NCBI GenBank assembly: GCA_019695185.1
Contig: JAIBAN010000007.1
Location: 62,001-126,000 of the forward strand
Direction: 5' to 3'
Length of the DNA: 64,000 nucleotides
Origin: Blastocatellia bacterium
GTDB lineage: Bacteria > Acidobacteriota > Blastocatellia > Chloracidobacteriales > Chloracidobacteriaceae
Part shown: positions 1 to 64,000 of the stretch, in pieces
How positions within the stretch are numbered: the first letter of the stretch is position 1
How the letters are laid out: every line of letters starts with the position of its first letter
The notes under the pieces: model-generated
The model's input: only the letters and a program-made list of their open reading frames with translations
Told to the model about the DNA's origin: nothing
Databases searched by the model: none
Position numbers and translations under genes: made by a program

Positions 1-549
1 CTCGCCAATGGAAAGCAAACCGACCCGAGGATGGATGTGCCCCAGAATTTTTTCGGCATAGAGCCCGCCCATGACAGCAAACTGTTCCAAAAATGCTGGT
101 TTGCAGTCCGCATTGGCTCCGACATCAAGCAACACCGTGCCATTGCGGGTCACAGTCGGCAAAACCATGGCCAAAGCAGGCCGCTCAACCCCTTCGAGAG
201 TTCCCAAAAGCAAAGCGGCAGACATCATCACCGCGCCGGTATTCCCGGCGCTGACCATGGCGTCGACCCGCCCATCGCGCAATAACTGCATGGCCACCCG
301 GATGGTCGCGTCCTTTTTGCGCCGCACCGCCCGTGCCACGTCATCGCTCATCGAAATGACTTCGGTGGCATTGACAATCTCAATCGGCTCGGAGGTCCAG
401 CCCAGGTCTTTGAGGGCATTTTCCAGGAGCCCTTCGGGACCAACCATGGTGATGTGGACATTTAATTCGCGGGCCGCTTGTAAACAGCCTTCCAACTCAC
501 TTGCGGGTGAACGGTCCGCACCCAAGGCATCAACGGCAACTCGCAACAT
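1..549 (-). CDS. plsX: Phosphate acyltransferase PlsX (3' part cut off by window edge)
   Basis: The minus-strand frame is open from an ATG at 549 to the window edge, giving the first 183 residues of a family usually about 330-350 long. The protein starts MLRVAVDALGADRSP, close to the family's VAVDAMGGDHAP opening, and contains the DGRVDAMVSAGNTGA and LLDVGANADCKP segments typical of PlsX. The enzyme makes acyl-phosphate from acyl-ACP for membrane phospholipid synthesis. It lies 129 bp downstream of rpmF on the same strand, the common rpmF-plsX arrangement, so both are probably transcribed from the promoter at 994-1021. The C-terminus is outside the window. Confidence 0.95.
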   Translation of the reverse strand, partial: MLRVAVDALGADRSPASELEGCLQAARELNVHITMVGPEGLLENALKDLGWTSEPIEIVNATEVISMSDDVARAVRRKKDATIRVAMQLLRDGRVDAMVSAGNTGAVMMSAALLLGTLEGVERPALAMVLPTVTRNGTVLLDVGANADCKPAFLEQFAVMGGLYAEKILGHIHPRVGLLSIGE

Positions 550-678
550 AAATCTCACGAAACAATCACGTGTGATGGACGGTTTGGATTGGAAAACCAA
601 GGCTGCGTTTCCCGTAAAACCGATTTCATCACAGTGGGAACCCGCAGCCGGGGAGTATGTGCAGAGCGGATGAGGTGG

Positions 679-870
679 TTACTCTTCGCTGGTGGTGCGA
701 ACCGCTGTTACTTGGCGGCCTTTGTAATAACCGCATTTTCCGCAGGCGCGGTGGGGCAGGGCGTAATTCCCGCAATTCGAACAGGTAATCATCATTGGTG
801 TGGCCAGCGCATCATGGGCGCGGCGCTTGCCGCGCCGGGAAGACGAATGGCGTCGTTTTGGATTAGGCAT
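679..870 (-). CDS. rpmF: 50S ribosomal protein L32
   Basis: A 63-residue basic protein beginning MPNPKRRHSSSRRGKRRAHDA, the N-terminal signature of L32. It has a zinc-ribbon pair, CSNCG and CGKCG (four cysteines), so this is the zinc-binding form. A GAGGAG ribosome binding site lies about 9 nt upstream of the ATG. It is the first gene of the rpmF-plsX unit, with a consensus promoter about 120 nt upstream. It is a structural component of the large ribosomal subunit. Confidence 0.97.
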   Translation of the reverse strand: MPNPKRRHSSSRRGKRRAHDALATPMMITCSNCGNYALPHRACGKCGYYKGRQVTAVRTTSEE

Positions 871-993
871 ACAACAAACTCTCCTCGTGTTCTAGGTAAA
901 AGTACAGACAGATTGTGCGTGGCGAAGGCTGGCCAGGGCCTTGATTGGCAAACAATGAAGCGCGGACACCTCGCGGAGACGCAAAAATCGGTT

Positions 994-1021
994 ATTATAA
1001 GGGGCGGGCGAAATTTGTCAA
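994..1021 (-). promoter_or_regulatory. Sigma70-type promoter for rpmF-plsX
   Basis: On the minus strand a perfect -35 TTGACA (complement of 1016-1021) is followed after 16 nt by a perfect -10 TATAAT (complement of 994-999). Transcription would start near 987, giving a leader of about 117 nt before rpmF. The rest of the 304-bp divergent gap between rpmF and hisIE holds nothing else I can identify. Confidence 0.8.
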
Positions 1022-1174
1022 TCATTGGTCTTCAAGGGCCCGGCCCGTTACTCGGTCCTGTCCATTCCGGCTTGTGCGGCTGGTTCCGATGTGGTACTTA
1101 ACAGATGGGCAAGACCATTCAAAATCAACAAGTTCAGCCTCTTCAGGCAAATCTCACAACCGTTTGACAGGATT

Positions 1175-1903
1175 ATGATTCAGGGATTGAAGTTTGACGA
1201 ACAGGGCCTGATTCCAGCCGTGGTTCAGGACAGTCGCACCCAGCAGGTGCTGACACTGGCATACATGAATGCCGAAAGCCTGGCCCTCACTCTGCAATTA
1301 GGGGAGGTCTGTTTTTTCAGCCGCTCCCGACAGGAATTGTGGCATAAAGGCAAAACTTCGGGAAACACCATGCGGGTGGTTGATATTGCATTGGACTGTG
1401 ACGGCGACGCGCTGGTCGTGCGGGTCGAACCACGAGGACCAGCTTGCCATACGGGAGCCGTTTCCTGTTTTCACAATTCGGTCCCGGAAACCGCCGCACC
1501 GGTTGAAACCTCCCCAACAGTTGCCCCTGGCAATGGGAGCCCTGCGGTTGCTCCCCCTCTGACCAAACCAGGGGTCGAACTGGTCAGCGTCAGTGCCATG
1601 GAATTGGGAATTTTGTTGGAACAACTCTACCGGTTGATTGCAGAACGCAAGGCATTACGCCCAGAGGGTTCATACACCACCTATCTGTTTAATGCCGGTC
1701 TGGACAAAATTCTGAAAAAAGTTGGGGAAGAAGCCACCGAAACGGTGATTGCCGCCAAAAACGGCTCCCGCAAGGAAATGTCAGCCGAGATTTCTGATCT
1801 GTTTTATCACTTGCTGGTCCTGATGGTGGAACGCGAAGTTGCGCTTCACGATATTTTACAGGTACTCAAAAACCGCGCTGGAAAAGCGACGGAAACGAAA
1901 TAA
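1175..1903 (+). CDS. hisIE: Bifunctional phosphoribosyl-AMP cyclohydrolase / phosphoribosyl-ATP pyrophosphatase
   Basis: The 242-residue protein is a two-domain fusion for the second and third steps of histidine synthesis. The HisI half (residues 1-105) shows HKGKTSGN, the metal-binding DCDGD at 74-78 and CHTGAVSCF at 91-99. A Pro/Ala/Gly-rich linker (about 104-132) leads to the HisE half (about 138-238), which has [17 protein letters not shown] at 182-189 and EISDLFYH. The reading frame extends 50 codons upstream, but the ATG at 1175 gives the standard [16 protein letters not shown] start. The linker is longer than in enterobacterial HisIE. No other his gene is nearby. The stop is followed directly by the nonamer hairpin array at 1904. 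Confidence 0.95.
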
Positions 1904-2060
1904 GTCTTGGGGGTCTTGGGAGTCTTGGAGGTCTTGGGAGTCAAAGTCAGGTGACAAGTGATAAGTGACAAGAAAAAATCCTGTCACGGTTCACTGCTTC
2001 AGACTCCCAAGGCTTTCAAGACTCCCAAGACCCCCAAGACCCCCAAGACTCCCAAGACTC
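1904..2060. repeat. Inverted nonamer array (TTGGGAGTC / GACTCCCAA)
   Basis: The left arm (1904-1942) is about four tandem units of the 9-mer TTGGGAGTC with variants. The right arm (2001-2060) is about six units of its reverse complement. The arms can pair into a long hairpin. The 58-nt centre holds a second, smaller inverted motif built on GTGACAAG and CCTGTCAC. The array fills the hisIE-trpE gap; read in the upstream-extended trpE frame it gives only a low-complexity R-L-P string. Confidence 0.9.
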
Positions 2061-2072
2061 TTTTTGAAAGCT

Positions 2073-3557
2073 ATGCCCGACCTTCTCCCCGCCAATTTTC
2101 AGGACTTTGTGCGACTTGCCGAACAAAGCAATGTCGTTCCGGTAACCAAAACCATCCCGGCGGACCTGCAAACGCCGGTTGGGGTCTATCTGAAACTGGC
2201 TGAAAAAAGCCCCTATTCCTTTTTGTTGGAATCGGTTTCCGGTGATGAAAAAATTGCACGCTATTCCTACGTTGGATGCGCCCCTCACTTGATTGCCAAG
2301 GGTCAGGGGAATCAAATGGAGGTCACGATTGGCGACATCTCGGAAATCCAGCAGGTCAATATGCTTGAGGGGTTGCGGCGGTATATGGGCCGCTTTCTTC
2401 CGGCCCAACTGCCGGAACTGCCACCTTTTGCCGGAGGAGCCGTCGGATTTCTGGGTTATGATGCCGTCCGGTGGTTTGAGGCGATTCCCTGTAAAAATCC
2501 GGATGATTTGGCAATTGATGATGGTGTCATGATGTTTTGCTCGACCGTCGTCGCCTTTGACCATCATTCCCACCAACTCAAAATCATTGCCAACGCCTTT
2601 ACCGAAGACCAGACCGAAAACCTGGAAGCTGTTTATAAGAAGGCCGTGGCTGAAATTGAATCGGTTGAAAGGCTGTTGGCTGCCGCTCCGATAGCTCCCG
2701 GAAAGAAACGCCGCACCGAAGCCCCCATGCTGAAATCAAGCATGACCAAAGACCAATTCCAGCAGGCGGTTGAACAGGCCAAGGCAGCCATCCGCAACGG
2801 CGATGTGTGGGAGGTGATGCTTTCGCAACGGTTTGAATTCAACATTGCAAGCCACCCTTTTCAAATTTACCGGGCGTTGCGGATGATTAATCCGGCCCCG
2901 TTTATGTACTACCTGAACCTGCCGGAGACGGTGATTCTGGGTTCTTCGCATGACCTGCTGATGCGTTGTACGGGTCGACGGGTGGATTCGCGCACCATTG
3001 TGGGAGGTCGCCCCAGAGGGAAAACCGACGTTGAGGACGAATTGCTGGGAGCCGAATTGGCCGCCGATGAAAATGCCATGGCCGACCACATTATGATGTT
3101 TGATGTGGCCCGAAACGACATGGGAAGAGTGGCGGATTACGGCTCAATCGAAGTCACCAAACTGACCAATGTTGAGCGTTCAGCAGCCTCCATGAATCTG
3201 GTTTCATCCCTGAAAGGGATTTTGCGGGTTGGATATGACCGGTTTGACGCCTTGGCAGCGGCATTTCCTGCCTGCCATATCACCGGCATTCCCAAAATCC
3301 CGGCGATGAAACTGATTGACGAACTGGAACCAACCCGGCGAGGGCTCTACGGCGGAACGGTGCTGTACCTGGATTATTCGGGCGATATTGATTCCTGCGT
3401 TTCCGAAAAAACTGTCATTATCAAAGGCAATCGGGCTTTTGTGCAGGCTGGCACGATGATTACCGCCACCTCGCAACCCGAAAAGGAATTTGTTGAAACT
3501 GTCAACAAGGTCCGGGCCTTGATTAAAGCGATTGAAATCGCCGAAAAAGAACTATAA
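2073..3557 (+). CDS. trpE: Anthranilate synthase component I-like protein with altered active site
   Basis: The 494-residue protein has the length and layout of TrpE: an N-terminal domain with the LLES tryptophan-binding motif, then the chorismate-binding domain from about 230 onward (PRGKTDVEDE, FDVARNDMGRV, FPACHITGIPKIPAM, YGGTVLYLDY, QAGTMI). Several residues that are nearly invariant in the chorismate-utilising superfamily differ: GASPE is GSSHD (290-294), the Glu of the S/A-E-H motif is Asp338, and the catalytic His of the MHLVS motif is Asn375 (MNLVS). It may be a divergent anthranilate synthase, a paralogue with another product, or inactive. No trpG is adjacent. The ATG at 2073 is chosen because upstream codons come from the repeat array. 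Confidence 0.75.
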   Translation: MPDLLPANFQDFVRLAEQSNVVPVTKTIPADLQTPVGVYLKLAEKSPYSFLLESVSGDEKIARYSYVGCAPHLIAKGQGNQMEVTIGDISEIQQVNMLEGLRRYMGRFLPAQLPELPPFAGGAVGFLGYDAVRWFEAIPCKNPDDLAIDDGVMMFCSTVVAFDHHSHQLKIIANAFTEDQTENLEAVYKKAVAEIESVERLLAAAPIAPGKKRRTEAPMLKSSMTKDQFQQAVEQAKAAIRNGDVWEVMLSQRFEFNIASHPFQIYRALRMINPAPFMYYLNLPETVILGSSHDLLMRCTGRRVDSRTIVGGRPRGKTDVEDELLGAELAADENAMADHIMMFDVARNDMGRVADYGSIEVTKLTNVERSAASMNLVSSLKGILRVGYDRFDALAAAFPACHITGIPKIPAMKLIDELEPTRRGLYGGTVLYLDYSGDIDSCVSEKTVIIKGNRAFVQAGTMITATSQPEKEFVETVNKVRALIKAIEIAEKEL

Positions 3558-3580
3558 CCATTTGCCATTTGCCATTTTTT
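3558..3580. repeat. Short heptamer array (CATTTGC units)
   Basis: About three tandem copies of CATTTGC follow the trpE-like stop codon directly. The same word recurs in the inverted array at 4078-4189. Confidence 0.7.
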
Positions 3581-3675
3581 CAAAACCACATTCCGCCAGC
3601 AAAACAAAGTTTTTTTACAAACGGCACACAGGCAATGGTAAAAAATGAGTTTTCCGGCATAGTGTTTGCCCCTTT

Positions 3676-3699
3676 GGTGCAAAATTTAATTTTTGCACC
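3676..3699. promoter_or_regulatory. Perfect inverted repeat upstream of the four-helix-bundle gene
   Basis: Arms GGTGCAAAA (3676-3684) and TTTTGCACC (3691-3699) are perfectly complementary with a 6-nt loop. They lie directly before the AAGGAGG ribosome binding site and 16 nt before the ATG at 3716. The placement suits an operator or a hairpin affecting translation. There is no T-run, so it is not a standard terminator. Confidence 0.6.
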
Positions 3700-3715
3700 C
3701 ATGAAGGAGGCAATC

Positions 3716-4075
3716 ATGAATGAAATTGATTTAAAACAACGAACCAAACTGTTTTCCTTGAGAATTCTACGATTGGTCCGTGCCCTTCCACCTTCGATTG
3801 ATGGTAATGCGATTGCAAGACAATTGGTTCGGGCTGGCACATCTGTCGGAGCAAATTATCGGGCTGCATGTCTGGGACGTTCAAAAGCTGCATTTGCAGC
3901 AAAACTGGGAATTGTTGAAGAGGAAGCAGATGAAAGTGCATTTTGGATCGAACTTATTATCGAAGGACATCTCTTAAGGCCAAAACTGGTTGAACCCCTA
4001 TTACATGAAGCAAATGAGATCGCCAAAATTATGGCGGCGTCACGTCTGTCAATTTCCAAAAACCTAAGAAAATAA
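3716..4075 (+). CDS. Four helix bundle protein (S23 / 23S rRNA intervening-sequence family)
   Basis: A 119-residue, mostly helical protein with the family signature QLVRAGTSVGANYRAACLGRSKAAFAAKLGIVEEEADESAFWIEL (given in parts: QLVRAGTSVGANYRA then EADESAFWIEL). Members were first found as ORFs in 23S rRNA intervening sequences and are related to the accessory Avd proteins of diversity-generating retroelements, but most stand-alone copies have no known function. No reverse transcriptase or rRNA gene is in the window. The ATG at 3716 is chosen because a strong AAGGAGG lies 6-12 nt upstream; an open frame continues 49 codons further but lacks a ribosome binding site. Codon use is more AT-rich than that of its neighbours. 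Confidence 0.85.
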   Translation: MNEIDLKQRTKLFSLRILRLVRALPPSIDGNAIARQLVRAGTSVGANYRAACLGRSKAAFAAKLGIVEEEADESAFWIELIIEGHLLRPKLVEPLLHEANEIAKIMAASRLSISKNLRK

Positions 4076-4077
4076 GA

Positions 4078-4189
4078 TATTTGCAATTTACAACTGTCCA
4101 TTTGCCATTTTTCATTGAGGAACGGCTTTTCGTCATTGAAATGGCAACCGGGCAATCGCAAATTGCAAATCGCAAATGGGCAATTGCAA
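4078..4189. repeat. Inverted array of CATTTGC / GCAAATG words
   Basis: The left part reads TTTGCAATTT, CCATTTGCCATTT and TTCATTGA. The right part contains the complements TCATTGAAATGGC and repeated GCAAATT, GCAAATC and GCAAATG. The arms can fold on each other across an approximately 15-nt loop. The last unit runs into the start codon of the next gene at 4190. Confidence 0.75.
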
Positions 4190-6022
4190 ATGAAATCTTT
4201 CCGCGACTTATTGCAAGACGACCGGATCTGGGTCTTTGACGGAGCCATGGGCACCATGCTTTATGCCAAAGGTGTCTATATCAACAAATGCTATGACGAG
4301 TTGAACCTGTCCAGTCCGGGACTGGTCATGGAAATTCACCGCGAATACGTCAAGGCCGGCGCGGAAATTGTTGAAACAAACACGTTTGGGGCCAATCGTC
4401 CGAAACTTGAATCCTATGGGTTCGGCAGCCATTTACAGGAAATCAACTACAAAGCGGCCAAAATCGCCCGCGAAGCCGTCGGCCCCAATGTCTTTGTCGC
4501 CGGTGCGATGGGTCCTCTGGGGATCCGGATTGAACCTTGGGGACCGACCTCGTTTGACGAGGCCAAAGCACTGTTCAAAGAACAGGCCGAAGCACTGCTG
4601 GATGGTGGTGTGGACCTGATTATTCTGGAAACATTCACGGATTTGAGCGAAATCCGACAGGCCATGCTCGCCGTGCGGGAGCTTTCCGACGTGCCGATTA
4701 TTGCCTCCATGACCATTGGCGAGGACGGCTCCACCGGCTACGGTACGGGTCCGGAAATCTATGTGCCCCGCCTCGACCTGTGGGGAGCGGACGTGATTGG
4801 CCTCAATTGCAGCATTGGCCCCAAGCCGATGCTTGAAGCCATTGAGCAAGTGGCGGCCCTGACCGAGCGGAAGCTCTGCGCCCAGCCGAACGCCGGCCTG
4901 CCCCGCGATTTTCAAGGTAGAAAAATTTATCTCTGTTCCGATGAATATATGGCCAAGTATGCCCGGCGACTGATTCAAGCCGGGGTCAAATTCATCGGGG
5001 GCTGTTGTGGAACCACCCCCGAGCATATTCGGGCGATTGCCGGTGCGGTCCGGGCCTTGTCCCCTTCCAAACGGGTCGAACCTGTCATCAGTGTTCCCAA
5101 AATCGAAGGTCCGCAGGTCGAAGTGGTGCCCCAGGCGGAAAAATCCCGGTTTGCCCGCAAAGTGGCCACCGGGGAATTTGTCACCAGTGTTGAGATCGTG
5201 CCGCCCAAAGGCTGTGACCCCACGAAAATGATTGAGAGCGTCAAGCTCCTCAAGGAGGCCGGAGTGGATGCCGTCAATGTGCCTGACGGCCCACGGGCGC
5301 AATCGCGGATGGGGGCGATTGCCACCTCGGTGATTATTGAACGTTATGGGATTGAGGCCGTGGTGCATTATTGTTGCCGGGACCGGAACCTGCTCGGCAT
5401 GAACTCCGATTTGCTCGGAGCCGCCGCCTTGGGCTTGCGCAATATCCTTTTGATTACGGGTGACCCCCCCAAAATGGGACCGTACCCGGATGCCACCGCC
5501 GTCTTTGACATTGATTCCATTGGATTGACGAATATGGTGTCCCGGCTGAACGGCGGCATGGACCTGGGCGGGAACCCGATTGGCCAGCCGACGGCATTTT
5601 TTATCGGGGTCGGAGTCAACCCCGGTGCCATTGACCTGGATTACGAAATTCGCCGGTTCGAGTGGAAAGTCGCAGCCGGAGCGGAATACGCCATCACCCA
5701 GCCGATTTTTGATGTCAAAGTGCTCAAAAACTTCCTCAAGCGGATTGAGCACTGCCGAATTCCCGTCATTGCCGGAATCTGGCCGCTGACCAGTTATCGC
5801 AATGCCGAATTTTTGAGCAACGAAGTCCCCGGTGTGACCGTTGCGCCCGAAATCCTGAAGCGGATGCGGGCTGCCGAATCGCCGGAAGCCGCGCAAAACG
5901 AAGGGTTAATGATTGCACGGGAAATGCTTCAGGAGGTCCGGCCACTGGTGCAGGGCGTACAGGTCAGTGCTCCGTTTGGCCGTGTCCCCTATGCGCTGGA
6001 AGTCTTTCAAGGTCTGACCTGA
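4190..6022 (+). CDS. Bifunctional homocysteine S-methyltransferase / 5,10-methylenetetrahydrofolate reductase
   Basis: The 610-residue protein is a fusion. Residues 1-290 are a homocysteine methyltransferase domain with FDGAMGTML at the start and the zinc ligands Cys207 (NCSIGP), Cys272 and Cys273 (GGCCGTTPEH). Residues about 315-610 are a MetF-type domain (TSVEIVPPKG, HYCCRDRN, NILLITGDPPK, EYAITQPIFD). The same architecture is known in the Bacillus YitJ type. It would reduce methylene-THF and methylate homocysteine in methionine and one-carbon metabolism. No B12-binding domain is present, so the methyl donor of the first domain cannot be told from sequence. The ATG at 4190 gives the expected start; the upstream 25 codons come from repeat DNA. 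Confidence 0.92.
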   Translation: MKSFRDLLQDDRIWVFDGAMGTMLYAKGVYINKCYDELNLSSPGLVMEIHREYVKAGAEIVETNTFGANRPKLESYGFGSHLQEINYKAAKIAREAVGPNVFVAGAMGPLGIRIEPWGPTSFDEAKALFKEQAEALLDGGVDLIILETFTDLSEIRQAMLAVRELSDVPIIASMTIGEDGSTGYGTGPEIYVPRLDLWGADVIGLNCSIGPKPMLEAIEQVAALTERKLCAQPNAGLPRDFQGRKIYLCSDEYMAKYARRLIQAGVKFIGGCCGTTPEHIRAIAGAVRALSPSKRVEPVISVPKIEGPQVEVVPQAEKSRFARKVATGEFVTSVEIVPPKGCDPTKMIESVKLLKEAGVDAVNVPDGPRAQSRMGAIATSVIIERYGIEAVVHYCCRDRNLLGMNSDLLGAAALGLRNILLITGDPPKMGPYPDATAVFDIDSIGLTNMVSRLNGGMDLGGNPIGQPTAFFIGVGVNPGAIDLDYEIRRFEWKVAAGAEYAITQPIFDVKVLKNFLKRIEHCRIPVIAGIWPLTSYRNAEFLSNEVPGVTVAPEILKRMRAAESPEAAQNEGLMIAREMLQEVRPLVQGVQVSAPFGRVPYALEVFQGLT

Positions 6023-6125
6023 ACTGAGGACTGAGGACTGAGAACCAATCAGGACTGAAGACTGAGGACTGAGGACTGAGAACTGAGAACCAATCAGGAC
6101 TGAGGACTGAGGACTGAGGACTGAG
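6021..6125 (+). repeat. Heptamer array (GGACTGA), direct only
   Basis: About twelve copies of GGACTGA or close variants start at the stop codon of the preceding gene. The array is interrupted twice by the same insert, GAGAACCAATCA. Unlike most arrays here, no inverted partner arm follows. Confidence 0.9.
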
Positions 6126-6156
6126 CCGGTTTTCATTGCTGATGGTGCGCCGCCCA
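6126..6156 (+). repeat. Dispersed element copy 1 (GTTTTCATTGCTG core)
   Basis: The sequence after the heptamer array, containing GTTTTCATTGCTG and then GCGCCG, recurs with a few changes at 42530-42560, again next to GGACTGA-type words. Confidence 0.6.
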
Positions 6157-6173
6157 GGATTCAATCTGAAATT

Positions 6174-6197
6174 CCCGAAACCCGAAACCCGAAACCC
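6174..6197 (+). repeat. Heptamer array (CCCGAAA)
   Basis: Three tandem copies of CCCGAAA lie just upstream of the ABC permease gene. This is a different word with the same 7-nt period. Confidence 0.8.
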
Positions 6198-6220
6198 CAA
6201 ACAGCAAGAGGATTACCATA

Positions 6221-7108
6221 ATGGCTGACATTCCTGTTTTTTCAGTGCTTGAATCCACCCTCCGGCTTTCAACCCCGTTGCTGCTGGCAGCCTTGGGCGG
6301 GCTATATTCGGAACGGAGTGGCGTCATCAACATGGCGCTTGAGGGCATTATGCTGGCCGGAGCGTTTACGGCGGCAGCCGTGACGGTCAAAACCGGAAGT
6401 CCCTGGATAGGTTTGATTGCAGCCATTTTGGCAGGTGTGGCCGTGGCGGGCATTCATGCATTTTGCTGTATCAAATGCCGGGCAGACCAGGTGGTGGTGG
6501 GAACCGCCATCAATATTTTAATGCTGGGGGTTCCGGCGCTGCTCTCCGGGGCCATGTTTGAATCAACCGGCTCGACGCCTTCCGTGGACCAAAGCCAGCA
6601 ATTGCCCAATCTGCCGATTTTGATTGCCTTTGCGGCAGTCCCGGTGACCCATTACATTCTGTATAAGACCAGTTTCGGGCTGCGCCTGCGGGCTGTGGGT
6701 GAAACCCCGCAGGCAGCCGACACCGCCGGGGTGAATGTGCTTTTCATGCGCTATGCCGGTGTGTTGCTCTCAGGGGTTCTGGCTGCGCTTGCCGGTCTCT
6801 ATCTCTCGATTGGCCAAGGGTCGCTCTACACCCGCAACATGACTTCCGGACGGGGCTACATTGCGCTGGCTGCTTTGATTTTCGGCAACTGGGTTCCAAC
6901 GCGGGTGCTGCTGGCCTGCCTGCTCTTTGGGTTTGCGGATGCCGTCCAAATTCGGCTCCAGGGAACCACACTCGGTGGGGCCACGATTCCCACTCAGTTT
7001 ATCCAGATGGTGCCGTATGTGGTGACCATGTTTGTCCTGGCTGGGTTTGTCGGCAAAGCCCATCCACCCCAGGCACTTGGCATGCCGTATATGAAAGAGC
7101 AAAGGTAA
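6221..7108 (+). CDS. ABC transporter permease, nucleoside/sugar (BPD_transp_2) family
   Basis: A 295-residue integral membrane protein with about 8-9 hydrophobic segments and the family's N-terminal signature (LLLAALGGLYSERSGVINMALEGIM) split as GGLYSERSGVINMALEG, plus the GLRLRAVGETPQAADTAGVNV coupling-loop region. This subfamily includes the nucleoside permeases NupQ/YufQ, which work with an ATPase and a BmpA-like lipoprotein. Those partners and the second permease are absent next to it, so either they lie elsewhere or the gene is an orphan. The next gene is a nucleotidase-like secreted protein, which fits nucleoside uptake. Ribosome binding site is weak (AGAGG about 10 nt upstream). Confidence 0.85.
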   Translation: MADIPVFSVLESTLRLSTPLLLAALGGLYSERSGVINMALEGIMLAGAFTAAAVTVKTGSPWIGLIAAILAGVAVAGIHAFCCIKCRADQVVVGTAINILMLGVPALLSGAMFESTGSTPSVDQSQQLPNLPILIAFAAVPVTHYILYKTSFGLRLRAVGETPQAADTAGVNVLFMRYAGVLLSGVLAALAGLYLSIGQGSLYTRNMTSGRGYIALAALIFGNWVPTRVLLACLLFGFADAVQIRLQGTTLGGATIPTQFIQMVPYVVTMFVLAGFVGKAHPPQALGMPYMKEQR

Positions 7109-7145
7109 TTCAGGACTGAGGACTGAGGACTGAGGACTGATTCAG
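7109..7145 (+). repeat. Heptamer array (GGACTGA), direct
   Basis: Four tandem GGACTGA units directly after the permease stop codon, bounded by ATTCA on both sides. Confidence 0.85.
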
Positions 7146-7269
7146 GTTTCACCTTGCATTTCAACATTCAGCCGTGCTTCTTTTGGTTCACACACGCACC
7201 GGACAGGTATTGTCACGGCAATCCGTTCGTTTCAACGGGCATTCATCATACTTTGGAAAGGAAAAACCT

Positions 7270-8340
7270 ATGCGCGCAATTTCATTGCGTTGGTTGAGCG
7301 TGTTGCTGGTCACGGCCATGGTTCACACCCTGGCTGTCTTTGCCCAGACACCGCAAGCCCCAGCGTCTGCCCCTAACGATGCGTTGAGAGCATTGTTGGG
7401 TGCGGACGATAATGCGGCGCTCGCCATCATGTATGGCGGCGAGACACGTGGAAACATTGATACCTGTGGTTGACGGGCCCATCCCATGGGGGGACTGGCG
7501 CGGCGCGTCAGTTATTTACAAGCTTTTCGCAAGACTTTTGCCCAAACCCAGGTGATTGAATTGAACGCCGGTTACAGCTTGAACGATGCGGGGGTTATGG
7601 CCAATCCGCCGCTCAAGGACATCGCCGTTCAAAACACATACGCCCTCCGGGCTTACAGCCGGTTTCCGTTTGATGCCTTCAATATCTCGTTCCATGATTT
7701 ACCGGTCCTGAGCCAGTATCTGGAAAAAGTACATCAAAAGGCCAACTTTGCTGAATTCCCGGCCCTGAAAACCCTGGTGTCGGCCAACCTGACACCCGAA
7801 GCAGACCAGAAGACGCACCTGCCGATTGCGCCTTACATCATTCGTGAACTGAAAAGCCCACGGTTTCCCAAAGGAAAACTGCGGGTGGGGATTACAGGTT
7901 TCAGTGAACCTGCCCCCGGAGCCAATCAGGGATATGTCTGGCGTGAAGTCGAAAAAACAGCCACCGAAGTTCTGCCCGAACTGCGGAAAAAGGTGGACCT
8001 GGTGGTCGTCATGGCCTATTTACCGGTTGACCAGGCACAAAATCTGTGCCGCAATCATCCGGAAATTGACGTCTGTATCGCGGCTTACACCAAAGTCTTT
8101 CAGGCCCCAATTGAAAAATTCGGCAACGCCCAGTTCGTAATGAGCAATTACGAAACCAAAAACCTGGGCGAACTGAGGATTTCCTTTGGTCCGAAAGGCG
8201 AACTAACCGTCACCAACCGGTTTGTGCCGCTTGACAGCCAGATTCCGGACGAACCGGCAGCCGCCCAACTCGTCCAGGAAACCAAGACTGCTGTTGACGC
8301 GGCCCAAAAAGCGATGGTGCAGCAGATGCAGAACCACTAA
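7270..8340 (+). CDS. Secreted nucleotidase-like protein with in-frame UGA (candidate selenoprotein, Sec68)
   Basis: One frame runs from the ATG at 7270 to the TAA at 8338-8340 (356 codons before the stop), broken only by TGA at 7471-7473. Residues 1-25 are a Sec signal peptide (ends VFAQ). The break lies in GNIDTCG-[TGA]-RAHPMGGLARR. In related secreted metallophosphoesterase/5'-nucleotidase-like proteins I know this region as CGC..P.GGLARR, so the UGA falls on the second, conserved cysteine. Homology continues smoothly on both sides in the same frame, which argues against a frameshift. A small hairpin lies 22-38 nt after the UGA. The usual D.H metal motif reads GETRGN here. Alternatives are a nonsense mutation or sequencing error. 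If the UGA is a stop, a 284-residue piece could start at 7486. Confidence 0.7.
7495..7511 (+). promoter_or_regulatory. Candidate bacterial SECIS hairpin
   Basis: CTGGCGC (7495-7501) pairs with GCGTCAG (7505-7511), one G-U pair, around a GGC loop that starts 28 nt after the UGA. A G at the loop start and this distance agree with what is known of bacterial SECIS elements. A second small hairpin (CCCAT/ATGGG, 7478-7490) lies closer. The region is GC-rich coding DNA, so chance pairing is possible. Confidence 0.4.
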
Positions 8341-8345
8341 AAACC

Positions 8346-8462
8346 AGTCTTGGGAGTCCTGGGAGTCTGAAGAAGCAATGCAGTGACAAGTAAACAGTGA
8401 CAGGATTTTTTTCTTGTCGCCTGTTACCTGTTTTTGACTCCCAAGACTCCCAAGACTCCCTG
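8346..8462. repeat. Inverted nonamer array (TTGGGAGTC / GACTCCCAA)
   Basis: Left arm 8346-8370, right arm about 8437-8462. The centre contains GTGACAGG, a T-run and CTTGTC. This is the reverse complement of the centre of the array at 1904-2060, so the same core sits in opposite orientation between the same kind of arms. Confidence 0.85.
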
Positions 8463-8636
8463 GACTGTATTTTCATTTTTTGCTAGCTTTGCGCACCTGA
8501 TTTTTCAACACAATCCAACGTTTTTATCTGATTTTTCGCACTTCAAAGTTTCTTGTACCCGATCTGTTGTGCTTGAGATTTGGTGCATATCTTGCAACAA
8601 CCTGGTGACAGGTTTGTCTCGGAGGCAGATTCTGCA

Positions 8637-8981
8637 ATGTCATACGAAGCTCTCGGAATGGTCGAAACCAAAGGATTCATCGGGGCAGTGGAAGCCGCTG
8701 ACGCGATGGTGAAAGCCGCCAACGTCGTTTTGGTCGGCAAGGAATACATTGGTGCCGGTTATGTGACGGTGTTTGTGCGGGGTGATGTCGGAGCCGTTAA
8801 AGCCGCCACCGATGCCGGTGCCGCTGCTGCCCGCCGGGTCGGCGAACTGATTAGCGTCCATGTGATTCCCCGCCCGCACCAGGAAGTCGAGCGCGTCTTT
8901 GAAGAACAGGGCTGGAGCCTCACCAAAGCACTCGACAGCGGCAACGCCAAGGAACTCAACGACGGCAAAGGGAAAAAATAA
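8637..8981 (+). CDS. BMC-domain microcompartment shell protein (hexameric, BMC-H)
   Basis: The 114-residue protein has one BMC domain (residues about 3-88): [21 protein letters not shown], then [20 protein letters not shown] (split here at the pore loop). The pore loop between strands, KEYIGAG at 35-41, replaces the K-x-GSG type loop of PduA/EutM; Tyr37 and the missing lysine-serine pair may change pore selectivity. A charged 25-residue tail ([25 protein letters not shown]) follows the domain. Such proteins tile the facets of the polyhedral protein shell. It is followed by a shell-pathway aldehyde dehydrogenase; a vertex protein is at 16323. A GGAGG motif about 12 nt upstream supports this start. 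Confidence 0.95.
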
Positions 8982-9097
8982 TTGAGAATTGAGAATTGAG
9001 AATTAAAACAGCAGAAGTATTCAAAAAAGCCTCTGATTGGACTGCTGAATACGAATCGGGTTGAATTCTCAATTCTCAATTCTCAATTCTCAATTAA
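8981..9097. repeat. Inverted heptamer array (ATTGAGA / TCTCAAT)
   Basis: Left arm 8981-9005 (three units, beginning on the last base of the BMC-H stop codon) faces right arm 9062-9097 (four to five units). The hairpin would end 5 nt before the GAAGGAGG ribosome binding site of the aldehyde dehydrogenase, so it lies inside a probable operon. Confidence 0.9.
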
Positions 9098-9115
9098 AGA
9101 TGAAGGAGGCCGCTC

Positions 9116-10930
9116 ATGGCATTGGACCGTGATTTGAGTTCCATCCAGCAAGCGCGCGACCTGGTTGAAGCTGCGCACCGTGCCCAAAGTGTGCTGGCAA
9201 CGTTTTCCCAAGAGAAGATTGATTCCATCGTCCAGACCATGGCCGCCACGGCGTTAGCCCATTCCGAACGGCTGGCGGAAATGGCCGTCCAGGAAACCGG
9301 GTTTGGGATTGCTTCCGACAAAGTGATTAAAAACACCTTTGCCGGAAAAAACGTCCATGAGTTTTTTCGCTCGTTGCGCACCGTGGGCGTGATTCGGGAA
9401 ACTCCGACCCTCATCGAAGTGGCCGACCCGCGTGGCGTGGTTTGTGCCATCATTCCCTCCACCAATCCGACCTCGACTGCGATTTTCAAAGCATTAATCA
9501 GCATTAAATCCCGCAACGGAGTGGTGATGAGCCCGCACCCTTCGGCAGCCGGTTGTATTGCCGAAACGACCCGCCTCATGCGGGAGGCAGCCGAAGCCGC
9601 CGGACTCCCGCCTGGAGCCATTGGCTGTCTTTCGATTGCGACCCTGGGCGGCACCGAAGCCCTGATGAAGCACGAAAAAACGGCGGTCATCCTGGCTACC
9701 GGCGGAACGGGGCTGGTCCGGGCTGCCTACAGTTCGGGCAAACCTGCTTTTGGCGTGGGACCCGGTAACGTTCCGGTGCTGATTGAACGCAGTGCGGATA
9801 TTCCCAAAGCTGTGGCGGATATCCTGGCCGGAAAAACCTTTGACAATGGGACCGTCTGTGCCTCAGAACAGGCGGTGGTGGTTGAGCAGCACTCGGATGC
9901 AGAAGTCCGTGCTCAGTTTCAGGCTCAGGGTGGTTACTTTTTGGGTAAGGAAGATGCCGAAAAACTGGCCAAAGTGGTGGTGCTGCCAAGCCGTGGTCTG
10001 AATGCCAAAATTGTCGGAAAATCAGTCAAAAAGATTGCCGAAATGGCTGGCATCAGCGTCCCCGAAGGGACCCGCTCCCTAATGGTGCAACTTGAGGGCG
10101 TTGGCCGTGATTACCCGCTTTCCCTCGAAAAACTCTCGCCGATTCTGGCCTATTACGTGGTGCCTGATTTCAAAACCGGCGTTGAACGGTGCGTCCAGAT
10201 TCTGCGTTATGGCGGAACCGGACATTCGGTTGGAATTCATTCACAGGACCGCGACAAAATCCGGGAATTCGGGATGCGTCAACCGGCTTCGCGGATTCTG
10301 GTCAATACTCCGACAACCCACGGGGCCATCGGGTTTTCCACTGAACTTTCCCCCAGTATGACCCTCGGTTGTGGCAGTTGGGGCGGCAACGTGACCTCCG
10401 ACAATATTTCCCCGCTCCACTTGATGGATGTCAAACGGATTGCCTTTGAAACCTTCCCGGTTACCCGTCCGACGGTCAAAGCACCGCCTCCGGTCAAATC
10501 CAGCGTGGTTGCGGCACCGGTTATTTCCGTCGGCCAATCGGCCCCACGGGCAGTGGTGCATCAGGTCATTCCATCGGCTACGCCGGCCTTGAAAACCGGC
10601 ACCGGCTCGATTGACCGCAATGCCATCGCCGCCTTGGTGGACCAGTTTCTTTCCGAGCGAAAAGCGAAAGGACCGGCTCCCTCAAAAAAAGTTGAGCCGA
10701 CACCGCCACCCGTTGCGCCGCCTCAGCCAGTCGCGCAGCCTGCTCCGGCGGCGGTGCCGGCTCCAGAACCAGTGGCTGAAAAAGCAGTTGAGTTTGTTTG
10801 TGAGGATGATGTTCGGCGGGCCATGGTCGCAGGCCGCAAAATTCTGACTGACAAGAAAACCATCATTACCCCTGCCGCCCGTGATTTGGGCCGCGAACAA
10901 AACGTGTTCACCGGCTACGCAGACAAGTGA
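9116..10930 (+). CDS. CoA-acylating aldehyde dehydrogenase of BMC type (EutE/PduP-like) with extra C-terminal module
   Basis: Residues 1-455 match the acetaldehyde/propionaldehyde dehydrogenases of microcompartments: [30 protein letters not shown], catalytic Cys248 in NGTVCASEQ, and [13 protein letters not shown]. They convert an aldehyde with CoA and NAD to acyl-CoA. The protein is 604 long, about 140 more than usual: a Pro/Ala-rich linker (about 456-557) joins a terminal segment (559-604) with an amphipathic helix [14 protein letters not shown] and [12 protein letters not shown] similar TPxAR stretch occurs in EutT, so the tail may be a targeting or docking element. It is the signature enzyme of this locus. 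GAAGGAGG 7 nt upstream. Confidence 0.93.
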
Positions 10931-11060
10931 AAAACCGGGTTCGGTCTTTGGATTTCAGGTCATTCCCTTCCGGATTTGGCTTGAAAATTCTGAAAACCTG
11001 ACGCTTCATCAATCAAACCCAATTTCCCTGAGTCTGTAAAAAACCGCCCCGGACGAAAAT

Positions 11061-11093
11061 GGACTCAGTCCGCAGTCCGCAGTCCACAGTCCT
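11061..11093 (+). repeat. Short heptamer array (AGTCCGC / AGTCCAC)
   Basis: Four period-7 units related to the TCAGTCC word, with no partner arm. They lie in the 220-bp gap before the Rieske oxygenase gene; I see nothing else there. Confidence 0.7.
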
Positions 11094-11150
11094 ATTTTCA
11101 ACCTCAAGGCGAAGAGAAGCCGCTTCTTTTCGCCTTTTTCTCTTTAACTT

Positions 11151-12227
11151 ATGACAACACCCAGCATTGACATTGACGAACGCCTTTCCCATGCCTCCAC
11201 CCTTTCCTCCGCATGGTACCGGGAACCGCATCTGCTTCAGGTGGAAATGAAAAACGTGCTGGCCCGGACCTGGCAACTGGTTGGCCGGGTCGAGCAGGTT
11301 GCCGCGCCCGGTCAGTTTTTCACCACCACCATTGGCCATGAACCAGTCCTGGTGGTGCGCGGAAATGACAACAAGTTGCGGGCCATGTCAAATGTCTGCC
11401 GCCACCGGGCCGGGCCTGTGGCAACGGGAACAGGCCACTGTGGGGTTTTTCACTGTGGGTATCATGGTTGGAGCTATGCCCATAACGGGCGGCTGATTGG
11501 AACCCCTGAATTTGATGGAGTGGCCGATTTTCAAAAGCAGGATGTCTGCCTGCCCCGGTTTCAGGTGGCACAGTGGGCAGGGCTTGTTTTTGTCAACTGT
11601 GACCTGACAGCACCTTCGCTGGAGGACATTCTGGAAGATATTCCCGACCGGGTGGCCAAATTTGATTTTGGGACCATGAAACTTGCCGCCCGCAAAGACT
11701 GGGAAATTGACTGCAATTGGAAAACCTATGTGGACAATTATCTGGAGGGATATCACATCCCAACCGTCCACCCTTCGCTCAACCGCGAACTGGATTACGC
11801 CCATTACCGGACGGAAACCAAACGCTACTATTCCATCCAGCATTCGCCGGTGAAAAACCCGCAGCGCATCCGACTCAATGAAAACGACGCAAATAACGAA
11901 GCACTCTACTTTTGGGTCTTTCCAAACCTGATGCTCAATGTGTATCCTGACAACTATTCGACCAATTTGATTGTGCCACTTGGTCCCGAACGAACCTTGA
12001 CCATTTTCGAGTGGTATTTTCACAATCCTGAAGCGTCCGAAGTCCAGGAAAAAGTCAAACAGACCATCGAGTTTTCCGACGAAGTGCAAATCGAAGACAT
12101 CGCCATTTGCGAGGCTGTCCAACGGGGACTGCGCTCCCAGACGTATCAACAAGGTCGGTTTTCGGTCAAAAGAGAAAACGGTGTGCATCATTTCCACCGT
12201 TTGCTGGCAGAGTTTCTGGCAAGCTGA
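11151..12227 (+). CDS. Rieske non-haem iron oxygenase, large subunit
   Basis: The 358-residue protein has a Rieske [2Fe-2S] centre (Cys83, His85, Cys102, His105 in CRH and CGYH) and a mononuclear iron site (His202 and His207 in EGYHIPTVHP, Asp316) with the bridging Asp195. The overall pattern (DNYLEGYHIPTVHPSL, then FPNLMLNVYPD) is close to the choline, glycine-betaine and carnitine mono-oxygenase group, which oxidise or cleave at quaternary-amine carbons and release aldehydes. It sits between two microcompartment genes, so it could feed an aldehyde to the CoA-acylating dehydrogenase; that link is inference. No reductase gene is adjacent, so electrons must come from elsewhere. The ATG has no strong ribosome binding site (TTTAACTT precedes it). 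Confidence 0.9.
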   Translation: MTTPSIDIDERLSHASTLSSAWYREPHLLQVEMKNVLARTWQLVGRVEQVAAPGQFFTTTIGHEPVLVVRGNDNKLRAMSNVCRHRAGPVATGTGHCGVFHCGYHGWSYAHNGRLIGTPEFDGVADFQKQDVCLPRFQVAQWAGLVFVNCDLTAPSLEDILEDIPDRVAKFDFGTMKLAARKDWEIDCNWKTYVDNYLEGYHIPTVHPSLNRELDYAHYRTETKRYYSIQHSPVKNPQRIRLNENDANNEALYFWVFPNLMLNVYPDNYSTNLIVPLGPERTLTIFEWYFHNPEASEVQEKVKQTIEFSDEVQIEDIAICEAVQRGLRSQTYQQGRFSVKRENGVHHFHRLLAEFLAS

Positions 12228-12254
12228 CAGGTCATCGGGCGAAATGGAGTTGCC

Positions 12255-12848
12255 ATGAGTGAAAACAATGGATTGATTCAGGCTTTCCAGGAAATGTTGG
12301 AACAATCCCAACTGAAAACTGAAGAACGAATCAAGGGTATTGTGCAAACTGCGGTACAGGAATCCGAACAACGGGTTTTAGTCACAATTGACGAGGTTCG
12401 CACCGAACTCCTTGTCAAGATTGACGCTGTGGATACCAAAGTGGACGCCGTGCATGCCGAACTCCTCGCCAGGATTGATGCGGTAGATGCAAAGGTGGAC
12501 GCCGTGCGTGCCGAACTGTTGGAAAACCATGTCCGCCTCAATGCCAAACTTGACCGACATCATGCCGAACATAAAGCAGACAACCGAATGTCGTTTGAAG
12601 CCGCCAAGGATGTGGGCCGCCGGGTCAAAAAAGTTCAGAACAATTTGAAAGCCGTCAAACAAACGGTTGAAGAAATGGACATCACCCTCAAAGACATCAA
12701 ACGCCGTACTTTATTGGCCCAATCCGATGCAGCCAACGCATTAAGCCGTCAGGTTGACACCGATACCGAACTTGAAGCCCTTTTAGCCCGGCTCGAATCG
12801 TATGAAGCCCGTTTTGCCAAACCCGGCCCGCCGCCGGTCTCCGACTAA
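12255..12848 (+). CDS. Coiled-coil protein of unknown function
   Basis: A 197-residue charged, helical protein without signal peptide. Residues about 45-95 hold near-repeats of an 11-14-residue unit (ELLVKIDAVDTKVDAVHAEL, then ELLARIDAVDAKVDAVRAEL), suggesting a long parallel coiled coil; a second helical part (110-185) ends in a Pro-rich tail. It starts 27 nt after the Rieske gene with GGAG upstream, so it is probably co-transcribed. Not recognised as a known family. It may be a scaffold or simply a conserved accessory of the locus. Confidence 0.75.
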   Translation: MSENNGLIQAFQEMLEQSQLKTEERIKGIVQTAVQESEQRVLVTIDEVRTELLVKIDAVDTKVDAVHAELLARIDAVDAKVDAVRAELLENHVRLNAKLDRHHAEHKADNRMSFEAAKDVGRRVKKVQNNLKAVKQTVEEMDITLKDIKRRTLLAQSDAANALSRQVDTDTELEALLARLESYEARFAKPGPPPVSD

Positions 12849-12903
12849 CCACAGCACCAAAGATTTCTCCCCAATTACAACAACAACCAAAGGAGTTAAA
12901 GGT

Positions 12904-15900
12904 ATGTCCCCCCGAACATTGGAGCGCCTTTTCGCTGTTTTCCTCACCCTTGTGATTCCGCTTTTTTCCACCTCACTGTTTGCCCAAACATACCGGGGCA
13001 CCATTCTGGGAACCGTCTCGGACGCCAACGGCGGAGTGATTTCCGGGGCCAAAGTCACGGTCACCAACACTGCGACCGGGCTGGAACGCAATACCGTCAC
13101 GCTGGAGGACGGCAGCTACACGGTTCCGGAACTGCCGATTGGAACCTATGAAGTCCGGGTTGAACAAACCGGGTTTCAGAATGCCAAAGTGGAAAAGGTT
13201 TCGGTCGCCATTGCCGCCCAGCAGCGGGTGGACGTGACCTTGCAGGTGAGCGCCCAATCCGACGTGGTGGTGGTTTCCGGCATTGTGCCGCTGGTCAACA
13301 CAACCAGCACCGTTTTGGGAAATGTGCTGGAAAACAAACAGATTGCCGACCTGCCGGTGAATGGCCGGGACTATCAAAAACTGCTGGTGGTCAGCCCTGG
13401 CACCACCGGCGACCCCAGCGGTGCGGCAGACTCACCCGGCTCCTTCGGTCTGTTTAGCGCCAACGGCAATCGCGGACGGGCCAACAACTATTTGCTCGAC
13501 GGAACCGACATGAACGATGGCTACCGCAACCTGCCGGCCATCAACCAGGGTGGTGTGTTTGGCGTGCCGGCCACGATTTTGCCAGTCGAGGCGATTCAGG
13601 AACTGGTGGTGCTCTCAAATTTCGCCCCTGAATATGGACGGAACTCCGGTGCCATCGTCAACATCGTGACGAAATCGGGGACCAACGAATTTCACGGCAC
13701 GGCGTTTGAACATCTGCGCAACAACTATTTTGACGCCCGCAACTTTTTCAACACCAAGCCAAATCAGCAAACCGCCCTGCGCAACAACCAGTTTGGGTTT
13801 TCCCTGGGTGGTCCAATTTACAAAAACCGGACCTTCTTCTTTGTGAATTATGAGGGTCAGCGCGAACGGGTCGGGCTCAACAGTCTGGCACGGGTGCCGG
13901 ACCCGGCAGAACTTGCGGCCCTGGGCGGCCCGAAAAACGACATTATCCGGCAATTGCTGGCCCGTAATCCCTGGCCCTCTCCAAATATCAGCGTCCCGCT
14001 TTTTGACCCTTCGCCCAACGTCAGCCTGACGACTCCGGCCAAAGCTGACTCTGACAACTTCATCGCCAAAGTGGACCACTCGATTACGGCCAACGATACC
14101 ATTTCAGGCCGTTACTATTTTGGCGACAGCAACCAGAGCTTTCCGCTGGCGATTATCGGCGGCAACGTTCTGCCGGGATACAACACGGTGACCCCAACGC
14201 GGGTGCAGATTGTCTCGCTCTCGTACCTCAAGGTGATTTCCAACACCAAGGTCAACGAATTGCGCTACGGTTACAATCGTTACAATCAGGGCTTTTTTGC
14301 GGAAGACCGGGATTTCGACCCGCGTTCCATCGGACTCAACACCGGAGCACTCAATCCGCGCGATTTCGGGTCGCCTTTTATCCGCATCCGGAACGACGAC
14401 CGGCTTGGTTCGGCAATTGCTCCGCTGGGTGCAACTCTCTCCGTCCCGCGCGGACGAATTGCCACCAACAATCAGTTGCTGGACAACTTTTCCTGGAAAT
14501 TCAGCAAACACGATTTGAAATTCGGCTACGAGTTCCGTCGGACTTTCGTCAACGGCTTCTTTGATGCCGGGTACCGTGGACGGATTGATTTTGCTTCACT
14601 CAAGGATTTCCTGGCCGGAACTCCCAGCGGTGGCCGGAGCGCCTTTGGCGATTCACAGCGGGGAACCTTCCAAAACTCACATTCGGCCTATGTTCAGGAC
14701 AGCTACCGGTTTCGCCCCCGGATTACACTTAATTACGGCGTGCGCTACGACTATTTCGGATTGCTGGGTGAAGAACGAGGCCGTCTGAGCAACTTTGACC
14801 CCAAAAAAGGGCTGGTTGCCGGCGGACGGTTGTATGACCGCGACGCCAATAATTTCTCACCGCGCCTGGGCGTGGCCTGGGATGTTACCGGCAAAGGCCG
14901 AACCGTCGTGCGGGCTGGCTGGGGTGTGTTCAACGACATTTTCTCGCAGGATTTCTTTGTCGGACAGCTTCCCTTCAACACGTTCAACCCAGGGCCGGCC
15001 TACAACCCGATTGGCGAATCACCAATTCTCTTTTCCTTCTCAGCCACGGATAAGCTGACGGCAGGCGCACCGGTCTTTTCCGGTTTTGGTGATTCCGACG
15101 TGTTTGGCGTGGACCGCAATCTGCGCACGCCCTATGTGCAAAACTACAATCTCAACCTCCAGCATCAATTCTTCACCAACACGGTGTTGCAGGTTGGCTA
15201 TGTTGGTTCGACGGGACGGAAACTCTATCGCTACCGTGACATCAACCAGCCGGGCAACCCGGCAGTCAACACGGGCCGCCCCTTTGACAATGGCCCGTTT
15301 GCCCCGTCGGGCGGAACCTTTTTCTATGTCAACCAGTTCGAATCAACCGCCGTTTCACAGTACCACTCGCTCCAGAGCAACCTCTCGGTACGTGATTTCC
15401 ACGGTTTGACCACCTCGCTCAATTACACGTGGTCCCATTCGATTGACAATGCAAGCGACGGCCAGGACTTCGTTCCGAACGCCACCCAGCCGGACAACAG
15501 CTATCGCCCGGACCTTGAAAAAGGCAATTCGAACTTTGACAGCCGCCACCGGTTTGTCATGACGTTTGTTTATGCTTTACCGAAATTCAACGTGACCGGT
15601 CCGGTGACCAGACGGCTGGCCAACGGCTGGCAGGTGAGCGGACTGCTCACCGTCCGCAGCGGCAATCCGTTCCACGTCAATTTCTTTGATGATTTCAACG
15701 GCACGGGCGAGTTTTTTGTCCGTCCGGAACTGGTGGGCGACCCTTATGCGGGAACGAGCGCACCGGACCGTTTCCTGAATCTGTCAGCCTTCAAGGTTCC
15801 CTGCGGACTGGATGCCGACGGAGCCTGCATTCCGGGTACCTATCAGTTTGGTTCGCTGGGACGGAATTCGCTCAAAGGACCGAATTACAAAAACTTTGAC

Positions 15901-16167
15901 TTTTCCATCACCAAGCTGACCGACATCACTGAAAAGGTGAAATTTGAATTCCGTGCGGAATTCTATAACCTCTTCAACCACCCGAATTTTTCGAACCCGC
16001 TGCTGCCGAGCTTCCTGGCCGATGCCGGCTTTAACGGGATTGACGCCAGTGGTCGCGGAATCGGTTTCCTGCCTTTGACAGCCACACCTGATGTGGGCAT
16101 CGGCAACCCGTTCCTGGGCGGCGGCGGCAACCGGAACATTCAATTTGTGGCACGAATCCTCTTTTAA
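12904..16167 (+). CDS. TonB-dependent receptor, Oar-like with carboxypeptidase-regulatory N-domain
   Basis: The 1087-residue protein has a signal peptide (ends SLFAQ at about 26), an N-terminal carboxypeptidase-regulatory-like beta domain (GTVSDANGGVISGAKVTVTN), a plug (NGRDYQKLLVVSPG, GSFGLFSANGNRGRANNYLLDG split here) and a C-terminal outer-membrane barrel ending in the aromatic terminus ...NIQFVARILF. This architecture is very common in Acidobacteriota. Substrate unknown; its place between the Rieske/BMC genes and the BMC vertex gene suggests uptake of the compound this locus degrades. The ATG at 12904 follows AAAGGAG and begins the signal peptide; the longer frame overlaps the previous gene. 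Confidence 0.92.
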   Translation: MSPRTLERLFAVFLTLVIPLFSTSLFAQTYRGTILGTVSDANGGVISGAKVTVTNTATGLERNTVTLEDGSYTVPELPIGTYEVRVEQTGFQNAKVEKVSVAIAAQQRVDVTLQVSAQSDVVVVSGIVPLVNTTSTVLGNVLENKQIADLPVNGRDYQKLLVVSPGTTGDPSGAADSPGSFGLFSANGNRGRANNYLLDGTDMNDGYRNLPAINQGGVFGVPATILPVEAIQELVVLSNFAPEYGRNSGAIVNIVTKSGTNEFHGTAFEHLRNNYFDARNFFNTKPNQQTALRNNQFGFSLGGPIYKNRTFFFVNYEGQRERVGLNSLARVPDPAELAALGGPKNDIIRQLLARNPWPSPNISVPLFDPSPNVSLTTPAKADSDNFIAKVDHSITANDTISGRYYFGDSNQSFPLAIIGGNVLPGYNTVTPTRVQIVSLSYLKVISNTKVNELRYGYNRYNQGFFAEDRDFDPRSIGLNTGALNPRDFGSPFIRIRNDDRLGSAIAPLGATLSVPRGRIATNNQLLDNFSWKFSKHDLKFGYEFRRTFVNGFFDAGYRGRIDFASLKDFLAGTPSGGRSAFGDSQRGTFQNSHSAYVQDSYRFRPRITLNYGVRYDYFGLLGEERGRLSNFDPKKGLVAGGRLYDRDANNFSPRLGVAWDVTGKGRTVVRAGWGVFNDIFSQDFFVGQLPFNTFNPGPAYNPIGESPILFSFSATDKLTAGAPVFSGFGDSDVFGVDRNLRTPYVQNYNLNLQHQFFTNTVLQVGYVGSTGRKLYRYRDINQPGNPAVNTGRPFDNGPFAPSGGTFFYVNQFESTAVSQYHSLQSNLSVRDFHGLTTSLNYTWSHSIDNASDGQDFVPNATQPDNSYRPDLEKGNSNFDSRHRFVMTFVYALPKFNVTGPVTRRLANGWQVSGLLTVRSGNPFHVNFFDDFNGTGEFFVRPELVGDPYAGTSAPDRFLNLSAFKVPCGLDADGACIPGTYQFGSLGRNSLKGPNYKNFDFSITKLTDITEKVKFEFRAEFYNLFNHPNFSNPLLPSFLADAGFNGIDASGRGIGFLPLTATPDVGIGNPFLGGGGNRNIQFVARILF

Positions 16168-16170
16168 GAA

Positions 16171-16315
16171 GTTTTGGGAGTCTTGGGAGTCCTGGGAGTC
16201 TTGGGAGTCGAAGACCGGTCGAGGATTGAGAAAGATTTCTCAGTCCTCAGTCCTGAGTCCTCAGTCCTGATTTTGACTCCCAGGACTCCCAAGACTCCCA
16301 AGACTCCCAAGACTG
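16171..16315. repeat. Nested inverted array: nonamer arms around a heptamer core
   Basis: Left arm 16171-16209 (TTGGGAGTC units) faces right arm 16275-16315 (GACTCCCAA units). Between them is a run of TCAGTCC heptamers (16238-16270). It is the only array here in which the 9-nt and 7-nt families are nested. It ends 7 nt before the start codon of the vertex protein gene, leaving little room for a ribosome binding site. Confidence 0.88.
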
Positions 16316-16322
16316 AAAAAGT

Positions 16323-16655
16323 ATGTTTCTTGGCAAAGTCGTTGGCACTGTCTGGTCCACCCAAAAATCACCCGACCTTGAAGGGTTGCGTTTTCTGATT
16401 GTCCATCCGCTCAATTTGAATAAAGAACCCAACACCGACATCGTAGTGGTGGCAGACCGGCTCGGCGCAGGCGTCGGAGAAGTCGTTCTGTGCGCTTACG
16501 GCAAGGCGGCGCGTTCGACCATCGGCGACCAGGACCAATCCATCGAAGCTGCCGTGGTCGGTATTGTGGACCGGATTGATATTGACCCGGAAGCCTGTCG
16601 TTCGCGGGAACTGCGCACCCTGGTGGATGGACAAAAAGGCAAGGACAACAAATAA
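16323..16655 (+). CDS. EutN/CcmL-type microcompartment vertex protein (BMC-P)
   Basis: The 110-residue protein matches the pentameric vertex family along its length: FLGKVVGTVWSTQKSPDLEG at the start, then VVVADRLGAGVGEVVLCAYG and the C-terminal AVVGIVDRIDI. Pentamers close the twelve corners of the shell, so together with the hexamer at 8637 a closed shell is possible. No trimeric (BMC-T) shell gene is in the window. There is no clear ribosome binding site between the repeat array and the ATG, so translation may depend on the hairpin or on AAAAAGT-type A-rich sequence. Confidence 0.94.
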   Translation: MFLGKVVGTVWSTQKSPDLEGLRFLIVHPLNLNKEPNTDIVVVADRLGAGVGEVVLCAYGKAARSTIGDQDQSIEAAVVGIVDRIDIDPEACRSRELRTLVDGQKGKDNK

Positions 16656-16699
16656 ACGAGTTTCGGTTCGTCCAACCTCCAGCCCGCAAAATTCGTGGT

Positions 16700-17107
16700 A
16701 TGTTCAAACCCCTTCGCACCTTTTACACCCACTGGACATGCTTTGATTGCCGCAAGTGTTTCAAGTACCTGCCACTTCCCGCCCCCGCATTGCACAATTG
16801 CCCCACTTGTCAGCAACCGATGATTGACATGGGTGCGTATTTTGAACCCCCACCCTGCCGCGACAAGAAACAATGGGCAGTGATGGAGCTTCTGGCCAAA
16901 AACGGCTTCGGATTTTTTACACCAGGAGGCAAAGGCACCGTCAGAACTTTTATTTTGATGGAAAAACGACCACGGTATGCTGATGTTTACCGGCGAATCA
17001 GAGGTTTGCAAGGGTCCAGGTGGTATCACAAAGTCCAAGCCGCCAGCCGTTCTCATAAAGAGAAAAAACAAAACCGCCAGAGTGAACGGCGCTGGATGAA
17101 GCCATAG
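16700..17107 (+). CDS. Small zinc-ribbon protein, function unknown
   Basis: A 135-residue basic protein. Cys14, Cys17 and Cys20 (CFDCRKC) with Cys34 and Cys37 (CPTC) form a likely zinc ribbon near the N-terminus; the C-terminal third is rich in Lys and Arg. It begins 45 nt after the vertex gene on the same strand and may be the last gene of that transcript. I do not recognise the family. It could bind nucleic acid; nothing in it suggests an enzyme. Confidence 0.65.
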   Translation: MFKPLRTFYTHWTCFDCRKCFKYLPLPAPALHNCPTCQQPMIDMGAYFEPPPCRDKKQWAVMELLAKNGFGFFTPGGKGTVRTFILMEKRPRYADVYRRIRGLQGSRWYHKVQAASRSHKEKKQNRQSERRWMKP

Positions 17108-17189
17108 GGGGAAGCATCATCAATCTGGATAGCCTGGCCTGCAAAAAATCATTTCAGCTTGCGGACGCAATTGAAACTTCCTGAGTACA

Positions 17190-17222
17190 CCTCAGTCCTC
17201 AGTCCTCAGTCCTCAGTCCTCA
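17190..17222. repeat. Heptamer array (TCAGTCC) between convergent genes
   Basis: Four to five tandem units in the gap between the convergent zinc-ribbon and FkbM-family genes, 7 nt from the FkbM stop codon. No partner arm. Confidence 0.85.
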
Positions 17223-17229
17223 TTACTTC

Positions 17230-17934
17230 CTAACGGTTCCACCGTTTGTCACTCCGTAACGGGCTGTTGTGCGGAACAAACAACATATCCGCCTGCCAGA
17301 GCGCGTCATCCAGCGGACGCCGGGTCAGCCCGCAGATGTCAAAAGCGACAAAATCCCGTTCGTTCAGCCAACCCAGCATTTCAGCCATCAGCGGAACGCC
17401 CTGGTGAATGTCGAGCAGGTTGACTTCAGCCAGCAGGACCTCGACCTGGGGCAACGTCTGTTCCGCACCTTTCAGGATTTCCATCTCATACCCTTGCACA
17501 TCCAGTTTCAGGAACCGGGGCGGCTTTCGGGAAAACCGTTCCGCCACCACCGCATCAATTGTGGTCATTCGGTGACGAACTTCCCGGTGGTGGGGACCAC
17601 GTTGCTCGGAGAGCACGGAGGAAGCGGTTTCCGCTTCGTGCAAAATGACCTCAGCCTGTTCCTGTGCCCCCAGCAAAACCGGAAACACCTGAATCCCGGT
17701 CCGGGTGGCAGCCCATTGCTCCAACTCAATCACTTTGTGTTGTTGCGGTTCAAAACAGGCAATTTCAGCCTGGGGCCAGTGGTGCAGACAATCCCGTGCG
17801 AAATCACCTTGATAAGCTCCGACATCAAAGATGACCGGAGGCTCAAAACCCTGTTTCTTTAAGCGTTCCAATGCAAAAGGGATTTCCGGCACGCGCAGGC
17901 GACGGGCCAGATAGGTGCGTATTTGCTGTTTCAC
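17230..17934 (-). CDS. FkbM family methyltransferase
   Basis: A 234-residue SAM-dependent methyltransferase: motif I VIFDVGAYQGDFA, acidic loop CFEPQ, RHRMTTIDAVV and FLKLDVQGYEMEILKGAE, the diagnostic FkbM segment. Members O-methylate sugars, lipids or polyketides; the substrate cannot be read from sequence. The start is a GTG at 17934 with GGAAA about 8 nt upstream. It is divergent from the alpha/beta hydrolase gene at 18017. Confidence 0.88.
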   Translation of the reverse strand: MKQQIRTYLARRLRVPEIPFALERLKKQGFEPPVIFDVGAYQGDFARDCLHHWPQAEIACFEPQQHKVIELEQWAATRTGIQVFPVLLGAQEQAEVILHEAETASSVLSEQRGPHHREVRHRMTTIDAVVAERFSRKPPRFLKLDVQGYEMEILKGAEQTLPQVEVLLAEVNLLDIHQGVPLMAEMLGWLNERDFVAFDICGLTRRPLDDALWQADMLFVPHNSPLRSDKRWNR

Positions 17935-18016
17935 TGTGATGATTTCCGGGAAGAAACGAATAATAGATGAAAGCCTCTGTCAGAGAGAGTCGCACCATAA
18001 TCGAATCTCCAACGGA

Positions 18017-18910
18017 ATGAAACCTTCTTTCAGCTTCGCCCTAAAAAACTGGAAACGAATCGGCTGCCTGACCGGAATTGTTTTTCTGTTGCTGGTTCCG
18101 GGTGGTTTCTGGATAGCCGGTTCACTGCTCTATGCTCCCTATCGGAAAGTGGTCGGGCAACTTCCGCCTGACCTGCAAGGTCGTTCGCTTACCTTCGACA
18201 GTCAATCCGGCGCACGGTTGCAGGGCTGGTTTTTGCCTGGAAAGCCCAAACGGGGAGCGGTTTTGTTGCTGCATGGAGTTCATGCCACCCGCCTTGCCGT
18301 GCTCAATCGAGCCCGTTTTCTCAAGCAGGCCGGTTATGCCGTACTCCTCTTTGATTTTCAGGCCCATGGGGAAAGTTCCGGCGACCAAATCACGTTTGGC
18401 TGGCGTGAAAGTCAGGACGCCCAAACGGCACTCACCTTGCTTCGGAAACTAGCTCCTGGCGAAAAAGCCGGCGTGATTGGCGTTTCGATGGGGGGAGCCG
18501 CAGCTTTGCTGGCCTCGCCCAGACTGGAGGTGGAGGCAATTGTGCTGGAGATGGTCTATCCGGATATTGAAACCGCCGTTTCAAACCGTTTGACCATGCG
18601 ATTGGGAAGCTGGGCTGCAATTCTGACCCCTGGCCTGACACTGCAACTCAAACCACGTTTGGGAATCGCTCCGGAATCGCTCTGCCCGCTCCGGAAACTT
18701 CACGATGTCACGGTTCCCAAACTCATTCTTGCCGGAACCAATGACGCACACACAACCATTGCAGAATCCCGGCACATGTTTCAAACCGCTGCCGAACCCA
18801 AACAATACTGGGAAGTCACGGGTGCGGCCCATGTTGATTTGTACAACTTTGCCCCGGCGCAGTATGAAACCCGTGTGGGAACATTCCTGGCCCAAAATCT
18901 TCGGTCCTGA
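18017..18910 (+). CDS. Membrane-anchored alpha/beta hydrolase
   Basis: The 297-residue protein has an N-terminal hydrophobic segment (residues 13-38), probably an uncleaved anchor, and an alpha/beta-hydrolase domain: HGVHATR oxyanion region, nucleophile Ser157 in GVSMGG, acid in LAGTNDAHT and His in GAAHVDLY. It resembles the FrsA/YqkD-like esterases. Substrate unknown. The ATG at 18017 has GGA just upstream; an open frame reaches further back but overlaps the promoter region of the divergent gene. Confidence 0.85.
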   Translation: MKPSFSFALKNWKRIGCLTGIVFLLLVPGGFWIAGSLLYAPYRKVVGQLPPDLQGRSLTFDSQSGARLQGWFLPGKPKRGAVLLLHGVHATRLAVLNRARFLKQAGYAVLLFDFQAHGESSGDQITFGWRESQDAQTALTLLRKLAPGEKAGVIGVSMGGAAALLASPRLEVEAIVLEMVYPDIETAVSNRLTMRLGSWAAILTPGLTLQLKPRLGIAPESLCPLRKLHDVTVPKLILAGTNDAHTTIAESRHMFQTAAEPKQYWEVTGAAHVDLYNFAPAQYETRVGTFLAQNLRS

Positions 18911-18988
18911 AGTTGGGACATCTCTCTGCAACCCGCCGACCAACCAAACCTTCCCAACCTGGTTTGGGCTTCATTTTATATTTTCAGA

Positions 18989-19017
18989 TTGATTTTAATG
19001 TATTATTATTATAACAT
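18989..19017 (+). promoter_or_regulatory. Sigma70-type promoter for the putative small RNA
   Basis: TTGATT (18989-18994), a 17-nt AT-rich spacer and TAACAT (19012-19017). It lies in an AT-rich stretch and is the only good promoter match before the terminator at 19208. Confidence 0.55.
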
Positions 19018-19023
19018 TATAGC

Positions 19024-19252
19024 CAACTTAGCACTTTAAGTCTTTTTCCTCTTACGAGTTTATTGTGCATGGTGGGTGAATCTATGCGGGACGGCTGGAT
19101 GCGTCCATAGAGTTGCCCGTTGACCTCTTTTCAACTTGTTGAGGCGCTAGTCTTGGCGGCGGCACGAACCCTTGGGTAAGAGCCTCCCTATGAGCTAGTG
19201 ATTGGAAAGCCGGGCACTACTTTCTGGGTGTTTTGGTGCCCGGCTCTTTTTT
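19024..19252 (+). ncRNA. Putative structured small RNA, about 230 nt
   Basis: The 355-bp gap between 18911 and 19265 has no plausible ORF but has a promoter at its left side and a strong intrinsic terminator at its right. Inside are further stems, for example CTAT/ATAG with GGACG/CGTCC at 19082-19110 and a CAAC/GTTG element near 19150. The flanking genes read toward it from both sides, so it is not a leader of a plus-strand gene. I compared it by eye with 6S, SRP RNA, tmRNA and common riboswitches and found no convincing match. Family unknown. Confidence 0.5.
19208..19252 (+). terminator. Intrinsic terminator of the putative small RNA
   Basis: A perfect 10-bp stem AGCCGGGCAC (19208-19217) with GTGCCCGGCT (19236-19245), an 18-nt loop and then C followed by six T. 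Confidence 0.9.
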
Positions 19253-19265
19253 CTCCCCCCAAGAC

Positions 19266-19691
19266 TCAGGCTGCCGGCAGCCAATCGCCGACACCATAAG
19301 GGTCGGGATGTGGTTGGGAGAAATGTTCGTGAACAATCCGCCATTTTCCATCAGCAAACCGCCGCACCACAAACGTGCCCCGTAAATCCAATGATTTGGG
19401 TTGTTCGCCGATTTTCAGCTCCATGTGAACAATCCCGCCAATCCAGCCCATCTCCCCGGCGATTTCCTCCAACGGCGCTTCCTTCCACTGACAGGAAAGA
19501 AGGGTCATCTTTGAAGTCAGAAATGCTTTCCAGCCAGCCGCAATATTGGTCTGACCAAGAGTGGCCCAGCGCGGCCCTTCGAGAAACACATAGGTTGTTT
19601 CCAAAGGGGCATAATGGTCAATCACTTCATCAATCCGTTTCTCAATCACCGCCTGGAAGTGGCTGGCGGCAAAATCGGACAATTCGGACAT
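19266..19691 (-). CDS. NTF2-like / SnoaL-type domain protein
   Basis: A 141-residue alpha+beta protein (ASHFQAVIEKRIDEVIDHYAP, then FVVRRFADGKWRIVHEHFSQPH) of the nuclear-transport-factor-2-like fold, close to the family often annotated as ketosteroid isomerase-like or SgcJ-like. Function unknown; these are small-ligand-binding or isomerase-like proteins. The ATG at 19691 is chosen over one 5 codons upstream because AGAGGAAA precedes it. It is the most downstream gene of the minus-strand group that includes the amidohydrolase, acyl-CoA ligase and dihydropyrimidinase-like genes only if transcription reads through the array at 19771. Confidence 0.8.
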   Translation of the reverse strand: MSELSDFAASHFQAVIEKRIDEVIDHYAPLETTYVFLEGPRWATLGQTNIAAGWKAFLTSKMTLLSCQWKEAPLEEIAGEMGWIGGIVHMELKIGEQPKSLDLRGTFVVRRFADGKWRIVHEHFSQPHPDPYGVGDWLPAA

Positions 19692-19770
19692 ACAATTTCC
19701 TCTCAAACAGGCTTAAAACTCCAGTGAGCCCAGACGTGAACAGGTGAACAGGGTAGCAAAGATTTCCTGA

Positions 19771-19809
19771 CGCCCAAGACTCCCAAGACTCCCAAGACTC
19801 CCAAGACTT
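19771..19809. repeat. Nonamer array (AGACTCCCA), single arm
   Basis: Four tandem 9-nt units just after the amidohydrolase stop codon (minus strand). No partner arm is nearby. Confidence 0.85.
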
Positions 19810-19810
19810 C

Positions 19811-20662
19811 TCAGCTCACCCAATCCTGCAATCCATAGACCCGAATGGCGTTTTCGCGCATAAACAGACGATAGGCTTCCGGACGCAATTCATGGGCGGC
19901 AATTTCCGTGGTGGCGCGTTCAAAATCCACAATCGGAAAGTCAGTACCAAACAGTACCTTTTCCCTGCCCCGCGAATTGATGAATTTGACAAACGAAGGG
20001 TCCCAATATTTGGGGGAATGGGCATCGCTGCCGATATAGACATTCGGATGTTTCCAGGCGACGGCAATCATCTCGTCGGTCCAGGGATAGCCGATATGGA
20101 TGCCGATGATGGTCAGTTCAGGAAAATCAATCGCCACCTGGTCCAGGGTCATAGGGTTGGCCACAGTTGGCAAAAACCACTGGGCTGAATGCCCTACCTG
20201 GATTTGAATCGGGATTTTGAGTTCGGCGCATTTGGCATAAAACGGATAATACATCCGGTCATCGGGTGGCCGTTTGAACCAGTGCGGATAGAGGTGCGCT
20301 CCGACAAACCCATATTCCTTGACCGCTTTTTCCAGTTTTCCCAGCCAGGGCATAATCCGGCTCGGATTGATGCCCATAATTCCGCGAAATCGGTCGGGAT
20401 ATTGATTGATGGTTCCGGCAATCAGGGTATAGGGCTTTTCGAAAAAAATGTCGGAACCAACATCCCCGCCGGTGGTTGCCACAAGCAAGCCGCGCTCAAT
20501 TCCGGCTTGATCCATCCGCCGCAGCATTTCATCCACTGAAATACCGTCTTTGGTTTGGTCCAACACTTTGGCCCAATTCCAAAATTGGTCAAGTTTGGCC
20601 GTGTAGTTTTTTGTGACTTCAGCAGTCCACAGGTTGACCACAATATCAATGGCACCAGACAT
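19811..20662 (-). CDS. Amidohydrolase-2 (ACMSD-like) family protein lacking the N-terminal HxH
   Basis: The 283-residue protein has the TIM-barrel amidohydrolase-2 pattern: GAHLYPHWF, QVGHSAQW, IGIHIGYPWTDE and FGTDFPI, matching beta-strand metal-ligand positions of the ACMSD/OMPDC decarboxylase group. The N-terminal HxH that normally supplies two ligands (IDxHxH) reads IDIVVNLWT, so the metal site is altered or absent. Enzymes of this group act on carboxylated aromatic or diene acids. It is followed upstream by an acyl-CoA ligase on the same strand, 95 bp apart. AAGGAAA precedes the ATG. Confidence 0.82.
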   Translation of the reverse strand: MSGAIDIVVNLWTAEVTKNYTAKLDQFWNWAKVLDQTKDGISVDEMLRRMDQAGIERGLLVATTGGDVGSDIFFEKPYTLIAGTINQYPDRFRGIMGINPSRIMPWLGKLEKAVKEYGFVGAHLYPHWFKRPPDDRMYYPFYAKCAELKIPIQIQVGHSAQWFLPTVANPMTLDQVAIDFPELTIIGIHIGYPWTDEMIAVAWKHPNVYIGSDAHSPKYWDPSFVKFINSRGREKVLFGTDFPIVDFERATTEIAAHELRPEAYRLFMRENAIRVYGLQDWVS

Positions 20663-20679
20663 ACCGTTTTCCTTTTTTT

Positions 20680-20741
20680 CACCACAGAGGAAATTCAGAT
20701 TTTTCAGGTTTTCTCTGTGCGCCTCTGCGCGCCTCTGTGGT
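20680..20741. repeat. Inverted array of CACAGAGG / CCTCTGTG words
   Basis: TTCACCACAGAGG on the left, then CTCTGTGCGCCTCTGC and GCGCCTCTGTGG on the right. It belongs to the same family as the array at 31887-31969. Confidence 0.8.
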
Positions 20742-20757
20742 TGGAAAGCTTGAAAAA

Positions 20758-22350
20758 TTATGTATTGTTGTTGACGTGGCTCGTCCAGTAAGGCTCACGC
20801 AAAACACGCCGCAAAACCTTGCCGGTCGGATTGCGCGGCAGGCGTTCAACCAAATCAACCGACTTGGGTTTTTTGAAGCCCGCAATTTTCCCCTCACAAA
20901 ATGCAATCAGTTCCGTTTCAGTCACGGTCATGCCCGATTTGAGCACCACCACGGCTTTGACCGCCTCGCCCCATTTTTCGTGGGGAACGCCAATCACCGC
21001 GCATTCGGCCACACCCGGATGCTGGGCGAGAATGCGTTCCACTTCCGACGGATAAATGTTGAGCGCCCCGCTGATGATGAGGTCTTTTTTACGGTCCACC
21101 AGGAAAATAAAGCCTTCGTCATCCACTGTGGCCATGTCGGCCATATAGACGTATCCGTCCCGGATGGTTTCCGCCGTGGCTTCCGGGTTGTTCCAATACC
21201 CCAGCATGTTGGCCTCGGTTTTGACGATGATTTCCCCGATTTCCCCCGGTTTGACATCCATTCCCTGCTCGTTTACCACCCGCACATCCACATTGCATTG
21301 CGGCCTGCCGCAGGAAGCCAACCGTCCGGCCCAAACCGGGTCGGTCAACGCCAGCCGATGTTCAAATGGTTCGAGCACCGTCCCGGCGCAGCCGGTTTCG
21401 GTGGCGGCAAAGGTCTGGCGAAAATCACAGCCAAAAATTTCCGCTGCCCTCCGCAACACCGGTTCGGGCATTGGTGCCCCGCCGTAGAGCAGGACTTCCA
21501 GGTGGGAAAAATCATATTCCCGGATGTCCTCCCGCTGGCACAGCATATGAATGGTCGTGGGAACCAGATTGGTAAAGGTGATGCGTTCGCGGACAAGGGT
21601 TTCCAAGGCCAGTTGTGGCTCGAAATTGATGAGAACCGACAGGCTCCCGACATAAACCGAGCAGTAAATCCCGGCAATTCCGGCGGCTGAATACAGCGGG
21701 CTGGGCAGCATCACCCGGCGGCCATACCGGCTGTCAATGGCATGAACATGCACAAACATGCCCACCAGCAGGCTGTGATGGCTATAGATTGCGCCTTTGG
21801 GAAACCCCGTTGTGCCGCTCGTGTAGAGCAGCAGCGCCAAATCATCTGTTTCCACCGGGCGGTCCGGTCTTGGTTCAGCCGGATTTCCCAACCCTGAAAT
21901 CTGTTCGTAAGCAACCAGTTTTGGTTCCGCCGTTTGGACGTTGCCAAGCACCACAACCAACCGGAGGTGCTCCACCCGCCGGGCGATTGAGGTGGCGAGT
22001 GGCGCATATTCCGCACCAACCAGAATGACGGACGCCCCGCTGTTCCTGACTATGTATTCAACTTCGGGTTCGGCCAGCCGGTAATTGACCATGACCGGAG
22101 CCACTCCGATTTTTCCCAAGCCAAACAGAGCTTCGACAAATTGGTGACAGTTTTTGCTGAGAAAGCACACCCGCTCGCCAAACTTGACGCCCAAAGTTTG
22201 GAGCCCTGATACAAACCGGTTGGCACGTTCGTTGAGAGCCTGCCACGTCAGACGGGTGTCGCCATCCACAATTCCGGTTTCCCGTCCGTACTTGCGGGCA
22301 TTGCGGGTGAGCAGTTCACCACAATTGTTAAGGTCTCCGAAAATAGTCAT
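20758..22350 (-). CDS. AMP-dependent acyl-CoA synthetase / ligase
   Basis: A 530-residue adenylate-forming enzyme: P-loop LLLYTSGTTGFPKGA, YGGAPMP, QTFAATETG (A5-like), DMATVDDEGFIFLVDRKKD and the catalytic Lys in PRNPTGKVLRR near the C-terminus. It activates a carboxylic acid via acyl-AMP to acyl-CoA; the substrate (fatty, aromatic or dicarboxylic) is not clear. It lies between the amidohydrolase and the dihydropyrimidinase-like gene on the same strand, which suggests CoA activation of an acid made from a cyclic amide or aromatic precursor. Confidence 0.93.
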   Translation of the reverse strand: MTIFGDLNNCGELLTRNARKYGRETGIVDGDTRLTWQALNERANRFVSGLQTLGVKFGERVCFLSKNCHQFVEALFGLGKIGVAPVMVNYRLAEPEVEYIVRNSGASVILVGAEYAPLATSIARRVEHLRLVVVLGNVQTAEPKLVAYEQISGLGNPAEPRPDRPVETDDLALLLYTSGTTGFPKGAIYSHHSLLVGMFVHVHAIDSRYGRRVMLPSPLYSAAGIAGIYCSVYVGSLSVLINFEPQLALETLVRERITFTNLVPTTIHMLCQREDIREYDFSHLEVLLYGGAPMPEPVLRRAAEIFGCDFRQTFAATETGCAGTVLEPFEHRLALTDPVWAGRLASCGRPQCNVDVRVVNEQGMDVKPGEIGEIIVKTEANMLGYWNNPEATAETIRDGYVYMADMATVDDEGFIFLVDRKKDLIISGALNIYPSEVERILAQHPGVAECAVIGVPHEKWGEAVKAVVVLKSGMTVTETELIAFCEGKIAGFKKPKSVDLVERLPRNPTGKVLRRVLREPYWTSHVNNNT

Positions 22351-22359
22351 ATCACTTCA

Positions 22360-22492
22360 AGACTGAGGGCTTACTTCTTTAGGACTGAGGATTGAGGACT
22401 GAGGGCTTTCCAAACCATCAACTTGAAGTGGTATAGCCCCTCGGTTTTTGGTTTTTCATTTCTCAGTCCTCAGTCCTCAGTCCTCAGTCCTG
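22360..22492. repeat. Inverted heptamer array (GGACTGA / TCAGTCC)
   Basis: Left arm 22360-22407 and right arm 22460-22492. An outer complementary pair (CACTTCAAG near 22352, CTTGAAGTG near 22422) extends the fold. The right arm ends at the C-terminal codons of the minus-strand dihydropyrimidinase-like gene. Confidence 0.88.
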
Positions 22493-23968
22493 TTTTGAAT
22501 AGGGCCGCCGTAAATATTGCCCCAAAGCCGGGCCAACAATGGTGCCCTCGTCATAAATCCGGCTTCCCCGAAGAAAAGTGGTCTTCACCCGTCCGGTCAG
22601 CTCCATCCCTTCAAAAGGCGTGTAACCCTGTTCGGATTCCGATTCCGCCGCCCGCACCACAAATGTTTCCTGTGGGTCAAACAACACCAGGTCGGCGTCA
22701 TAACCAACCGCGACATCGCCCTTGGTCAATAAACCAAAGCGGCGGGCCGGATTTGCGGAAACCAGTTCGGCAATGTGATTGGGGGACAGGCCCCGTTTGG
22801 TGCCCTCGGAAAAAACGCCGGAAAGCAGGTATTCCGTCCCGCCAAAGCCCGATTTGGCCAAAAAGATGTCGGCGGGATTGGCTTCACCCAGCTTTTTCTC
22901 AGTTGCGCAACAGGCGTGGTCGCTGACAATCCAGTCCACCTTGCGGTCCAGAATGTTTTGCCACAGAAACTCCACATCGGCACGGGGACGAATCGGCGGA
23001 TTGACTTTGGCCAGATTGCCGCAGGGTGCATCCACATCCAGCAACAGATGCCCCACGGTTACTTCACGACGAAAATTGATATGGGGAAAAACGCTCTGCA
23101 TGACCAAAGCGGCCTCCAGGGCTTTCCGCGAACTTAAATGCAGCAGGTTGATATTGAGACAATCGGTTTCATTCGCCAAGTAAGAGGCAATCCAGACCGC
23201 CAATCCTTCCGAATGCGGAGGCCGTGACGCGCTGTAGGCCGGCAATCCTGTCAGTTTTCCCTCACGTTCCACGATTTTCGTGTAGGCGGTCAAAATATCG
23301 GCCAACTCGCAGTGCAAGCTCAGACTGATGATGTCACGGGCCGCCGGATGTGCCTCCCCCATCTTTTTGAGTCCGCGCATGATAAATTCAAAATGCGCCA
23401 TGTCATAGCGGTCCTCTTCGTCAATCATCAGGAACCCGCGCTGGTCGTCCGACCGGCCATGCAGTCCGTGCCCGCCGTAAAACATGAAAATCTTAAAGGA
23501 CGAAACCCCATGCTCGGTCAACAGCGATTCCATTTCCCCGATATGGGCGTGACTGATGGGGGCCAGGTGATAACCGTAATCCACCCAAAAATTTCCCGCT
23601 GACCGGGCCAGCACCTCTGGAAAAAATTCCCGATAGGAACCGCCCTTGTTGAGATAATACTTCCCGGTCCGCATGTAATTGAGGCTGGTGGTTACACCTC
23701 CCATTGCCGCCGCCCGGCTTTCCGCCCTCGCATCGGCCTCCAGTTCCTGATAGATGCCAATGTGCATGTGCGCATCCACCAGTCCGGGAAATCCCAGCAA
23801 ATGTCGCGCGTCAACCACCTCTGCGGCGGATTCCGGCGCAAGTTCAGGTTCAATCCGGGCAAAGCGCCCGTTCCTGATGGCAATGTCGGTGGTCGGCACT
23901 TCTTTTTGACCAGGACGAACCAGCCGGACATTTTTCACCAACAAATCAAATTCGGGTGGGAGAGACAT
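22484..23968 (-). CDS. Dihydropyrimidinase / hydantoinase-like amidohydrolase
   Basis: The 494-residue cyclic amidohydrolase has HxH at His67 and His69 (VDAHMH), the Lys159 in SSFKIFMFYGG expected to be carboxylated and bridge two metals, later His ligands, and SDHACC carrying the catalytic Asp. The C-terminal GYDADLVLFDP and YTPFEG.ELTGRVKTTFLRG segments are typical of the D-hydantoinase/dihydropyrimidinase/allantoinase group. It would open a five- or six-membered cyclic ureide. The ATG at 23968 has GAGG 6 nt upstream; a start 12 codons earlier is possible. Divergent from the CoA-transferase gene. Confidence 0.9.
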   Translation of the reverse strand: MSLPPEFDLLVKNVRLVRPGQKEVPTTDIAIRNGRFARIEPELAPESAAEVVDARHLLGFPGLVDAHMHIGIYQELEADARAESRAAAMGGVTTSLNYMRTGKYYLNKGGSYREFFPEVLARSAGNFWVDYGYHLAPISHAHIGEMESLLTEHGVSSFKIFMFYGGHGLHGRSDDQRGFLMIDEEDRYDMAHFEFIMRGLKKMGEAHPAARDIISLSLHCELADILTAYTKIVEREGKLTGLPAYSASRPPHSEGLAVWIASYLANETDCLNINLLHLSSRKALEAALVMQSVFPHINFRREVTVGHLLLDVDAPCGNLAKVNPPIRPRADVEFLWQNILDRKVDWIVSDHACCATEKKLGEANPADIFLAKSGFGGTEYLLSGVFSEGTKRGLSPNHIAELVSANPARRFGLLTKGDVAVGYDADLVLFDPQETFVVRAAESESEQGYTPFEGMELTGRVKTTFLRGSRIYDEGTIVGPALGQYLRRPYSKQD

Positions 23969-24207
23969 GCTGACCTCAAAAAATTCTGCCCGAAGCAGAA
24001 GCAATTTATGTTTGAAAAGAGGAATTGACGGAAGCGAGAAGCGAGTATATAAATGTTATAGAAATAATACAATCCTTTCTTCTTCAGCCGTCCCCACCAA
24101 AATCCCGGTTGAACCTTTTTCAGCAGGTTTCAATCAAGTTCCGGCGCAACGATTGGAGCTTTCTGCTTCCTGCGAAGCACAACCGGACCCACTGGAGCCA
24201 CACCGTC

Positions 24208-25404
24208 ATGTCATCTTCAGGCCCATTGCAGGATTTGCTTGTCATTGATGCGGCAACCTTGTTTGCCGGGCCCTTGGCGGCAACCATCCTGGGCGATTAC
24301 GGAGCCGAGGTTATCAAAATTGAGCACCCACAACACGGTGACCCGGTGCGCAATCATGGCTATCGCAAAAACGGGGTTCCATTGTGGTGGAAGATGATTG
24401 GGCGCAACAAGAAAGCATTGACGCTCTATCTCGGTTGTCCCGAAGGTCAGGAAATTGCCCGCGAACTGCTCAAACGTGCGGATGTGCTGATTGAGAATTT
24501 CCGTCCGGGGACGCTGGAACGGTGGGGGCTGGGTCCGGCTGAACTTCAGGAACTGAATCCCCGTCTGGTGCTCGCCCGCGTCACGGGATTTGGGCAGGTG
24601 GGTCCGTACAAACACCGTCCGGGGTTTGGCACGCTGGCCGAATCCATGAGCGGGTTTGCCGCCATGACGGGTGAGCCGGATGGTCCGCCCACTCTGCCAC
24701 CGTTTGGCCTGGCTGACGGCATTGCGGCGCTGACCGTCGTCAATGCGGTCATGTTTGCCTTGCATGCGCGCCAGACCACGGGACGCGGGCAAGTGATTGA
24801 CCTCGCTTTGATTGAGCCGATTTTGACCATTCTGGGACCGCAGCCCACCTGGTACGACCAGTTGGGTGTGATACAGGAACGGCGCGGCAACCGTTCGGTG
24901 AACAATGCCCCGCGCAACACTTATCGCACTCAGGAAGGCCGCTGGGTGGCAATTTCCACTTCGGCGCAGACGATTGCCGAACGGGTTATGCGGCTGGTCG
25001 GCCATCCGGAGGTGATTGACGAACCCTGGTTCAAATCCGGAGCCGAGCGGGCCCAACATGCTGCTGAGTTGGACGAAATGGTAGGCAGTTGGATTGCCTG
25101 TCACTCGCTTGATGAAGTGCTGACCGAGTTTGAAAAAGCCGAGGCCGCCGTCGCGCCAATTTACGATGTAAGCCACATTTTTGCGGACCCGCAATTTCAG
25201 GCACTCGACACCATTACCACCGTCGCAGACGAGGAACTGGGCCCTGTCAAAATGCAAAACGTGCTGTTTCGCCTGTCGGAAACGCCGGGCGGCATTCGCT
25301 GGGCTGGGAAACCCAAAGGAGCAGACACCAAAGCCATTTTGTGCGACCGCCTGGGCCTTTCAGCCGAAACATTGGCGGAGTTACAGAAAAAAGGTGTGGT
25401 GTAG
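24208..25404 (+). CDS. CaiB/BaiF family (type III) CoA-transferase
   Basis: A 398-residue protein: DAATLFAGPLAATILGDYGAEVIKIEHP at the start (split DAATLFAGPLAA, GDYGAEVIKIE), IENFRPGTLERWGLG, and the catalytic Asp170 in FGLADG, the residue that forms the aspartyl-CoA anhydride. It moves CoA between acids, for example from succinyl-CoA to the pathway acid. The reading frame is open 61 codons further upstream, but the ATG at 24208 with GGAG upstream gives the family's usual length. First gene of the long plus-strand catabolic run; the next gene starts 20 nt downstream. Confidence 0.93.
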   Translation: MSSSGPLQDLLVIDAATLFAGPLAATILGDYGAEVIKIEHPQHGDPVRNHGYRKNGVPLWWKMIGRNKKALTLYLGCPEGQEIARELLKRADVLIENFRPGTLERWGLGPAELQELNPRLVLARVTGFGQVGPYKHRPGFGTLAESMSGFAAMTGEPDGPPTLPPFGLADGIAALTVVNAVMFALHARQTTGRGQVIDLALIEPILTILGPQPTWYDQLGVIQERRGNRSVNNAPRNTYRTQEGRWVAISTSAQTIAERVMRLVGHPEVIDEPWFKSGAERAQHAAELDEMVGSWIACHSLDEVLTEFEKAEAAVAPIYDVSHIFADPQFQALDTITTVADEELGPVKMQNVLFRLSETPGGIRWAGKPKGADTKAILCDRLGLSAETLAELQKKGVV

Positions 25405-25424
25405 CACCACCCGCAGGACCTGTT

Positions 25425-26243
25425 ATGGAAAACCACCAACAAATCCCTCTGTGGGAACGACTTGCCAATGCCAAAATGTATGACCTGGCACATCCCCTGG
25501 TGCAGGGCATGCCGGTTTCGCCCAATCATCCGGGTTTCAAAATGGCCTTGATGCGCCGCCACGGCGACATGGTTCGGGCCGACGGAGGCTCTGCTTCCAA
25601 TGAAATGCTGATGCTCGGCGGGCATACCGGCACCCATATTGATGCGCTGTGCCATGTTTCCCATCAAGGCAGGCTGTTTTGCGAGGTTGACGCCGAGGCA
25701 GCCCAACGGGGCGGAAGATTTTCCACCCACGGCGTCGAAACCATTCCCCTGACGCTGGGCCGAGGGGTCATGCTCGATATTGCCGGATTGCACGGGGTGG
25801 ACGTGCTCGCCCCTGGAACCCCCATCACGGCAGCGGATTTGACGGCGGCAGAAGCGCGGCAACAGGTCCGGGTCCGAGCCGGAGACACGGTTCTGATTCG
25901 TTCCGGCTGGCCTCTCCATTGGAACAATCCCGAAGCCTTTGTCGGACATGAGCAGGGCGTGCCCGGTCCTGATGAAAGCGCGGCAGCCTGGCTGATTGAG
26001 CGACAGATTCGCATGACCGGAGCGGAAACAATTGCCTACGAATGTATTTATCCCGGAAGGGGCCATGCCCTGCTCCCGGTCCACCGGATGCTGTTGGTTG
26101 AGTCCGGAATTTTCATCATTGAGTGCATGAACCTGACGCCGCTGGCCGCAGCCGGTGTGTACGAATTTCTTTTTATCCTGCTGCCCTTGAAAGTGGTGGG
26201 AGCCACCGGAATCCCGGTTCGCCCGGTGGCGGTGGTGGACTAA
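25425..26243 (+). CDS. Cyclase family protein (kynurenine formamidase-like hydrolase)
   Basis: The 272-residue protein has the family's metal-binding motif HTGTHIDALCH (His67, His71, Asp73, His77). Members hydrolyse formamides, isatin or cyclic amides, with kynurenine formamidase and isatin hydrolase as the best-known cases. Here it begins 20 nt after the CoA-transferase stop, so it is translated from the same transcript. The GCAGGACC sequence upstream is a weak ribosome binding site. A role in opening an N-containing ring or removing a formyl group fits the neighbours, but the substrate is unknown. Confidence 0.88.
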   Translation: MENHQQIPLWERLANAKMYDLAHPLVQGMPVSPNHPGFKMALMRRHGDMVRADGGSASNEMLMLGGHTGTHIDALCHVSHQGRLFCEVDAEAAQRGGRFSTHGVETIPLTLGRGVMLDIAGLHGVDVLAPGTPITAADLTAAEARQQVRVRAGDTVLIRSGWPLHWNNPEAFVGHEQGVPGPDESAAAWLIERQIRMTGAETIAYECIYPGRGHALLPVHRMLLVESGIFIIECMNLTPLAAAGVYEFLFILLPLKVVGATGIPVRPVAVVD

Positions 26244-26249
26244 CCCTTC

Positions 26250-26418
26250 TGGACTGAGGACAAAACCAGGACTGAGGACTGAGGACTGAGGACTGAGGTT
26301 AAAGCAATTCATCCATTAAAATTGAGAAACCGTAAAACTCTTTCTGGAAAATGGGAGCAATCACTCAGCCCTCAGTCCTGGTTTTGTCCTCAGTCCTCAG
26401 TCCTCAGTCCTCAGTCCT
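26250..26418. repeat. Inverted heptamer array (GGACTGA / TCAGTCC) with a perfect outer stem
   Basis: Left arm 26250-26299, right arm 26363-26418. Besides the heptamers, the non-repeat word GACAAAACCAG on the left is matched by CTGGTTTTGTC on the right, so the two arms were copied or kept as a palindrome, not built only from slippage. It ends 8 nt before the ATG of the MmgE/PrpD gene. Confidence 0.92.
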
Positions 26419-26426
26419 AAAAAAAT

Positions 26427-27842
26427 ATGACTCCTCTTGAAAAACTGAGCCAATTTGCAGCCCAGACAACCTTTGACCGACTTCCGGCGGAAGTCGTGGA
26501 ATCCGTCAAAGCGCGGATTTTGGACACCTACGGGCTTTGTCTGGCGGCTTCACCCCTTGATACCAGCCGGATGGCATTGGAAATTGCCAAAGCCTGGGGC
26601 GGCCCTCCCGAAGCCACCGTGATTGGGTGCGGGCAGCGGTTTCCGGCTGCCGGAGCAGCTTTTGTCAACGGAGTTCTGGCCCATTCGCTGGATTTTGACG
26701 ACACGCATTTACCTTCGGTGCTCCATCCAAGCGCCACCATCCTGCCGGCGGTGTGGGCGGTTGGCGAAGCGGCGGGTGCCTCCAGTCAGGACATGATTGC
26801 AGCGGCTGCCGTCGGCTATGAAGTTTGCGTCCGGAGCGGCATGGCTGCCTATGACCGGGACCTGGGAAACTCGGTTTTTTTTGAACGGGGCTGGCACGCC
26901 ACCTCCATCTGCGGAACGCTGGGAGCGGCGGCGGCGGCGGCCAAACTCTTTGGCCTGGGGGCGGATGGAATCGGTCATGCCATGGCCATTGCCGCTTCAA
27001 TGAGTTCCGGCATTATCGAAGGAAACCGGGCGGGCGGCTCGGTCAAACGAATTCATTGTGGCTGGGCGGCACATGGCGGAATCATTGCGGCCCAATGTGC
27101 GCGGGCGGGTATTACCGGACCGCTTTCAGCTTTTGAGGGGCGTTTCGGGTTTTATCAGGCTTTTTGCGGCGGCACCTTTCACGAAGCGGAACTGATTGAC
27201 CATCTGGGCGAATCCTGGTGCGTTCCGGAAATTTTCTATAAACCCTATCCTGCCAACCATTTCACCCATGCCGGCATTGATGCGGCGTTCAAACTGCGGC
27301 CCAGACTTGAGGTTGACCGGATTGACCGGATTGAACTGGCGGTTGCCTCACCGACCCTGCGCACAATCGCCGAACCCCGCGAAGCCAAAATTCACCCGCA
27401 ATCCGGCTACCATGCCCAATTCAGCGGACCGTTCACCGTTGCATCGGCCCTTTTGGGCGGCGGCGGCGGTCTGGGACTGTGGTTGAGCGATTTTACCGAC
27501 AAGCAGGTTTCGGACCCTAAATACCTGAATTTGGCAACCAAAGTAACTTGTGTCAGTGACCCCGAATGCGACCGGATTTTTCCGAATCAGTTTCCTGCCG
27601 TGCTGCGCATTCACACGCTGGATGGGCAAAATTTCGAACAGAAAGTGCTGGCCAATCGGGGCGGTCCGCAAAACCCGCTCAGTTTTTCCGAGCTTAAAAT
27701 CAAGTTTTCGGCCAATGCTTCGCGGGTTTGGGACGAACCTCAGGCGGACCTGCTGGCGGAACGGATTTCCGATTTGGAAAAACGACCTTTGGCCGAACTC
27801 TTCCAGTTCAAAAATGAATCAGGGCAATTCCGGTCTGCCTGA
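26427..27842 (+). CDS. MmgE/PrpD family protein
   Basis: A 471-residue protein with the family hallmarks: AHSLDFDDTHLPSVLHPSA (LDFDDTH at 88-94), AAVGYEVCVRSG, GWHATSICGTLGAAAAAAKL and KPYPANHFTHAGIDAA. The family covers 2-methylcitrate dehydratase, cis-aconitate decarboxylase and iminodisuccinate epimerase, all acting on tricarboxylate-like substrates. The gene has no visible Shine-Dalgarno sequence; the repeat array ends 8 nt upstream. Which reaction applies here is unknown; no methylcitrate synthase is near. Confidence 0.92.
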   Translation: MTPLEKLSQFAAQTTFDRLPAEVVESVKARILDTYGLCLAASPLDTSRMALEIAKAWGGPPEATVIGCGQRFPAAGAAFVNGVLAHSLDFDDTHLPSVLHPSATILPAVWAVGEAAGASSQDMIAAAAVGYEVCVRSGMAAYDRDLGNSVFFERGWHATSICGTLGAAAAAAKLFGLGADGIGHAMAIAASMSSGIIEGNRAGGSVKRIHCGWAAHGGIIAAQCARAGITGPLSAFEGRFGFYQAFCGGTFHEAELIDHLGESWCVPEIFYKPYPANHFTHAGIDAAFKLRPRLEVDRIDRIELAVASPTLRTIAEPREAKIHPQSGYHAQFSGPFTVASALLGGGGGLGLWLSDFTDKQVSDPKYLNLATKVTCVSDPECDRIFPNQFPAVLRIHTLDGQNFEQKVLANRGGPQNPLSFSELKIKFSANASRVWDEPQADLLAERISDLEKRPLAELFQFKNESGQFRSA

Positions 27843-27927
27843 AGGTCAGTCATTCAAATCCCGATTGATTTTATTGTTATGAAATCATAACATCTTTTTT
27901 CATTTCCCCCTGTGGAGGTTCCATCGC

Positions 27928-28377
27928 ATGAATTCCGCTCCTGCCCCTTTGAACATCGAAACCATGCCGGTGCTCGCCAAACACCTGGGCGTGTGGGAAG
28001 GCACCTATTCATATTTCGATATGGATGGAAATTTACTGGACCGGCACAAAAGCCGGCTGGAAATCGGAATAGACGGCAATGCCTGGGTGCAGCGTAACAT
28101 TTACACCTGGGACGACGGTCGCCAGGAAATCAAGGAATTTCCCGGTCAACTGGAACCCGGTTTTTTGTCCTACGACAACGAGAAATTCTGGGGCATCGCC
28201 CGTGAATCAGGAGACCGGACCATTATTCTGACGTTCAAATACAAGGACAAACCCGATTGGTGGCTGAATGAAATCATCACGCTTGTCACCGATACCTATC
28301 GCGGGCGGACCTGGCAGTATTTTCAAAATGATGTGTTCGTCAAACTCTGTGTGATTGCCGAACACAAAGTCGCCTGA
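27928..28377 (+). CDS. Conserved hypothetical protein, lipocalin-like (possibly DUF3598)
   Basis: A 149-residue soluble protein rich in predicted beta strands and aromatics (LGVWEGTYSYFDMDGNLLDR, then ITLVTDTYRGRTWQYFQND). The opening LGVWEGTY resembles DUF3598-type small beta-barrel proteins. No catalytic motif is visible. GGAGG lies about 14 nt upstream. It sits inside the catabolic run between MmgE/PrpD and the MFS transporter, so a ligand-binding role is possible but unproven. Confidence 0.7.
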   Translation: MNSAPAPLNIETMPVLAKHLGVWEGTYSYFDMDGNLLDRHKSRLEIGIDGNAWVQRNIYTWDDGRQEIKEFPGQLEPGFLSYDNEKFWGIARESGDRTIILTFKYKDKPDWWLNEIITLVTDTYRGRTWQYFQNDVFVKLCVIAEHKVA

Positions 28378-28500
28378 ATTTTTAGTTGCCGCACTTCAAA
28401 AACCGAATTTCCATCTGACAGTGGGTTTGGAAATTCTGAATTTGTGGCGCGATTTGTTTTAATTGCGCCACAGTTCCCAAACACGCTCTGAGAGGACTGT

Positions 28501-29799
28501 TTGAAACCCGCAAGCCCTGCCGCCAAGCCGGAATCGCTTTTTTATGGCTGGTATGTCGCTTTCGCGGCACTGGTGCTCTATTTCCTTTCCAACGGCTCGG
28601 CAGTGACGTTGCCTCCGGTTTATTACCCGGTTCTCATCAAAGAATTTCACAGCAATGAACAGGCGCTTCCGCTGGCGGGTGTCATAACGCTGGTGACAGC
28701 CGGAATCCTGAGCCCTTTTGGCGGAGCTTTAATTGACCGTTACGGGGTCAAGCGGCTGATGTGTATCGGCGCATTGATGCTGGCCGCAACCCTGACGGCT
28801 TACGGATTTGCTCCTTCGGTTGGGTACATCTATGTGATGCACCTGGGGTTTGCCATTTCCCTCACCTGCTGCGGACTCTTTGTCAGTGTCACGCTGCTTT
28901 CAAACTGGTTTTCCACTTATCGCGGCACGGTCATTGGCCTTTTGGTCACCGGGTCAAGCTTTGCCGGGGCCTTGCTGCCGAACGTGATTTCGCGGGTGAT
29001 TTCAACCTCTGGCTGGCGTTGGGGTTACTGGCTGACAGCCGCCGTGGTGTGGCTGCTGGCAGTTCCGCTGACGCTCTTTGTGATTCGCAACCGGCCAGCC
29101 GATATGGGGTTGTTTCCCGATGGCCGCACCCCGACTCAATCCCTGAGAAACGGTTCGACCCGGCCTCAATTACCGGGAATGACTCTGGGCGAAGCCGTCA
29201 GAACTCCGGTTTTTTACTTTCTGGCACTGGGGTCGGCCATGATTTGGTACGCCATTCTCGCCATGCAGAGCTTTTTCAAACTCTATCTGGAACGGGATTT
29301 GAAAATGACCAACGAGCAGGCCGCCTTTCTGCTCAGTCTGATTTTCTTCTTTAGCGTCGGCGGAAAATTTGGGTTTGGTTTTCTGGCGGACAAAAAGCCG
29401 AAACGAACGGTCATGATTTTGACCACCGCCCTGTTGGCGGCAGGCAGCCTGTTTTTACTGACTTTTTCCGCCAGCGGTATCACGACCGCCTCAGCCTTGC
29501 CGCAACTGGTTTCCTTTACGGTTGTCTTTGGGCTGGGATTTGGCGGGACCTTCAGCATGATTCAATTGATGGTGCAGGAATGTTTCGGGCCGCGTGAAAT
29601 CGGGCGGATTCTGGGAACCGTGACCTTTATTGACACACTTGGAGCAGCGGCAGGCATCATCCTTACCGGAACGCTCCGGCGGCAAACCGGCAATTACGTT
29701 GCGGCTTTTGAAATCATTGTCGCGCTTTCGTTTCTCTCTCTGGTCAACATGTACTTTGTGCGGCCTTTGCCAAAACATGCCGAGCCATCAGAAACGTGA
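28501..29799 (+). CDS. MFS transporter
   Basis: A 432-residue protein with twelve hydrophobic segments and the MFS loop motif GALIDRYGVKRLM between helices 2 and 3 and GFLADKKPKRTVM between 8 and 9. It resembles the oxalate/formate- and monocarboxylate-type MFS group, which fits uptake or export of an organic acid for this island. The start codon is TTG at 28501 with GAGAGGA upstream. Its stop lies 6 nt before the HyuA start, so the two are translationally close. Confidence 0.9.
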   Translation: MKPASPAAKPESLFYGWYVAFAALVLYFLSNGSAVTLPPVYYPVLIKEFHSNEQALPLAGVITLVTAGILSPFGGALIDRYGVKRLMCIGALMLAATLTAYGFAPSVGYIYVMHLGFAISLTCCGLFVSVTLLSNWFSTYRGTVIGLLVTGSSFAGALLPNVISRVISTSGWRWGYWLTAAVVWLLAVPLTLFVIRNRPADMGLFPDGRTPTQSLRNGSTRPQLPGMTLGEAVRTPVFYFLALGSAMIWYAILAMQSFFKLYLERDLKMTNEQAAFLLSLIFFFSVGGKFGFGFLADKKPKRTVMILTTALLAAGSLFLLTFSASGITTASALPQLVSFTVVFGLGFGGTFSMIQLMVQECFGPREIGRILGTVTFIDTLGAAAGIILTGTLRRQTGNYVAAFEIIVALSFLSLVNMYFVRPLPKHAEPSET

Positions 29800-29805
29800 G
29801 GTTTT

Positions 29806-31872
29806 ATGTCATTTCGGCTGGGAATTGATGTTGGCGGGACGTTTACCGACCTGCTTTTGTTCAATGAAAGCAACGGGGAAATTTTCCTGACCAAAACGCT
29901 TTCAACTCCGCTGGACCAATCAGTGGGCGTGTTGGATGGAATCCGAAAAATCGTGCGACAGGCCGGCATTTCGGCAGATTCCATCAATCTCATCCTGCAT
30001 GGGACGACGGTGGCCACCAATGCCGTGCTCGAAGGCAAAGGAGCCAAAGTCGGGCTGATTACCAACGCCGGGTTTGAACAGATTCTGCATGTGGCCCGTT
30101 CGCAGACCCCCGGCCCACTCGCCGGCTGGATTATCATGGTCAAGCCCGAACCCATGGCCCCGCTGGAACTGACCAGGGGCATTTCCGCCCGCATGGATGC
30201 ACGGGGCCGGGAATTGGCTCCGCTTGACGAAGAAGAAGCCGCCACCGCCATCCGCGAACTGGCAGTCCAGGGTATCGAAGCCCTGACGATTTCGTTCCTC
30301 AATGCCTATGCCAATCCAGCCCATGAACGGCGGGTGGCGACCCTGGCCAATGAACTGTTCCCCTATCTGCCGGTCACGATTTCAACCGACATCCTGCCCG
30401 AATTCCGCGAATACGAACGCACCCTGACCACGGTCATGAATTCCTATGTGCGACCTAAAATGCGGGTCTACCTCAACGGCATTCAGCGTAAACTGGAAAT
30501 CGAGGGGATTCCCTCACAATTTAACATCGTGCGGTCCGATGGTGGCGTGATGTCACTTCAGGCAGCGCAGGAAAGCCCGGTCAAAACACTGCTTTCCGGG
30601 CCTTCGGGCGGCGCGGTGGCAGCGGCCTATATTGGAACGCTGGCTGGTTATCCCAATGTGCTCTCATTTGACATGGGCGGGACTTCGACCGATGTCGCGG
30701 TCAGCTACGATGGTCGCCCCAACATTGTCCGGGAAACACGGGTCGGTTATTACCCGGTCAAAGCGGCTTCGGTGGATGTCAGCACAGTTGGTGCAGGCGG
30801 CGGCTCGATTGCCCATGTGCCGCTCACAGGTGCCTTACGGGTCGGCCCGCAATCAGCCGGGGCGGACCCCGGACCGGCGGCCTACGGTCGGGGCGGCACG
30901 TTGCCAACGGTGACGGATGCCAATGTGGTGTTGGGCTATCTGCCGCCCAAACTGCTCGGCGGCGAAATGGAATTGGATGTCGAGGCGGCGGCCATTGCCG
31001 TTCAAACCATTGCGGAAGCGCTGGGCGTGGGGCTGTATGAAGCGGCTCAGGGCATCATTGATATTGTCAACGAAAACATGTTCGGAGCCCTGCGGCTGGT
31101 AACCGTGCAGAAAGGGTACGACCCGCGCCAGTTTGCCCTGGTGCCGTTCGGCGGAGCAGGTCCGCTCCATGCCTGTGCGCTGGCCGAACTGGCCGGAGCC
31201 TGGCCCGTGATTGTGCCGCCCATGCCAGGCGTGCTTTCGGCCTTTGGATTTCTTCATTCGGACATCAAAAACGAGTTTTCCCAATCGCTCATCCGAACCC
31301 TGGACCGGCTGGACCGCAGCGAAGTGATTTCCGCCCTCCAGCATTTGACGGAACAGGCTCGCGTCTGGCTGGCTGAGGAACGCATTCCGGCGGAACAGCA
31401 GGAGGTGTTGCATCAGGTGGATATGCGGTACTACCGGCAAGGTTTTGAATTTGCAGTGGATATTTCCCCGGATGCGTTTACCTCGGAAACCGGGCTGGCC
31501 GCCATCATTGAGCAATTCAAAACCATTCACGAACAGCATTACGGATTCAACCTCGATTCCCCGATTGAAATCGTCAATGTCCGGGCCATTGCGCTGGGAA
31601 AAGTCCGGCAGGTGGAACTGACCTCGCATGAACCCGCTGGGACGGACGCCTCAGCCGCCCGGCTCAAAGATGAACATTACATTATGTATCGGGGTGCGCC
31701 CCTCGAAACCGCGATTTACGACCGGGACCAATTGAAACCGGGCCATGTGATTCCCGGTCCGGCGATTGTGACCCAACGCGATTCAACGGTTCTGATTCTG
31801 CCCGGCTATCAGGGAACAGTGGATTCGTACCTGAACATTTTGATTCGTCCGGTTTCAGTGGGAACCCACTGA
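29806..31872 (+). CDS. hyuA: Hydantoinase / oxoprolinase family, subunit A
   Basis: A 688-residue protein with the ASKHA-type ATP-binding opening GIDVGGTFTDLLLF, HGTTVATNAVLEGKGA, SDGGVMS, LLSGPSGGAVAAAY and DMGGTSTDVAV. It is the A subunit of ATP-dependent N-methylhydantoinase/5-oxoprolinase/acetone-carboxylase-like enzymes. With subunit B at 32020 it would hydrolyse a cyclic amide such as hydantoin, N-methylhydantoin or 5-oxoproline at the cost of ATP. The isochorismatase-type amidase two genes on supports the N-methylhydantoin to N-carbamoylsarcosine route, but this is inference. Confidence 0.94.
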   Translation: MSFRLGIDVGGTFTDLLLFNESNGEIFLTKTLSTPLDQSVGVLDGIRKIVRQAGISADSINLILHGTTVATNAVLEGKGAKVGLITNAGFEQILHVARSQTPGPLAGWIIMVKPEPMAPLELTRGISARMDARGRELAPLDEEEAATAIRELAVQGIEALTISFLNAYANPAHERRVATLANELFPYLPVTISTDILPEFREYERTLTTVMNSYVRPKMRVYLNGIQRKLEIEGIPSQFNIVRSDGGVMSLQAAQESPVKTLLSGPSGGAVAAAYIGTLAGYPNVLSFDMGGTSTDVAVSYDGRPNIVRETRVGYYPVKAASVDVSTVGAGGGSIAHVPLTGALRVGPQSAGADPGPAAYGRGGTLPTVTDANVVLGYLPPKLLGGEMELDVEAAAIAVQTIAEALGVGLYEAAQGIIDIVNENMFGALRLVTVQKGYDPRQFALVPFGGAGPLHACALAELAGAWPVIVPPMPGVLSAFGFLHSDIKNEFSQSLIRTLDRLDRSEVISALQHLTEQARVWLAEERIPAEQQEVLHQVDMRYYRQGFEFAVDISPDAFTSETGLAAIIEQFKTIHEQHYGFNLDSPIEIVNVRAIALGKVRQVELTSHEPAGTDASAARLKDEHYIMYRGAPLETAIYDRDQLKPGHVIPGPAIVTQRDSTVLILPGYQGTVDSYLNILIRPVSVGTH

Positions 31873-31886
31873 AATGCGTTTTCTCC

Positions 31887-31969
31887 TTCACCGCAGAGGC
31901 GCTGAGAACCGCAGAGTTGGCGCAGAGAGTTTGTTTGCTCCGCGAAGCCTCTGCGCCTCTGCGGTGAAA
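31887..31969. repeat. Inverted array (CACCGCAGAGGCGC / CTGCGCCTCTGCGGTG)
   Basis: Left arm includes TTCACCGCAGAGGCGC, right arm GCGCCTCTGCGGTGAA. Internal units GCAGAG and CTCTGC repeat. It sits between hyuA and hyuB, whose products form one enzyme, so it lies within an operon. Confidence 0.88.
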
Positions 31970-32019
31970 GAAACAGACCCAATCCTCTTTGTTTCAAAAG
32001 ATGTGAAAGGCTTGAAGGT

Positions 32020-33795
32020 ATGAACCTCGACAAAATCACGCTCGACATCATCGAAAACGCCCTGCGCAATACCCGCAATGAAATGGACGCCGTGTTGTTT
32101 CGTTCGGCCATGTCGCCGGTCATTCGGGAGCAACATGACGGATTCCCGATGATTTGCGACCCGCAGGGTCACATGGTCGTCGGGCAATTTGGCTCCTACA
32201 TTTCCGGCTTTATCAAAAGCTGGCAGCGGGGCATCAACGAAGGCGATGTGTTTTTGACGAGCGACCCTTACAAATGCGGCGGGGCAATTTCCCACATCAA
32301 TGACTGGATGGTGCTGATTCCGATTTTTTACCAGGGGGAACTGGTGGCCTGGGCTTCGCAGTTTGGTCATACGCTCGACATCGGCGGGCCGGTGGCAGGC
32401 TCCCTGCCCACCGACGCCACCACAATTTTTGGCGAAGGAACCCGGATTCCGCCTATCAAGCTCTATGACGGAGGAAAACTCAACCAGGACGCACTCGACA
32501 TCATTTTGAACAACAGCCGCACGCCGGTCATGAATTATTTCGACCTCATGGCCATTATCGCCGCCTGCCGCACCGCCGACAAACGCATCCGGGAACTGTG
32601 CGACCGGTTTGGCAAAGCAACCATGTTGACGGCGTTTACCGCCCTGCTGGAACGTACGCACCGGGCCATGAGCCATTTGATTGAGCAACACCTGCCGGAA
32701 ACACCCGTCAGCTTTGAAGATTTTGTGGACGATGACGGACGTGGCAACGGTCCCTACAAAATGAAACTGACGCTCTGGCGCGAAGGCGACAAAGCCTTTT
32801 TCGACTGGGCCGGGACCGACCCGCAAGCACCGGGACCCATCAATTTTTTCCTCAATGAGGAAATGTTCAAGATGTTCATCGGGGTCTATCTGATTATGGT
32901 GTTTGACCCTCAGATTTTGTTTAACGACGGTTTTTATCCGCTGATTGAGGTCCGGATACCCGCAGGCTCGCTCCTGCAACCGAAATTCCCGGCGGCGCTG
33001 GGCTGTCGGACCCATGCGCTGGCCCGGCTGTTCGATGTGCTGGGCGGAGCGTTGGGCCGGCAGGCACCGGAACTTTCGACGGCTGCCGGTTACGGCACAT
33101 CGCCCTATTTGCTTTACAACGGCGAGGACCGGGATGGCGAATTTTTCCATTTGATGGAAATCACCTACGGCGGCATTCCGGGACGCCCCATCGGAGACGG
33201 CATGGATGCCCATTCCTGGTGGCCGATGTTTGAAAACATCCCGACCGAATATCTGGAAACCTATTACCCGCTGACGATTGAAAGCTATGGCAGCCGGATT
33301 GACACCGGCGGCGCGGGCCTGCACCGGGGCGGGAACGGCGTGGAAAAAGTCTATCGGTTTGAGGTGGATGGCTCGATTTCAATCCACGACGACCGGGAAC
33401 GCTCACAACCCTGGGGCATTTTGGGTGGTTTGCCCGGTGCCTGTTCGGAAAAAATTCTGATTCGCAAAGACGGCACACAGGAACGACTGCCCTCCAAAAT
33501 CAGCAACATTCCGGTTTTGGCCGGAGATAAACTGGTCTACCGAACCGCAGGCGGCGGTGGCTGGAAAGACCCGCTCGAACGCGCTCCCGCAGAAGTCCGC
33601 CAGGATGTGCTCCGCCAACTGGTCAGCCGGGAACGGGCACGCACCGACTATGGGGTGGTGCTGGACGAAGAAACCCTGGAAATTGACGAAGTCCAAACCA
33701 CCACCCTGCGGGCTGAACTGCGGGCGCAACGCGGCCCGGTGGAAATCTTCACCTTTGGCCCAACGCCGGCCCTAATGGGAGTCTGTGCAGTTTGA
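32020..33795 (+). CDS. hyuB: Hydantoinase B/oxoprolinase family, subunit B
   Basis: A 591-residue protein matching the HyuB family: ENALRNTRNEMDAVLFRSAMSPVIREQHDGFP at the start (split ENALRNTRNEMDAVLF, SPVIREQHDGF), PYKCGGAISHINDWMVL, and GDGMDAHSWWPMFENIPTEYLE. It is the catalytic partner of HyuA. GAAGG precedes the ATG. It starts 147 bp after hyuA, with a hairpin array between the two, an unusually wide gap for subunits of one complex. Confidence 0.94.
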   Translation: MNLDKITLDIIENALRNTRNEMDAVLFRSAMSPVIREQHDGFPMICDPQGHMVVGQFGSYISGFIKSWQRGINEGDVFLTSDPYKCGGAISHINDWMVLIPIFYQGELVAWASQFGHTLDIGGPVAGSLPTDATTIFGEGTRIPPIKLYDGGKLNQDALDIILNNSRTPVMNYFDLMAIIAACRTADKRIRELCDRFGKATMLTAFTALLERTHRAMSHLIEQHLPETPVSFEDFVDDDGRGNGPYKMKLTLWREGDKAFFDWAGTDPQAPGPINFFLNEEMFKMFIGVYLIMVFDPQILFNDGFYPLIEVRIPAGSLLQPKFPAALGCRTHALARLFDVLGGALGRQAPELSTAAGYGTSPYLLYNGEDRDGEFFHLMEITYGGIPGRPIGDGMDAHSWWPMFENIPTEYLETYYPLTIESYGSRIDTGGAGLHRGGNGVEKVYRFEVDGSISIHDDRERSQPWGILGGLPGACSEKILIRKDGTQERLPSKISNIPVLAGDKLVYRTAGGGGWKDPLERAPAEVRQDVLRQLVSRERARTDYGVVLDEETLEIDEVQTTTLRAELRAQRGPVEIFTFGPTPALMGVCAV

Positions 33796-33808
33796 TTCTG
33801 TCTTCATT

Positions 33809-33891
33809 TTATCCGCGAAGGACGCGAAGACCCGCCAAGAAAAGCATAGCTTTCTTCTTTCTTCGCGCTTCTTCGCGTCCTTCGCGGATAA
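33809..33891. repeat. Perfect long inverted repeat (CCGCGAAGGACGCGAAG family)
   Basis: Arms 33809-33829 and 33871-33891 are perfectly complementary over 21 bp. A second hairpin with GAAAAGC and GCTTTC lies in the centre. Period is about 8-9 nt, built on GCGAAG. It ends 19 nt before the next start codon. Confidence 0.9.
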
Positions 33892-33910
33892 AAAAAGTTA
33901 AAAAATCCTT

Positions 33911-34546
33911 ATGACTGAACAACGCACCTTTTATCAACAACGGGGCTTTGCCCAACGGGTCGGTTTTGGAAACCGTCCGGCAGTGCTGATTGTGGATTTT
34001 ATCAAGGCGTTTACCGACCCGGCCTGCCCGCTCGGAGCGGATTTTTCGCCCCAGGTGGCAGCAGCGGCACAACTGTTGGAAGCCGCCCGCAAGCAGCGGG
34101 TTCCGGTTCACTTCACCACGGTCGCCTATGAAGAAGGCTTTCCCGATGCCGGGGTTTTCATTAAAAAAGTCCCTTCGCTGGCCCACTTGAAATACGGAAC
34201 GCCGGAAATTGCCGTGGATGAACGACTCCAACCACAAGCGGGCGAATGTGTCTGGGTCAAGAAATATGCCAGTTCGTTTTTTGGAACGGCATTGGCTGCG
34301 ACCCTGACGGCAGCCCGCTGCGACACATTGCTGATTGCGGGCTGTACGACTTCGGGCTGTGTGCGGGCAACGGCAGTGGACAGTTGTCAGAATGGATTTC
34401 ACACTATCGTTGTGGCCGAAGCCGTGGGCGACCGGGCCGAAGGCCCGCATCAAGCCAACCTGTTTGATATTGATGCCAAATATGGAGATGTTGTCGCGCT
34501 GGTTGAAGCACTGGAATACCTGAAAGGACTGAGGACTGAGGACTGA
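33911..34546 (+). CDS. Isochorismatase-family amidohydrolase (N-carbamoylsarcosine amidase-like)
   Basis: The 211-residue cysteine hydrolase has the triad Asp29 (LIVDFIKAF), Lys117 (VWVKKYASSFFGT) and Cys150 (GCTTSGCVRATAVD). KYASSFFGT with GCTTSGCVRA is the pattern of N-carbamoylsarcosine amidase and maleamate amidase, distinct from nicotinamidases. Downstream of HyuAB it could convert an N-carbamoyl amino acid to amine, CO2 and ammonia; ureidoacrylate or maleamate hydrolysis are alternatives. The last six codons and the stop (GLRTED) are encoded by GGACTGA repeats, so the natural C-terminus has been replaced or extended by the array. Confidence 0.9.
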   Translation: MTEQRTFYQQRGFAQRVGFGNRPAVLIVDFIKAFTDPACPLGADFSPQVAAAAQLLEAARKQRVPVHFTTVAYEEGFPDAGVFIKKVPSLAHLKYGTPEIAVDERLQPQAGECVWVKKYASSFFGTALAATLTAARCDTLLIAGCTTSGCVRATAVDSCQNGFHTIVVAEAVGDRAEGPHQANLFDIDAKYGDVVALVEALEYLKGLRTED

Positions 34547-34551
34547 GGACT
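34526..34551 (+). repeat. Heptamer array (GGACTGA) overlapping the end of a CDS
   Basis: Three to four tandem units. The stop codon of the isochorismatase-family gene (TGA, 34544-34546) lies within the third unit. Confidence 0.9.
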
Positions 34552-34568
34552 ATAGGTACACCGGATTC

Positions 34569-34678
34569 GGGTTCAGGGTTCAGGGCTTTCTGAATGGACA
34601 ATCGACAATTGAAACCTCATCCAGGTTTTCAAATTTTCTGATATGCGAAAACCCTGAACCCTGAACCCTGAACCCTGA
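34569..34678. repeat. Inverted heptamer array (GGGTTCA / TGAACCC)
   Basis: Left arm 34569-34587, right arm 34650-34678 with four TGAACCC units. Between them, CTGAATGGAC and other sequence. A different word from the GGACTGA array beside it. Confidence 0.88.
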
Positions 34679-34713
34679 TTTTCCAAACTGGCGGACGTTG
34701 CAGGAAATTGGAC

Positions 34714-35631
34714 ATGTGTAATTTTGCTGAATTGCCAAAAACGGCTCATCTGATTGAAGTCGGCCCCCGTGACGGGCTGCAAAGTGAGCCTGATTTTTTC
34801 CCGACAGCAGCCAAAATCGAAATGATTCGCCGCGCTGTTAGGGCTGGCATTCGTGAAATTGAAGCCACCTCGTTCGTGCATCCGAAACGGGTTCCGCAGA
34901 TGCAGGATGCAGCCGAAGTCATCCAGACAATTTTGCCGGAACTGCCTCCGGAAGTTGAAATAATAGCCCTGGTTCCCAATGAAAAAGGATTTGAGCGGGC
35001 GGTGGCCGCCGGACTGCGCAAGGTCCGGCTGGTTCTGACAGCCAGTCAAACCTTTCATCGCAAGAATTTCAACCAGTCCATTGAGGAAACCCAAGCTGAA
35101 TTTGCCCAGGTCTTCGCCCGTGGAAAAGCTGCCGGGGTGAACTGTGTCGGGATTATCGCAGCCTCGTGGGGCTGCCCCTACGAAGGCCGGGTCGCAGTGG
35201 AACAACCGCTCCGCCTCGCCGAAGGCTTGGAACAGGCGGGCGCAACGGAAATCTTTTTTGCCGACACGACGGGAATGGCCGTTCCCACCACCGTGTATCG
35301 GCTGCTCCAGGAAGCCGTCGCCCGGCTTTCGGTACCCGTTGGAGTTCATTTCCACAACACCCGGAGCACAGGGTACGCGAATGTTGTGGCTGCGTTGCAG
35401 GCTGGCGTCAACCGCTTTGACACGTCCCTGGGCGGACTTGGAGGATGTCCTTTTGCACCGCGTGCCACAGGCAATATTGCCACCGAAGACACGGCCCACA
35501 TGCTCAACGAAATGAGAATTGAAACCGGAACCAGCCTGGAGCAGTTGATTTCCACCGTCACTTGGCTTGAAGCAAGCATGGGGAAAAAACTGCCGGGACA
35601 ATTGGCCAAAGCCGGGCCGGCGTTTTTATAG
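34714..35631 (+). CDS. Hydroxymethylglutaryl-CoA lyase-like enzyme
   Basis: The 305-residue DRE-TIM lyase shows IEVGPRDGLQSE (Arg19, Asp20), the HxH metal ligands His212 and His214 (GVHFHNT) and the lyase signature SLGGLGGCPFAPRATGNIATED with catalytic Cys245. It cleaves HMG-CoA to acetyl-CoA and acetoacetate, or a related 3-hydroxy-acyl-CoA. With the CoA-transferase upstream it gives the C-C cleavage step of the island. The ATG at 34714 is preferred over the TTG two codons before; AGGA lies 9-10 nt upstream. Confidence 0.93.
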   Translation: MCNFAELPKTAHLIEVGPRDGLQSEPDFFPTAAKIEMIRRAVRAGIREIEATSFVHPKRVPQMQDAAEVIQTILPELPPEVEIIALVPNEKGFERAVAAGLRKVRLVLTASQTFHRKNFNQSIEETQAEFAQVFARGKAAGVNCVGIIAASWGCPYEGRVAVEQPLRLAEGLEQAGATEIFFADTTGMAVPTTVYRLLQEAVARLSVPVGVHFHNTRSTGYANVVAALQAGVNRFDTSLGGLGGCPFAPRATGNIATEDTAHMLNEMRIETGTSLEQLISTVTWLEASMGKKLPGQLAKAGPAFL

Positions 35632-35652
35632 GTCTGGGGAGTCTGGGGAGTC
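35632..35652 (+). repeat. Short nonamer array (GTCTGGGGA)
   Basis: Two units plus a partial unit start on the base after the HMG-CoA-lyase-like stop codon; TACTGGGGAG recurs 20 nt later. A variant of the TTGGGAGTC family. Confidence 0.7.
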
Positions 35653-35687
35653 CTGAACGTGAAATCACAATACTGGGGAGTGCAAGA

Positions 35688-36584
35688 ATGAAACTTCGAA
35701 TTCTGTTATTGGTTGCCATCTCTCTGTTATCGGCTTTTACCGCGCCTGATTGGGCAGGCCCGAAACAGAAAAACAAAAAAACCGTCGAGAAAAGCCTGGG
35801 ACAATTGATTTGTGATGCCCAGACCCGTCCGGATGGCAAGGACTGTGTTTTCTATATCACCGGCACGGTCTATTCCTTTATTCCCGGCAAACGGCCTGCT
35901 CCGTTGTTTGGTCTGGAGGGGTTCAATATCCGCCGCCGGGTGACGACGCCCGAAAACGATGGCTACTTTATGGCGACACGCGAACTGCTCTTTTACACCG
36001 ACCTGCGCACCGGCGACATCATCAGCGAATGGAGCAACCCCTTTACCAAGGAAAAAAACGAGGTCTTTCAAATCCATAACGACCCGGTGAACAGCCGGGT
36101 CCGGGTTAAAGACGGCAAATATCTGGCGGTCAGCATGGACGGCAAACGCGAGTTCGGTGAATTTGGCGACCCGCAGGAATGGAAGGATTTCTATGTCTGG
36201 AGCTTTGACATCTTTCCGTTTTACCCGCTGCCGGGCTGGGATAAAAATTACACGTCGGCGGAAATGTTTGATTTCTATGTACCGAAAGCCGCCCGGCGCG
36301 ACGACAAGGCGCTGGACATCATGAACAGTTGGACACGGGTTGGCCCCTGGCTCCCCTGGATGAAAATGGACAAGCACGAAGGATTGCTGGTCTATCACTG
36401 CCTGAGCAAACGCTACGAGTCATTTGATGCCCTGCCGGAAAAAATCAGGAAAATGACCCAGGAAAAATATCCGGCCTATCTGACGGCACCCGACAAAGTG
36501 GACCCCGCCAAACCGAACGCCACCTCCTGGAGCGTTTATCTGGAAGAAATGAAACAACGGCAGGAAAACGGGAAGCATGAATGA
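35688..36584 (+). CDS. Secreted DUF1838-type protein
   Basis: A 298-residue protein with a Sec signal peptide (MKLRILLLVAISLLSAFTAP). The body has GYFMATRELLFYTDLRTGDI, EWSNPFTKEKNEVFQIHNDPVN and WSFDIFPFYPLPGW, which match what I know of DUF1838, a family of unknown function found near catabolic genes. It overlaps the next start codon by 8 nt (ATGA-type coupling at 36577), so the pair is translationally linked. Confidence 0.8.
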   Translation: MKLRILLLVAISLLSAFTAPDWAGPKQKNKKTVEKSLGQLICDAQTRPDGKDCVFYITGTVYSFIPGKRPAPLFGLEGFNIRRRVTTPENDGYFMATRELLFYTDLRTGDIISEWSNPFTKEKNEVFQIHNDPVNSRVRVKDGKYLAVSMDGKREFGEFGDPQEWKDFYVWSFDIFPFYPLPGWDKNYTSAEMFDFYVPKAARRDDKALDIMNSWTRVGPWLPWMKMDKHEGLLVYHCLSKRYESFDALPEKIRKMTQEKYPAYLTAPDKVDPAKPNATSWSVYLEEMKQRQENGKHE

Positions 36585-37290
36585 ACTCAAACCTGTTTTA
36601 TTCGTCATTCAAGGACGCCTGAAACCCGGCTCCGAATCGGTGTATGCCCAATATCTGGCAGGCATCCAGCCGCTCATGGCGGAATTTGGAGTTGAGGTTT
36701 TCGCGGTGGGTGAAGGATGTGAAAGCCGATTTGCCACTGCCGTCTGGCCGGTCAATGGAATGCTCCGCTTTCCCAGCCTGGAACGGGCTGAGGCGTTTTT
36801 GGCGGACCCGCGCTATCTGGAATGCAAAACCAGTTACCGGGACGTAGCCTATGAAGTGCTGAACCTCTCGTTTTTCACGCCGCGACCACCGAAAACCAGC
36901 CTTCCCCAACCACGTGAGGTGGCCCAACAGGCATTTGACCATTTCAAACAGGGATTGGCCACCGGTACGTGGAACAGCTTTTTTGCCATGCTCACAGACG
37001 ATTTCACCTTTTGGTTTCCAATCGGGAAATATCAGGGGCTGAACATCGGGAAAGAACGGGCCATCGAGTTTTTCACCTATGTTTCACAAACAGTTTACCC
37101 CAAGGGCCTGTTTGCCCAACTTGACCGGGTGACGGGTAGCGGTTCGACCGTGATTTTTGAATTTCGGGACGAAGGGCTGCTCTTTGGAACCGAGCCATAC
37201 CAAAACCGGGTGGCGGTGGCATTTGAAGTCCGGGGCGAACAAATTTGCGCCTATCGTGAATATTTTGGGAGCGACGGAAAATCGAACTGA
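36577..37290 (+). CDS. DUF1330-like plus NTF2-like two-domain protein
   Basis: The 237-residue protein has an N-terminal alpha+beta-barrel part (residues 5-95: VLFVIQGRLKPGSESVYAQY, MLRFPSLERAEAFLADPRY) like DUF1330, and a C-terminal NTF2/SnoaL-like part (110-237: AFDHFKQGLATGTWNSFFAM, AFEVRGEQICAYREYFGSDG). Both are small-ligand-binding folds. The fusion is uncommon. GGAAG upstream. Cytoplasmic; function unknown. Confidence 0.75.
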   Translation: MNELKPVLFVIQGRLKPGSESVYAQYLAGIQPLMAEFGVEVFAVGEGCESRFATAVWPVNGMLRFPSLERAEAFLADPRYLECKTSYRDVAYEVLNLSFFTPRPPKTSLPQPREVAQQAFDHFKQGLATGTWNSFFAMLTDDFTFWFPIGKYQGLNIGKERAIEFFTYVSQTVYPKGLFAQLDRVTGSGSTVIFEFRDEGLLFGTEPYQNRVAVAFEVRGEQICAYREYFGSDGKSN

Positions 37291-37299
37291 AAGAAATTT

Positions 37300-38388
37300 A
37301 TGAAACAACGACTGTGGGTGGTCTTTCTTGGCTTTTTCGGTTTGATGCTGGCAACCGGTTTGTTTCACGCAGAGGCTCAGGAAACGCCTGCCATCGGCGG
37401 GGTGTATGAAATGGTCATCGGCACCAGCGACCTGCTTGCGGCAGTGCAATATTGGGAGCAGTTCGGGTATCGCATGGGCAAACAGGGTGAGTTGTCAGCC
37501 GAAGACGCCGCCAAACTCTATGGTGTCAACTCCAGAGTGCGTTCCATCCGGCTCTATCATCAGCAGGCCGACCACGGGCTGATTCGCCTGATGGCCTGGG
37601 AGAAACCAATCGGGGCGGGCCTGGGCCTGAGCCACATGAAAGTGGTGGGCAACCGCTGGGGAGCAATGCTCACCGACGACGTGTATAACCTGCAAAACCA
37701 CGCCGAAGACGCTCAGGCAGCCGGAATGCCCATCTATCTGGTACCGCCGCAGAAAGCGGTGATTTATCCGACTTCCAAAAAGAGCGTGCCGTTTCTGGAG
37801 GAATCCCCCTGTGTCCGCGAGATGGCCATGATTCAGCCGCTGGCCCGACAGGTCATGTTCCAGCGGTTTGAATACAGTTTGCCACTCTATGGCAAGGTGA
37901 ACGAATCCTCCCATTTTCGTTCCAGTCAAATCACGCATTTCGGCATGGTGGTGCAATGCGACAAGGAAGCACTCAATTTTTACGACCAGGTACTGGGATT
38001 GCTGCGCGTCCGGGATGACAACGAAAGCACCTACGAGAGTCTTTCGGCCCGGAATGTGTTTGAACTGCAACCAGGTGAACGCTACGTGACAACCGATTTT
38101 GACGACCCGCGTTCCTCCAAAACCGATATGCAAAAGGCCCGTTCGGGCCGGTTGAAAATCGTCCGGTTTCCGCCCGATGTCCGCCTGCCGAACAAACTGC
38201 CTGATTCACGGCCCGGCGTGCTGGGGCCGTCACTTTACACCTATCGGGTGCGCGGGATTGAACAGTTCCAGACCAAAGTCAAAGCCAGTGCTGCAAAAGA
38301 TGTCACCAATGTGTTCACCAATGAATTTGGCGAAAAGAGTTTTTCATTTGTCGCACCGGACGGATATTCCTGGACCCTGCTCGAATAG
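37300..38388 (+). CDS. Secreted two-domain VOC (glyoxalase/dioxygenase-like) protein
   Basis: A 362-residue protein with a signal peptide (residues 1-26, ends AEAQ). Two vicinal-oxygen-chelate modules follow: GGVYEMVIGTSDLLAAVQYWEQFGY (from 31; split here as GGVYEMVIGT, DLLAAVQYWEQ) and ITHFGMVVQCDKEALNFYDQVLGLLRV (from about 210). Metal ligands expected of active VOC enzymes are only partly evident (His in THFGMVV; Glu near the C-terminus). An exported VOC protein is unusual. It starts 9 nt after the preceding gene. Confidence 0.8.
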   Translation: MKQRLWVVFLGFFGLMLATGLFHAEAQETPAIGGVYEMVIGTSDLLAAVQYWEQFGYRMGKQGELSAEDAAKLYGVNSRVRSIRLYHQQADHGLIRLMAWEKPIGAGLGLSHMKVVGNRWGAMLTDDVYNLQNHAEDAQAAGMPIYLVPPQKAVIYPTSKKSVPFLEESPCVREMAMIQPLARQVMFQRFEYSLPLYGKVNESSHFRSSQITHFGMVVQCDKEALNFYDQVLGLLRVRDDNESTYESLSARNVFELQPGERYVTTDFDDPRSSKTDMQKARSGRLKIVRFPPDVRLPNKLPDSRPGVLGPSLYTYRVRGIEQFQTKVKASAAKDVTNVFTNEFGEKSFSFVAPDGYSWTLLE

Positions 38389-38407
38389 ATTTTTGTCTTT
38401 TTTGTTT

Positions 38408-38476
38408 TAACCGCGAAACACGCGAAAATTTTTCAAATCCCTTTTTTTGGTGTTTTTCGCGTCTTTCGCGGTTTCA
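38408..38476. repeat. Inverted array (CCGCGAAACACGCGAAAA family)
   Basis: Arms 38410-38429 and 38454-38473 are complementary over 20 bp with one mismatch. It is related in word (GCGAAA) to the array at 33809. It ends about 9 nt before the next start codon. Confidence 0.88.
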
Positions 38477-38484
38477 AAAAAAAT

Positions 38485-39531
38485 ATGGATTCCTTCACCA
38501 ATCTCACCGCTTACCGGGCGCTGGCTCTGCAAGCGCACTGTGTGGCCGTCAACCGGGCCGCCCACCGGGCCGAAGCCTTTGCCGTCATCCACCAGACGAT
38601 TGAACGACTGGCCCGGCAAATTGCGGCCTCGCTGGCTTTCATCGGAAGCGATGTCCGGCTGGTCGTGCTGCCGGAGTATTTTTTGACCGGCTTTCCCCTG
38701 GGCGAAACCATTCCCGCTTGGATGACCAAAGCCTGCCTTGACATGAACGGCCCCGAATATGAAGCGCTGGGGCGGATTGCCCAGGACAACCGGATTTTCC
38801 TGGCTGGCAATGCCTATGAAACCGACCCCCATTTTCCGGCGCTCTATTTCCAGACTTCCTTTATTTTGAGTCCGGCAGGAGACATGGTGTTACGCTATCG
38901 GCGCTTGAATTCAATGTTTGCGCCAACGCCGCACGATGTCTGGAACCGCTATCTGGACCGCTACGGGTGGGAAGGCGTCTTTCCGGTTGCCCAAACCGAA
39001 ATCGGCAATCTGGCGGCGATTGCTTCGGAAGAAATCCTGTTTCCCGAAATTGCCCGGTGTCTGGCCATGCGGGGCGCGGAAATCTTTGTTCACTCAACTT
39101 CCGATATTGCCGGAGACGAGCGGTCCGCCAAGGAAGTCACCAAAATTGCCCGTGCCGTGGAAAATCTGGCCTTTGTGGTTTCGGCCAATTCGGCGGGTAT
39201 CAGCGGCACGGACATTCCGGTATCCTCGACGGACGGAGGCTCCAAAATCATTGATTATCGTGGTTTGGTGTTAAGTGAAGCCGGTCAAGGCGAATCTCTG
39301 GTGGCTTTTGCCGAAATTGACCTGGCGGCGCTGCGCCGTTACCGGCAGCGTCCCGGCATGGCCAATCTGCTTTCCCGGCAACGGTTTGAACTGTACGCCG
39401 AGAGCTACGGAGCTTTCAGTTTCTATCCCCCCAATTCGATGGAGGCAGGCACCACCAACCGTTCCCATTTCCGCAACATACAACAACAAGTCATTGAGAA
39501 ACTGACAACTTCCGGAGTTTTCAAAATATGA
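38485..39531 (+). CDS. Nitrilase-superfamily protein with altered catalytic triad
   Basis: The 348-residue protein has the carbon-nitrogen-hydrolase fold: Glu64 in VVLPEYFLTG, the strand ending LRYRRLN, and AAIASEEILFPEIARCLAMRGAEIFVH. In active members the triad is Glu-Lys-Cys. Here the Lys position is Arg140 (YRR for YRK) and the Cys position is Ser181 (IASEE for ICYD). Normal hydrolysis is therefore unlikely; it may be a pseudoenzyme, a binding protein, or use Ser. Its stop overlaps the ATG of the aldehyde dehydrogenase (ATGA at 39528), so both are made together. No clear ribosome binding site. Confidence 0.85.
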   Translation: MDSFTNLTAYRALALQAHCVAVNRAAHRAEAFAVIHQTIERLARQIAASLAFIGSDVRLVVLPEYFLTGFPLGETIPAWMTKACLDMNGPEYEALGRIAQDNRIFLAGNAYETDPHFPALYFQTSFILSPAGDMVLRYRRLNSMFAPTPHDVWNRYLDRYGWEGVFPVAQTEIGNLAAIASEEILFPEIARCLAMRGAEIFVHSTSDIAGDERSAKEVTKIARAVENLAFVVSANSAGISGTDIPVSSTDGGSKIIDYRGLVLSEAGQGESLVAFAEIDLAALRRYRQRPGMANLLSRQRFELYAESYGAFSFYPPNSMEAGTTNRSHFRNIQQQVIEKLTTSGVFKI

Positions 39532-40946
39532 ATCAAGTACGGGTCCGCAATCCGCGCACGGGCGAGCTTGACTATTTTTTTGGTCCGCCGTTGCCCAATG
39601 AGCTTCGGCAATTGGCAAAACAGGCACGCCAAGCCCAAACTTCCTGGGAACAGGCCGGGCTGGCCCACCGGATTGAGGTGCTGCAAGCGTGGAAACAGGT
39701 TCTCATTGAACAGGAAGCCCCCATTGTGGTGGCACTCACCACTGACACCGGCAGATTGATTGAATCCCAACTGGAATTTCAGGCAGTCCTTCAGACGATT
39801 GACCGCTGGTGCCGCCAGGCTCCGGAAATTCTGGTTGAATCAGGCATTCAGCCAGCCTCGATTCCGTTTCTGGCGTTCCAAAAAATGCCGCGCTGTTATC
39901 CGCTGGCAGGCATTATCAGCCCTTGGAACTTTCCCTTGTTGCTGGCTTTGATTGATGCGATACCGGCCTTGCTGGCCGGTTGCGCCACGCTCATCAAACC
40001 GAGCGAAATCACTCCGCGCTTTTTGATTCCGCTGACCCAGACCATTGCGGCAGTGCCGGAACTGGCGCAGGTGCTCCAACTGGTCGCCGGAACCGGTGAA
40101 ACCGGAGCCGAACTGGTTGGCCTGGTTGACTTGGTTTGTTTCACCGGCAGTGTGGTAACCGGGCGCAAGGTTGGCGAAGCTGCCGCCCGCCATTTCATTC
40201 CGGCCTTTCTGGAACTGGGCGGTAAAGACCCGGCGCTGGTGCTGGAAAGCGCCGATTTGGAGCTGGCTTCTTCGGCCATTGTCTGGGGTTCGGTGGTCAA
40301 TGCGGGACAATCCTGCCTCTCCATCGAACGGGTCTATGTGCAGGAATCCGTTTTGACGGAATTCACGCACAAAGTCGTGACCAAAGCCAGGCAACTAACC
40401 CTGGCGTATCCGCTGCCTGACGACGGTGAAATCGGGCCGCTGATTTTCGAAAAACAGGCGGATGTGATTGAAGAACACCTCCAGGATGCCCGTGCCAAGG
40501 GAGCGACCATTCATTGCGGCGGAACCATCGAGCAGCACGGCGGCGGGTACTGGTGTCGGCCTACGGTGCTCACCGGGGTCAATCACTCGATGAAAATCAT
40601 GACCGAAGAAACCTTCGGCCCCATCATCCCGCTCATGCCGTTTCGCACCTTGGAGGAAGGCATCGCACTCGCCAATGACAGCCAATACGGGTTGAGCGGC
40701 GCGGTTTTCGGTTCACAGCCGGAGGCACTGGAAATTGCCCGGCAATTGGAGGTCGGGGCTGTCAGCATCAACGATGCCGCGCTGACGGCCATGCTGCACG
40801 AAGGCGAAAAACAAGCCTTCAAACTTTCCGGACTCGGCGGCCCCCGCATGGGAGCAGCTTCCCTGCTGCGATTCCTGCGGCAAAAAGTCGCGCTCATCAA
40901 AACCAACCGCGAGCCGGATCCCTGGTGGTTCAAACATACAAACTGA
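39528..40946 (+). CDS. NAD(P)-dependent aldehyde dehydrogenase
   Basis: A 472-residue ALDH-superfamily enzyme: IISPWNFPLLLALIDAIPAL, FTGSVVTGRKV (cofactor loop), FLELGGKDPALVLE with the general-base Glu, and catalytic Cys in NAGQSCLSIERVYV. It oxidises an aldehyde to its acid and is distinct from the CoA-acylating enzyme at 9116. Translationally coupled to the nitrilase-like gene. It has no extra tail, so no hint of microcompartment targeting. Last enzyme of the run before the cupin. Confidence 0.93.
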   Translation: MNQVRVRNPRTGELDYFFGPPLPNELRQLAKQARQAQTSWEQAGLAHRIEVLQAWKQVLIEQEAPIVVALTTDTGRLIESQLEFQAVLQTIDRWCRQAPEILVESGIQPASIPFLAFQKMPRCYPLAGIISPWNFPLLLALIDAIPALLAGCATLIKPSEITPRFLIPLTQTIAAVPELAQVLQLVAGTGETGAELVGLVDLVCFTGSVVTGRKVGEAAARHFIPAFLELGGKDPALVLESADLELASSAIVWGSVVNAGQSCLSIERVYVQESVLTEFTHKVVTKARQLTLAYPLPDDGEIGPLIFEKQADVIEEHLQDARAKGATIHCGGTIEQHGGGYWCRPTVLTGVNHSMKIMTEETFGPIIPLMPFRTLEEGIALANDSQYGLSGAVFGSQPEALEIARQLEVGAVSINDAALTAMLHEGEKQAFKLSGLGGPRMGAASLLRFLRQKVALIKTNREPDPWWFKHTN

Positions 40947-41100
40947 GCCCGGATGGCAGCTATTATGCCGTCCGCTCTGGGCGGAATGCTTGCGCTCTTT
41001 TTATTGTCCTATTAGTATAACAATCAATATTTCCTGATTTGTACAAACCATCCTCACATCTGTTCCAACACGAAACAATCCATTCAGGAGGCCAGGCACC

Positions 41101-41448
41101 ATGTCCGACTCTTCCTCCCAGGAACCGAAATATCGTTACAACCCGCTCCGCGATTGTTGGGAACCGGCGGAGACAGTACCGGAAAAAGCGGAGTTGACCT
41201 CCTCGCTCACGGCTGAGGAACAACAACAGGTCGCGGAATGGAAAGCCCAGGAAACCGCCGAGCAGGAAGAGCGGTTTCAAAAAATTCTGGCTGCCATGGA
41301 AGCGCTCACCGAGCAGCGCGACCAATGGGCCGAAGATTTTCTGGACCGGATCACGTGGCGCGGATATTCCGTCCATAACGGTATTCGGCGGAAAATCAAA
41401 AAAGAAGACCTTCCGAAAAAACGCAGACCGATTCGGCCAGTCTGGTAA
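41101..41448 (+). CDS. Small charged protein, function unknown
   Basis: A 115-residue protein, Glu/Gln-rich helix (residues 38-85) followed by a basic Arg/Lys tail (GIRRKIKKEDLPKKRRPIRP). YRYNPLRDCWEPAE near the N-terminus looks like a conserved short motif. Excellent AGGAGG upstream argues that it is a real gene. It lies 49 bp before the cupin gene on the same strand. Family not recognised. Confidence 0.65.
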   Translation: MSDSSSQEPKYRYNPLRDCWEPAETVPEKAELTSSLTAEEQQQVAEWKAQETAEQEERFQKILAAMEALTEQRDQWAEDFLDRITWRGYSVHNGIRRKIKKEDLPKKRRPIRPVW

Positions 41449-41496
41449 GAAACCGAAACCCCATTTGCAAACCCATCAACCGGGAAAGGATTTCAC

Positions 41497-42432
41497 ATGG
41501 CGCGACGACATATTGAACCGTTCGTTGACCGGGACGTGTCTTTCAAAAAATTCAACCTGCCCCGTTTTCCCTCCGGAATGCAGTACAAGATGCTGAGTTT
41601 CGACTACGACACCGGAGCGTGCAGCATGACGGTCCAGTTTGACAGCGGGTACACCCGACCGCCGGGCCTGAGTCTTTCCGAATGGGAACTGTTTATTATG
41701 GACGGGTCCATCCAAATCGGAGAGAAACTGTACCGCAAAGGGCAATACTGGTCGGTGCCGCCGGGCGTGGCCATGCCGGCGATGTATTCCAAGGAAGGCG
41801 CACAAGCCTTGTGCTTTTACAATCATGGTGAGCCGAGTTTTGAGGAATCCGACGAATCGGCGGACAAACCAGCCGAGGCTCGACTGGTCCAGGTCAATGC
41901 CTATGACGATATGCCCTGGGGCGGCACGGTTTTGTATCCGGCCACGGAACCCGGCTGTCTGGTCAAGATTCTGCGCTATGACGAACATACCGGGGCCATG
42001 TCGTTTCTCTACACGATGGCTCCGGGATTCTGGCAGGACAATATTTCCTATCACGACTGCGCCGAAGAGGGGTATCACATTTACGGCGATTCCTGGATGA
42101 TGCAGTTTGGCGTGCTGCCCACGGGAGGCTATTTCTATCGCCAGCCCTGGATTAACCACGGCCCTTTCTCATGCGACACCGGCTGTCTGGCCTTTGGCCG
42201 GACCGACAGCGTGCTCCACAATTATTTTCATTACGACCCTTACACGACGGTTGACGAAAACATCGAGCGGGCCGCGCAGCAGCTCCATCTGAAAAAACCG
42301 GAACTCTTCAAGTGGGTCCAGCAGCATTCCCACAACCACCACGACCTCAGCCATGACCATGACCATGACCATCGGCACCATCACCACCATCATGAACACG
42401 GTCACGGCCATCACCATCACGAGCATTCTTGA
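41497..42432 (+). CDS. Double-cupin protein with a His-rich C-terminal tail
   Basis: The 311-residue protein has two beta-barrel cupin-like halves (residues about 10-125 and 130-250: GYTRPPGLSLSEWELFIMDG, then CAEEGYHIYGDSWMM and FYRQPWINHGPFSCDTGC). The last 35 residues hold 21 histidines, alternating with Asp and Glu, like the metal-storage tails of UreE, HypB or ZnuA-type proteins. It may bind nickel, zinc or iron for the metalloenzymes of the island; the cupins could be catalytic. GGAAAGGA precedes the ATG. Confidence 0.85.
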   Translation: MARRHIEPFVDRDVSFKKFNLPRFPSGMQYKMLSFDYDTGACSMTVQFDSGYTRPPGLSLSEWELFIMDGSIQIGEKLYRKGQYWSVPPGVAMPAMYSKEGAQALCFYNHGEPSFEESDESADKPAEARLVQVNAYDDMPWGGTVLYPATEPGCLVKILRYDEHTGAMSFLYTMAPGFWQDNISYHDCAEEGYHIYGDSWMMQFGVLPTGGYFYRQPWINHGPFSCDTGCLAFGRTDSVLHNYFHYDPYTTVDENIERAAQQLHLKKPELFKWVQQHSHNHHDLSHDHDHDHRHHHHHHEHGHGHHHHEHS

Positions 42433-42512
42433 TAGGTGTAGGAATTGGTGAATGACACCCACGGGAGTGAAATTTTTCCGGCCCGGTGGGTCTTTTGAGC
42501 TATCACTGAGAT

Positions 42513-42558
42513 GAAAACAGGACTGCGGACTCAGCCTGTTTTCATTGCTGGCGGCGCG
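42513..42558. repeat. Dispersed element copy 2, with its own inverted repeat
   Basis: ATGAAAACAGG and CCTGTTTTCAT are perfectly complementary (11 bp) around ACTGCGGACTCAG. The following TTTTCATTGCTG and GCGCGCCG stretch matches the copy at 6126-6156. Confidence 0.7.
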
Positions 42559-42662
42559 CCGACGACAAATAGAGTCTGAGGTGAAAAAAGACCTGCCAAA
42601 ACTTTTTTCTGGCATACAGGTTGCTCCTTTCAAAGTTCCAGCCCAGCGAAAGGAGAATCTGT

Positions 42663-45600
42663 ATGTCCACGCATCGGGTGTCGTTCTTTTTATTCCATTT
42701 CTATCTGTTTTTGGGCCTGCTCCTGGCTTTGGGGTTGTTTTTCCTGTCCCAGCCCAAACGAGTGGCGTCATTGCCGCAAAGCGAACCTTTTCAGGAAGTG
42801 ATTCCGCTTCAGGAAGGTATCGCCCCCCACCTTCCCGGCCTGCCGGTTTCTCCATCCAGCCTGGAAACCCTGGTCCAGCCTTCCCCGCTAGCGGAACAAG
42901 AACTCAAAACCGACGACGGAACTGTGGAACGGGGAGCCGTCGGAGATGGATTGCTGGTGGTCAATCGCCTGACACCGAGCACGTATCCGGCCAAACTGCT
43001 GCGGATTCGCATTCGCTGGGATGCGTTCCAAACGCTGCCTTCCCCTCTTGGGGAACGGGTCCGGCTGGTGGTTTTTACGGACCCTGGTGGCTCAGGCCGG
43101 CCCCCTGCCAATCCGGCTTTTGCCGTGGATGAAATGGGGACCATTAGCCAAACAAGCACCTTTCTTGACTTTACTGTCAGCGGCCCCACCATCTCCAGCG
43201 GGGATTTTTACGTGGGGTTCCAGGCTCCCAACCCTGCCCGTGGCGTGGTCTTTTCCGCCGATACCAACGGCCCGCAACAATACAGGGCGTTTTTCTCAAG
43301 TGACAACGGAACTGCCTTTCAAGGACCGTTGCAATTTTCCGACGCAACCCCGGCCAACATTCTCATGCGGGCACTGGTTACGAACGACCCCGGCACAGGT
43401 GACACCGAAGAACTCAAAACCGATGACGGGACTTCCGACGGCAAAGGACTGCTGGAAAACAACCTGCTCGTGGTCAACCGCTTGACACCGGGGACCTATC
43501 CGGTGACGTTGACTGCCGTGCGGCTCTTTTTGGTCTCGTTCCAGGGGCAGCCCAGCCCGGTGGGAAGTTCGGTCCGGGTGGTGGCGTTTGTGGATCCAAC
43601 CGGCAGTGGCAAACCTCCGGCCAATCCTGTCCTGGTAGTGAATCAACCCGCCGTCATTCCCAAAATCGGCGAGTTTGTTGATGTACCGGTGAATTCCGTC
43701 ACCGTCACAGCCGGTGATGTCTATGTAGGGTATCAGGCTGGAAATCCGCACAACGGCGTCGGGTTTGCCTGCGACACCAATGGACCGCCCCAAAATCGGG
43801 CATTTTTCTCCCGCGACGGAGGCGGAACGTTTAGCGGTCCGTTGCAATTCTCCGACGGAACCCAAGCCAATGTCATGGTGCGGGCAACGGTCAAACGGGG
43901 CGGCGGCAGTGGCGGCGATACCCAGGCCCCCACGGTTCGGGTGACCGCCCCCAACGGCGGTGAAACCTTCACGGCCAGCACGGCTACTGCGATTACCTGG
44001 ACCGCCAGTGACAATCTTGGCGTGGTCCGGCAGGAACTGGCCCTTTCCCTCGACAGCGGAGGCAGTTTTCCCATCCCGCTGGTCACCGGACTGGATGGCA
44101 ATACCCGACAATGGAACTGGACCGTTCCCAATTCCCCCACAACCACCGCCCGCCTCAAAGTGACCGCCCTGGATGCAGCCGGAAACAGCGGGTTTGATAC
44201 CTCGGACCAGAATTTTTCGATTCACGCCAGCGCCCAGCCACCAACCATCCTGCTGTCTGCCTTGCAGGCAACGGTTTACGAAATGGGCGTGGCCCAGTTT
44301 GGCGTGATGCGCCGGGAAAATTCCGAAACGGAGGTCAAAGTTCATTACAGTGTCAGCGGTTCAGCCGTCAGCGGGGTGGATTTTGTCCCGTTGGCCGGAG
44401 TGTTGACGCTCCCGGCCAAAGCCACCAGCGGTTTGATTTCAGTGCTGGTGCTGGATAACGCCAAAATTGACCCGGACCGAACCATTACCCTGACACTGAC
44501 TCCGGACCCGGCCTATCAGATTGGCTCGCTCAACAGTGCCACCAGCACCATCAAAGATACTGACAAACAAGGAAGTGGCACCATCCAGCCTGCCGAAGGC
44601 GGCAGCATTGCCACTGACGACGGGGCATCGGTCACACTTCCGCCAGAGTTTGGCACGGTTCCCGTCACTGTCAGCCTGACTCGCATCGGCAAAGCTCCGA
44701 AGAAAAAAGGAAGCACCGATGTGCGCACCATTTCGTGGACCTATCGGCTCGGACTGACCTACAACGGGGTGTTTCCCGTGGCAAGTGACGTGATGGTCAC
44801 AGTGCCGCTGGTGGAAAAAGTCTTTCCCACCGATTGGAACCATCTTGGGTTCGAAGGCAAATGCTACGACGAGAAAAACAAACAATGGGTCCAGGGAGGC
44901 AGTCAGCCGGTTGCCAGCCGGGAACGCCTGACCCTGACGTTTCTGCTTCCGATTGCAACCCTGGTCAACCAGGGGGCGGCACGGGTTGAACGGTTTCTTC
45001 CAACCCAAACCTCCAGCACGGCCTATCAGGACTTCAAGGCAGATGGAATTGACCAAAACAGCATGCTGCTCCATGCCGAACCGGGTTCCAATTTCGTGAT
45101 TTCCTACTTTGACGTACAGCCGAAAACCCCTTACAGCGTCAAGTCTGACAAGGATTGGAACAGCGGCACCCGGTGCAACGGAACTCAGGGCCAAGCCGAT
45201 ACGAATTATGTCCGGGACCTCGACAGCACGCTCAATGCTTCCTACACCAAACTGCTCTCTCTGCCCCAGGCCCCTTTCAAACCGTTGTCACTGCCGCAAC
45301 CGGTCTATGTCAAACCGGTTTCCGGCGGAGACGCCGGGGAAAGTCCGTTGGGCGGTCCGATGACCGTCTCAAACACCAAAATCGCGGGCTGTACCGATTT
45401 GAAAGAGGTGGCGGCCCACGAACTGGTCCATGTTTTTCAAGGACAGTTTTACTCCACCTTTCAACAGATTACCTCCGGGCGACAAAACCGCTGGTTTATC
45501 GAGGCATCCGCCAATCACTATGCCGCGCTGGCCACCGGAATGGGCGACAGCCAGAAACGAGACTTTTACAAAGACCGGGGAGGTAGCCTGGGAGACTATC

Positions 45601-47102
45601 TCAGCGAGCCGCTGACCTCCAGCAGTGAGGCCAGCATGTATGCAGTGGCGCATTTTCTGGACTGGCTGGCGGACCGTTACACCTATGACATTGTGGGCGT
45701 CACCCTGCGCAAACGGAGCGAGTCCTCCTCTGACCTGACCAACCTCAACCAGGCCATCCAGGAATTTCAGGTGGCTGCCGGGACCTCAACCAATCAAACG
45801 GGGCTGGCAGCGGCCTATGCGGAATATGTCAAAGAGGTCATCACCCATCCGGAGGGCACTGCCGGGTTCAATCAGGACATCAAAGGAGCCATGAGCTTTC
45901 ATGTTCTGCACCATGCCGCTGAGTATCTGTCGGTTCCGGCAGCTTCCTTCAATGACCTGATTCACTTTATCAAGCTCCGGAAACCCTTGCCGCCCCACAC
46001 CTCGGTTTACCTGACGGTTGACAGCAAAATCAGCAGCAAAGCCCTGCTGGTGCTGGACCCCACCGGTTGCAGCGGGGCTCCGCTGGAATCCCTGACCTAT
46101 GATTTTGTCGGAAAGACCGACAAAGATTATGAAAACAAAGACCCGCTCGACAAAAACAAACCACTGGGCACCATTACACTGACAGTGGAGGATTTCGGCA
46201 AAGGGCAGACCGCCTACCAAATCGAGCAGGCCATTCTCAACAGCACTCCGGCAACTGGAACCGTCGAAGTCAATTACTACCTGCTGGTGCCGCCCGTGGC
46301 CAAAGAAGTCAGGCAGGGTTCGCTGGTCTGGGAGTTTTCCGGTGTGGGAAAAGGTCCGGGGCTGATTCCGCCTGAGTTTATCAAAGGGTTCAACGTGTAT
46401 GACACCAGAACCAACTCCAAACTCAATCCAGCCCTGATTACGCTTCCGCCCAGTGGTACGGAACAGTCTCTCATCAACCCTGCCATTACCGGCGTTTTGA
46501 GCGACTATCTGGTCACCATTGTGGACAAATTTGACCATGAGTGGCCGAAAGCCCCGATTTCCGACATTCAGGGGACGAACCTGCTGGCGTTCGGGTTGTC
46601 GTTTAACGGAATCTACACAGAAGCCTGTACCGGACTGCCGCCCACCACTCAGCCGGGCGAATTCGCAGATTTCGGCGCGCCTTCGATTGGGTGGGATGGG
46701 AAGCTGGGGTTTTCCGCAACCGTTAACGCCCCGATTGGAACCGGTACCTATCGCGGTCAGATTCTGGATGGCGGAAAGAAGCTGCAACTGACTGTGACGG
46801 TCAACACCGAAGAGCGCAAGGATGTGGGCAACGGCACAACCAGTGTGCGCAAGGAAGACACGGCCTACAGCGTGGAGGTGGATTTCTCACCGAATACCTT
46901 CCTCAAGCCCGGCACCAATGGCAACTTCGGCGGCGAGGTGGCCGGCACCAAAGTCAAGGTGCTTTCCTTCAGCCATAAGGAATCAACCACCTACACCTAT
47001 GCCAACGGCTCAACCGCCGGTTGTTCCTATACGTGGCAGCCAACCACGCAGCCCGGCACCAAAACCTGCCGGTTCCTGTTTGGGGTGGCTCCGCCACATT
47101 AA
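42663..47102 (+). CDS. Large secreted multidomain gluzincin metallopeptidase
   Basis: The 1479-residue protein begins with a hydrophobic export segment (residues 5-30). Two similar beta modules follow (about 78-245 and 255-420, each starting ELKTDDGT and containing PANP and VGYQAxNP), then an Ig-like module (TAPNGGETFTASTATAITW), a Calx-beta-like module (VYEMGVAQFGVMRREN, IDPDRTITLTLTPDP) and the peptidase core with HELVH at 919-923 and Glu947 (FIEASANHY), a gluzincin arrangement. The C-terminal 450 residues are beta-rich. The exact peptidase family is not clear. AAAGGAG lies 8 nt upstream of the ATG chosen. Confidence 0.85.
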   Translation: MSTHRVSFFLFHFYLFLGLLLALGLFFLSQPKRVASLPQSEPFQEVIPLQEGIAPHLPGLPVSPSSLETLVQPSPLAEQELKTDDGTVERGAVGDGLLVVNRLTPSTYPAKLLRIRIRWDAFQTLPSPLGERVRLVVFTDPGGSGRPPANPAFAVDEMGTISQTSTFLDFTVSGPTISSGDFYVGFQAPNPARGVVFSADTNGPQQYRAFFSSDNGTAFQGPLQFSDATPANILMRALVTNDPGTGDTEELKTDDGTSDGKGLLENNLLVVNRLTPGTYPVTLTAVRLFLVSFQGQPSPVGSSVRVVAFVDPTGSGKPPANPVLVVNQPAVIPKIGEFVDVPVNSVTVTAGDVYVGYQAGNPHNGVGFACDTNGPPQNRAFFSRDGGGTFSGPLQFSDGTQANVMVRATVKRGGGSGGDTQAPTVRVTAPNGGETFTASTATAITWTASDNLGVVRQELALSLDSGGSFPIPLVTGLDGNTRQWNWTVPNSPTTTARLKVTALDAAGNSGFDTSDQNFSIHASAQPPTILLSALQATVYEMGVAQFGVMRRENSETEVKVHYSVSGSAVSGVDFVPLAGVLTLPAKATSGLISVLVLDNAKIDPDRTITLTLTPDPAYQIGSLNSATSTIKDTDKQGSGTIQPAEGGSIATDDGASVTLPPEFGTVPVTVSLTRIGKAPKKKGSTDVRTISWTYRLGLTYNGVFPVASDVMVTVPLVEKVFPTDWNHLGFEGKCYDEKNKQWVQGGSQPVASRERLTLTFLLPIATLVNQGAARVERFLPTQTSSTAYQDFKADGIDQNSMLLHAEPGSNFVISYFDVQPKTPYSVKSDKDWNSGTRCNGTQGQADTNYVRDLDSTLNASYTKLLSLPQAPFKPLSLPQPVYVKPVSGGDAGESPLGGPMTVSNTKIAGCTDLKEVAAHELVHVFQGQFYSTFQQITSGRQNRWFIEASANHYAALATGMGDSQKRDFYKDRGGSLGDYLSEPLTSSSEASMYAVAHFLDWLADRYTYDIVGVTLRKRSESSSDLTNLNQAIQEFQVAAGTSTNQTGLAAAYAEYVKEVITHPEGTAGFNQDIKGAMSFHVLHHAAEYLSVPAASFNDLIHFIKLRKPLPPHTSVYLTVDSKISSKALLVLDPTGCSGAPLESLTYDFVGKTDKDYENKDPLDKNKPLGTITLTVEDFGKGQTAYQIEQAILNSTPATGTVEVNYYLLVPPVAKEVRQGSLVWEFSGVGKGPGLIPPEFIKGFNVYDTRTNSKLNPALITLPPSGTEQSLINPAITGVLSDYLVTIVDKFDHEWPKAPISDIQGTNLLAFGLSFNGIYTEACTGLPPTTQPGEFADFGAPSIGWDGKLGFSATVNAPIGTGTYRGQILDGGKKLQLTVTVNTEERKDVGNGTTSVRKEDTAYSVEVDFSPNTFLKPGTNGNFGGEVAGTKVKVLSFSHKESTTYTYANGSTAGCSYTWQPTTQPGTKTCRFLFGVAPPH

Positions 47103-47218
47103 AGCGTTTCGTTTGAAACCATGTCAGACAAAAGCCACCGCCCTCCGGAGGATGAAATCGGTTGAAGTCAGTTGTCTGTTACCTTGGCTGCGATTGGATA
47201 AATTCGCCGACCGACTCC

Positions 47219-49270
47219 TTATGGCGTGCCCTTTGGTTTGGCGGACTGCGCCTTGCTCAACGAGACCGAAAGACCGGGAATCAGTTCGCTGCCTGCACGG
47301 ACTTCGAGGTGGCCACGGAGGTCAGCACCCAGCGGTTCGGCCCGACCACCCAGATGCTGTTGAAAAAACTGTTCGGCCACAGCAAACAGGGAAATCCAAT
47401 TCTCCGACTCGCGCAAGTCGTGCGGTTCCTCCGGGTACAGTATGTAAGTGACCGGTTTCCGGTGTTTTTGCATGGCCTCCACAAACCGGTCCGCCTGACC
47501 TTGATGCACAATCTCATCCTTCCCGCCCTGGGCAATCAGGACCGGTTTGTTGAAACCTGCAACAGAATGGATGGGAGATTGGTTCCGCAGCGCGGCGCGA
47601 CCTTTATCCGTTGTGTTGTCACCGATACGTTGTCGCAAGAAGGGTTGAACGTCAGGAATGGTTTCATTGATAAATGAGTCCAGCTCGGTCGGGGCGTACA
47701 TCACCAGACCACAGGCAAACCGGTCCGATGTGGCCAGGGCGGCGAGAGTCGCATAACCACCATAGGACCAGCCCCAGATGCCAATCCGGCCACGCGTTGC
47801 AATTCCCTGTTTGACGGCCCAGTCGGCAGCGTCAACCAAATCGTCCTGCATTTTGCCACCCCACTCACCTGCCCCTGCCTCATACACGGTGCGGCCCAAT
47901 CCATGCACTCCCCGGAACTCGACCCGCAGCACCGCATAACCACGATCCGCCAACAGGTTAAGCAACCGGTTGGTGAGCCAGTCGTTCCAGGGATAGGCCA
48001 CCCAGGGACCGCCATGAACATACATCAGCAAGGGCAACGGTTGCCGGGGGCGTCCGTTGGCATTCGCGTCGGCTTGTTTCGGCAGGTACAAATCGGCAGG
48101 AAACTCCATTCCGTCCCGCGCGGGAATGACCTCCAGGTACCGACGACCCAGTGCGTAGGCATCAAGCGCTTTATTTTCCGTAAAGAGGAAGGTGGCGCGC
48201 CGGGCCAGCCGGTCATAGAGGTAAAAGCGTTTCGGCCCGCCATCCATGAACTGAACCAGCCAGGTGTGATCGTCCAGACTCCGCCCGCCGGATGGCGAGA
48301 GAAGACCGATGTCGCCCCGCTGGACGGTACGCAAATACTCAAAATCGGGAATCACCGAAGGGTCCAGGAAATGCCGCCGCAACCGACCGTAGGAGGATGC
48401 CACCGTCTGGACCCGGCCCGTTCTGGGATGCAGGAGCAGGGCTGGCATCATGTCGGCGACGGGGTCTCCGAAAAGCAAAGTCTCCTTGCCGGTTTCCAGG
48501 TCCAACGCCATTAAGGCGGCGGTGTCGCGGCCCCGGTTATCGGTCAGATAGAGTGTCCGGCCCGTCTTGTCGAGAGTGATGGGCTGGGAAGCAGTCACTT
48601 CCGCTTCTCCCCGGAAACTTGCTAAAGGAACCCAGGCCCCATTGGAATTGCGTTTCACCAGCTCGTAACCTGTATCCGATTGCGGGAGCTTCGCCACCCG
48701 CGGCTTCCAGTCGTCATCAAAGAAAACGCGCTCGAAGTTCCGGTCATTTTTGAAAATGACCTCAGCAGCGGCGGTGCGCAGGTTGACCCGACGATAGAAC
48801 GGAGTGGAAGAGTTTGGTTCCCGGATGCGCAGCAGCACCTCATCCACATGGTCAGAGCTGAATTTTTCGATGGCTGCAACCACGTTCTTGGCCGGGGTGA
48901 GATCACGCGCCTCACCGCTGGCGAGGTCCAGCAAAAAGATATGAACTCCTTGTTCAACCGGAACCGCGTACAGGAGTTGGCCGGGAAGATAGGTCCACCG
49001 ATAGTTCAGGATTGGCGGGCTTTGTGGTTGGGTGACCACACTGGCCTTGGCAGGGTCGTTGGCGGGGGCGACCCAGATTTTCATGGTGTTGTCAGCCTGG
49101 GCCAGGTAACTCACCCACTTGCCGTCCGAGCTGAGTTGAACCTGTTCTTTATCCGGGTCGGCAAAAAACGCCTGACGCGGGACCAGAGACGCCTCTCCCT
49201 GCGCCCAGACCGTTCCCGTACAGGCCAAAGTCATAAACCACAGACAAACCAGACGTGAGAAAAGCCGCAT
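47219..49270 (-). CDS. Secreted S9 (prolyl oligopeptidase family) peptidase
   Basis: The 683-residue protein has a signal peptide (MRLFSRLVCLWFMTLACTGTV...WAQ), an N-terminal beta-propeller (about 30-390, repeated blades such as TLYLTDNRGRD and FYLYDRLARRATF) and a C-terminal alpha/beta-hydrolase with Ser502 in GWSYGGYA, Asp in AQGGKDEIVH and His in PEEPHDL. It cleaves short peptides, probably in the periplasm or outside. The ATG at 49270 follows AGGAGG; a longer frame exists but lacks the signal-peptide start. Convergent with the gluzincin gene. Confidence 0.93.
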   Translation of the reverse strand: MRLFSRLVCLWFMTLACTGTVWAQGEASLVPRQAFFADPDKEQVQLSSDGKWVSYLAQADNTMKIWVAPANDPAKASVVTQPQSPPILNYRWTYLPGQLLYAVPVEQGVHIFLLDLASGEARDLTPAKNVVAAIEKFSSDHVDEVLLRIREPNSSTPFYRRVNLRTAAAEVIFKNDRNFERVFFDDDWKPRVAKLPQSDTGYELVKRNSNGAWVPLASFRGEAEVTASQPITLDKTGRTLYLTDNRGRDTAALMALDLETGKETLLFGDPVADMMPALLLHPRTGRVQTVASSYGRLRRHFLDPSVIPDFEYLRTVQRGDIGLLSPSGGRSLDDHTWLVQFMDGGPKRFYLYDRLARRATFLFTENKALDAYALGRRYLEVIPARDGMEFPADLYLPKQADANANGRPRQPLPLLMYVHGGPWVAYPWNDWLTNRLLNLLADRGYAVLRVEFRGVHGLGRTVYEAGAGEWGGKMQDDLVDAADWAVKQGIATRGRIGIWGWSYGGYATLAALATSDRFACGLVMYAPTELDSFINETIPDVQPFLRQRIGDNTTDKGRAALRNQSPIHSVAGFNKPVLIAQGGKDEIVHQGQADRFVEAMQKHRKPVTYILYPEEPHDLRESENWISLFAVAEQFFQQHLGGRAEPLGADLRGHLEVRAGSELIPGLSVSLSKAQSAKPKGTP

Positions 49271-49556
49271 ATGCTTCGGTCCTCCTGAGCCTGTTATGGT
49301 ACCAAGTGTTTCCGGAAAAACGAACAGACAACCTTTGTTGGCCAGCACCCTGGTTTCCTTTTACAGGAGACACAATCCATCCCTGCGCCACCCAGCCTGC
49401 CGAATTGATTTCCCGCCAAACCCAGGGCCTGTTTTTTCGGGGTCGAAACGAATCAATTCGGCGGACTGGCGCAATCCAGGCACATTTCTCTGTCTGGATT
49501 ACATCAGCCCGCCGAATGAATACGGGTTAGTCCCTCGATCCTCAGTTCTTTTGGAT

Positions 49557-52500
49557 TTAGAAGGAGTACCGCAACTGAATCCGGCCACTCCGACTGCCGC
49601 CGTCATTCAGGCGCACGTTGTTGAAGTTCGGGTCAAACACGTCGCCGCTGCTGACGGTTGCATCCCAGGTGTAATTCGGGTGATTGAACGCATTGAAGAG
49701 TTCCACCCGGATTTCGAACTTGTGACCTTCCCATGGCAGCTTGAACCCCTTGTTAATGGTGAAATCAAGGAAATTCGTCCGATTGGCGCGGATGGAGTTA
49801 CGTCCCACCAGATTGGTCCGCCGGGCCGGGTCCACAATGTACCGGGCATTGTTCGGGTCAATCGGTTCGCCGTTGGCATCCACATACCCTTTGCCCAAAC
49901 CAAACAGGCTGGCCAGAATCGCCACCGAGTTGGCCGGGGCATTGGCGTTGCCAATCGCCGGGCGGTCATTGAACGCATTCAAATCGCGGTTGATGTCAAA
50001 CCCATTGAGATAGGGGGTTTCCACCGCGCCGGTCTGAATGTTGTAAATGCCGGAAACGGTCCAACCGCCACCCACTTGGCCCAACCAGCCTTTCTTCGGT
50101 CCGGGAATATCCCAGATGAAGGAAAGAGTGTGCCGATGAGTTGCGTCAAACGAGGCCACGCTACGGTCGTCATTCCGCTTGAAGAGGTTTGACGGACGGC
50201 TGCTGCCACCGGTTGTGACAAACACTTCGGAGTTGTTGTCAATGGCCTTGGAATAGGTGTACGCGTAACGGGCAAAGACACCGTTCTTAAAGCCGCGTTC
50301 AACCCTGGTTTGGAGGGCGTGATAGATCGAATCCGCACCATTGGAACGCACCGCCACCGCCCCACGATTCGGATAAATGCGCCGCCCATTGACGCCCGGA
50401 TTGAGGTCTTCGTTAAAGAAGAGCCGCGTTCCCCGCGTTCCGACATACGCCACATCCACCAAAACTCCGCCAATCGTTTCACGTTGCATTCCCAGGTTCC
50501 AGGTATGCGTGAGCGGGTTGCGCAGATTCGGGTCAACGCTGGTAACGGCGGTCAGCGGATTGAGCGCCGGAGCTGTTGTCGGCAGGAGGGCCGGGCCGGC
50601 ATTGGCAAAACCGCGACCGCCAGCCGTGCTGCCAAAGGTGGTGACCCCCACCAGATTGGGCGAGGAATTCGCCGTGTTAAAGAGAATGTTATTGAAATAG
50701 GTGTCATAGCTGACACCGTAGCCGCCCCGAATCACAGTCCGGTCATTCCCAAACCATTTTGGGGCAAACCGTGGCGTATAGGCAAAACTCACGCGTGGAG
50801 CAAAGTTGTTGTTGTCCCGGTTTTGCTTCTTCACAGTATTCAGCGGGGCGTTGAATCCGGCAAACGCAGGAAAAGGAATCGAATTGAACGGTGTGCCGAA
50901 ATTTTCATAACGCAATCCGGCGGTTACCGTTAGATTCGGCTTCAGCCGCCAGATGTCGTTGATGAAATAGGCTTGCTGCAAGCCTTTCGGGTATATCACG
51001 GGGACTCCGAACGACTTGGCAGCAAAACCACCTTGGGTTCCGGAAAAGCCATCCACGAAGTTGCCGAAAGCAGGAAAATCATCGCTGGAATCATTTGGAG
51101 TATCGTTTCCACTGGAAGTAAAGCTCAAAGTTCCCCGGTCATTAATGCCGAGCAGAATCTTTTCCAACTGACGGTTCAGGTCAAAACCTGCCCGAATCGA
51201 GTGATTGCCACGAGTCCAGGTGACGGTGTCCTGGTACTGATAGTTGTTGAGCACCCGGTCTTGTGGAAAACCAACCGCCAACCCGTATCCGGTCACTCCT
51301 GTAATAGTCACGTTCGGACCAGATTGCAACGCCGCCGGGCTTTGCGGGAAAAACGGTGCATTTGACCGTGAATAGGCAATGCGCAGTTCATTCGTCAACG
51401 ACGGCGAAAACGTATGAGTGTAGGTCATCAACCCATTGCGGTTGACACCGTTGACCGAAATTCCCTGGCCGTCATAAACCGATGCCACCTGATTGATGGA
51501 AGTCTGGTCCTGAGAGACATAGCGGAAAGATAAAAGGTCCTTGTTTGACAGGGCATAATCCACCCGTGCCAAAAATTGCCGGTCGTCAAACGGTGCGCTG
51601 TAGGTTGTCGTGGCAATCCCAAAATTGATATTGGGACGCCCGCCACCCAATTGAATCGGACGAATACTGGCGGTTCCCCGCAAATTGCCGATGGCTGCCA
51701 GGTAGGTATCCAGGTTGGAGCTCCGGCCTTGCGGAACAACCGAACGCAATAACGCTGCGCCGTCCGCCGTCGGGAAGATACCCGTTACGACCTGCGAACC
51801 AGCCCGGAAATCATAGAACTGGAGCGAGGTGAAGAAAAACAGCTTGTCTTTGATAATCGGGCCACCCAGCGAAAAACCATATTGGTTGGTAATCGTGACC
51901 GGCACCGAGGTCAGCCCCTGGTTGATTTTTTGCCCGCTGGTCAGGGCGGTCATCGCACTCGGAATAATCAGGTCATAGACCGAGCCGTGAAACTGATTGG
52001 TCCCGCCTTTGGTGACCAGGTTGACGACTGCGCCGCCAGCCCGTCCGTATTCAGCGGAGTTATTGCCGCCCAACACGGAAACTTCCTGATAGCCGTCCCG
52101 CAAAAAGGCACGCAGCGACTGGCCTGTGATGTTGCTGTCGTTGTTGTCCGTGCTGTCGAGCAAAAAGCTGTTGCCCCGGCTGCGGACGCCGTTGATGGAA
52201 AATTCCACGCCCTGGGCATTGCCTCCGGCGAGTCCGGGCACAACCACGCCCGGCAACGTAAAGACCAGCGCAATCGGGCTGGTGCTGGCACTGCCCGTGG
52301 GCAGGTCCACAATCTGACGCGAATCAATCGTGTTGGAACGCGCACCGTCCTGCGTTTGCAGGGCTACCGTGCTTTCCGCCGTGACTTGAATGACTTCGCC
52401 GTCGGCATTGCCGACTTCAAGTTGAAAGGGCGTGTTGGCCGTCTGGCCCGCCGAAACAATGATGTTTTCCTGTAACACAGGCCGGAAACCGGAGGCCACG

Positions 52501-52754
52501 ACTTCGACCTTATAGGTTCCGGGGTCCACTGCGTCAAAGCGGAAATTTCCGTTTTCCAGGGTGACTGTTTCACGGGTGACATTCGTCTGCTGGTTGATAA
52601 TCTTGACGGTTCCACCCGAAATCACCGCACCGGATGAATCTTTGACCGTCCCGACCAGCGTGCCGCGACTGGATTGGGCGGCAGCACTCAATGCCAGCCC
52701 AAGAACCAAGGCAATCACGCCTATCACTGAACATATTTTTCTTGTCATATCCAT
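49557..52754 (-). CDS. TonB-dependent receptor, Oar-like
   Basis: The 1065-residue protein has a signal peptide ending SAAAQ, an N-terminal carboxypeptidase-regulatory-like domain (GTVKDSSGAVISGGTVKI), a plug (LPTGSASTSPIALVFTLPGV, SINGVRSRGNSFLLD) and a barrel ending in ...GRIQLRYSF, with the terminal Phe needed for barrel assembly. Substrate unknown. Its nearest co-directional neighbour is the S9 peptidase 286 bp downstream, which suggests peptide uptake; those 286 bp hold only a CCGAATTGATT/AATCAATTCGG inverted repeat. AAGGAG lies 4 nt before this ATG; a second ATG two codons on is possible. Confidence 0.92.
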   Translation of the reverse strand: MDMTRKICSVIGVIALVLGLALSAAAQSSRGTLVGTVKDSSGAVISGGTVKIINQQTNVTRETVTLENGNFRFDAVDPGTYKVEVVASGFRPVLQENIIVSAGQTANTPFQLEVGNADGEVIQVTAESTVALQTQDGARSNTIDSRQIVDLPTGSASTSPIALVFTLPGVVVPGLAGGNAQGVEFSINGVRSRGNSFLLDSTDNNDSNITGQSLRAFLRDGYQEVSVLGGNNSAEYGRAGGAVVNLVTKGGTNQFHGSVYDLIIPSAMTALTSGQKINQGLTSVPVTITNQYGFSLGGPIIKDKLFFFTSLQFYDFRAGSQVVTGIFPTADGAALLRSVVPQGRSSNLDTYLAAIGNLRGTASIRPIQLGGGRPNINFGIATTTYSAPFDDRQFLARVDYALSNKDLLSFRYVSQDQTSINQVASVYDGQGISVNGVNRNGLMTYTHTFSPSLTNELRIAYSRSNAPFFPQSPAALQSGPNVTITGVTGYGLAVGFPQDRVLNNYQYQDTVTWTRGNHSIRAGFDLNRQLEKILLGINDRGTLSFTSSGNDTPNDSSDDFPAFGNFVDGFSGTQGGFAAKSFGVPVIYPKGLQQAYFINDIWRLKPNLTVTAGLRYENFGTPFNSIPFPAFAGFNAPLNTVKKQNRDNNNFAPRVSFAYTPRFAPKWFGNDRTVIRGGYGVSYDTYFNNILFNTANSSPNLVGVTTFGSTAGGRGFANAGPALLPTTAPALNPLTAVTSVDPNLRNPLTHTWNLGMQRETIGGVLVDVAYVGTRGTRLFFNEDLNPGVNGRRIYPNRGAVAVRSNGADSIYHALQTRVERGFKNGVFARYAYTYSKAIDNNSEVFVTTGGSSRPSNLFKRNDDRSVASFDATHRHTLSFIWDIPGPKKGWLGQVGGGWTVSGIYNIQTGAVETPYLNGFDINRDLNAFNDRPAIGNANAPANSVAILASLFGLGKGYVDANGEPIDPNNARYIVDPARRTNLVGRNSIRANRTNFLDFTINKGFKLPWEGHKFEIRVELFNAFNHPNYTWDATVSSGDVFDPNFNNVRLNDGGSRSGRIQLRYSF

Positions 52755-53362
52755 GTTTCTCCTTTTGGTGTTCTTTTGGGAGCACTCTCAAGAACAATTC
52801 CAAAAAAGAAACAGGCAAATAACGTTCCACGAAAAGAAAAAACTGAATACACATTTTTTTGAAAAAAATATTAAAAAAATAAATACTTAAATCAGATAAG
52901 GCACATCGGACAAATGCTTGAAAAAACCAATAAACTACAAAAAAATCAACATTTTACAAAGAAAATTTTAAGATTTTCCGATTATTTTTATGAAACTTCA
53001 ATTCCATTTTTTTGAAACTTGCACCAATAAAAAAAATATCAATTCTCAACAAAAAAAGGAACTTTGGGTTGAATGGGATAAGAGAAGTGATTGATCGGCT
53101 GTTTCCGAGGACAAACCGGGGGAAAAATGCAAATTCAAGGAATTGAAGGGGTTTCTATCGATTTTCAGCTAAATTCAGCAATTCTCCGTTTGGCGCTCTG
53201 AAGCACAAAAAGTCAGAGTGACACCTTCAGGCGTGAGATTTTTTTCTTTATTTTCAAAGATATAAAAAACATCACGCCTGAAGGCGTCACTCTGACTCCA
53301 GCTCAACCGAGAATTGTCGGCGCATCTTCGCGTTTCCCGTTAATCCCTTCAACATCAATAGT
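52755..53362. other. Gene-free AT-rich region upstream of the TonB receptor
   Basis: About 600 bp with no plausible ORF. 52790-53060 is strongly AT-rich with A and T runs, unlike the rest of the window, and probably carries the promoter and upstream elements of the receptor gene; I could not pick a single promoter with confidence. The right part has the inverted repeat at 53211-53297. Confidence 0.6.
53211..53297. repeat. 26-bp inverted repeat (CTTCAGGCGTGA family)
   Basis: Arms 53211-53236 and 53272-53297 are complementary with a single mismatch, separated by 35 AT-rich nt. Not tandem in structure, unlike the other arrays. It could act as a bidirectional terminator or be a non-autonomous mobile element; no target duplication was evident. 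Confidence 0.8.
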
Positions 53363-53827
53363 TTATTGAATCATTTCCCGAACTACCACAATCAGTTCAG
53401 CCAGGGTTTCGACCTGTCGGAGGCCATACCGCCGGCAGACCACATCCACGTTTCCCTTGCGCCAGTAGCCCGCCGGACAACAAACCACAACTTTGCCGGT
53501 TCGGGCCGCCAAACCCAATTCAAGCAGTGTGATCGGAGCTTTTGTCTCAGGGGCAAAATAAAACAGGATGACATCGGCCCGTTCCTGGGCTTCCAGTTCC
53601 CATTCAACCTGCTCCCGAAACGGACCAAAATCAATGGATTGCGGCCACGAAGCATCCCATGCTGCACGGCGCGGATTGAGAATCACAAGGTCCATGTCCG
53701 CCAGGGCGGCGGTGACGGTTTGCTGCCAGTCCACGGCCACGCCCATTTCGATTGAGCCAGCCAGAAAAATACTTTTTTGAGTTGTATCAAAAACCAATGG
53801 AGCCGGGGGTTTGATGATGGTGGCCAT
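53363..53827 (-). CDS. Nucleoside 2-deoxyribosyltransferase-like protein
   Basis: The 154-residue protein matches the nucleoside-deoxyribosyltransferase-like family: IFLAGSIEMG at 20-29, LVILNPRRAAWDASW, FREQVEWELEAQERADVILFYF and PITLLELGLAARTGKVVVCCP. The family shares the fold of enzymes that swap bases on deoxynucleosides or hydrolyse nucleotides. It is divergent from adenosine deaminase, 130 bp away, consistent with nucleoside salvage. Confidence 0.85.
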   Translation of the reverse strand: MATIIKPPAPLVFDTTQKSIFLAGSIEMGVAVDWQQTVTAALADMDLVILNPRRAAWDASWPQSIDFGPFREQVEWELEAQERADVILFYFAPETKAPITLLELGLAARTGKVVVCCPAGYWRKGNVDVVCRRYGLRQVETLAELIVVVREMIQ

Positions 53828-53957
53828 GACACTACCTTGAACCGGAAAGGAAACCTGTCAAATCACTTGAAATCCAAATGACATTTCATCTTTATTGCAA
53901 CTGTCTGATTCCAGAATCAGGAATTTGAACTTCAAACTTCGAACTTCACTCAACACC

Positions 53958-54980
53958 ATGCCCGAACTTGAAGCATTTTTGCAACAACTCCCCAAAGCCG
54001 AACTGCACGTCCACATCGAAGGCTCGATTCCTCCGGCGACGGTACTCAAACTGGCTGAACATAACCACTTGCGCCCGCCTTTTGAAACCCTGGAGGACGC
54101 TCCGGAATATTTCCGCTACACGGATTTCCCGCACTTCCTGGACATCTTCATGCAGGTCTGCGGCTACCTTCGGACACCCGACGACTATTACACACTGGTC
54201 AAGGACTTTCTGGCTGATGCCAAAGCGCAAAACATTCGTTACCGGGAAGCCTATTTCAGCCCGACCATGCATCTTTCCAAACCGGGGCTTTCCCAGGAAG
54301 CCCTGCTTGAGGCGCTGGAAGCCGGTATCCGCGACGGTGAACGGGAAACCGGTGTCAAAATCCGTTTCCTGACCGACATCAGCCGCCAGTTTGTCCCTGA
54401 AGCTGAAGCCGTGGTTGATTTTGCCATTGCCGGTCACGAACGGGGGTTCATTGTCGGGGTCGGCATCGGAGGCGCAGAAGCCGATTTTCCGCCCCGGCTT
54501 TTCAAAACCCACATGGAGCGCGCCCGCGCGGCAGGACTCCGTTCAGTCTGTCACGCCGGGGAAGCTGCCGGACCGGCCAGCGTCTGGGAAGCGCTGCAGG
54601 TAACCAAAGCCGAGCGCATCGGACACGGCGTCCGCAGCATTGAAGACCCGCAACTGGTTGAATTTCTGGTTGAAAACCGGATTCCGCTCGAAATCTGCCC
54701 GACGAGCAACCTCTGCACCGGGGTTTTCCCAAGCTACAACGCACATCCGCTCCGCACACTCTTTGAAGCGGGAGTGGAAATCACGCTTGGTTCCGATGAC
54801 CCGCCGCTTTTTGGCAGTTCCCTGCTGGATGAATATCGCCACGCGGCTGAGGATTTTGGATTCAGCCGGGAGGAGCTTTTTCAGTTGGCGCTCAACGGCA
54901 TCCGGTATTCGTTCCTGCCTGAAACCGAGAAAAACCGGTTCCTCGAAGAATTCAAAAATGAATTGAGAATTGAGAATTGA
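53958..54980 (+). CDS. add: Adenosine deaminase
   Basis: The 340-residue zinc amidohydrolase shows ELHVHIEGS (His17, His19), CHAGE, RIGHGV, EICPTSNLCTG and LGSDDPPLFGSSLLDEY, the metal and catalytic motifs of adenosine/adenine deaminases. It converts adenosine to inosine. The set of motifs fits adenosine deaminase better than adenine deaminase, though close paralogues are hard to separate. The last residues (NELRIEN) and the stop are encoded by the ATTGAGA heptamer array, so the true family end is at about residue 333. The ATG at 53958 gives the usual start. Confidence 0.92.
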   Translation: MPELEAFLQQLPKAELHVHIEGSIPPATVLKLAEHNHLRPPFETLEDAPEYFRYTDFPHFLDIFMQVCGYLRTPDDYYTLVKDFLADAKAQNIRYREAYFSPTMHLSKPGLSQEALLEALEAGIRDGERETGVKIRFLTDISRQFVPEAEAVVDFAIAGHERGFIVGVGIGGAEADFPPRLFKTHMERARAAGLRSVCHAGEAAGPASVWEALQVTKAERIGHGVRSIEDPQLVEFLVENRIPLEICPTSNLCTGVFPSYNAHPLRTLFEAGVEITLGSDDPPLFGSSLLDEYRHAAEDFGFSREELFQLALNGIRYSFLPETEKNRFLEEFKNELRIEN

Positions 54981-55079
54981 GAATTGAGAATTGTTCAATT
55001 CTTACAGGCAGGTTGATGAACGGGATGACCAAAAGAGGTCAAACCCAATTCTCAATTCTCAATTCTCAATTCTCAATTC
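54961..55079. repeat. Inverted heptamer array (ATTGAGA / TCTCAAT) overlapping the end of add
   Basis: Left arm 54961-54992 (four units) contains the add stop codon at 54978-54980. Right arm 55047-55079 has four units of the complement. Same family as the array at 8981-9097. Confidence 0.92.
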
Positions 55080-55216
55080 AAAAAGATGGAAAAGAGACTT
55101 GACTTTCCCGTACAATGGCAACTGTTTTCACACATAATTGTCCATCGGCTGTTTTGGTGCTCACCAGTGGGACGGTCCGGTGGAAGTCGCTTCTCTTACA
55201 AAGGAACTAATTTTTT

Positions 55217-57106
55217 ATGGGAAATATGACTGGAACAGAAACGAAAACATCGGTTTTCATTCCGGACTATGTCACGAATCAAAAGCTTCGGGCGTGGGTT
55301 GAGGAAGTTGCGGCGATGTGCCAACCGGACCAGGTGTACTGGTGCGATGGCTCGGAAGAGGAATATGACCGTTTGTGCGAGCAAATGGTTCAGGGCGGGA
55401 CATTCAAACGGCTGAATCCGGAAAAACGCCCCAACAGCTACCTGGCGCTTTCAGACCCCAGCGACGTGGCCCGCGTCGAAGACCGGACCTACATTTGCAG
55501 CAATCGCAGACAGGATGCCGGACCCACCAACAACTGGGCCGACCCGAAGGAAATGAAAGCCACGCTGACGAAACTCTTCACGGGTTCGATGCGGGGCCGC
55601 ACCATGTACGTGATTCCCTTCAGCATGGGACCGATTGGGTCCAAAATGTCCCACATCGGGGTGGAAATCTCTGACTCGCCTTATGTTGTGGTCAACATGA
55701 AAATCATGACCCGGATGGGCCGCAAAGCCTTGGATATGCTGGGCGATGGCGAATTTGTGCCCTGCCTGCATTCGGTTGGCATGCCCCTGGAACCGGGACA
55801 GGCCGATATTTCCTGGCCCTGCAATCGGGACCTCAAATACATCGTCCATTTTCCCGAAGAACGTGCCATCTGGTCCTATGGAAGCGGCTACGGCGGCAAC
55901 GCCCTGCTCGGTAAAAAATGCTTTGCGTTGCGGATTGCCTCAGTGATGGGCCGCGACCAGGGCTGGCTGGCCGAACATATGCTGATTTTGGGCGTCGAAT
56001 CACCGGAAGGTGAAAAAACCTACGTCACGGCTGCGTTTCCGAGCGCCTGCGGCAAAACCAACTTTGCCATGCTCGTCCCGCCCTCCGGGTTCGAAGGCTG
56101 GAAAGTCACCACCGTCGGCGACGACATCGCCTGGATTAACAAAGGCGAAGATGGCCGGCTCTATGCCATCAATCCCGAAGCCGGTTACTTTGGCGTGGCT
56201 CCGGGCACATCCGGCAAAACCAATCCGAATGCGATTGCCACCGTCAGCAAAAACACCATCTTCACCAACGTTGCCCTTACCGATGATGGCGATGTCTGGT
56301 GGGAAGGTCTGACCGATGAAGCCCCGGCCCACCTGATTGACTGGCAAGGCAAGGACTGGACGCCAGATTGCGGTCGCAAAGCTGCGCATCCGAACGCCCG
56401 CTTTACCGCCCCGGCTTCGCAATGTCCTTCGATTGATGAAAACTGGGAAAATCCGGAGGGCGTGCCCGTCAGTGCGTTTATCTTCGGCGGACGCCGCGCC
56501 ACGGCAATTCCGCTCGTCTATCAGGCCGTCAACTGGAATTTCGGCGTTTATCTCGCCGCCACCATTGGTTCGGAAATGACTGCCGCCGCATTTGGCAACA
56601 TCGGCGAAGTCCGCCGCGACCCCATGGCCATGATTCCCTTCTGCGGCTATCACATGGGCGACTACTTCAACCATTGGCTGCAATTTGGCCGTGAAATTCC
56701 GAATCCGCCGCGTATTTTCTGCGTCAACTGGTTCCGTAAGGACGCCAACGGCAACTTCCTCTGGCCGGGCTTTGGCGAAAATATGCGCATCCTGAAGTGG
56801 GTGGTGGACCGTGTTCATGGCCGCGCCTACGGGTTGGAAAGCCCGCTGGGCTGGATGCCGCGTTTCCGCGACCTGCAATGGGACGGCCTGGACAACATGA
56901 GCCGCAAGGAATTCTATGAACTCATGTCGGTTGACCGGGAAATCTGGAAGAAGGAAATCCTTTCCCATGAAGAGTTGTTTGAAAAACTCTATGACCGGCT
57001 GCCCAAGGAATTCATGCTCATGCGCGAGCTGATTCTGTCGAGCTTGTGGCGTTCACCCGAAAAGTGGGCGCTCATGCACGAACGCTACGCTGAAGCAGCG
57101 CACTAA
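55217..57106 (+). CDS. pckG: Phosphoenolpyruvate carboxykinase (GTP)
   Basis: The 629-residue protein matches GTP-type PEPCK over its length: [39 protein letters not shown] (split [22 protein letters not shown]), the P-loop [13 protein letters not shown] with the reactive Cys278, GDDIAWI, and [14 protein letters not shown]. It converts oxaloacetate and GTP to PEP, the entry to gluconeogenesis, which suits growth on the organic acids this window seems to degrade. AAGGAAC lies about 12 nt before the ATG; a second ATG is three codons on. A strong terminator follows. Confidence 0.97.
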
Positions 57107-57147
57107 ACAGTAACAGACTGGAACCTGATTGGGTCCCAAAGTTGCAG

Positions 57148-57183
57148 AGGGTGAACGAAACTCCGGTTTCGCTCACCCTTTTT
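57148..57183 (+). terminator. Intrinsic terminator after pckG
   Basis: GGGTGAACGAAAC pairs with GTTTCGCTCACCC (one mismatch) around TCCG, followed by five T. It is one of only two classical terminators I could find. Confidence 0.9.
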
Positions 57184-57206
57184 CCTTGAACCGCCCCCAA
57201 TTTTCA

Positions 57207-57983
57207 TTACACCAGATGGGTCACAATCAAAATCCCAGGCAAAGCAAGAATCGCATCCACCAAAAGTGGGCCGATGGCTTCGAGCTTGAGGAATTTTGGG
57301 AACTGGGCAATTCCTGCCAACAGCAGACTGCTCCAAAAAACGCCCAATCTACCTTGGGAAAAAGCCAGCAACCCAGCCACCAGAGCCAATCCGGTGGCAA
57401 TCTGGGCTGTCTTGACCTGTCCAAGTACAACCGGGAGGCTTTGTACTCCGGTTTGTTGGTCACGGACCTCGTCTTTCAAGTCACAGAGCAGACATCCGGC
57501 AATGGTTAAAAACAAAAGTGGCCAGACTGCATGGATGGTCCACCACCAGTTCCACTGGATGGATTCACTTCCTCTGACTGGCAGTGTCGCGCCCGCCCAG
57601 ACCCAAACCAGCGCGACTACCAAAGTTTTGAGCAATGGGAACCGCTTCAGTCGGCGATAGCTGAGGCTCACCAGAGAAAGGACGCAAACAATTGGAAAAA
57701 TTGCCCTTGGCAGCCACCAGACCGCCACCAGACCGGTTCCCACTGCCATCATACAACCAGTCCACAACGTCCAGCGAAGCCACATTGGATAGGGAATTGC
57801 AGGTGGGTCAAGCAGGCGGTCCAAACTGTAAGCCGCCCAGATTCCAACCAGAAAAAGATAGAACCCGACAGGGGAAAACGGCCATCCAGTGGCACGCTGT
57901 ATCACCATAGCAACCGACCAGCCTAAACCAATAGGAAACCAATAATGGACCAGGAGACAGATTGCCCGAAGTGTCTGTTTCAT
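57207..57983 (-). CDS. UbiA-like integral membrane protein
   Basis: A 258-residue protein with about seven to eight hydrophobic segments and the two Asp-rich motifs of UbiA prenyltransferases in modified form: AYSLDRLLDPP (about 50-60) and CDLKDEVRDQQTGVQSLPVVLG (about 163-184). UbiA enzymes attach prenyl chains to aromatic or other acceptors. The first motif is DRLLD without the usual N, so substrate and activity are uncertain. Faces the pckG terminator. Confidence 0.8.
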   Translation of the reverse strand: MKQTLRAICLLVHYWFPIGLGWSVAMVIQRATGWPFSPVGFYLFLVGIWAAYSLDRLLDPPAIPYPMWLRWTLWTGCMMAVGTGLVAVWWLPRAIFPIVCVLSLVSLSYRRLKRFPLLKTLVVALVWVWAGATLPVRGSESIQWNWWWTIHAVWPLLFLTIAGCLLCDLKDEVRDQQTGVQSLPVVLGQVKTAQIATGLALVAGLLAFSQGRLGVFWSSLLLAGIAQFPKFLKLEAIGPLLVDAILALPGILIVTHLV

Positions 57984-58096
57984 ACGACTTCCCTCACCTT
58001 ACAAGGCTGAGACTCGTCCCCAACCGTCACGTTCACATCCATGGCACTTGGCGGGACCCTTTCTGCCAAGTGCACAGACCGGAAAAAGGTTGGTCT

Positions 58097-61000
58097 TCAC
58101 TTGTGGCCCGGTCGCTTACCCTGGCTCACCCCCTTGGGCTTTGGCACCTGCTCCGCCAGCGTGGCCTCGCTGGGAAATGACTGAATGTATATATCCTGCT
58201 GTGGGTAAGCCAGGTCAATCCCGTTTTCGTGAAAGAGCTGGGTAATCCGGTTATTGATGGCGTGCTGGGTGGGGAACAGCAGGTCGATGTCATTGATATA
58301 GACATATAACTGAAACACCAGGCTGTGTTCGCCAAAATTGTAAAAAACCACAAACGGCTGCGGGTCTGGCAAAACTCCCGGTTGTTCGGTGGCAGCCTGC
58401 AACATCAGGGTTTCAACCAAAGCCGTATCCGTATCAAAATCCACTCCGACCCGCAAAATCAGCCGGTTGACCGTGTCGGTCAGGGTCCAGTTGACCAGTT
58501 GTCCGGTGATAAAAGACTTATTGGGAACAATCAGTTCCTTGCGGTCAAAATCACGGATAATGGTCGCCCGCGCCCCAATCCGCATCACCCGCCCGGTGGT
58601 GGTGCCAATCGTTACGATGTCACCAATGCGCATCGGGCGTTCAAAAAAGATGATGATTCCGGAAACAAAATTGGCAAAGATTTCCTGGAGCCCAAACCCC
58701 AACCCGACCGTCACCGCCGCCGCCAACCATTGCACTTTTGACCAGGTCAGCCCAAGGTAGCCAAGGGATGCCACCAGCCCCGCCACAATCAGCAGATAAC
58801 GGGTGATGGCAATGGCTGCGTAACGGGCACCTGAATCAAGGGGCAGCCGCCGGAGCAACACGAAACGAAAGAGCGCCGGCAGATTTTGCACGGTCAACAC
58901 GGTTAGAATACCAATTACCAGTGCCAGCAACAGGTCGGCCAACGTGGTGGGAACCGTTTTTTCAATGATTTGTTTGGCCTGAATACCATCCGGCCCGGTC
59001 ACAGTGGCGCTGACTTCAACCACCCGCTGCCAAAGCTCAACCCGGTCCAGCGAGCGCAGGGCCGGAAAAATATCATCCCAGATACTCCATAAACTGCCTG
59101 CCAGCACCAACAGCAACACAAACTGAACCAGCCGGTAGACCTGATTGACCGCTTCCCATTGCGGGTCGGTTTCAACCGCAGGGGGAACGGTTGCATCACC
59201 CGTTGCCGAAAGTGGTTCAGCGGGAACGGCTTTCGGAATCGGAGAATGAGTTTCCATCCAGTGCCGGGAAAGCACCCGCAGCACTCCCCAGACAAACAAC
59301 AAACCCAAAGTCAGAGCACATTTCTGACTGACCTGCCAAGCCGCATAGGTAAACCCCATGCCGGCGGCAACAGCAATTCCCACCAGAAAGAGAATCACTG
59401 ACCAACATCGCAGCCACCCACTCCAGACACTCCAGGTGTTCGTCTCAACACAGGTCCCCCATAAACCCAGAATTGGGTGAAAAACCCGGTAGGCAGTCAC
59501 CGCCAGCACGACCATGCCAAACATGAACGGCAACCGGCCCGCCACCTCGCCCAACCCGCCGGAATTGCGCATTCCCAGTGCCGAGGCCAGAAAAAAAGCT
59601 GGCAAAAACAGCAGGTGGAGTTTGAAAACCTCGCGCCGGATGAGCGTACAGCGCATGGCCGACCAGTCGAAATGCAATTCAGCCAGTCCTTTGGGTTGAC
59701 ACAGCAACCGGGTGAATTCGGTGACAAACAGCACCAGGACCAGGGAACCCAACCCGGTCGCCACCGCCGTTACCGCTTCAGAGGCAGCCCCGGCCACGCT
59801 CAACCGCCATCCCAAAAGCCAGACGGTGACCGGCCAGATAACCGCCCCCAAGACCGTGAAGAAAAAGGCGGTCAGGGTTTCAGCAAAGGTAATGATGCCG
59901 TCAGCCGCAAACCGCTGGCTGTTTTTCCGGCTGATTTTTCGGATGGAATCGCGTCCAATCAGCAAAAGAATGAAAGCCACTCCATAAAAAGCATTGATGA
60001 AGGGTTCCCGCCGGATTCCCTGCCATAAAGCCCCCAAGGCTGCCTGCCATGCCCTCCATTTGACAATTGACCCAATGATTTTCACCGAATCCAGGAAGTC
60101 TTCCTGTTTCAGAGGAGACACACTTCGGACCCAGAGCACATTTTCATCAATAAACTCGGTGTATCGTTTGATGTCATTGATTAACCCCTGTTCTTCGGAA
60201 TCCAGATTGACCAGTGACTCGAAAAACACGGTCGTGTCCGTGACGGATTCTTTTCGCAACCGGTCTTGCAAGAGCAGCAGTTGGCGGATTTCGGCTACCA
60301 CAGCTTCGGTTTTGCTCTTTTCCGGCACCGGGTCAAGCCGGTTCAAAACCTGCTGGGCCTGAGCTTCGAGCGAACCAGGAGCGTCCGCCTCTTCTTCCAT
60401 GGTCAGAAGTTGGTTTTGGGCCGTGGCAATCAGTTCCTGCCGGGCTTCGATTGCCTCCTCGTGTTGTTTCAGGCTGGGCAGTTCAGCTCGTTTTTGCAAC
60501 AGAAAGAGTCCGATTGAATTGGTCAATCCGACATTGGCAACCCTGGTTGTGACCCGTTCATAACTTTCATTGATTTTGGTACGGCTCTGTTTAATCTGCT
60601 CAACGGCAGTCTCAAGTTCTTCGATTTTGGCGGGCAAATTGTCGCCGCTGACCCGTTGCATGGCGGCTTCCAGCACTTGGTTGCCCAAGCGCTGCAACCC
60701 TGGATGAACAGCCACTGCCTCCGTCAGCAGCAACCGCGCCTGGTCAACCGTTTCCTGGGCGGCGATGCGTCGGTTGGCGGCCAGAATTTCACGCCACGCG
60801 CGCACCAGTTGTTCAAGTTGAGTTACCTTTCGGGTTTCGAGGTCGCGCTGGACCTGCGCCAGCTTTTCCCGGCTCTCCGAACTGGCCAACTCCTTTTCCA
60901 AAGCTTCCACTTCTTTTCGAACCGCTTTCAGACTGGCAAACACCAGCATCCGTTTGGCGGAAGCAGTTTCATCCTTGTTTGCTTCGGTGGTTGGGGAAGC

Positions 61001-61516
61001 TTCGGTCTTAATCCGCTCCAGTCTTTTTTTGGCGTCAGACAACAGAGTCGGCAACAAAGCGTGGCGTTCAACCAGCCCCGTGTAGCTGCGGCTTAACTCA
61101 TTGACCTGATTTTGGGCGGCGGTGACATCGGTTTGGGCCTGCGTCAGAGACTGGGTGATTTGGGCCAGCGTGGCTCTGGCTCCGGGCTGGGGCTTGATTT
61201 CTTCGGGGGCTTTGGCCAGTTCAGCCGAAATTTTGTCCAATTCCTTCGGAACGGTTTTCAGTTTCTCGTCATAAACAGCAGACTGTTCCGACCACCGGTC
61301 AGCCAATTGCAACTGGTCACGGATTTGGCGGTAGATTTCAAGCAACCGGGTTGTGGTTTCGTCTGGTCGGGGTTGGTTTTCCAACCGTCGGATTTGGCTT
61401 TCAACGGTTGCGGTGGTTGGTTCGGGCAGGTTCTGCGGCGGGCGGGGCCAAACATCGGTTGTCAAGCCAATCAACAACAAAACCGCATGAAGTACAGCCT
61501 TGAGGCTGTACTTCAT
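58097..61516 (-). CDS. Large MscS/MscK-type mechanosensitive channel
   Basis: The 1139-residue protein has an N-terminal hydrophobic segment, a long periplasmic coiled-coil region (about 45-480, Glu/Lys/Gln-rich: ATRRLENQPR-type helices, KELDKISAELAKAPEEIK), about ten membrane helices (500-960) and a C-terminal MscS core: QWLAAAVTVGLGFGLQEIFANFVSGIIIFFERPMRIGDIVTIG, shown here as GLGFGLQEIFANF and ERPMRIGDIV, then PNKSFITGQLVNWT. It releases solutes under osmotic shock. The ATG at 61516 gives the signal-like start; it lies inside a perfect hairpin (61485-61518). Only 19 bp separate it from the upstream dehydratase gene. Confidence 0.92.
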   Translation of the reverse strand: MKYSLKAVLHAVLLLIGLTTDVWPRPPQNLPEPTTATVESQIRRLENQPRPDETTTRLLEIYRQIRDQLQLADRWSEQSAVYDEKLKTVPKELDKISAELAKAPEEIKPQPGARATLAQITQSLTQAQTDVTAAQNQVNELSRSYTGLVERHALLPTLLSDAKKRLERIKTEASPTTEANKDETASAKRMLVFASLKAVRKEVEALEKELASSESREKLAQVQRDLETRKVTQLEQLVRAWREILAANRRIAAQETVDQARLLLTEAVAVHPGLQRLGNQVLEAAMQRVSGDNLPAKIEELETAVEQIKQSRTKINESYERVTTRVANVGLTNSIGLFLLQKRAELPSLKQHEEAIEARQELIATAQNQLLTMEEEADAPGSLEAQAQQVLNRLDPVPEKSKTEAVVAEIRQLLLLQDRLRKESVTDTTVFFESLVNLDSEEQGLINDIKRYTEFIDENVLWVRSVSPLKQEDFLDSVKIIGSIVKWRAWQAALGALWQGIRREPFINAFYGVAFILLLIGRDSIRKISRKNSQRFAADGIITFAETLTAFFFTVLGAVIWPVTVWLLGWRLSVAGAASEAVTAVATGLGSLVLVLFVTEFTRLLCQPKGLAELHFDWSAMRCTLIRREVFKLHLLFLPAFFLASALGMRNSGGLGEVAGRLPFMFGMVVLAVTAYRVFHPILGLWGTCVETNTWSVWSGWLRCWSVILFLVGIAVAAGMGFTYAAWQVSQKCALTLGLLFVWGVLRVLSRHWMETHSPIPKAVPAEPLSATGDATVPPAVETDPQWEAVNQVYRLVQFVLLLVLAGSLWSIWDDIFPALRSLDRVELWQRVVEVSATVTGPDGIQAKQIIEKTVPTTLADLLLALVIGILTVLTVQNLPALFRFVLLRRLPLDSGARYAAIAITRYLLIVAGLVASLGYLGLTWSKVQWLAAAVTVGLGFGLQEIFANFVSGIIIFFERPMRIGDIVTIGTTTGRVMRIGARATIIRDFDRKELIVPNKSFITGQLVNWTLTDTVNRLILRVGVDFDTDTALVETLMLQAATEQPGVLPDPQPFVVFYNFGEHSLVFQLYVYINDIDLLFPTQHAINNRITQLFHENGIDLAYPQQDIYIQSFPSEATLAEQVPKPKGVSQGKRPGHK

Positions 61517-61518
61517 GC
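61485..61518 (-). promoter_or_regulatory. Perfect 15-bp hairpin covering the start codon of the MscS-type gene
   Basis: GCATGAAGTACAGCC, loop TCAA, GGCTGTACTTCATGC on the coding strand. The ATG is in the 5' arm and codons 2-11 form the rest, so folding would bury the start codon. See findings. Confidence 0.75.
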
Positions 61519-61535
61519 TTTTCCACCAACCACAT

Positions 61536-62558
61536 TCAGTAATATTCAACCTCACCCGTGCGGGTTTTGATGGGAACATGCTTCATCCAGGTCAGTTTAC
61601 GCCACCAGGATTCATTTTCCTGGTACCAGGCAATGGTTCGGCGCAGACCGGCTTCGAAATCGGTGGCAGCTTCCCAGCCCGCCAGCCGTTTGATTTTATC
61701 AGTGGACGAAATATGGTGCTGGACCTGTCCCGGACGATCCCCAATGTAGCTGATGAGCGATTGCGGCTTGTCCATCACGCTCAAAATCCGTTCCGCAATC
61801 GTCAGAACATCAAGTGAAATGCCGGTTCCCAGATTGATGACCTGCCCGCGCACCTGCTCCAGTGGAGCCGTCAGCAACCGGTCGAGAGCCTGACAGGTAT
61901 CTTCAACATACACCCAGTCACGGCGGCTGGAGCCATCCCCGTGAACCGTCAACGGTTCGTTCAGCAAAGCGCTTGTGATGAAACGCGGAATCACTTTTTC
62001 CAGATGCTGGTTTGGCCCGTACTGGTTAAACGGTCGCACAATCACCGCCGGCAAATCATAGGTCGCCCAATAGGAATAGACCAACCGGTCAGCACCGGCT
62101 TTGGCACTGGCATAGGGCGTCAGCGGGTTGAGCGGATGGTCTTCCGTCATCGGATTGGTTTCCGCCGTTCCATACACTTCCGAAGTTGAAATATGAATAA
62201 ACCGCTCGACATTGCTGTCCAAAATGGCGCTGCACACGGTTTGGGTGCCGAGCACATCGGTTTCGAAGAAAATCCGGTCGTCGAAAATTGAACGGGCAAC
62301 GTGTGACTCGGCAGCAAAATGGACAACCACATTGGCTTGCTTGACCAGACGGCTGACCAGCCCGGCATTGTTGACGTTCCCGTACCAAAATTCAAAACGC
62401 GGGCTTTCCTTGATTTCCGCCGGGATGTTGTCCGGATTTCCGGCATAGGTCAGCGCATCCAACACAATGATGCGGGCTTCAGGGTAGGTATGAAACAGGT
62501 AGCGGACAAAATTGCTGCCGATAAATCCGGCTCCACCTGTAATGAGATAGGTTTTCAC
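61536..62558 (-). CDS. NAD-dependent nucleotide-sugar 4,6-dehydratase/epimerase (extended SDR)
   Basis: A 340-residue extended-SDR protein: GGAGFIGSNFVRYL (NAD site), DALTYAGNPDNI, FAAESHVARSI, catalytic TSEVYGTA and PYASAKAGADRLV (YxxxK), FNQYGPNQHLEKVIPRF. The DALTYAGN stretch resembles RmlB, but RmlB has TDEVYG with an Asp-Glu pair; here it is TSEVYG, which matches LegB-like dehydratases or UDP-sugar enzymes better. Product for surface polysaccharide. Start codon is GTG at 62558 with AAAGGAG upstream. Probably co-transcribed with the MscS gene. Confidence 0.85.
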   Translation of the reverse strand: MKTYLITGGAGFIGSNFVRYLFHTYPEARIIVLDALTYAGNPDNIPAEIKESPRFEFWYGNVNNAGLVSRLVKQANVVVHFAAESHVARSIFDDRIFFETDVLGTQTVCSAILDSNVERFIHISTSEVYGTAETNPMTEDHPLNPLTPYASAKAGADRLVYSYWATYDLPAVIVRPFNQYGPNQHLEKVIPRFITSALLNEPLTVHGDGSSRRDWVYVEDTCQALDRLLTAPLEQVRGQVINLGTGISLDVLTIAERILSVMDKPQSLISYIGDRPGQVQHHISSTDKIKRLAGWEAATDFEAGLRRTIAWYQENESWWRKLTWMKHVPIKTRTGEVEYY

Positions 62559-62574
62559 TCGACAAAACTCCTTT

Positions 62575-62683
62575 AGGGTCTAGGGTCCAGGGTCCAGGGT
62601 CCAGGGCCTGGAGCAAACGAACTCCTTTCCTCACGGTTGGAATACAGTCACTCCAGACCCTGGACCCTGGACCCTAGACCCTG
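62575..62683. repeat. Inverted heptamer array (GGGTCCA / TGGACCC)
   Basis: Left arm 62575-62611 (four to five units; the first is GGGTCTA) and right arm 62654-62683 (also with one CTAGACCC variant). The single-base variant TCTA is mirrored as TAGA in the other arm, so the two arms match each other better than they match the consensus. Confidence 0.92.
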
Positions 62684-62687
62684 TTTT

Positions 62688-64000
62688 TTAGCGTTTTCCC
62701 GGTATCAGTTTCAGCGTCAGGCGTTCTTTGCCCCGGACCACCACGATTTCCGTTTCCTCGCCTGGCTTCAGTTCCTGCAAAGCGTAAGTGTAATCATAGA
62801 CATTCTTGATGTCCCGCCCGGCAATTTTCACCAGCACATCGCCAGCCAGCATTCCGGCCTTTTCTGCCGGGCTGCCTTCCCGGACACCCGAAAATTTGAC
62901 GCCTTCGACTTCGGCGGCGTAATCGGGAATCGTTCCCAGATAAACCCGGAAACCACTTCCCATTGATTTGGCGGGGTCTTCTCCCTTGGCCTTTTGATAA
63001 GCGGGCCGGACATCCTGATTTGCCGTATTCAACACAGCCTGATAAATGAACGAAACCACTTTTCGTTCACCGGGATAATTGATTTTGTCGGCATCATCCG
63101 AAGGACGATGGTAATCCTCATGATTGCCGGTAAAGAAAAAGAGGACCGGAATCTGTTTTTTATAGAAAGAGGAATGGTCGCTTGGCCCGTAGCCGTCTTC
63201 ACTTAGGGAAAGGGTCAGTTTGGCCTCGCCGTTGATTTTTTCAAGCAGGTTTTTCCATTCGGGCGAAGTTCCAACCCCCTGCACCACCAGTTTGTCTTCG
63301 CGCATCCGGCCAATCATATCCATATTTATCATGGCCACGGTTTCGCCCAGTGGTTTGACGGGATGGTCCGTGTAATAGGCTGAGCCGAGCAACCCTTTTT
63401 CCTCGGCTGAAAACGACAGAAACAGAAGGCTTCGTTTGGGCCTTGCTCCGGCGGCAAAAGCCTTGGCCAGTTCCAGCACTCCGGCAGTTCCGGAAGCGTT
63501 GTCGTCGGCACCGTTATGAATATCGCCTTCTTTGGGTGCCAGCGAACTGGGGCCGCCCAGCCCCAAATGGTCGTAGTGCGCCCCAATCACCACCACTTCG
63601 TTTTTCAGTTTCGGGTCACTGCCCTCCAGCCAACCGGCGACGTTTTTGCCCTGTTCCTTTTCCTTGATGATTTCGGTTTCAATGGCAGCCCGTACATTTT
63701 TCAAGGTGAACGAATCAGGCTTCATTCCAGTGGCAATGTGTTTTTCGAGTTCAGCGATACCGGTTCGATGGACCGAACCGACGTCAGACCCGGATTTCAA
63801 CAGTTGCGTCGCAAATTGACGACTGACAATCAAAGCCGGCATGCCGGCATCGCCAAAATTGGCGTCGTAATGAAGCCGGGCCAACTGGGAATCCTTAAAC
63901 ACTTCATCATCAGCAACCACCAGTAAGCCTTTGGCACCTTTTGCCTGTGCCGTAACCGCCTTGTAGCGCAGCGGATGGTATTCAGCAAATTTGGAATGGG
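62688..64000 (-). CDS. M28 family aminopeptidase with PDZ domain (5' part beyond window edge)
   Basis: The frame stays open from the stop at 62688 to the window edge at 64000, so the N-terminus is missing; the visible start-like GTG at 63920 is internal. Visible residues begin with the end of a protease-associated (PA) domain (RYKAVTAQAKGAKGLLVVAD), followed by the M28 core with zinc ligands in GAHYDHLG, NGADDNASGTAGVLELA, SAEEKGLLGS, MINMDMIGR and GPSDHSSF, and a C-terminal PDZ domain (REGSPAEKAGMLAGDVLVKI). Likely an exported zinc aminopeptidase. The PA-M28-PDZ order is common in Acidobacteriota and Bacteroidota. Confidence 0.93.
   Translation of the reverse strand, partial: HSKFAEYHPLRYKAVTAQAKGAKGLLVVADDEVFKDSQLARLHYDANFGDAGMPALIVSRQFATQLLKSGSDVGSVHRTGIAELEKHIATGMKPDSFTLKNVRAAIETEIIKEKEQGKNVAGWLEGSDPKLKNEVVVIGAHYDHLGLGGPSSLAPKEGDIHNGADDNASGTAGVLELAKAFAAGARPKRSLLFLSFSAEEKGLLGSAYYTDHPVKPLGETVAMINMDMIGRMREDKLVVQGVGTSPEWKNLLEKINGEAKLTLSLSEDGYGPSDHSSFYKKQIPVLFFFTGNHEDYHRPSDDADKINYPGERKVVSFIYQAVLNTANQDVRPAYQKAKGEDPAKSMGSGFRVYLGTIPDYAAEVEGVKFSGVREGSPAEKAGMLAGDVLVKIAGRDIKNVYDYTYALQELKPGEETEIVVVRGKERLTLKLIPGKR

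Follow-up and report, generated by a model that had tools for sequence, protein, structure and literature searches.

The window analysed here, a stretch of 64,000 nucleotides from a Blastocatellia genome, carries on its forward strand a coding region at 7270-8340 that is interrupted by a TGA, and the question arises whether this codon terminates a gene or is read as selenocysteine (Sec). Standard translation of the region gives two ORFs. Both belong to one reading frame that begins with an ATG at 7270, has its sole in-frame TGA at 7471-7473 (codon 68) and the next in-frame ATG at 7486, and ends with a stop codon at 8338-8340. The initial annotation had described a single frame split by one TGA and four codons (R-A-H-P) before a second ATG, and the computed translation bears this out. 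Reading the TGA as U recodes exactly one codon and gives a product of 356 residues, in which codon 68 is found in the context NIDTCG-U-RAHPMGGLARR. On the basis of sequence comparisons the region is predicted, with a probability of about 0.95, to be a genuine selenoprotein gene with Sec at codon 68. The features assigned to it are as follows.

7270..8340, + strand: predicted complete selenoprotein gene, 356 aa with TGA as Sec, with full-length read-through homology.
7270..7347, + strand: signal peptide, probably of Sec type, residues ~1-26 (MRAISLRWLSVLLVTAMVHTLAVFAQ), recognised by eye from the sequence; residues 1-31 have pLDDT <50 in the structural model.
7412..8235 (approximate), + strand: degenerate calcineurin-like metallophosphatase (5'-nucleotidase) domain, from Foldseek, the CD73 profile and a tally of ligands.
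7465..7473, + strand: codons of the Cys66-Gly67-Sec68 motif, with Cys or Sec in 87/87 family members.
7493..7513, + strand: bacterial SECIS hairpin GACUGGCGC(GGC)GCGUCAGUU, from its fold, a synonymous-codon test and covariation.

Homologues of the window protein have been identified on both sides of the TGA. The product of the corresponding gene in G009, a genome of the same family, is 72% identical in the 25 residues that precede the TGA and 60% identical in the 288 that follow. A search at the level of the order has revealed that the gene has a single TGA in several genera and is free of stops in others, and in a sample of the phylum relatives are encoded in 75 of the 396 genomes, mostly with an in-frame TGA. 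Among 87 distinct loci of the phylum 48 have TGA in the aligned column and the other 39 a Cys codon (TGC or TGT), and nothing else is found there; another residue (Thr) occupies this column in ordinary metallophosphatases only. The earlier proposal that the UGA stands at the conserved Cys of a C-G-C motif is thus upheld, and Cys66-Gly67-Cys/Sec68 is invariant in an alignment of 17 members. The branch of the window protein, with TCGU, falls in one tree with members having PCGU, and the C-G-U/C motif followed by GGLARR is common to both. On this tree Sec and Cys must have replaced one another at least 13 times, and well-supported branches alone force 9 of these changes; such repeated switching of the label indicates that the UGA is not a one-off. 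The two ORFs of the standard translation could also come from a nucleotidase gene that has decayed to a pseudogene and acquired a premature stop, or from an error of sequencing at the TGA. This is very improbable, as the same TGA column recurs in 48 loci, there is one stop only, conservation persists downstream, and both the covariation of the SECIS hairpin and the presence of sel genes (see below) speak against it. We have rejected this alternative because of the TGA column common to these loci and because of the hairpin, and the argument of the initial annotation against a decayed gene agrees with the homologues, which read through the same point.

Copies with Cys are also found next to those with Sec. 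Two close paralogues occur in the genome G010: L033 has the UGA and L030 has TGT in its place. The Cys copy L030 still retains a SECIS-like hairpin, a probable fossil of a recent change from Sec to Cys. The genome hosting the window encodes a Cys paralogue (L002). A Cys relative in another genome (L099 of G260) has a CDC motif and a hairpin of 9 pairs in the SECIS register, with no TGA.

The ATG at 7486, five codons past the TGA, would permit re-initiation of translation giving a leaderless product, and the UGA could instead be decoded by another route, for instance as Trp or through a near-cognate tRNA. Neither process is at all likely to explain the gene. The codon at 7486 is not conserved and is replaced by L, Q, A, S or T in other members, re-initiation would yield a product without signal peptide and without the conserved Cys66, and the residue of the homologues at the UGA position is Cys and not Trp.

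Decoding as Sec would depend on a dedicated machinery, and the initial annotation had proposed a search for its genes. All of them are found in the host genome, which has a size of 8.33 Mb and a completeness of 99.7%. The tRNA-Sec (selC) has a TCA anticodon and scores 61.8 bits against the Rfam cut-off of 47 bits, and profile searches have identified SelA (547.4 bits), SelB (386.7 bits) and SelD (385.5 bits) above the curated cut-offs. In the order-level sample tRNA-Sec exceeds the cut-off in 14/14 genomes and SelB in 12/14. In the phylum sample SelB is present in 41 of the 43 genomes with TGA, compared with 256 of all 396 (Fisher p 7e-7, with the counts taken by eye from lists and the p value ignoring kinship). 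The two TGA genomes that have no SelB over the cut-off, G121 and G295, are drafts (95% and 75% complete) with just partial matches in the SelB search, which are probably EF-Tu. The possibility that the Sec genes merely track the presence of SelB has been ruled out with the Cys-only genomes of a related genus (g2). These have tRNA-Sec, and SelB exceeds the cut-off in all except G005, an assembly 85% complete; the Sec genes therefore do not simply follow SelB.

The hairpin at 7493-7513 has a stem of 9 bp and a GGC loop at 7502-7504, with a spacing of 28 nt from the UGA such that the loop starts 29 nt after it. Its folding energy is -12.7 kcal/mol (z -3.8, with 0/200 shuffles as stable). Bacterial SECIS elements are described as having a loop of 3-9 nt with G in the first two positions, a stem of 4-16 bp, a distance of 16-37 nt after the UGA and an MFE of at most -7.5 kcal/mol (PMC13188914), and the hairpin agrees with all four constraints. 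The codons of LARR[AV] by themselves favour the palindrome, and a comparable one arises from coding alone in L043, an ordinary metallophosphatase; a synonymous-codon null was chosen because of this effect of coding. When anchored on the protein alignment, 8 or 9 of the 9 pairs are present in 39 of the 48 Sec loci. The mean in the Sec loci is 8.02 of 9 pairs against 6.18 under synonymous recoding (z 12.5, 0/2000), and in the Cys loci 5.59 against 5.23 (z 2.6); the register of this test is fixed on the RR codons and was noticed on the same loci, so that the test is only partly blind, and sequences related to each other do not count as independent. Two of the Sec loci (L119 and L124) are mis-anchored by an extra Gly, which lowers the score and does not raise it. 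Covariation was computed for 44 Sec sequences, which are likewise related and not independent; 90.9% of the cells are paired, dropping to 28-48% in slid registers, and changes on both sides of the stem, of the compensatory kind, are found in 59 cells against 15.5 after shuffling (0/500). The 45 nt from the UGA fold no better than shuffles (z -0.8) and their MFE fold competes with the hairpin, and when hairpins of any kind were scanned for with synonymous recoding as the null, the signal was modest (mean z 1.57). The hairpin is thus clear through the comparison of homologues only and not through MFE folding of the 45 nt. We infer that Sec is inserted at this position: the UGA at 7471-7473 would be decoded by SelB and tRNA-Sec, steered by the hairpin.

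The initial annotation had further regarded the product as an exported nucleotidase-like protein. Export is probable, as judged from the signal peptide of Sec type seen at the N-terminus. The AlphaFold model of the window protein has a mean pLDDT of 87.3 and a pTM of 0.86, and a Foldseek search with this model retrieves 5'-nucleotidases (E 2.5e-17, TM-score ~0.6 by query length); a profile match to CD73 is also observed. The canonical metal and catalytic residues, which we take from UshA and CD73, are seven in number: D, H, D, N, H, H and H. When the window protein is aligned to intact metallophosphatases, these positions are occupied by E, R, Y, F, H, Y and Y; it therefore retains 1/7, the His matching that of the GNH motif. 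The dimetal site of an active 5'-nucleotidase (NDxH, GD, GNH(E/D), H, GHxH) is not found in the window protein, and 86 of the 87 family members retain <=2 of the 7 canonical residues. Nucleotidase activity is accordingly not supported for this protein, which according to its structural model has the 5'-nucleotidase fold, yet lacks most of the metal ligands. The decay of the metal site suggests that nucleotide hydrolysis is probably absent. A separate intact nucleotidase (L137, with NDTH, GNHE and GGHTH) is encoded in the host genome.

Most of the long relatives have four CxxCH motifs after the domain, and in the two that were tested this tail matches Cytochrome_C554. The window protein, like its nearest relatives, stops before the tetraheme tail, no CxxCH is found after Sec in the window protein, and there is no multiheme cytochrome gene within the window. 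The fusion of many homologues to tetraheme cytochromes points to electron transfer. An extracytoplasmic redox role of the Cys-Sec pair, which we infer from the CxU motif, the decayed metal site and the fusion to tetraheme cytochromes in relatives, is the reading we moderately favour. The exported product would have the catalytic-domain fold of 5'-nucleotidases with a decayed metal site and probably no hydrolysis of nucleotides, and Cys66-Gly-Sec68 would be its working part, acting as a redox centre outside the cytoplasm that alternates between a selenol/thiol form and a Cys-Sec selenenylsulfide. The heme-less version of the window would require a separate partner for electrons or thiols.

The protein may also be a selenoprotein whose Cys/Sec pair forms a metal or metalloid site, using the adjoining old pocket of the metallophosphatase and with no redox couple. 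The CGU motif does occur about ten residues past the ancestral NDxH metal loop, and the first ligand position is Asp or Glu in 69 of the 87 members. As the remaining metal ligands are mostly lost and the tetraheme fusions of many homologues indicate electron transfer, a metal site of this kind is considered unlikely. With the redox role preferred, the heme-less branch resembles a redox protein on a worn-out nucleotidase fold. More tentatively, and with rather less than even confidence, a metallophosphatase of 5'-nucleotidase type that lost its metal site may have become an exported Cys-Gly-Sec redox enzyme, connected directly to a tetraheme cytochrome in many lineages, of which the window branch would be a soluble form with a physiological role of its own, and selenium would take part in extracytoplasmic electron transfer throughout the phylum. 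The loss of the metal site, the conservation of the C-G-U/C pair and the fusion to tetraheme cytochromes together provide a concrete, testable function for a family that is named by its fold only.

The surroundings of the gene have also been analysed. In G009 and G006 the gene adjoins genes for a PP2C-like phosphatase and an FHA-like protein (the neighbours of L131 and L132 appear from their translations to be a PP2C-type phosphatase and a zinc-ribbon/FHA-like protein). These neighbours are absent at the window copy and hence offer no functional lead. Downstream of the selenoprotein gene, a shell protein of bacterial microcompartments (BMC domain, 98 bits) is encoded at 8637-8981 and a member of the aldehyde dehydrogenase family at 9116-10930, and the two mark the start of a candidate microcompartment locus. 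Upstream, 4115-6022 encodes a fusion of homocysteine S-methyltransferase and methylenetetrahydrofolate reductase. Short direct repeats occur in intergenic regions at 7113-7142, 8440-8465, 8980-9005 and 9070-9098, with the units gaggact, gactccca and gagaatt and their complement.

The initial annotation had proposed a new selenoprotein, and this does not hold. UshA-like selenoproteins with CxU were reported in 2008 (PMC2398784) and are included in reviews of 2022 (PMC9312934) and 2026 (PMC13188914), and NCBIfam has two models for UshA-like (seleno)proteins, NF041198 and NF049981. The window protein belongs to this broad UshA-like CxU (COG0737-like) group by its homologous domain, the C-G-U/C motif with GGLARR, and the shared tree. 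A literature search, with subscription papers mostly outside its reach, found no paper combining 'UshA-like' and 'tetraheme', and the titles and abstracts on Blastocatellia selenoproteins or Chloracidobacterium selenocysteine revealed nothing on such proteins. Because it scores below the cut-offs of both NCBI selenoprotein models, the gene would probably be split in two or dropped by standard annotation; given how widely the family occurs in the sampled genomes, mostly with TGA, the number of selenoproteins overlooked in this way may be considerable.

Among the known systems, the 5'-nucleotidases UshA, CD73 and YfkN have the catalytic-domain fold in common with the window protein, which differs from them in being without most of the metal and catalytic residues and without the C-terminal nucleotide-binding domain. 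The SoxB thiosulfohydrolase (TIGR04486) shares a weak profile similarity with the C-terminal half, with a score of 15.5 bits against a cut-off of 550. NF049981 (UshA-like family 2) likewise describes a short UshA-like selenoprotein, but the window protein scores 42.5 bits against its cut-off of 140 with only ~106 positions matched, and the motif of that family is given as CxxU, not CxU (PMC13188914). The closest likeness is to NF041198 (UshA_like_PCGU, COG0737), which has the same homologous domain, a CxU motif in which UGA replaces the same Cys, and GGLARR after it. The window protein differs from it in having TCGU in place of PCGU and in lacking the tetraheme C-terminal part of this 519-position model, and with 123.6 bits it is below the cut-off of 275; the tetraheme-tailed members L086 (275.1 bits) and L081 (277.6 bits) are above it, and L070, a tetraheme-tailed member from the same class as the window, misses it narrowly (266.4 bits). 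The new part is the heme-less TCGU branch, which is outside both NCBIfam models.
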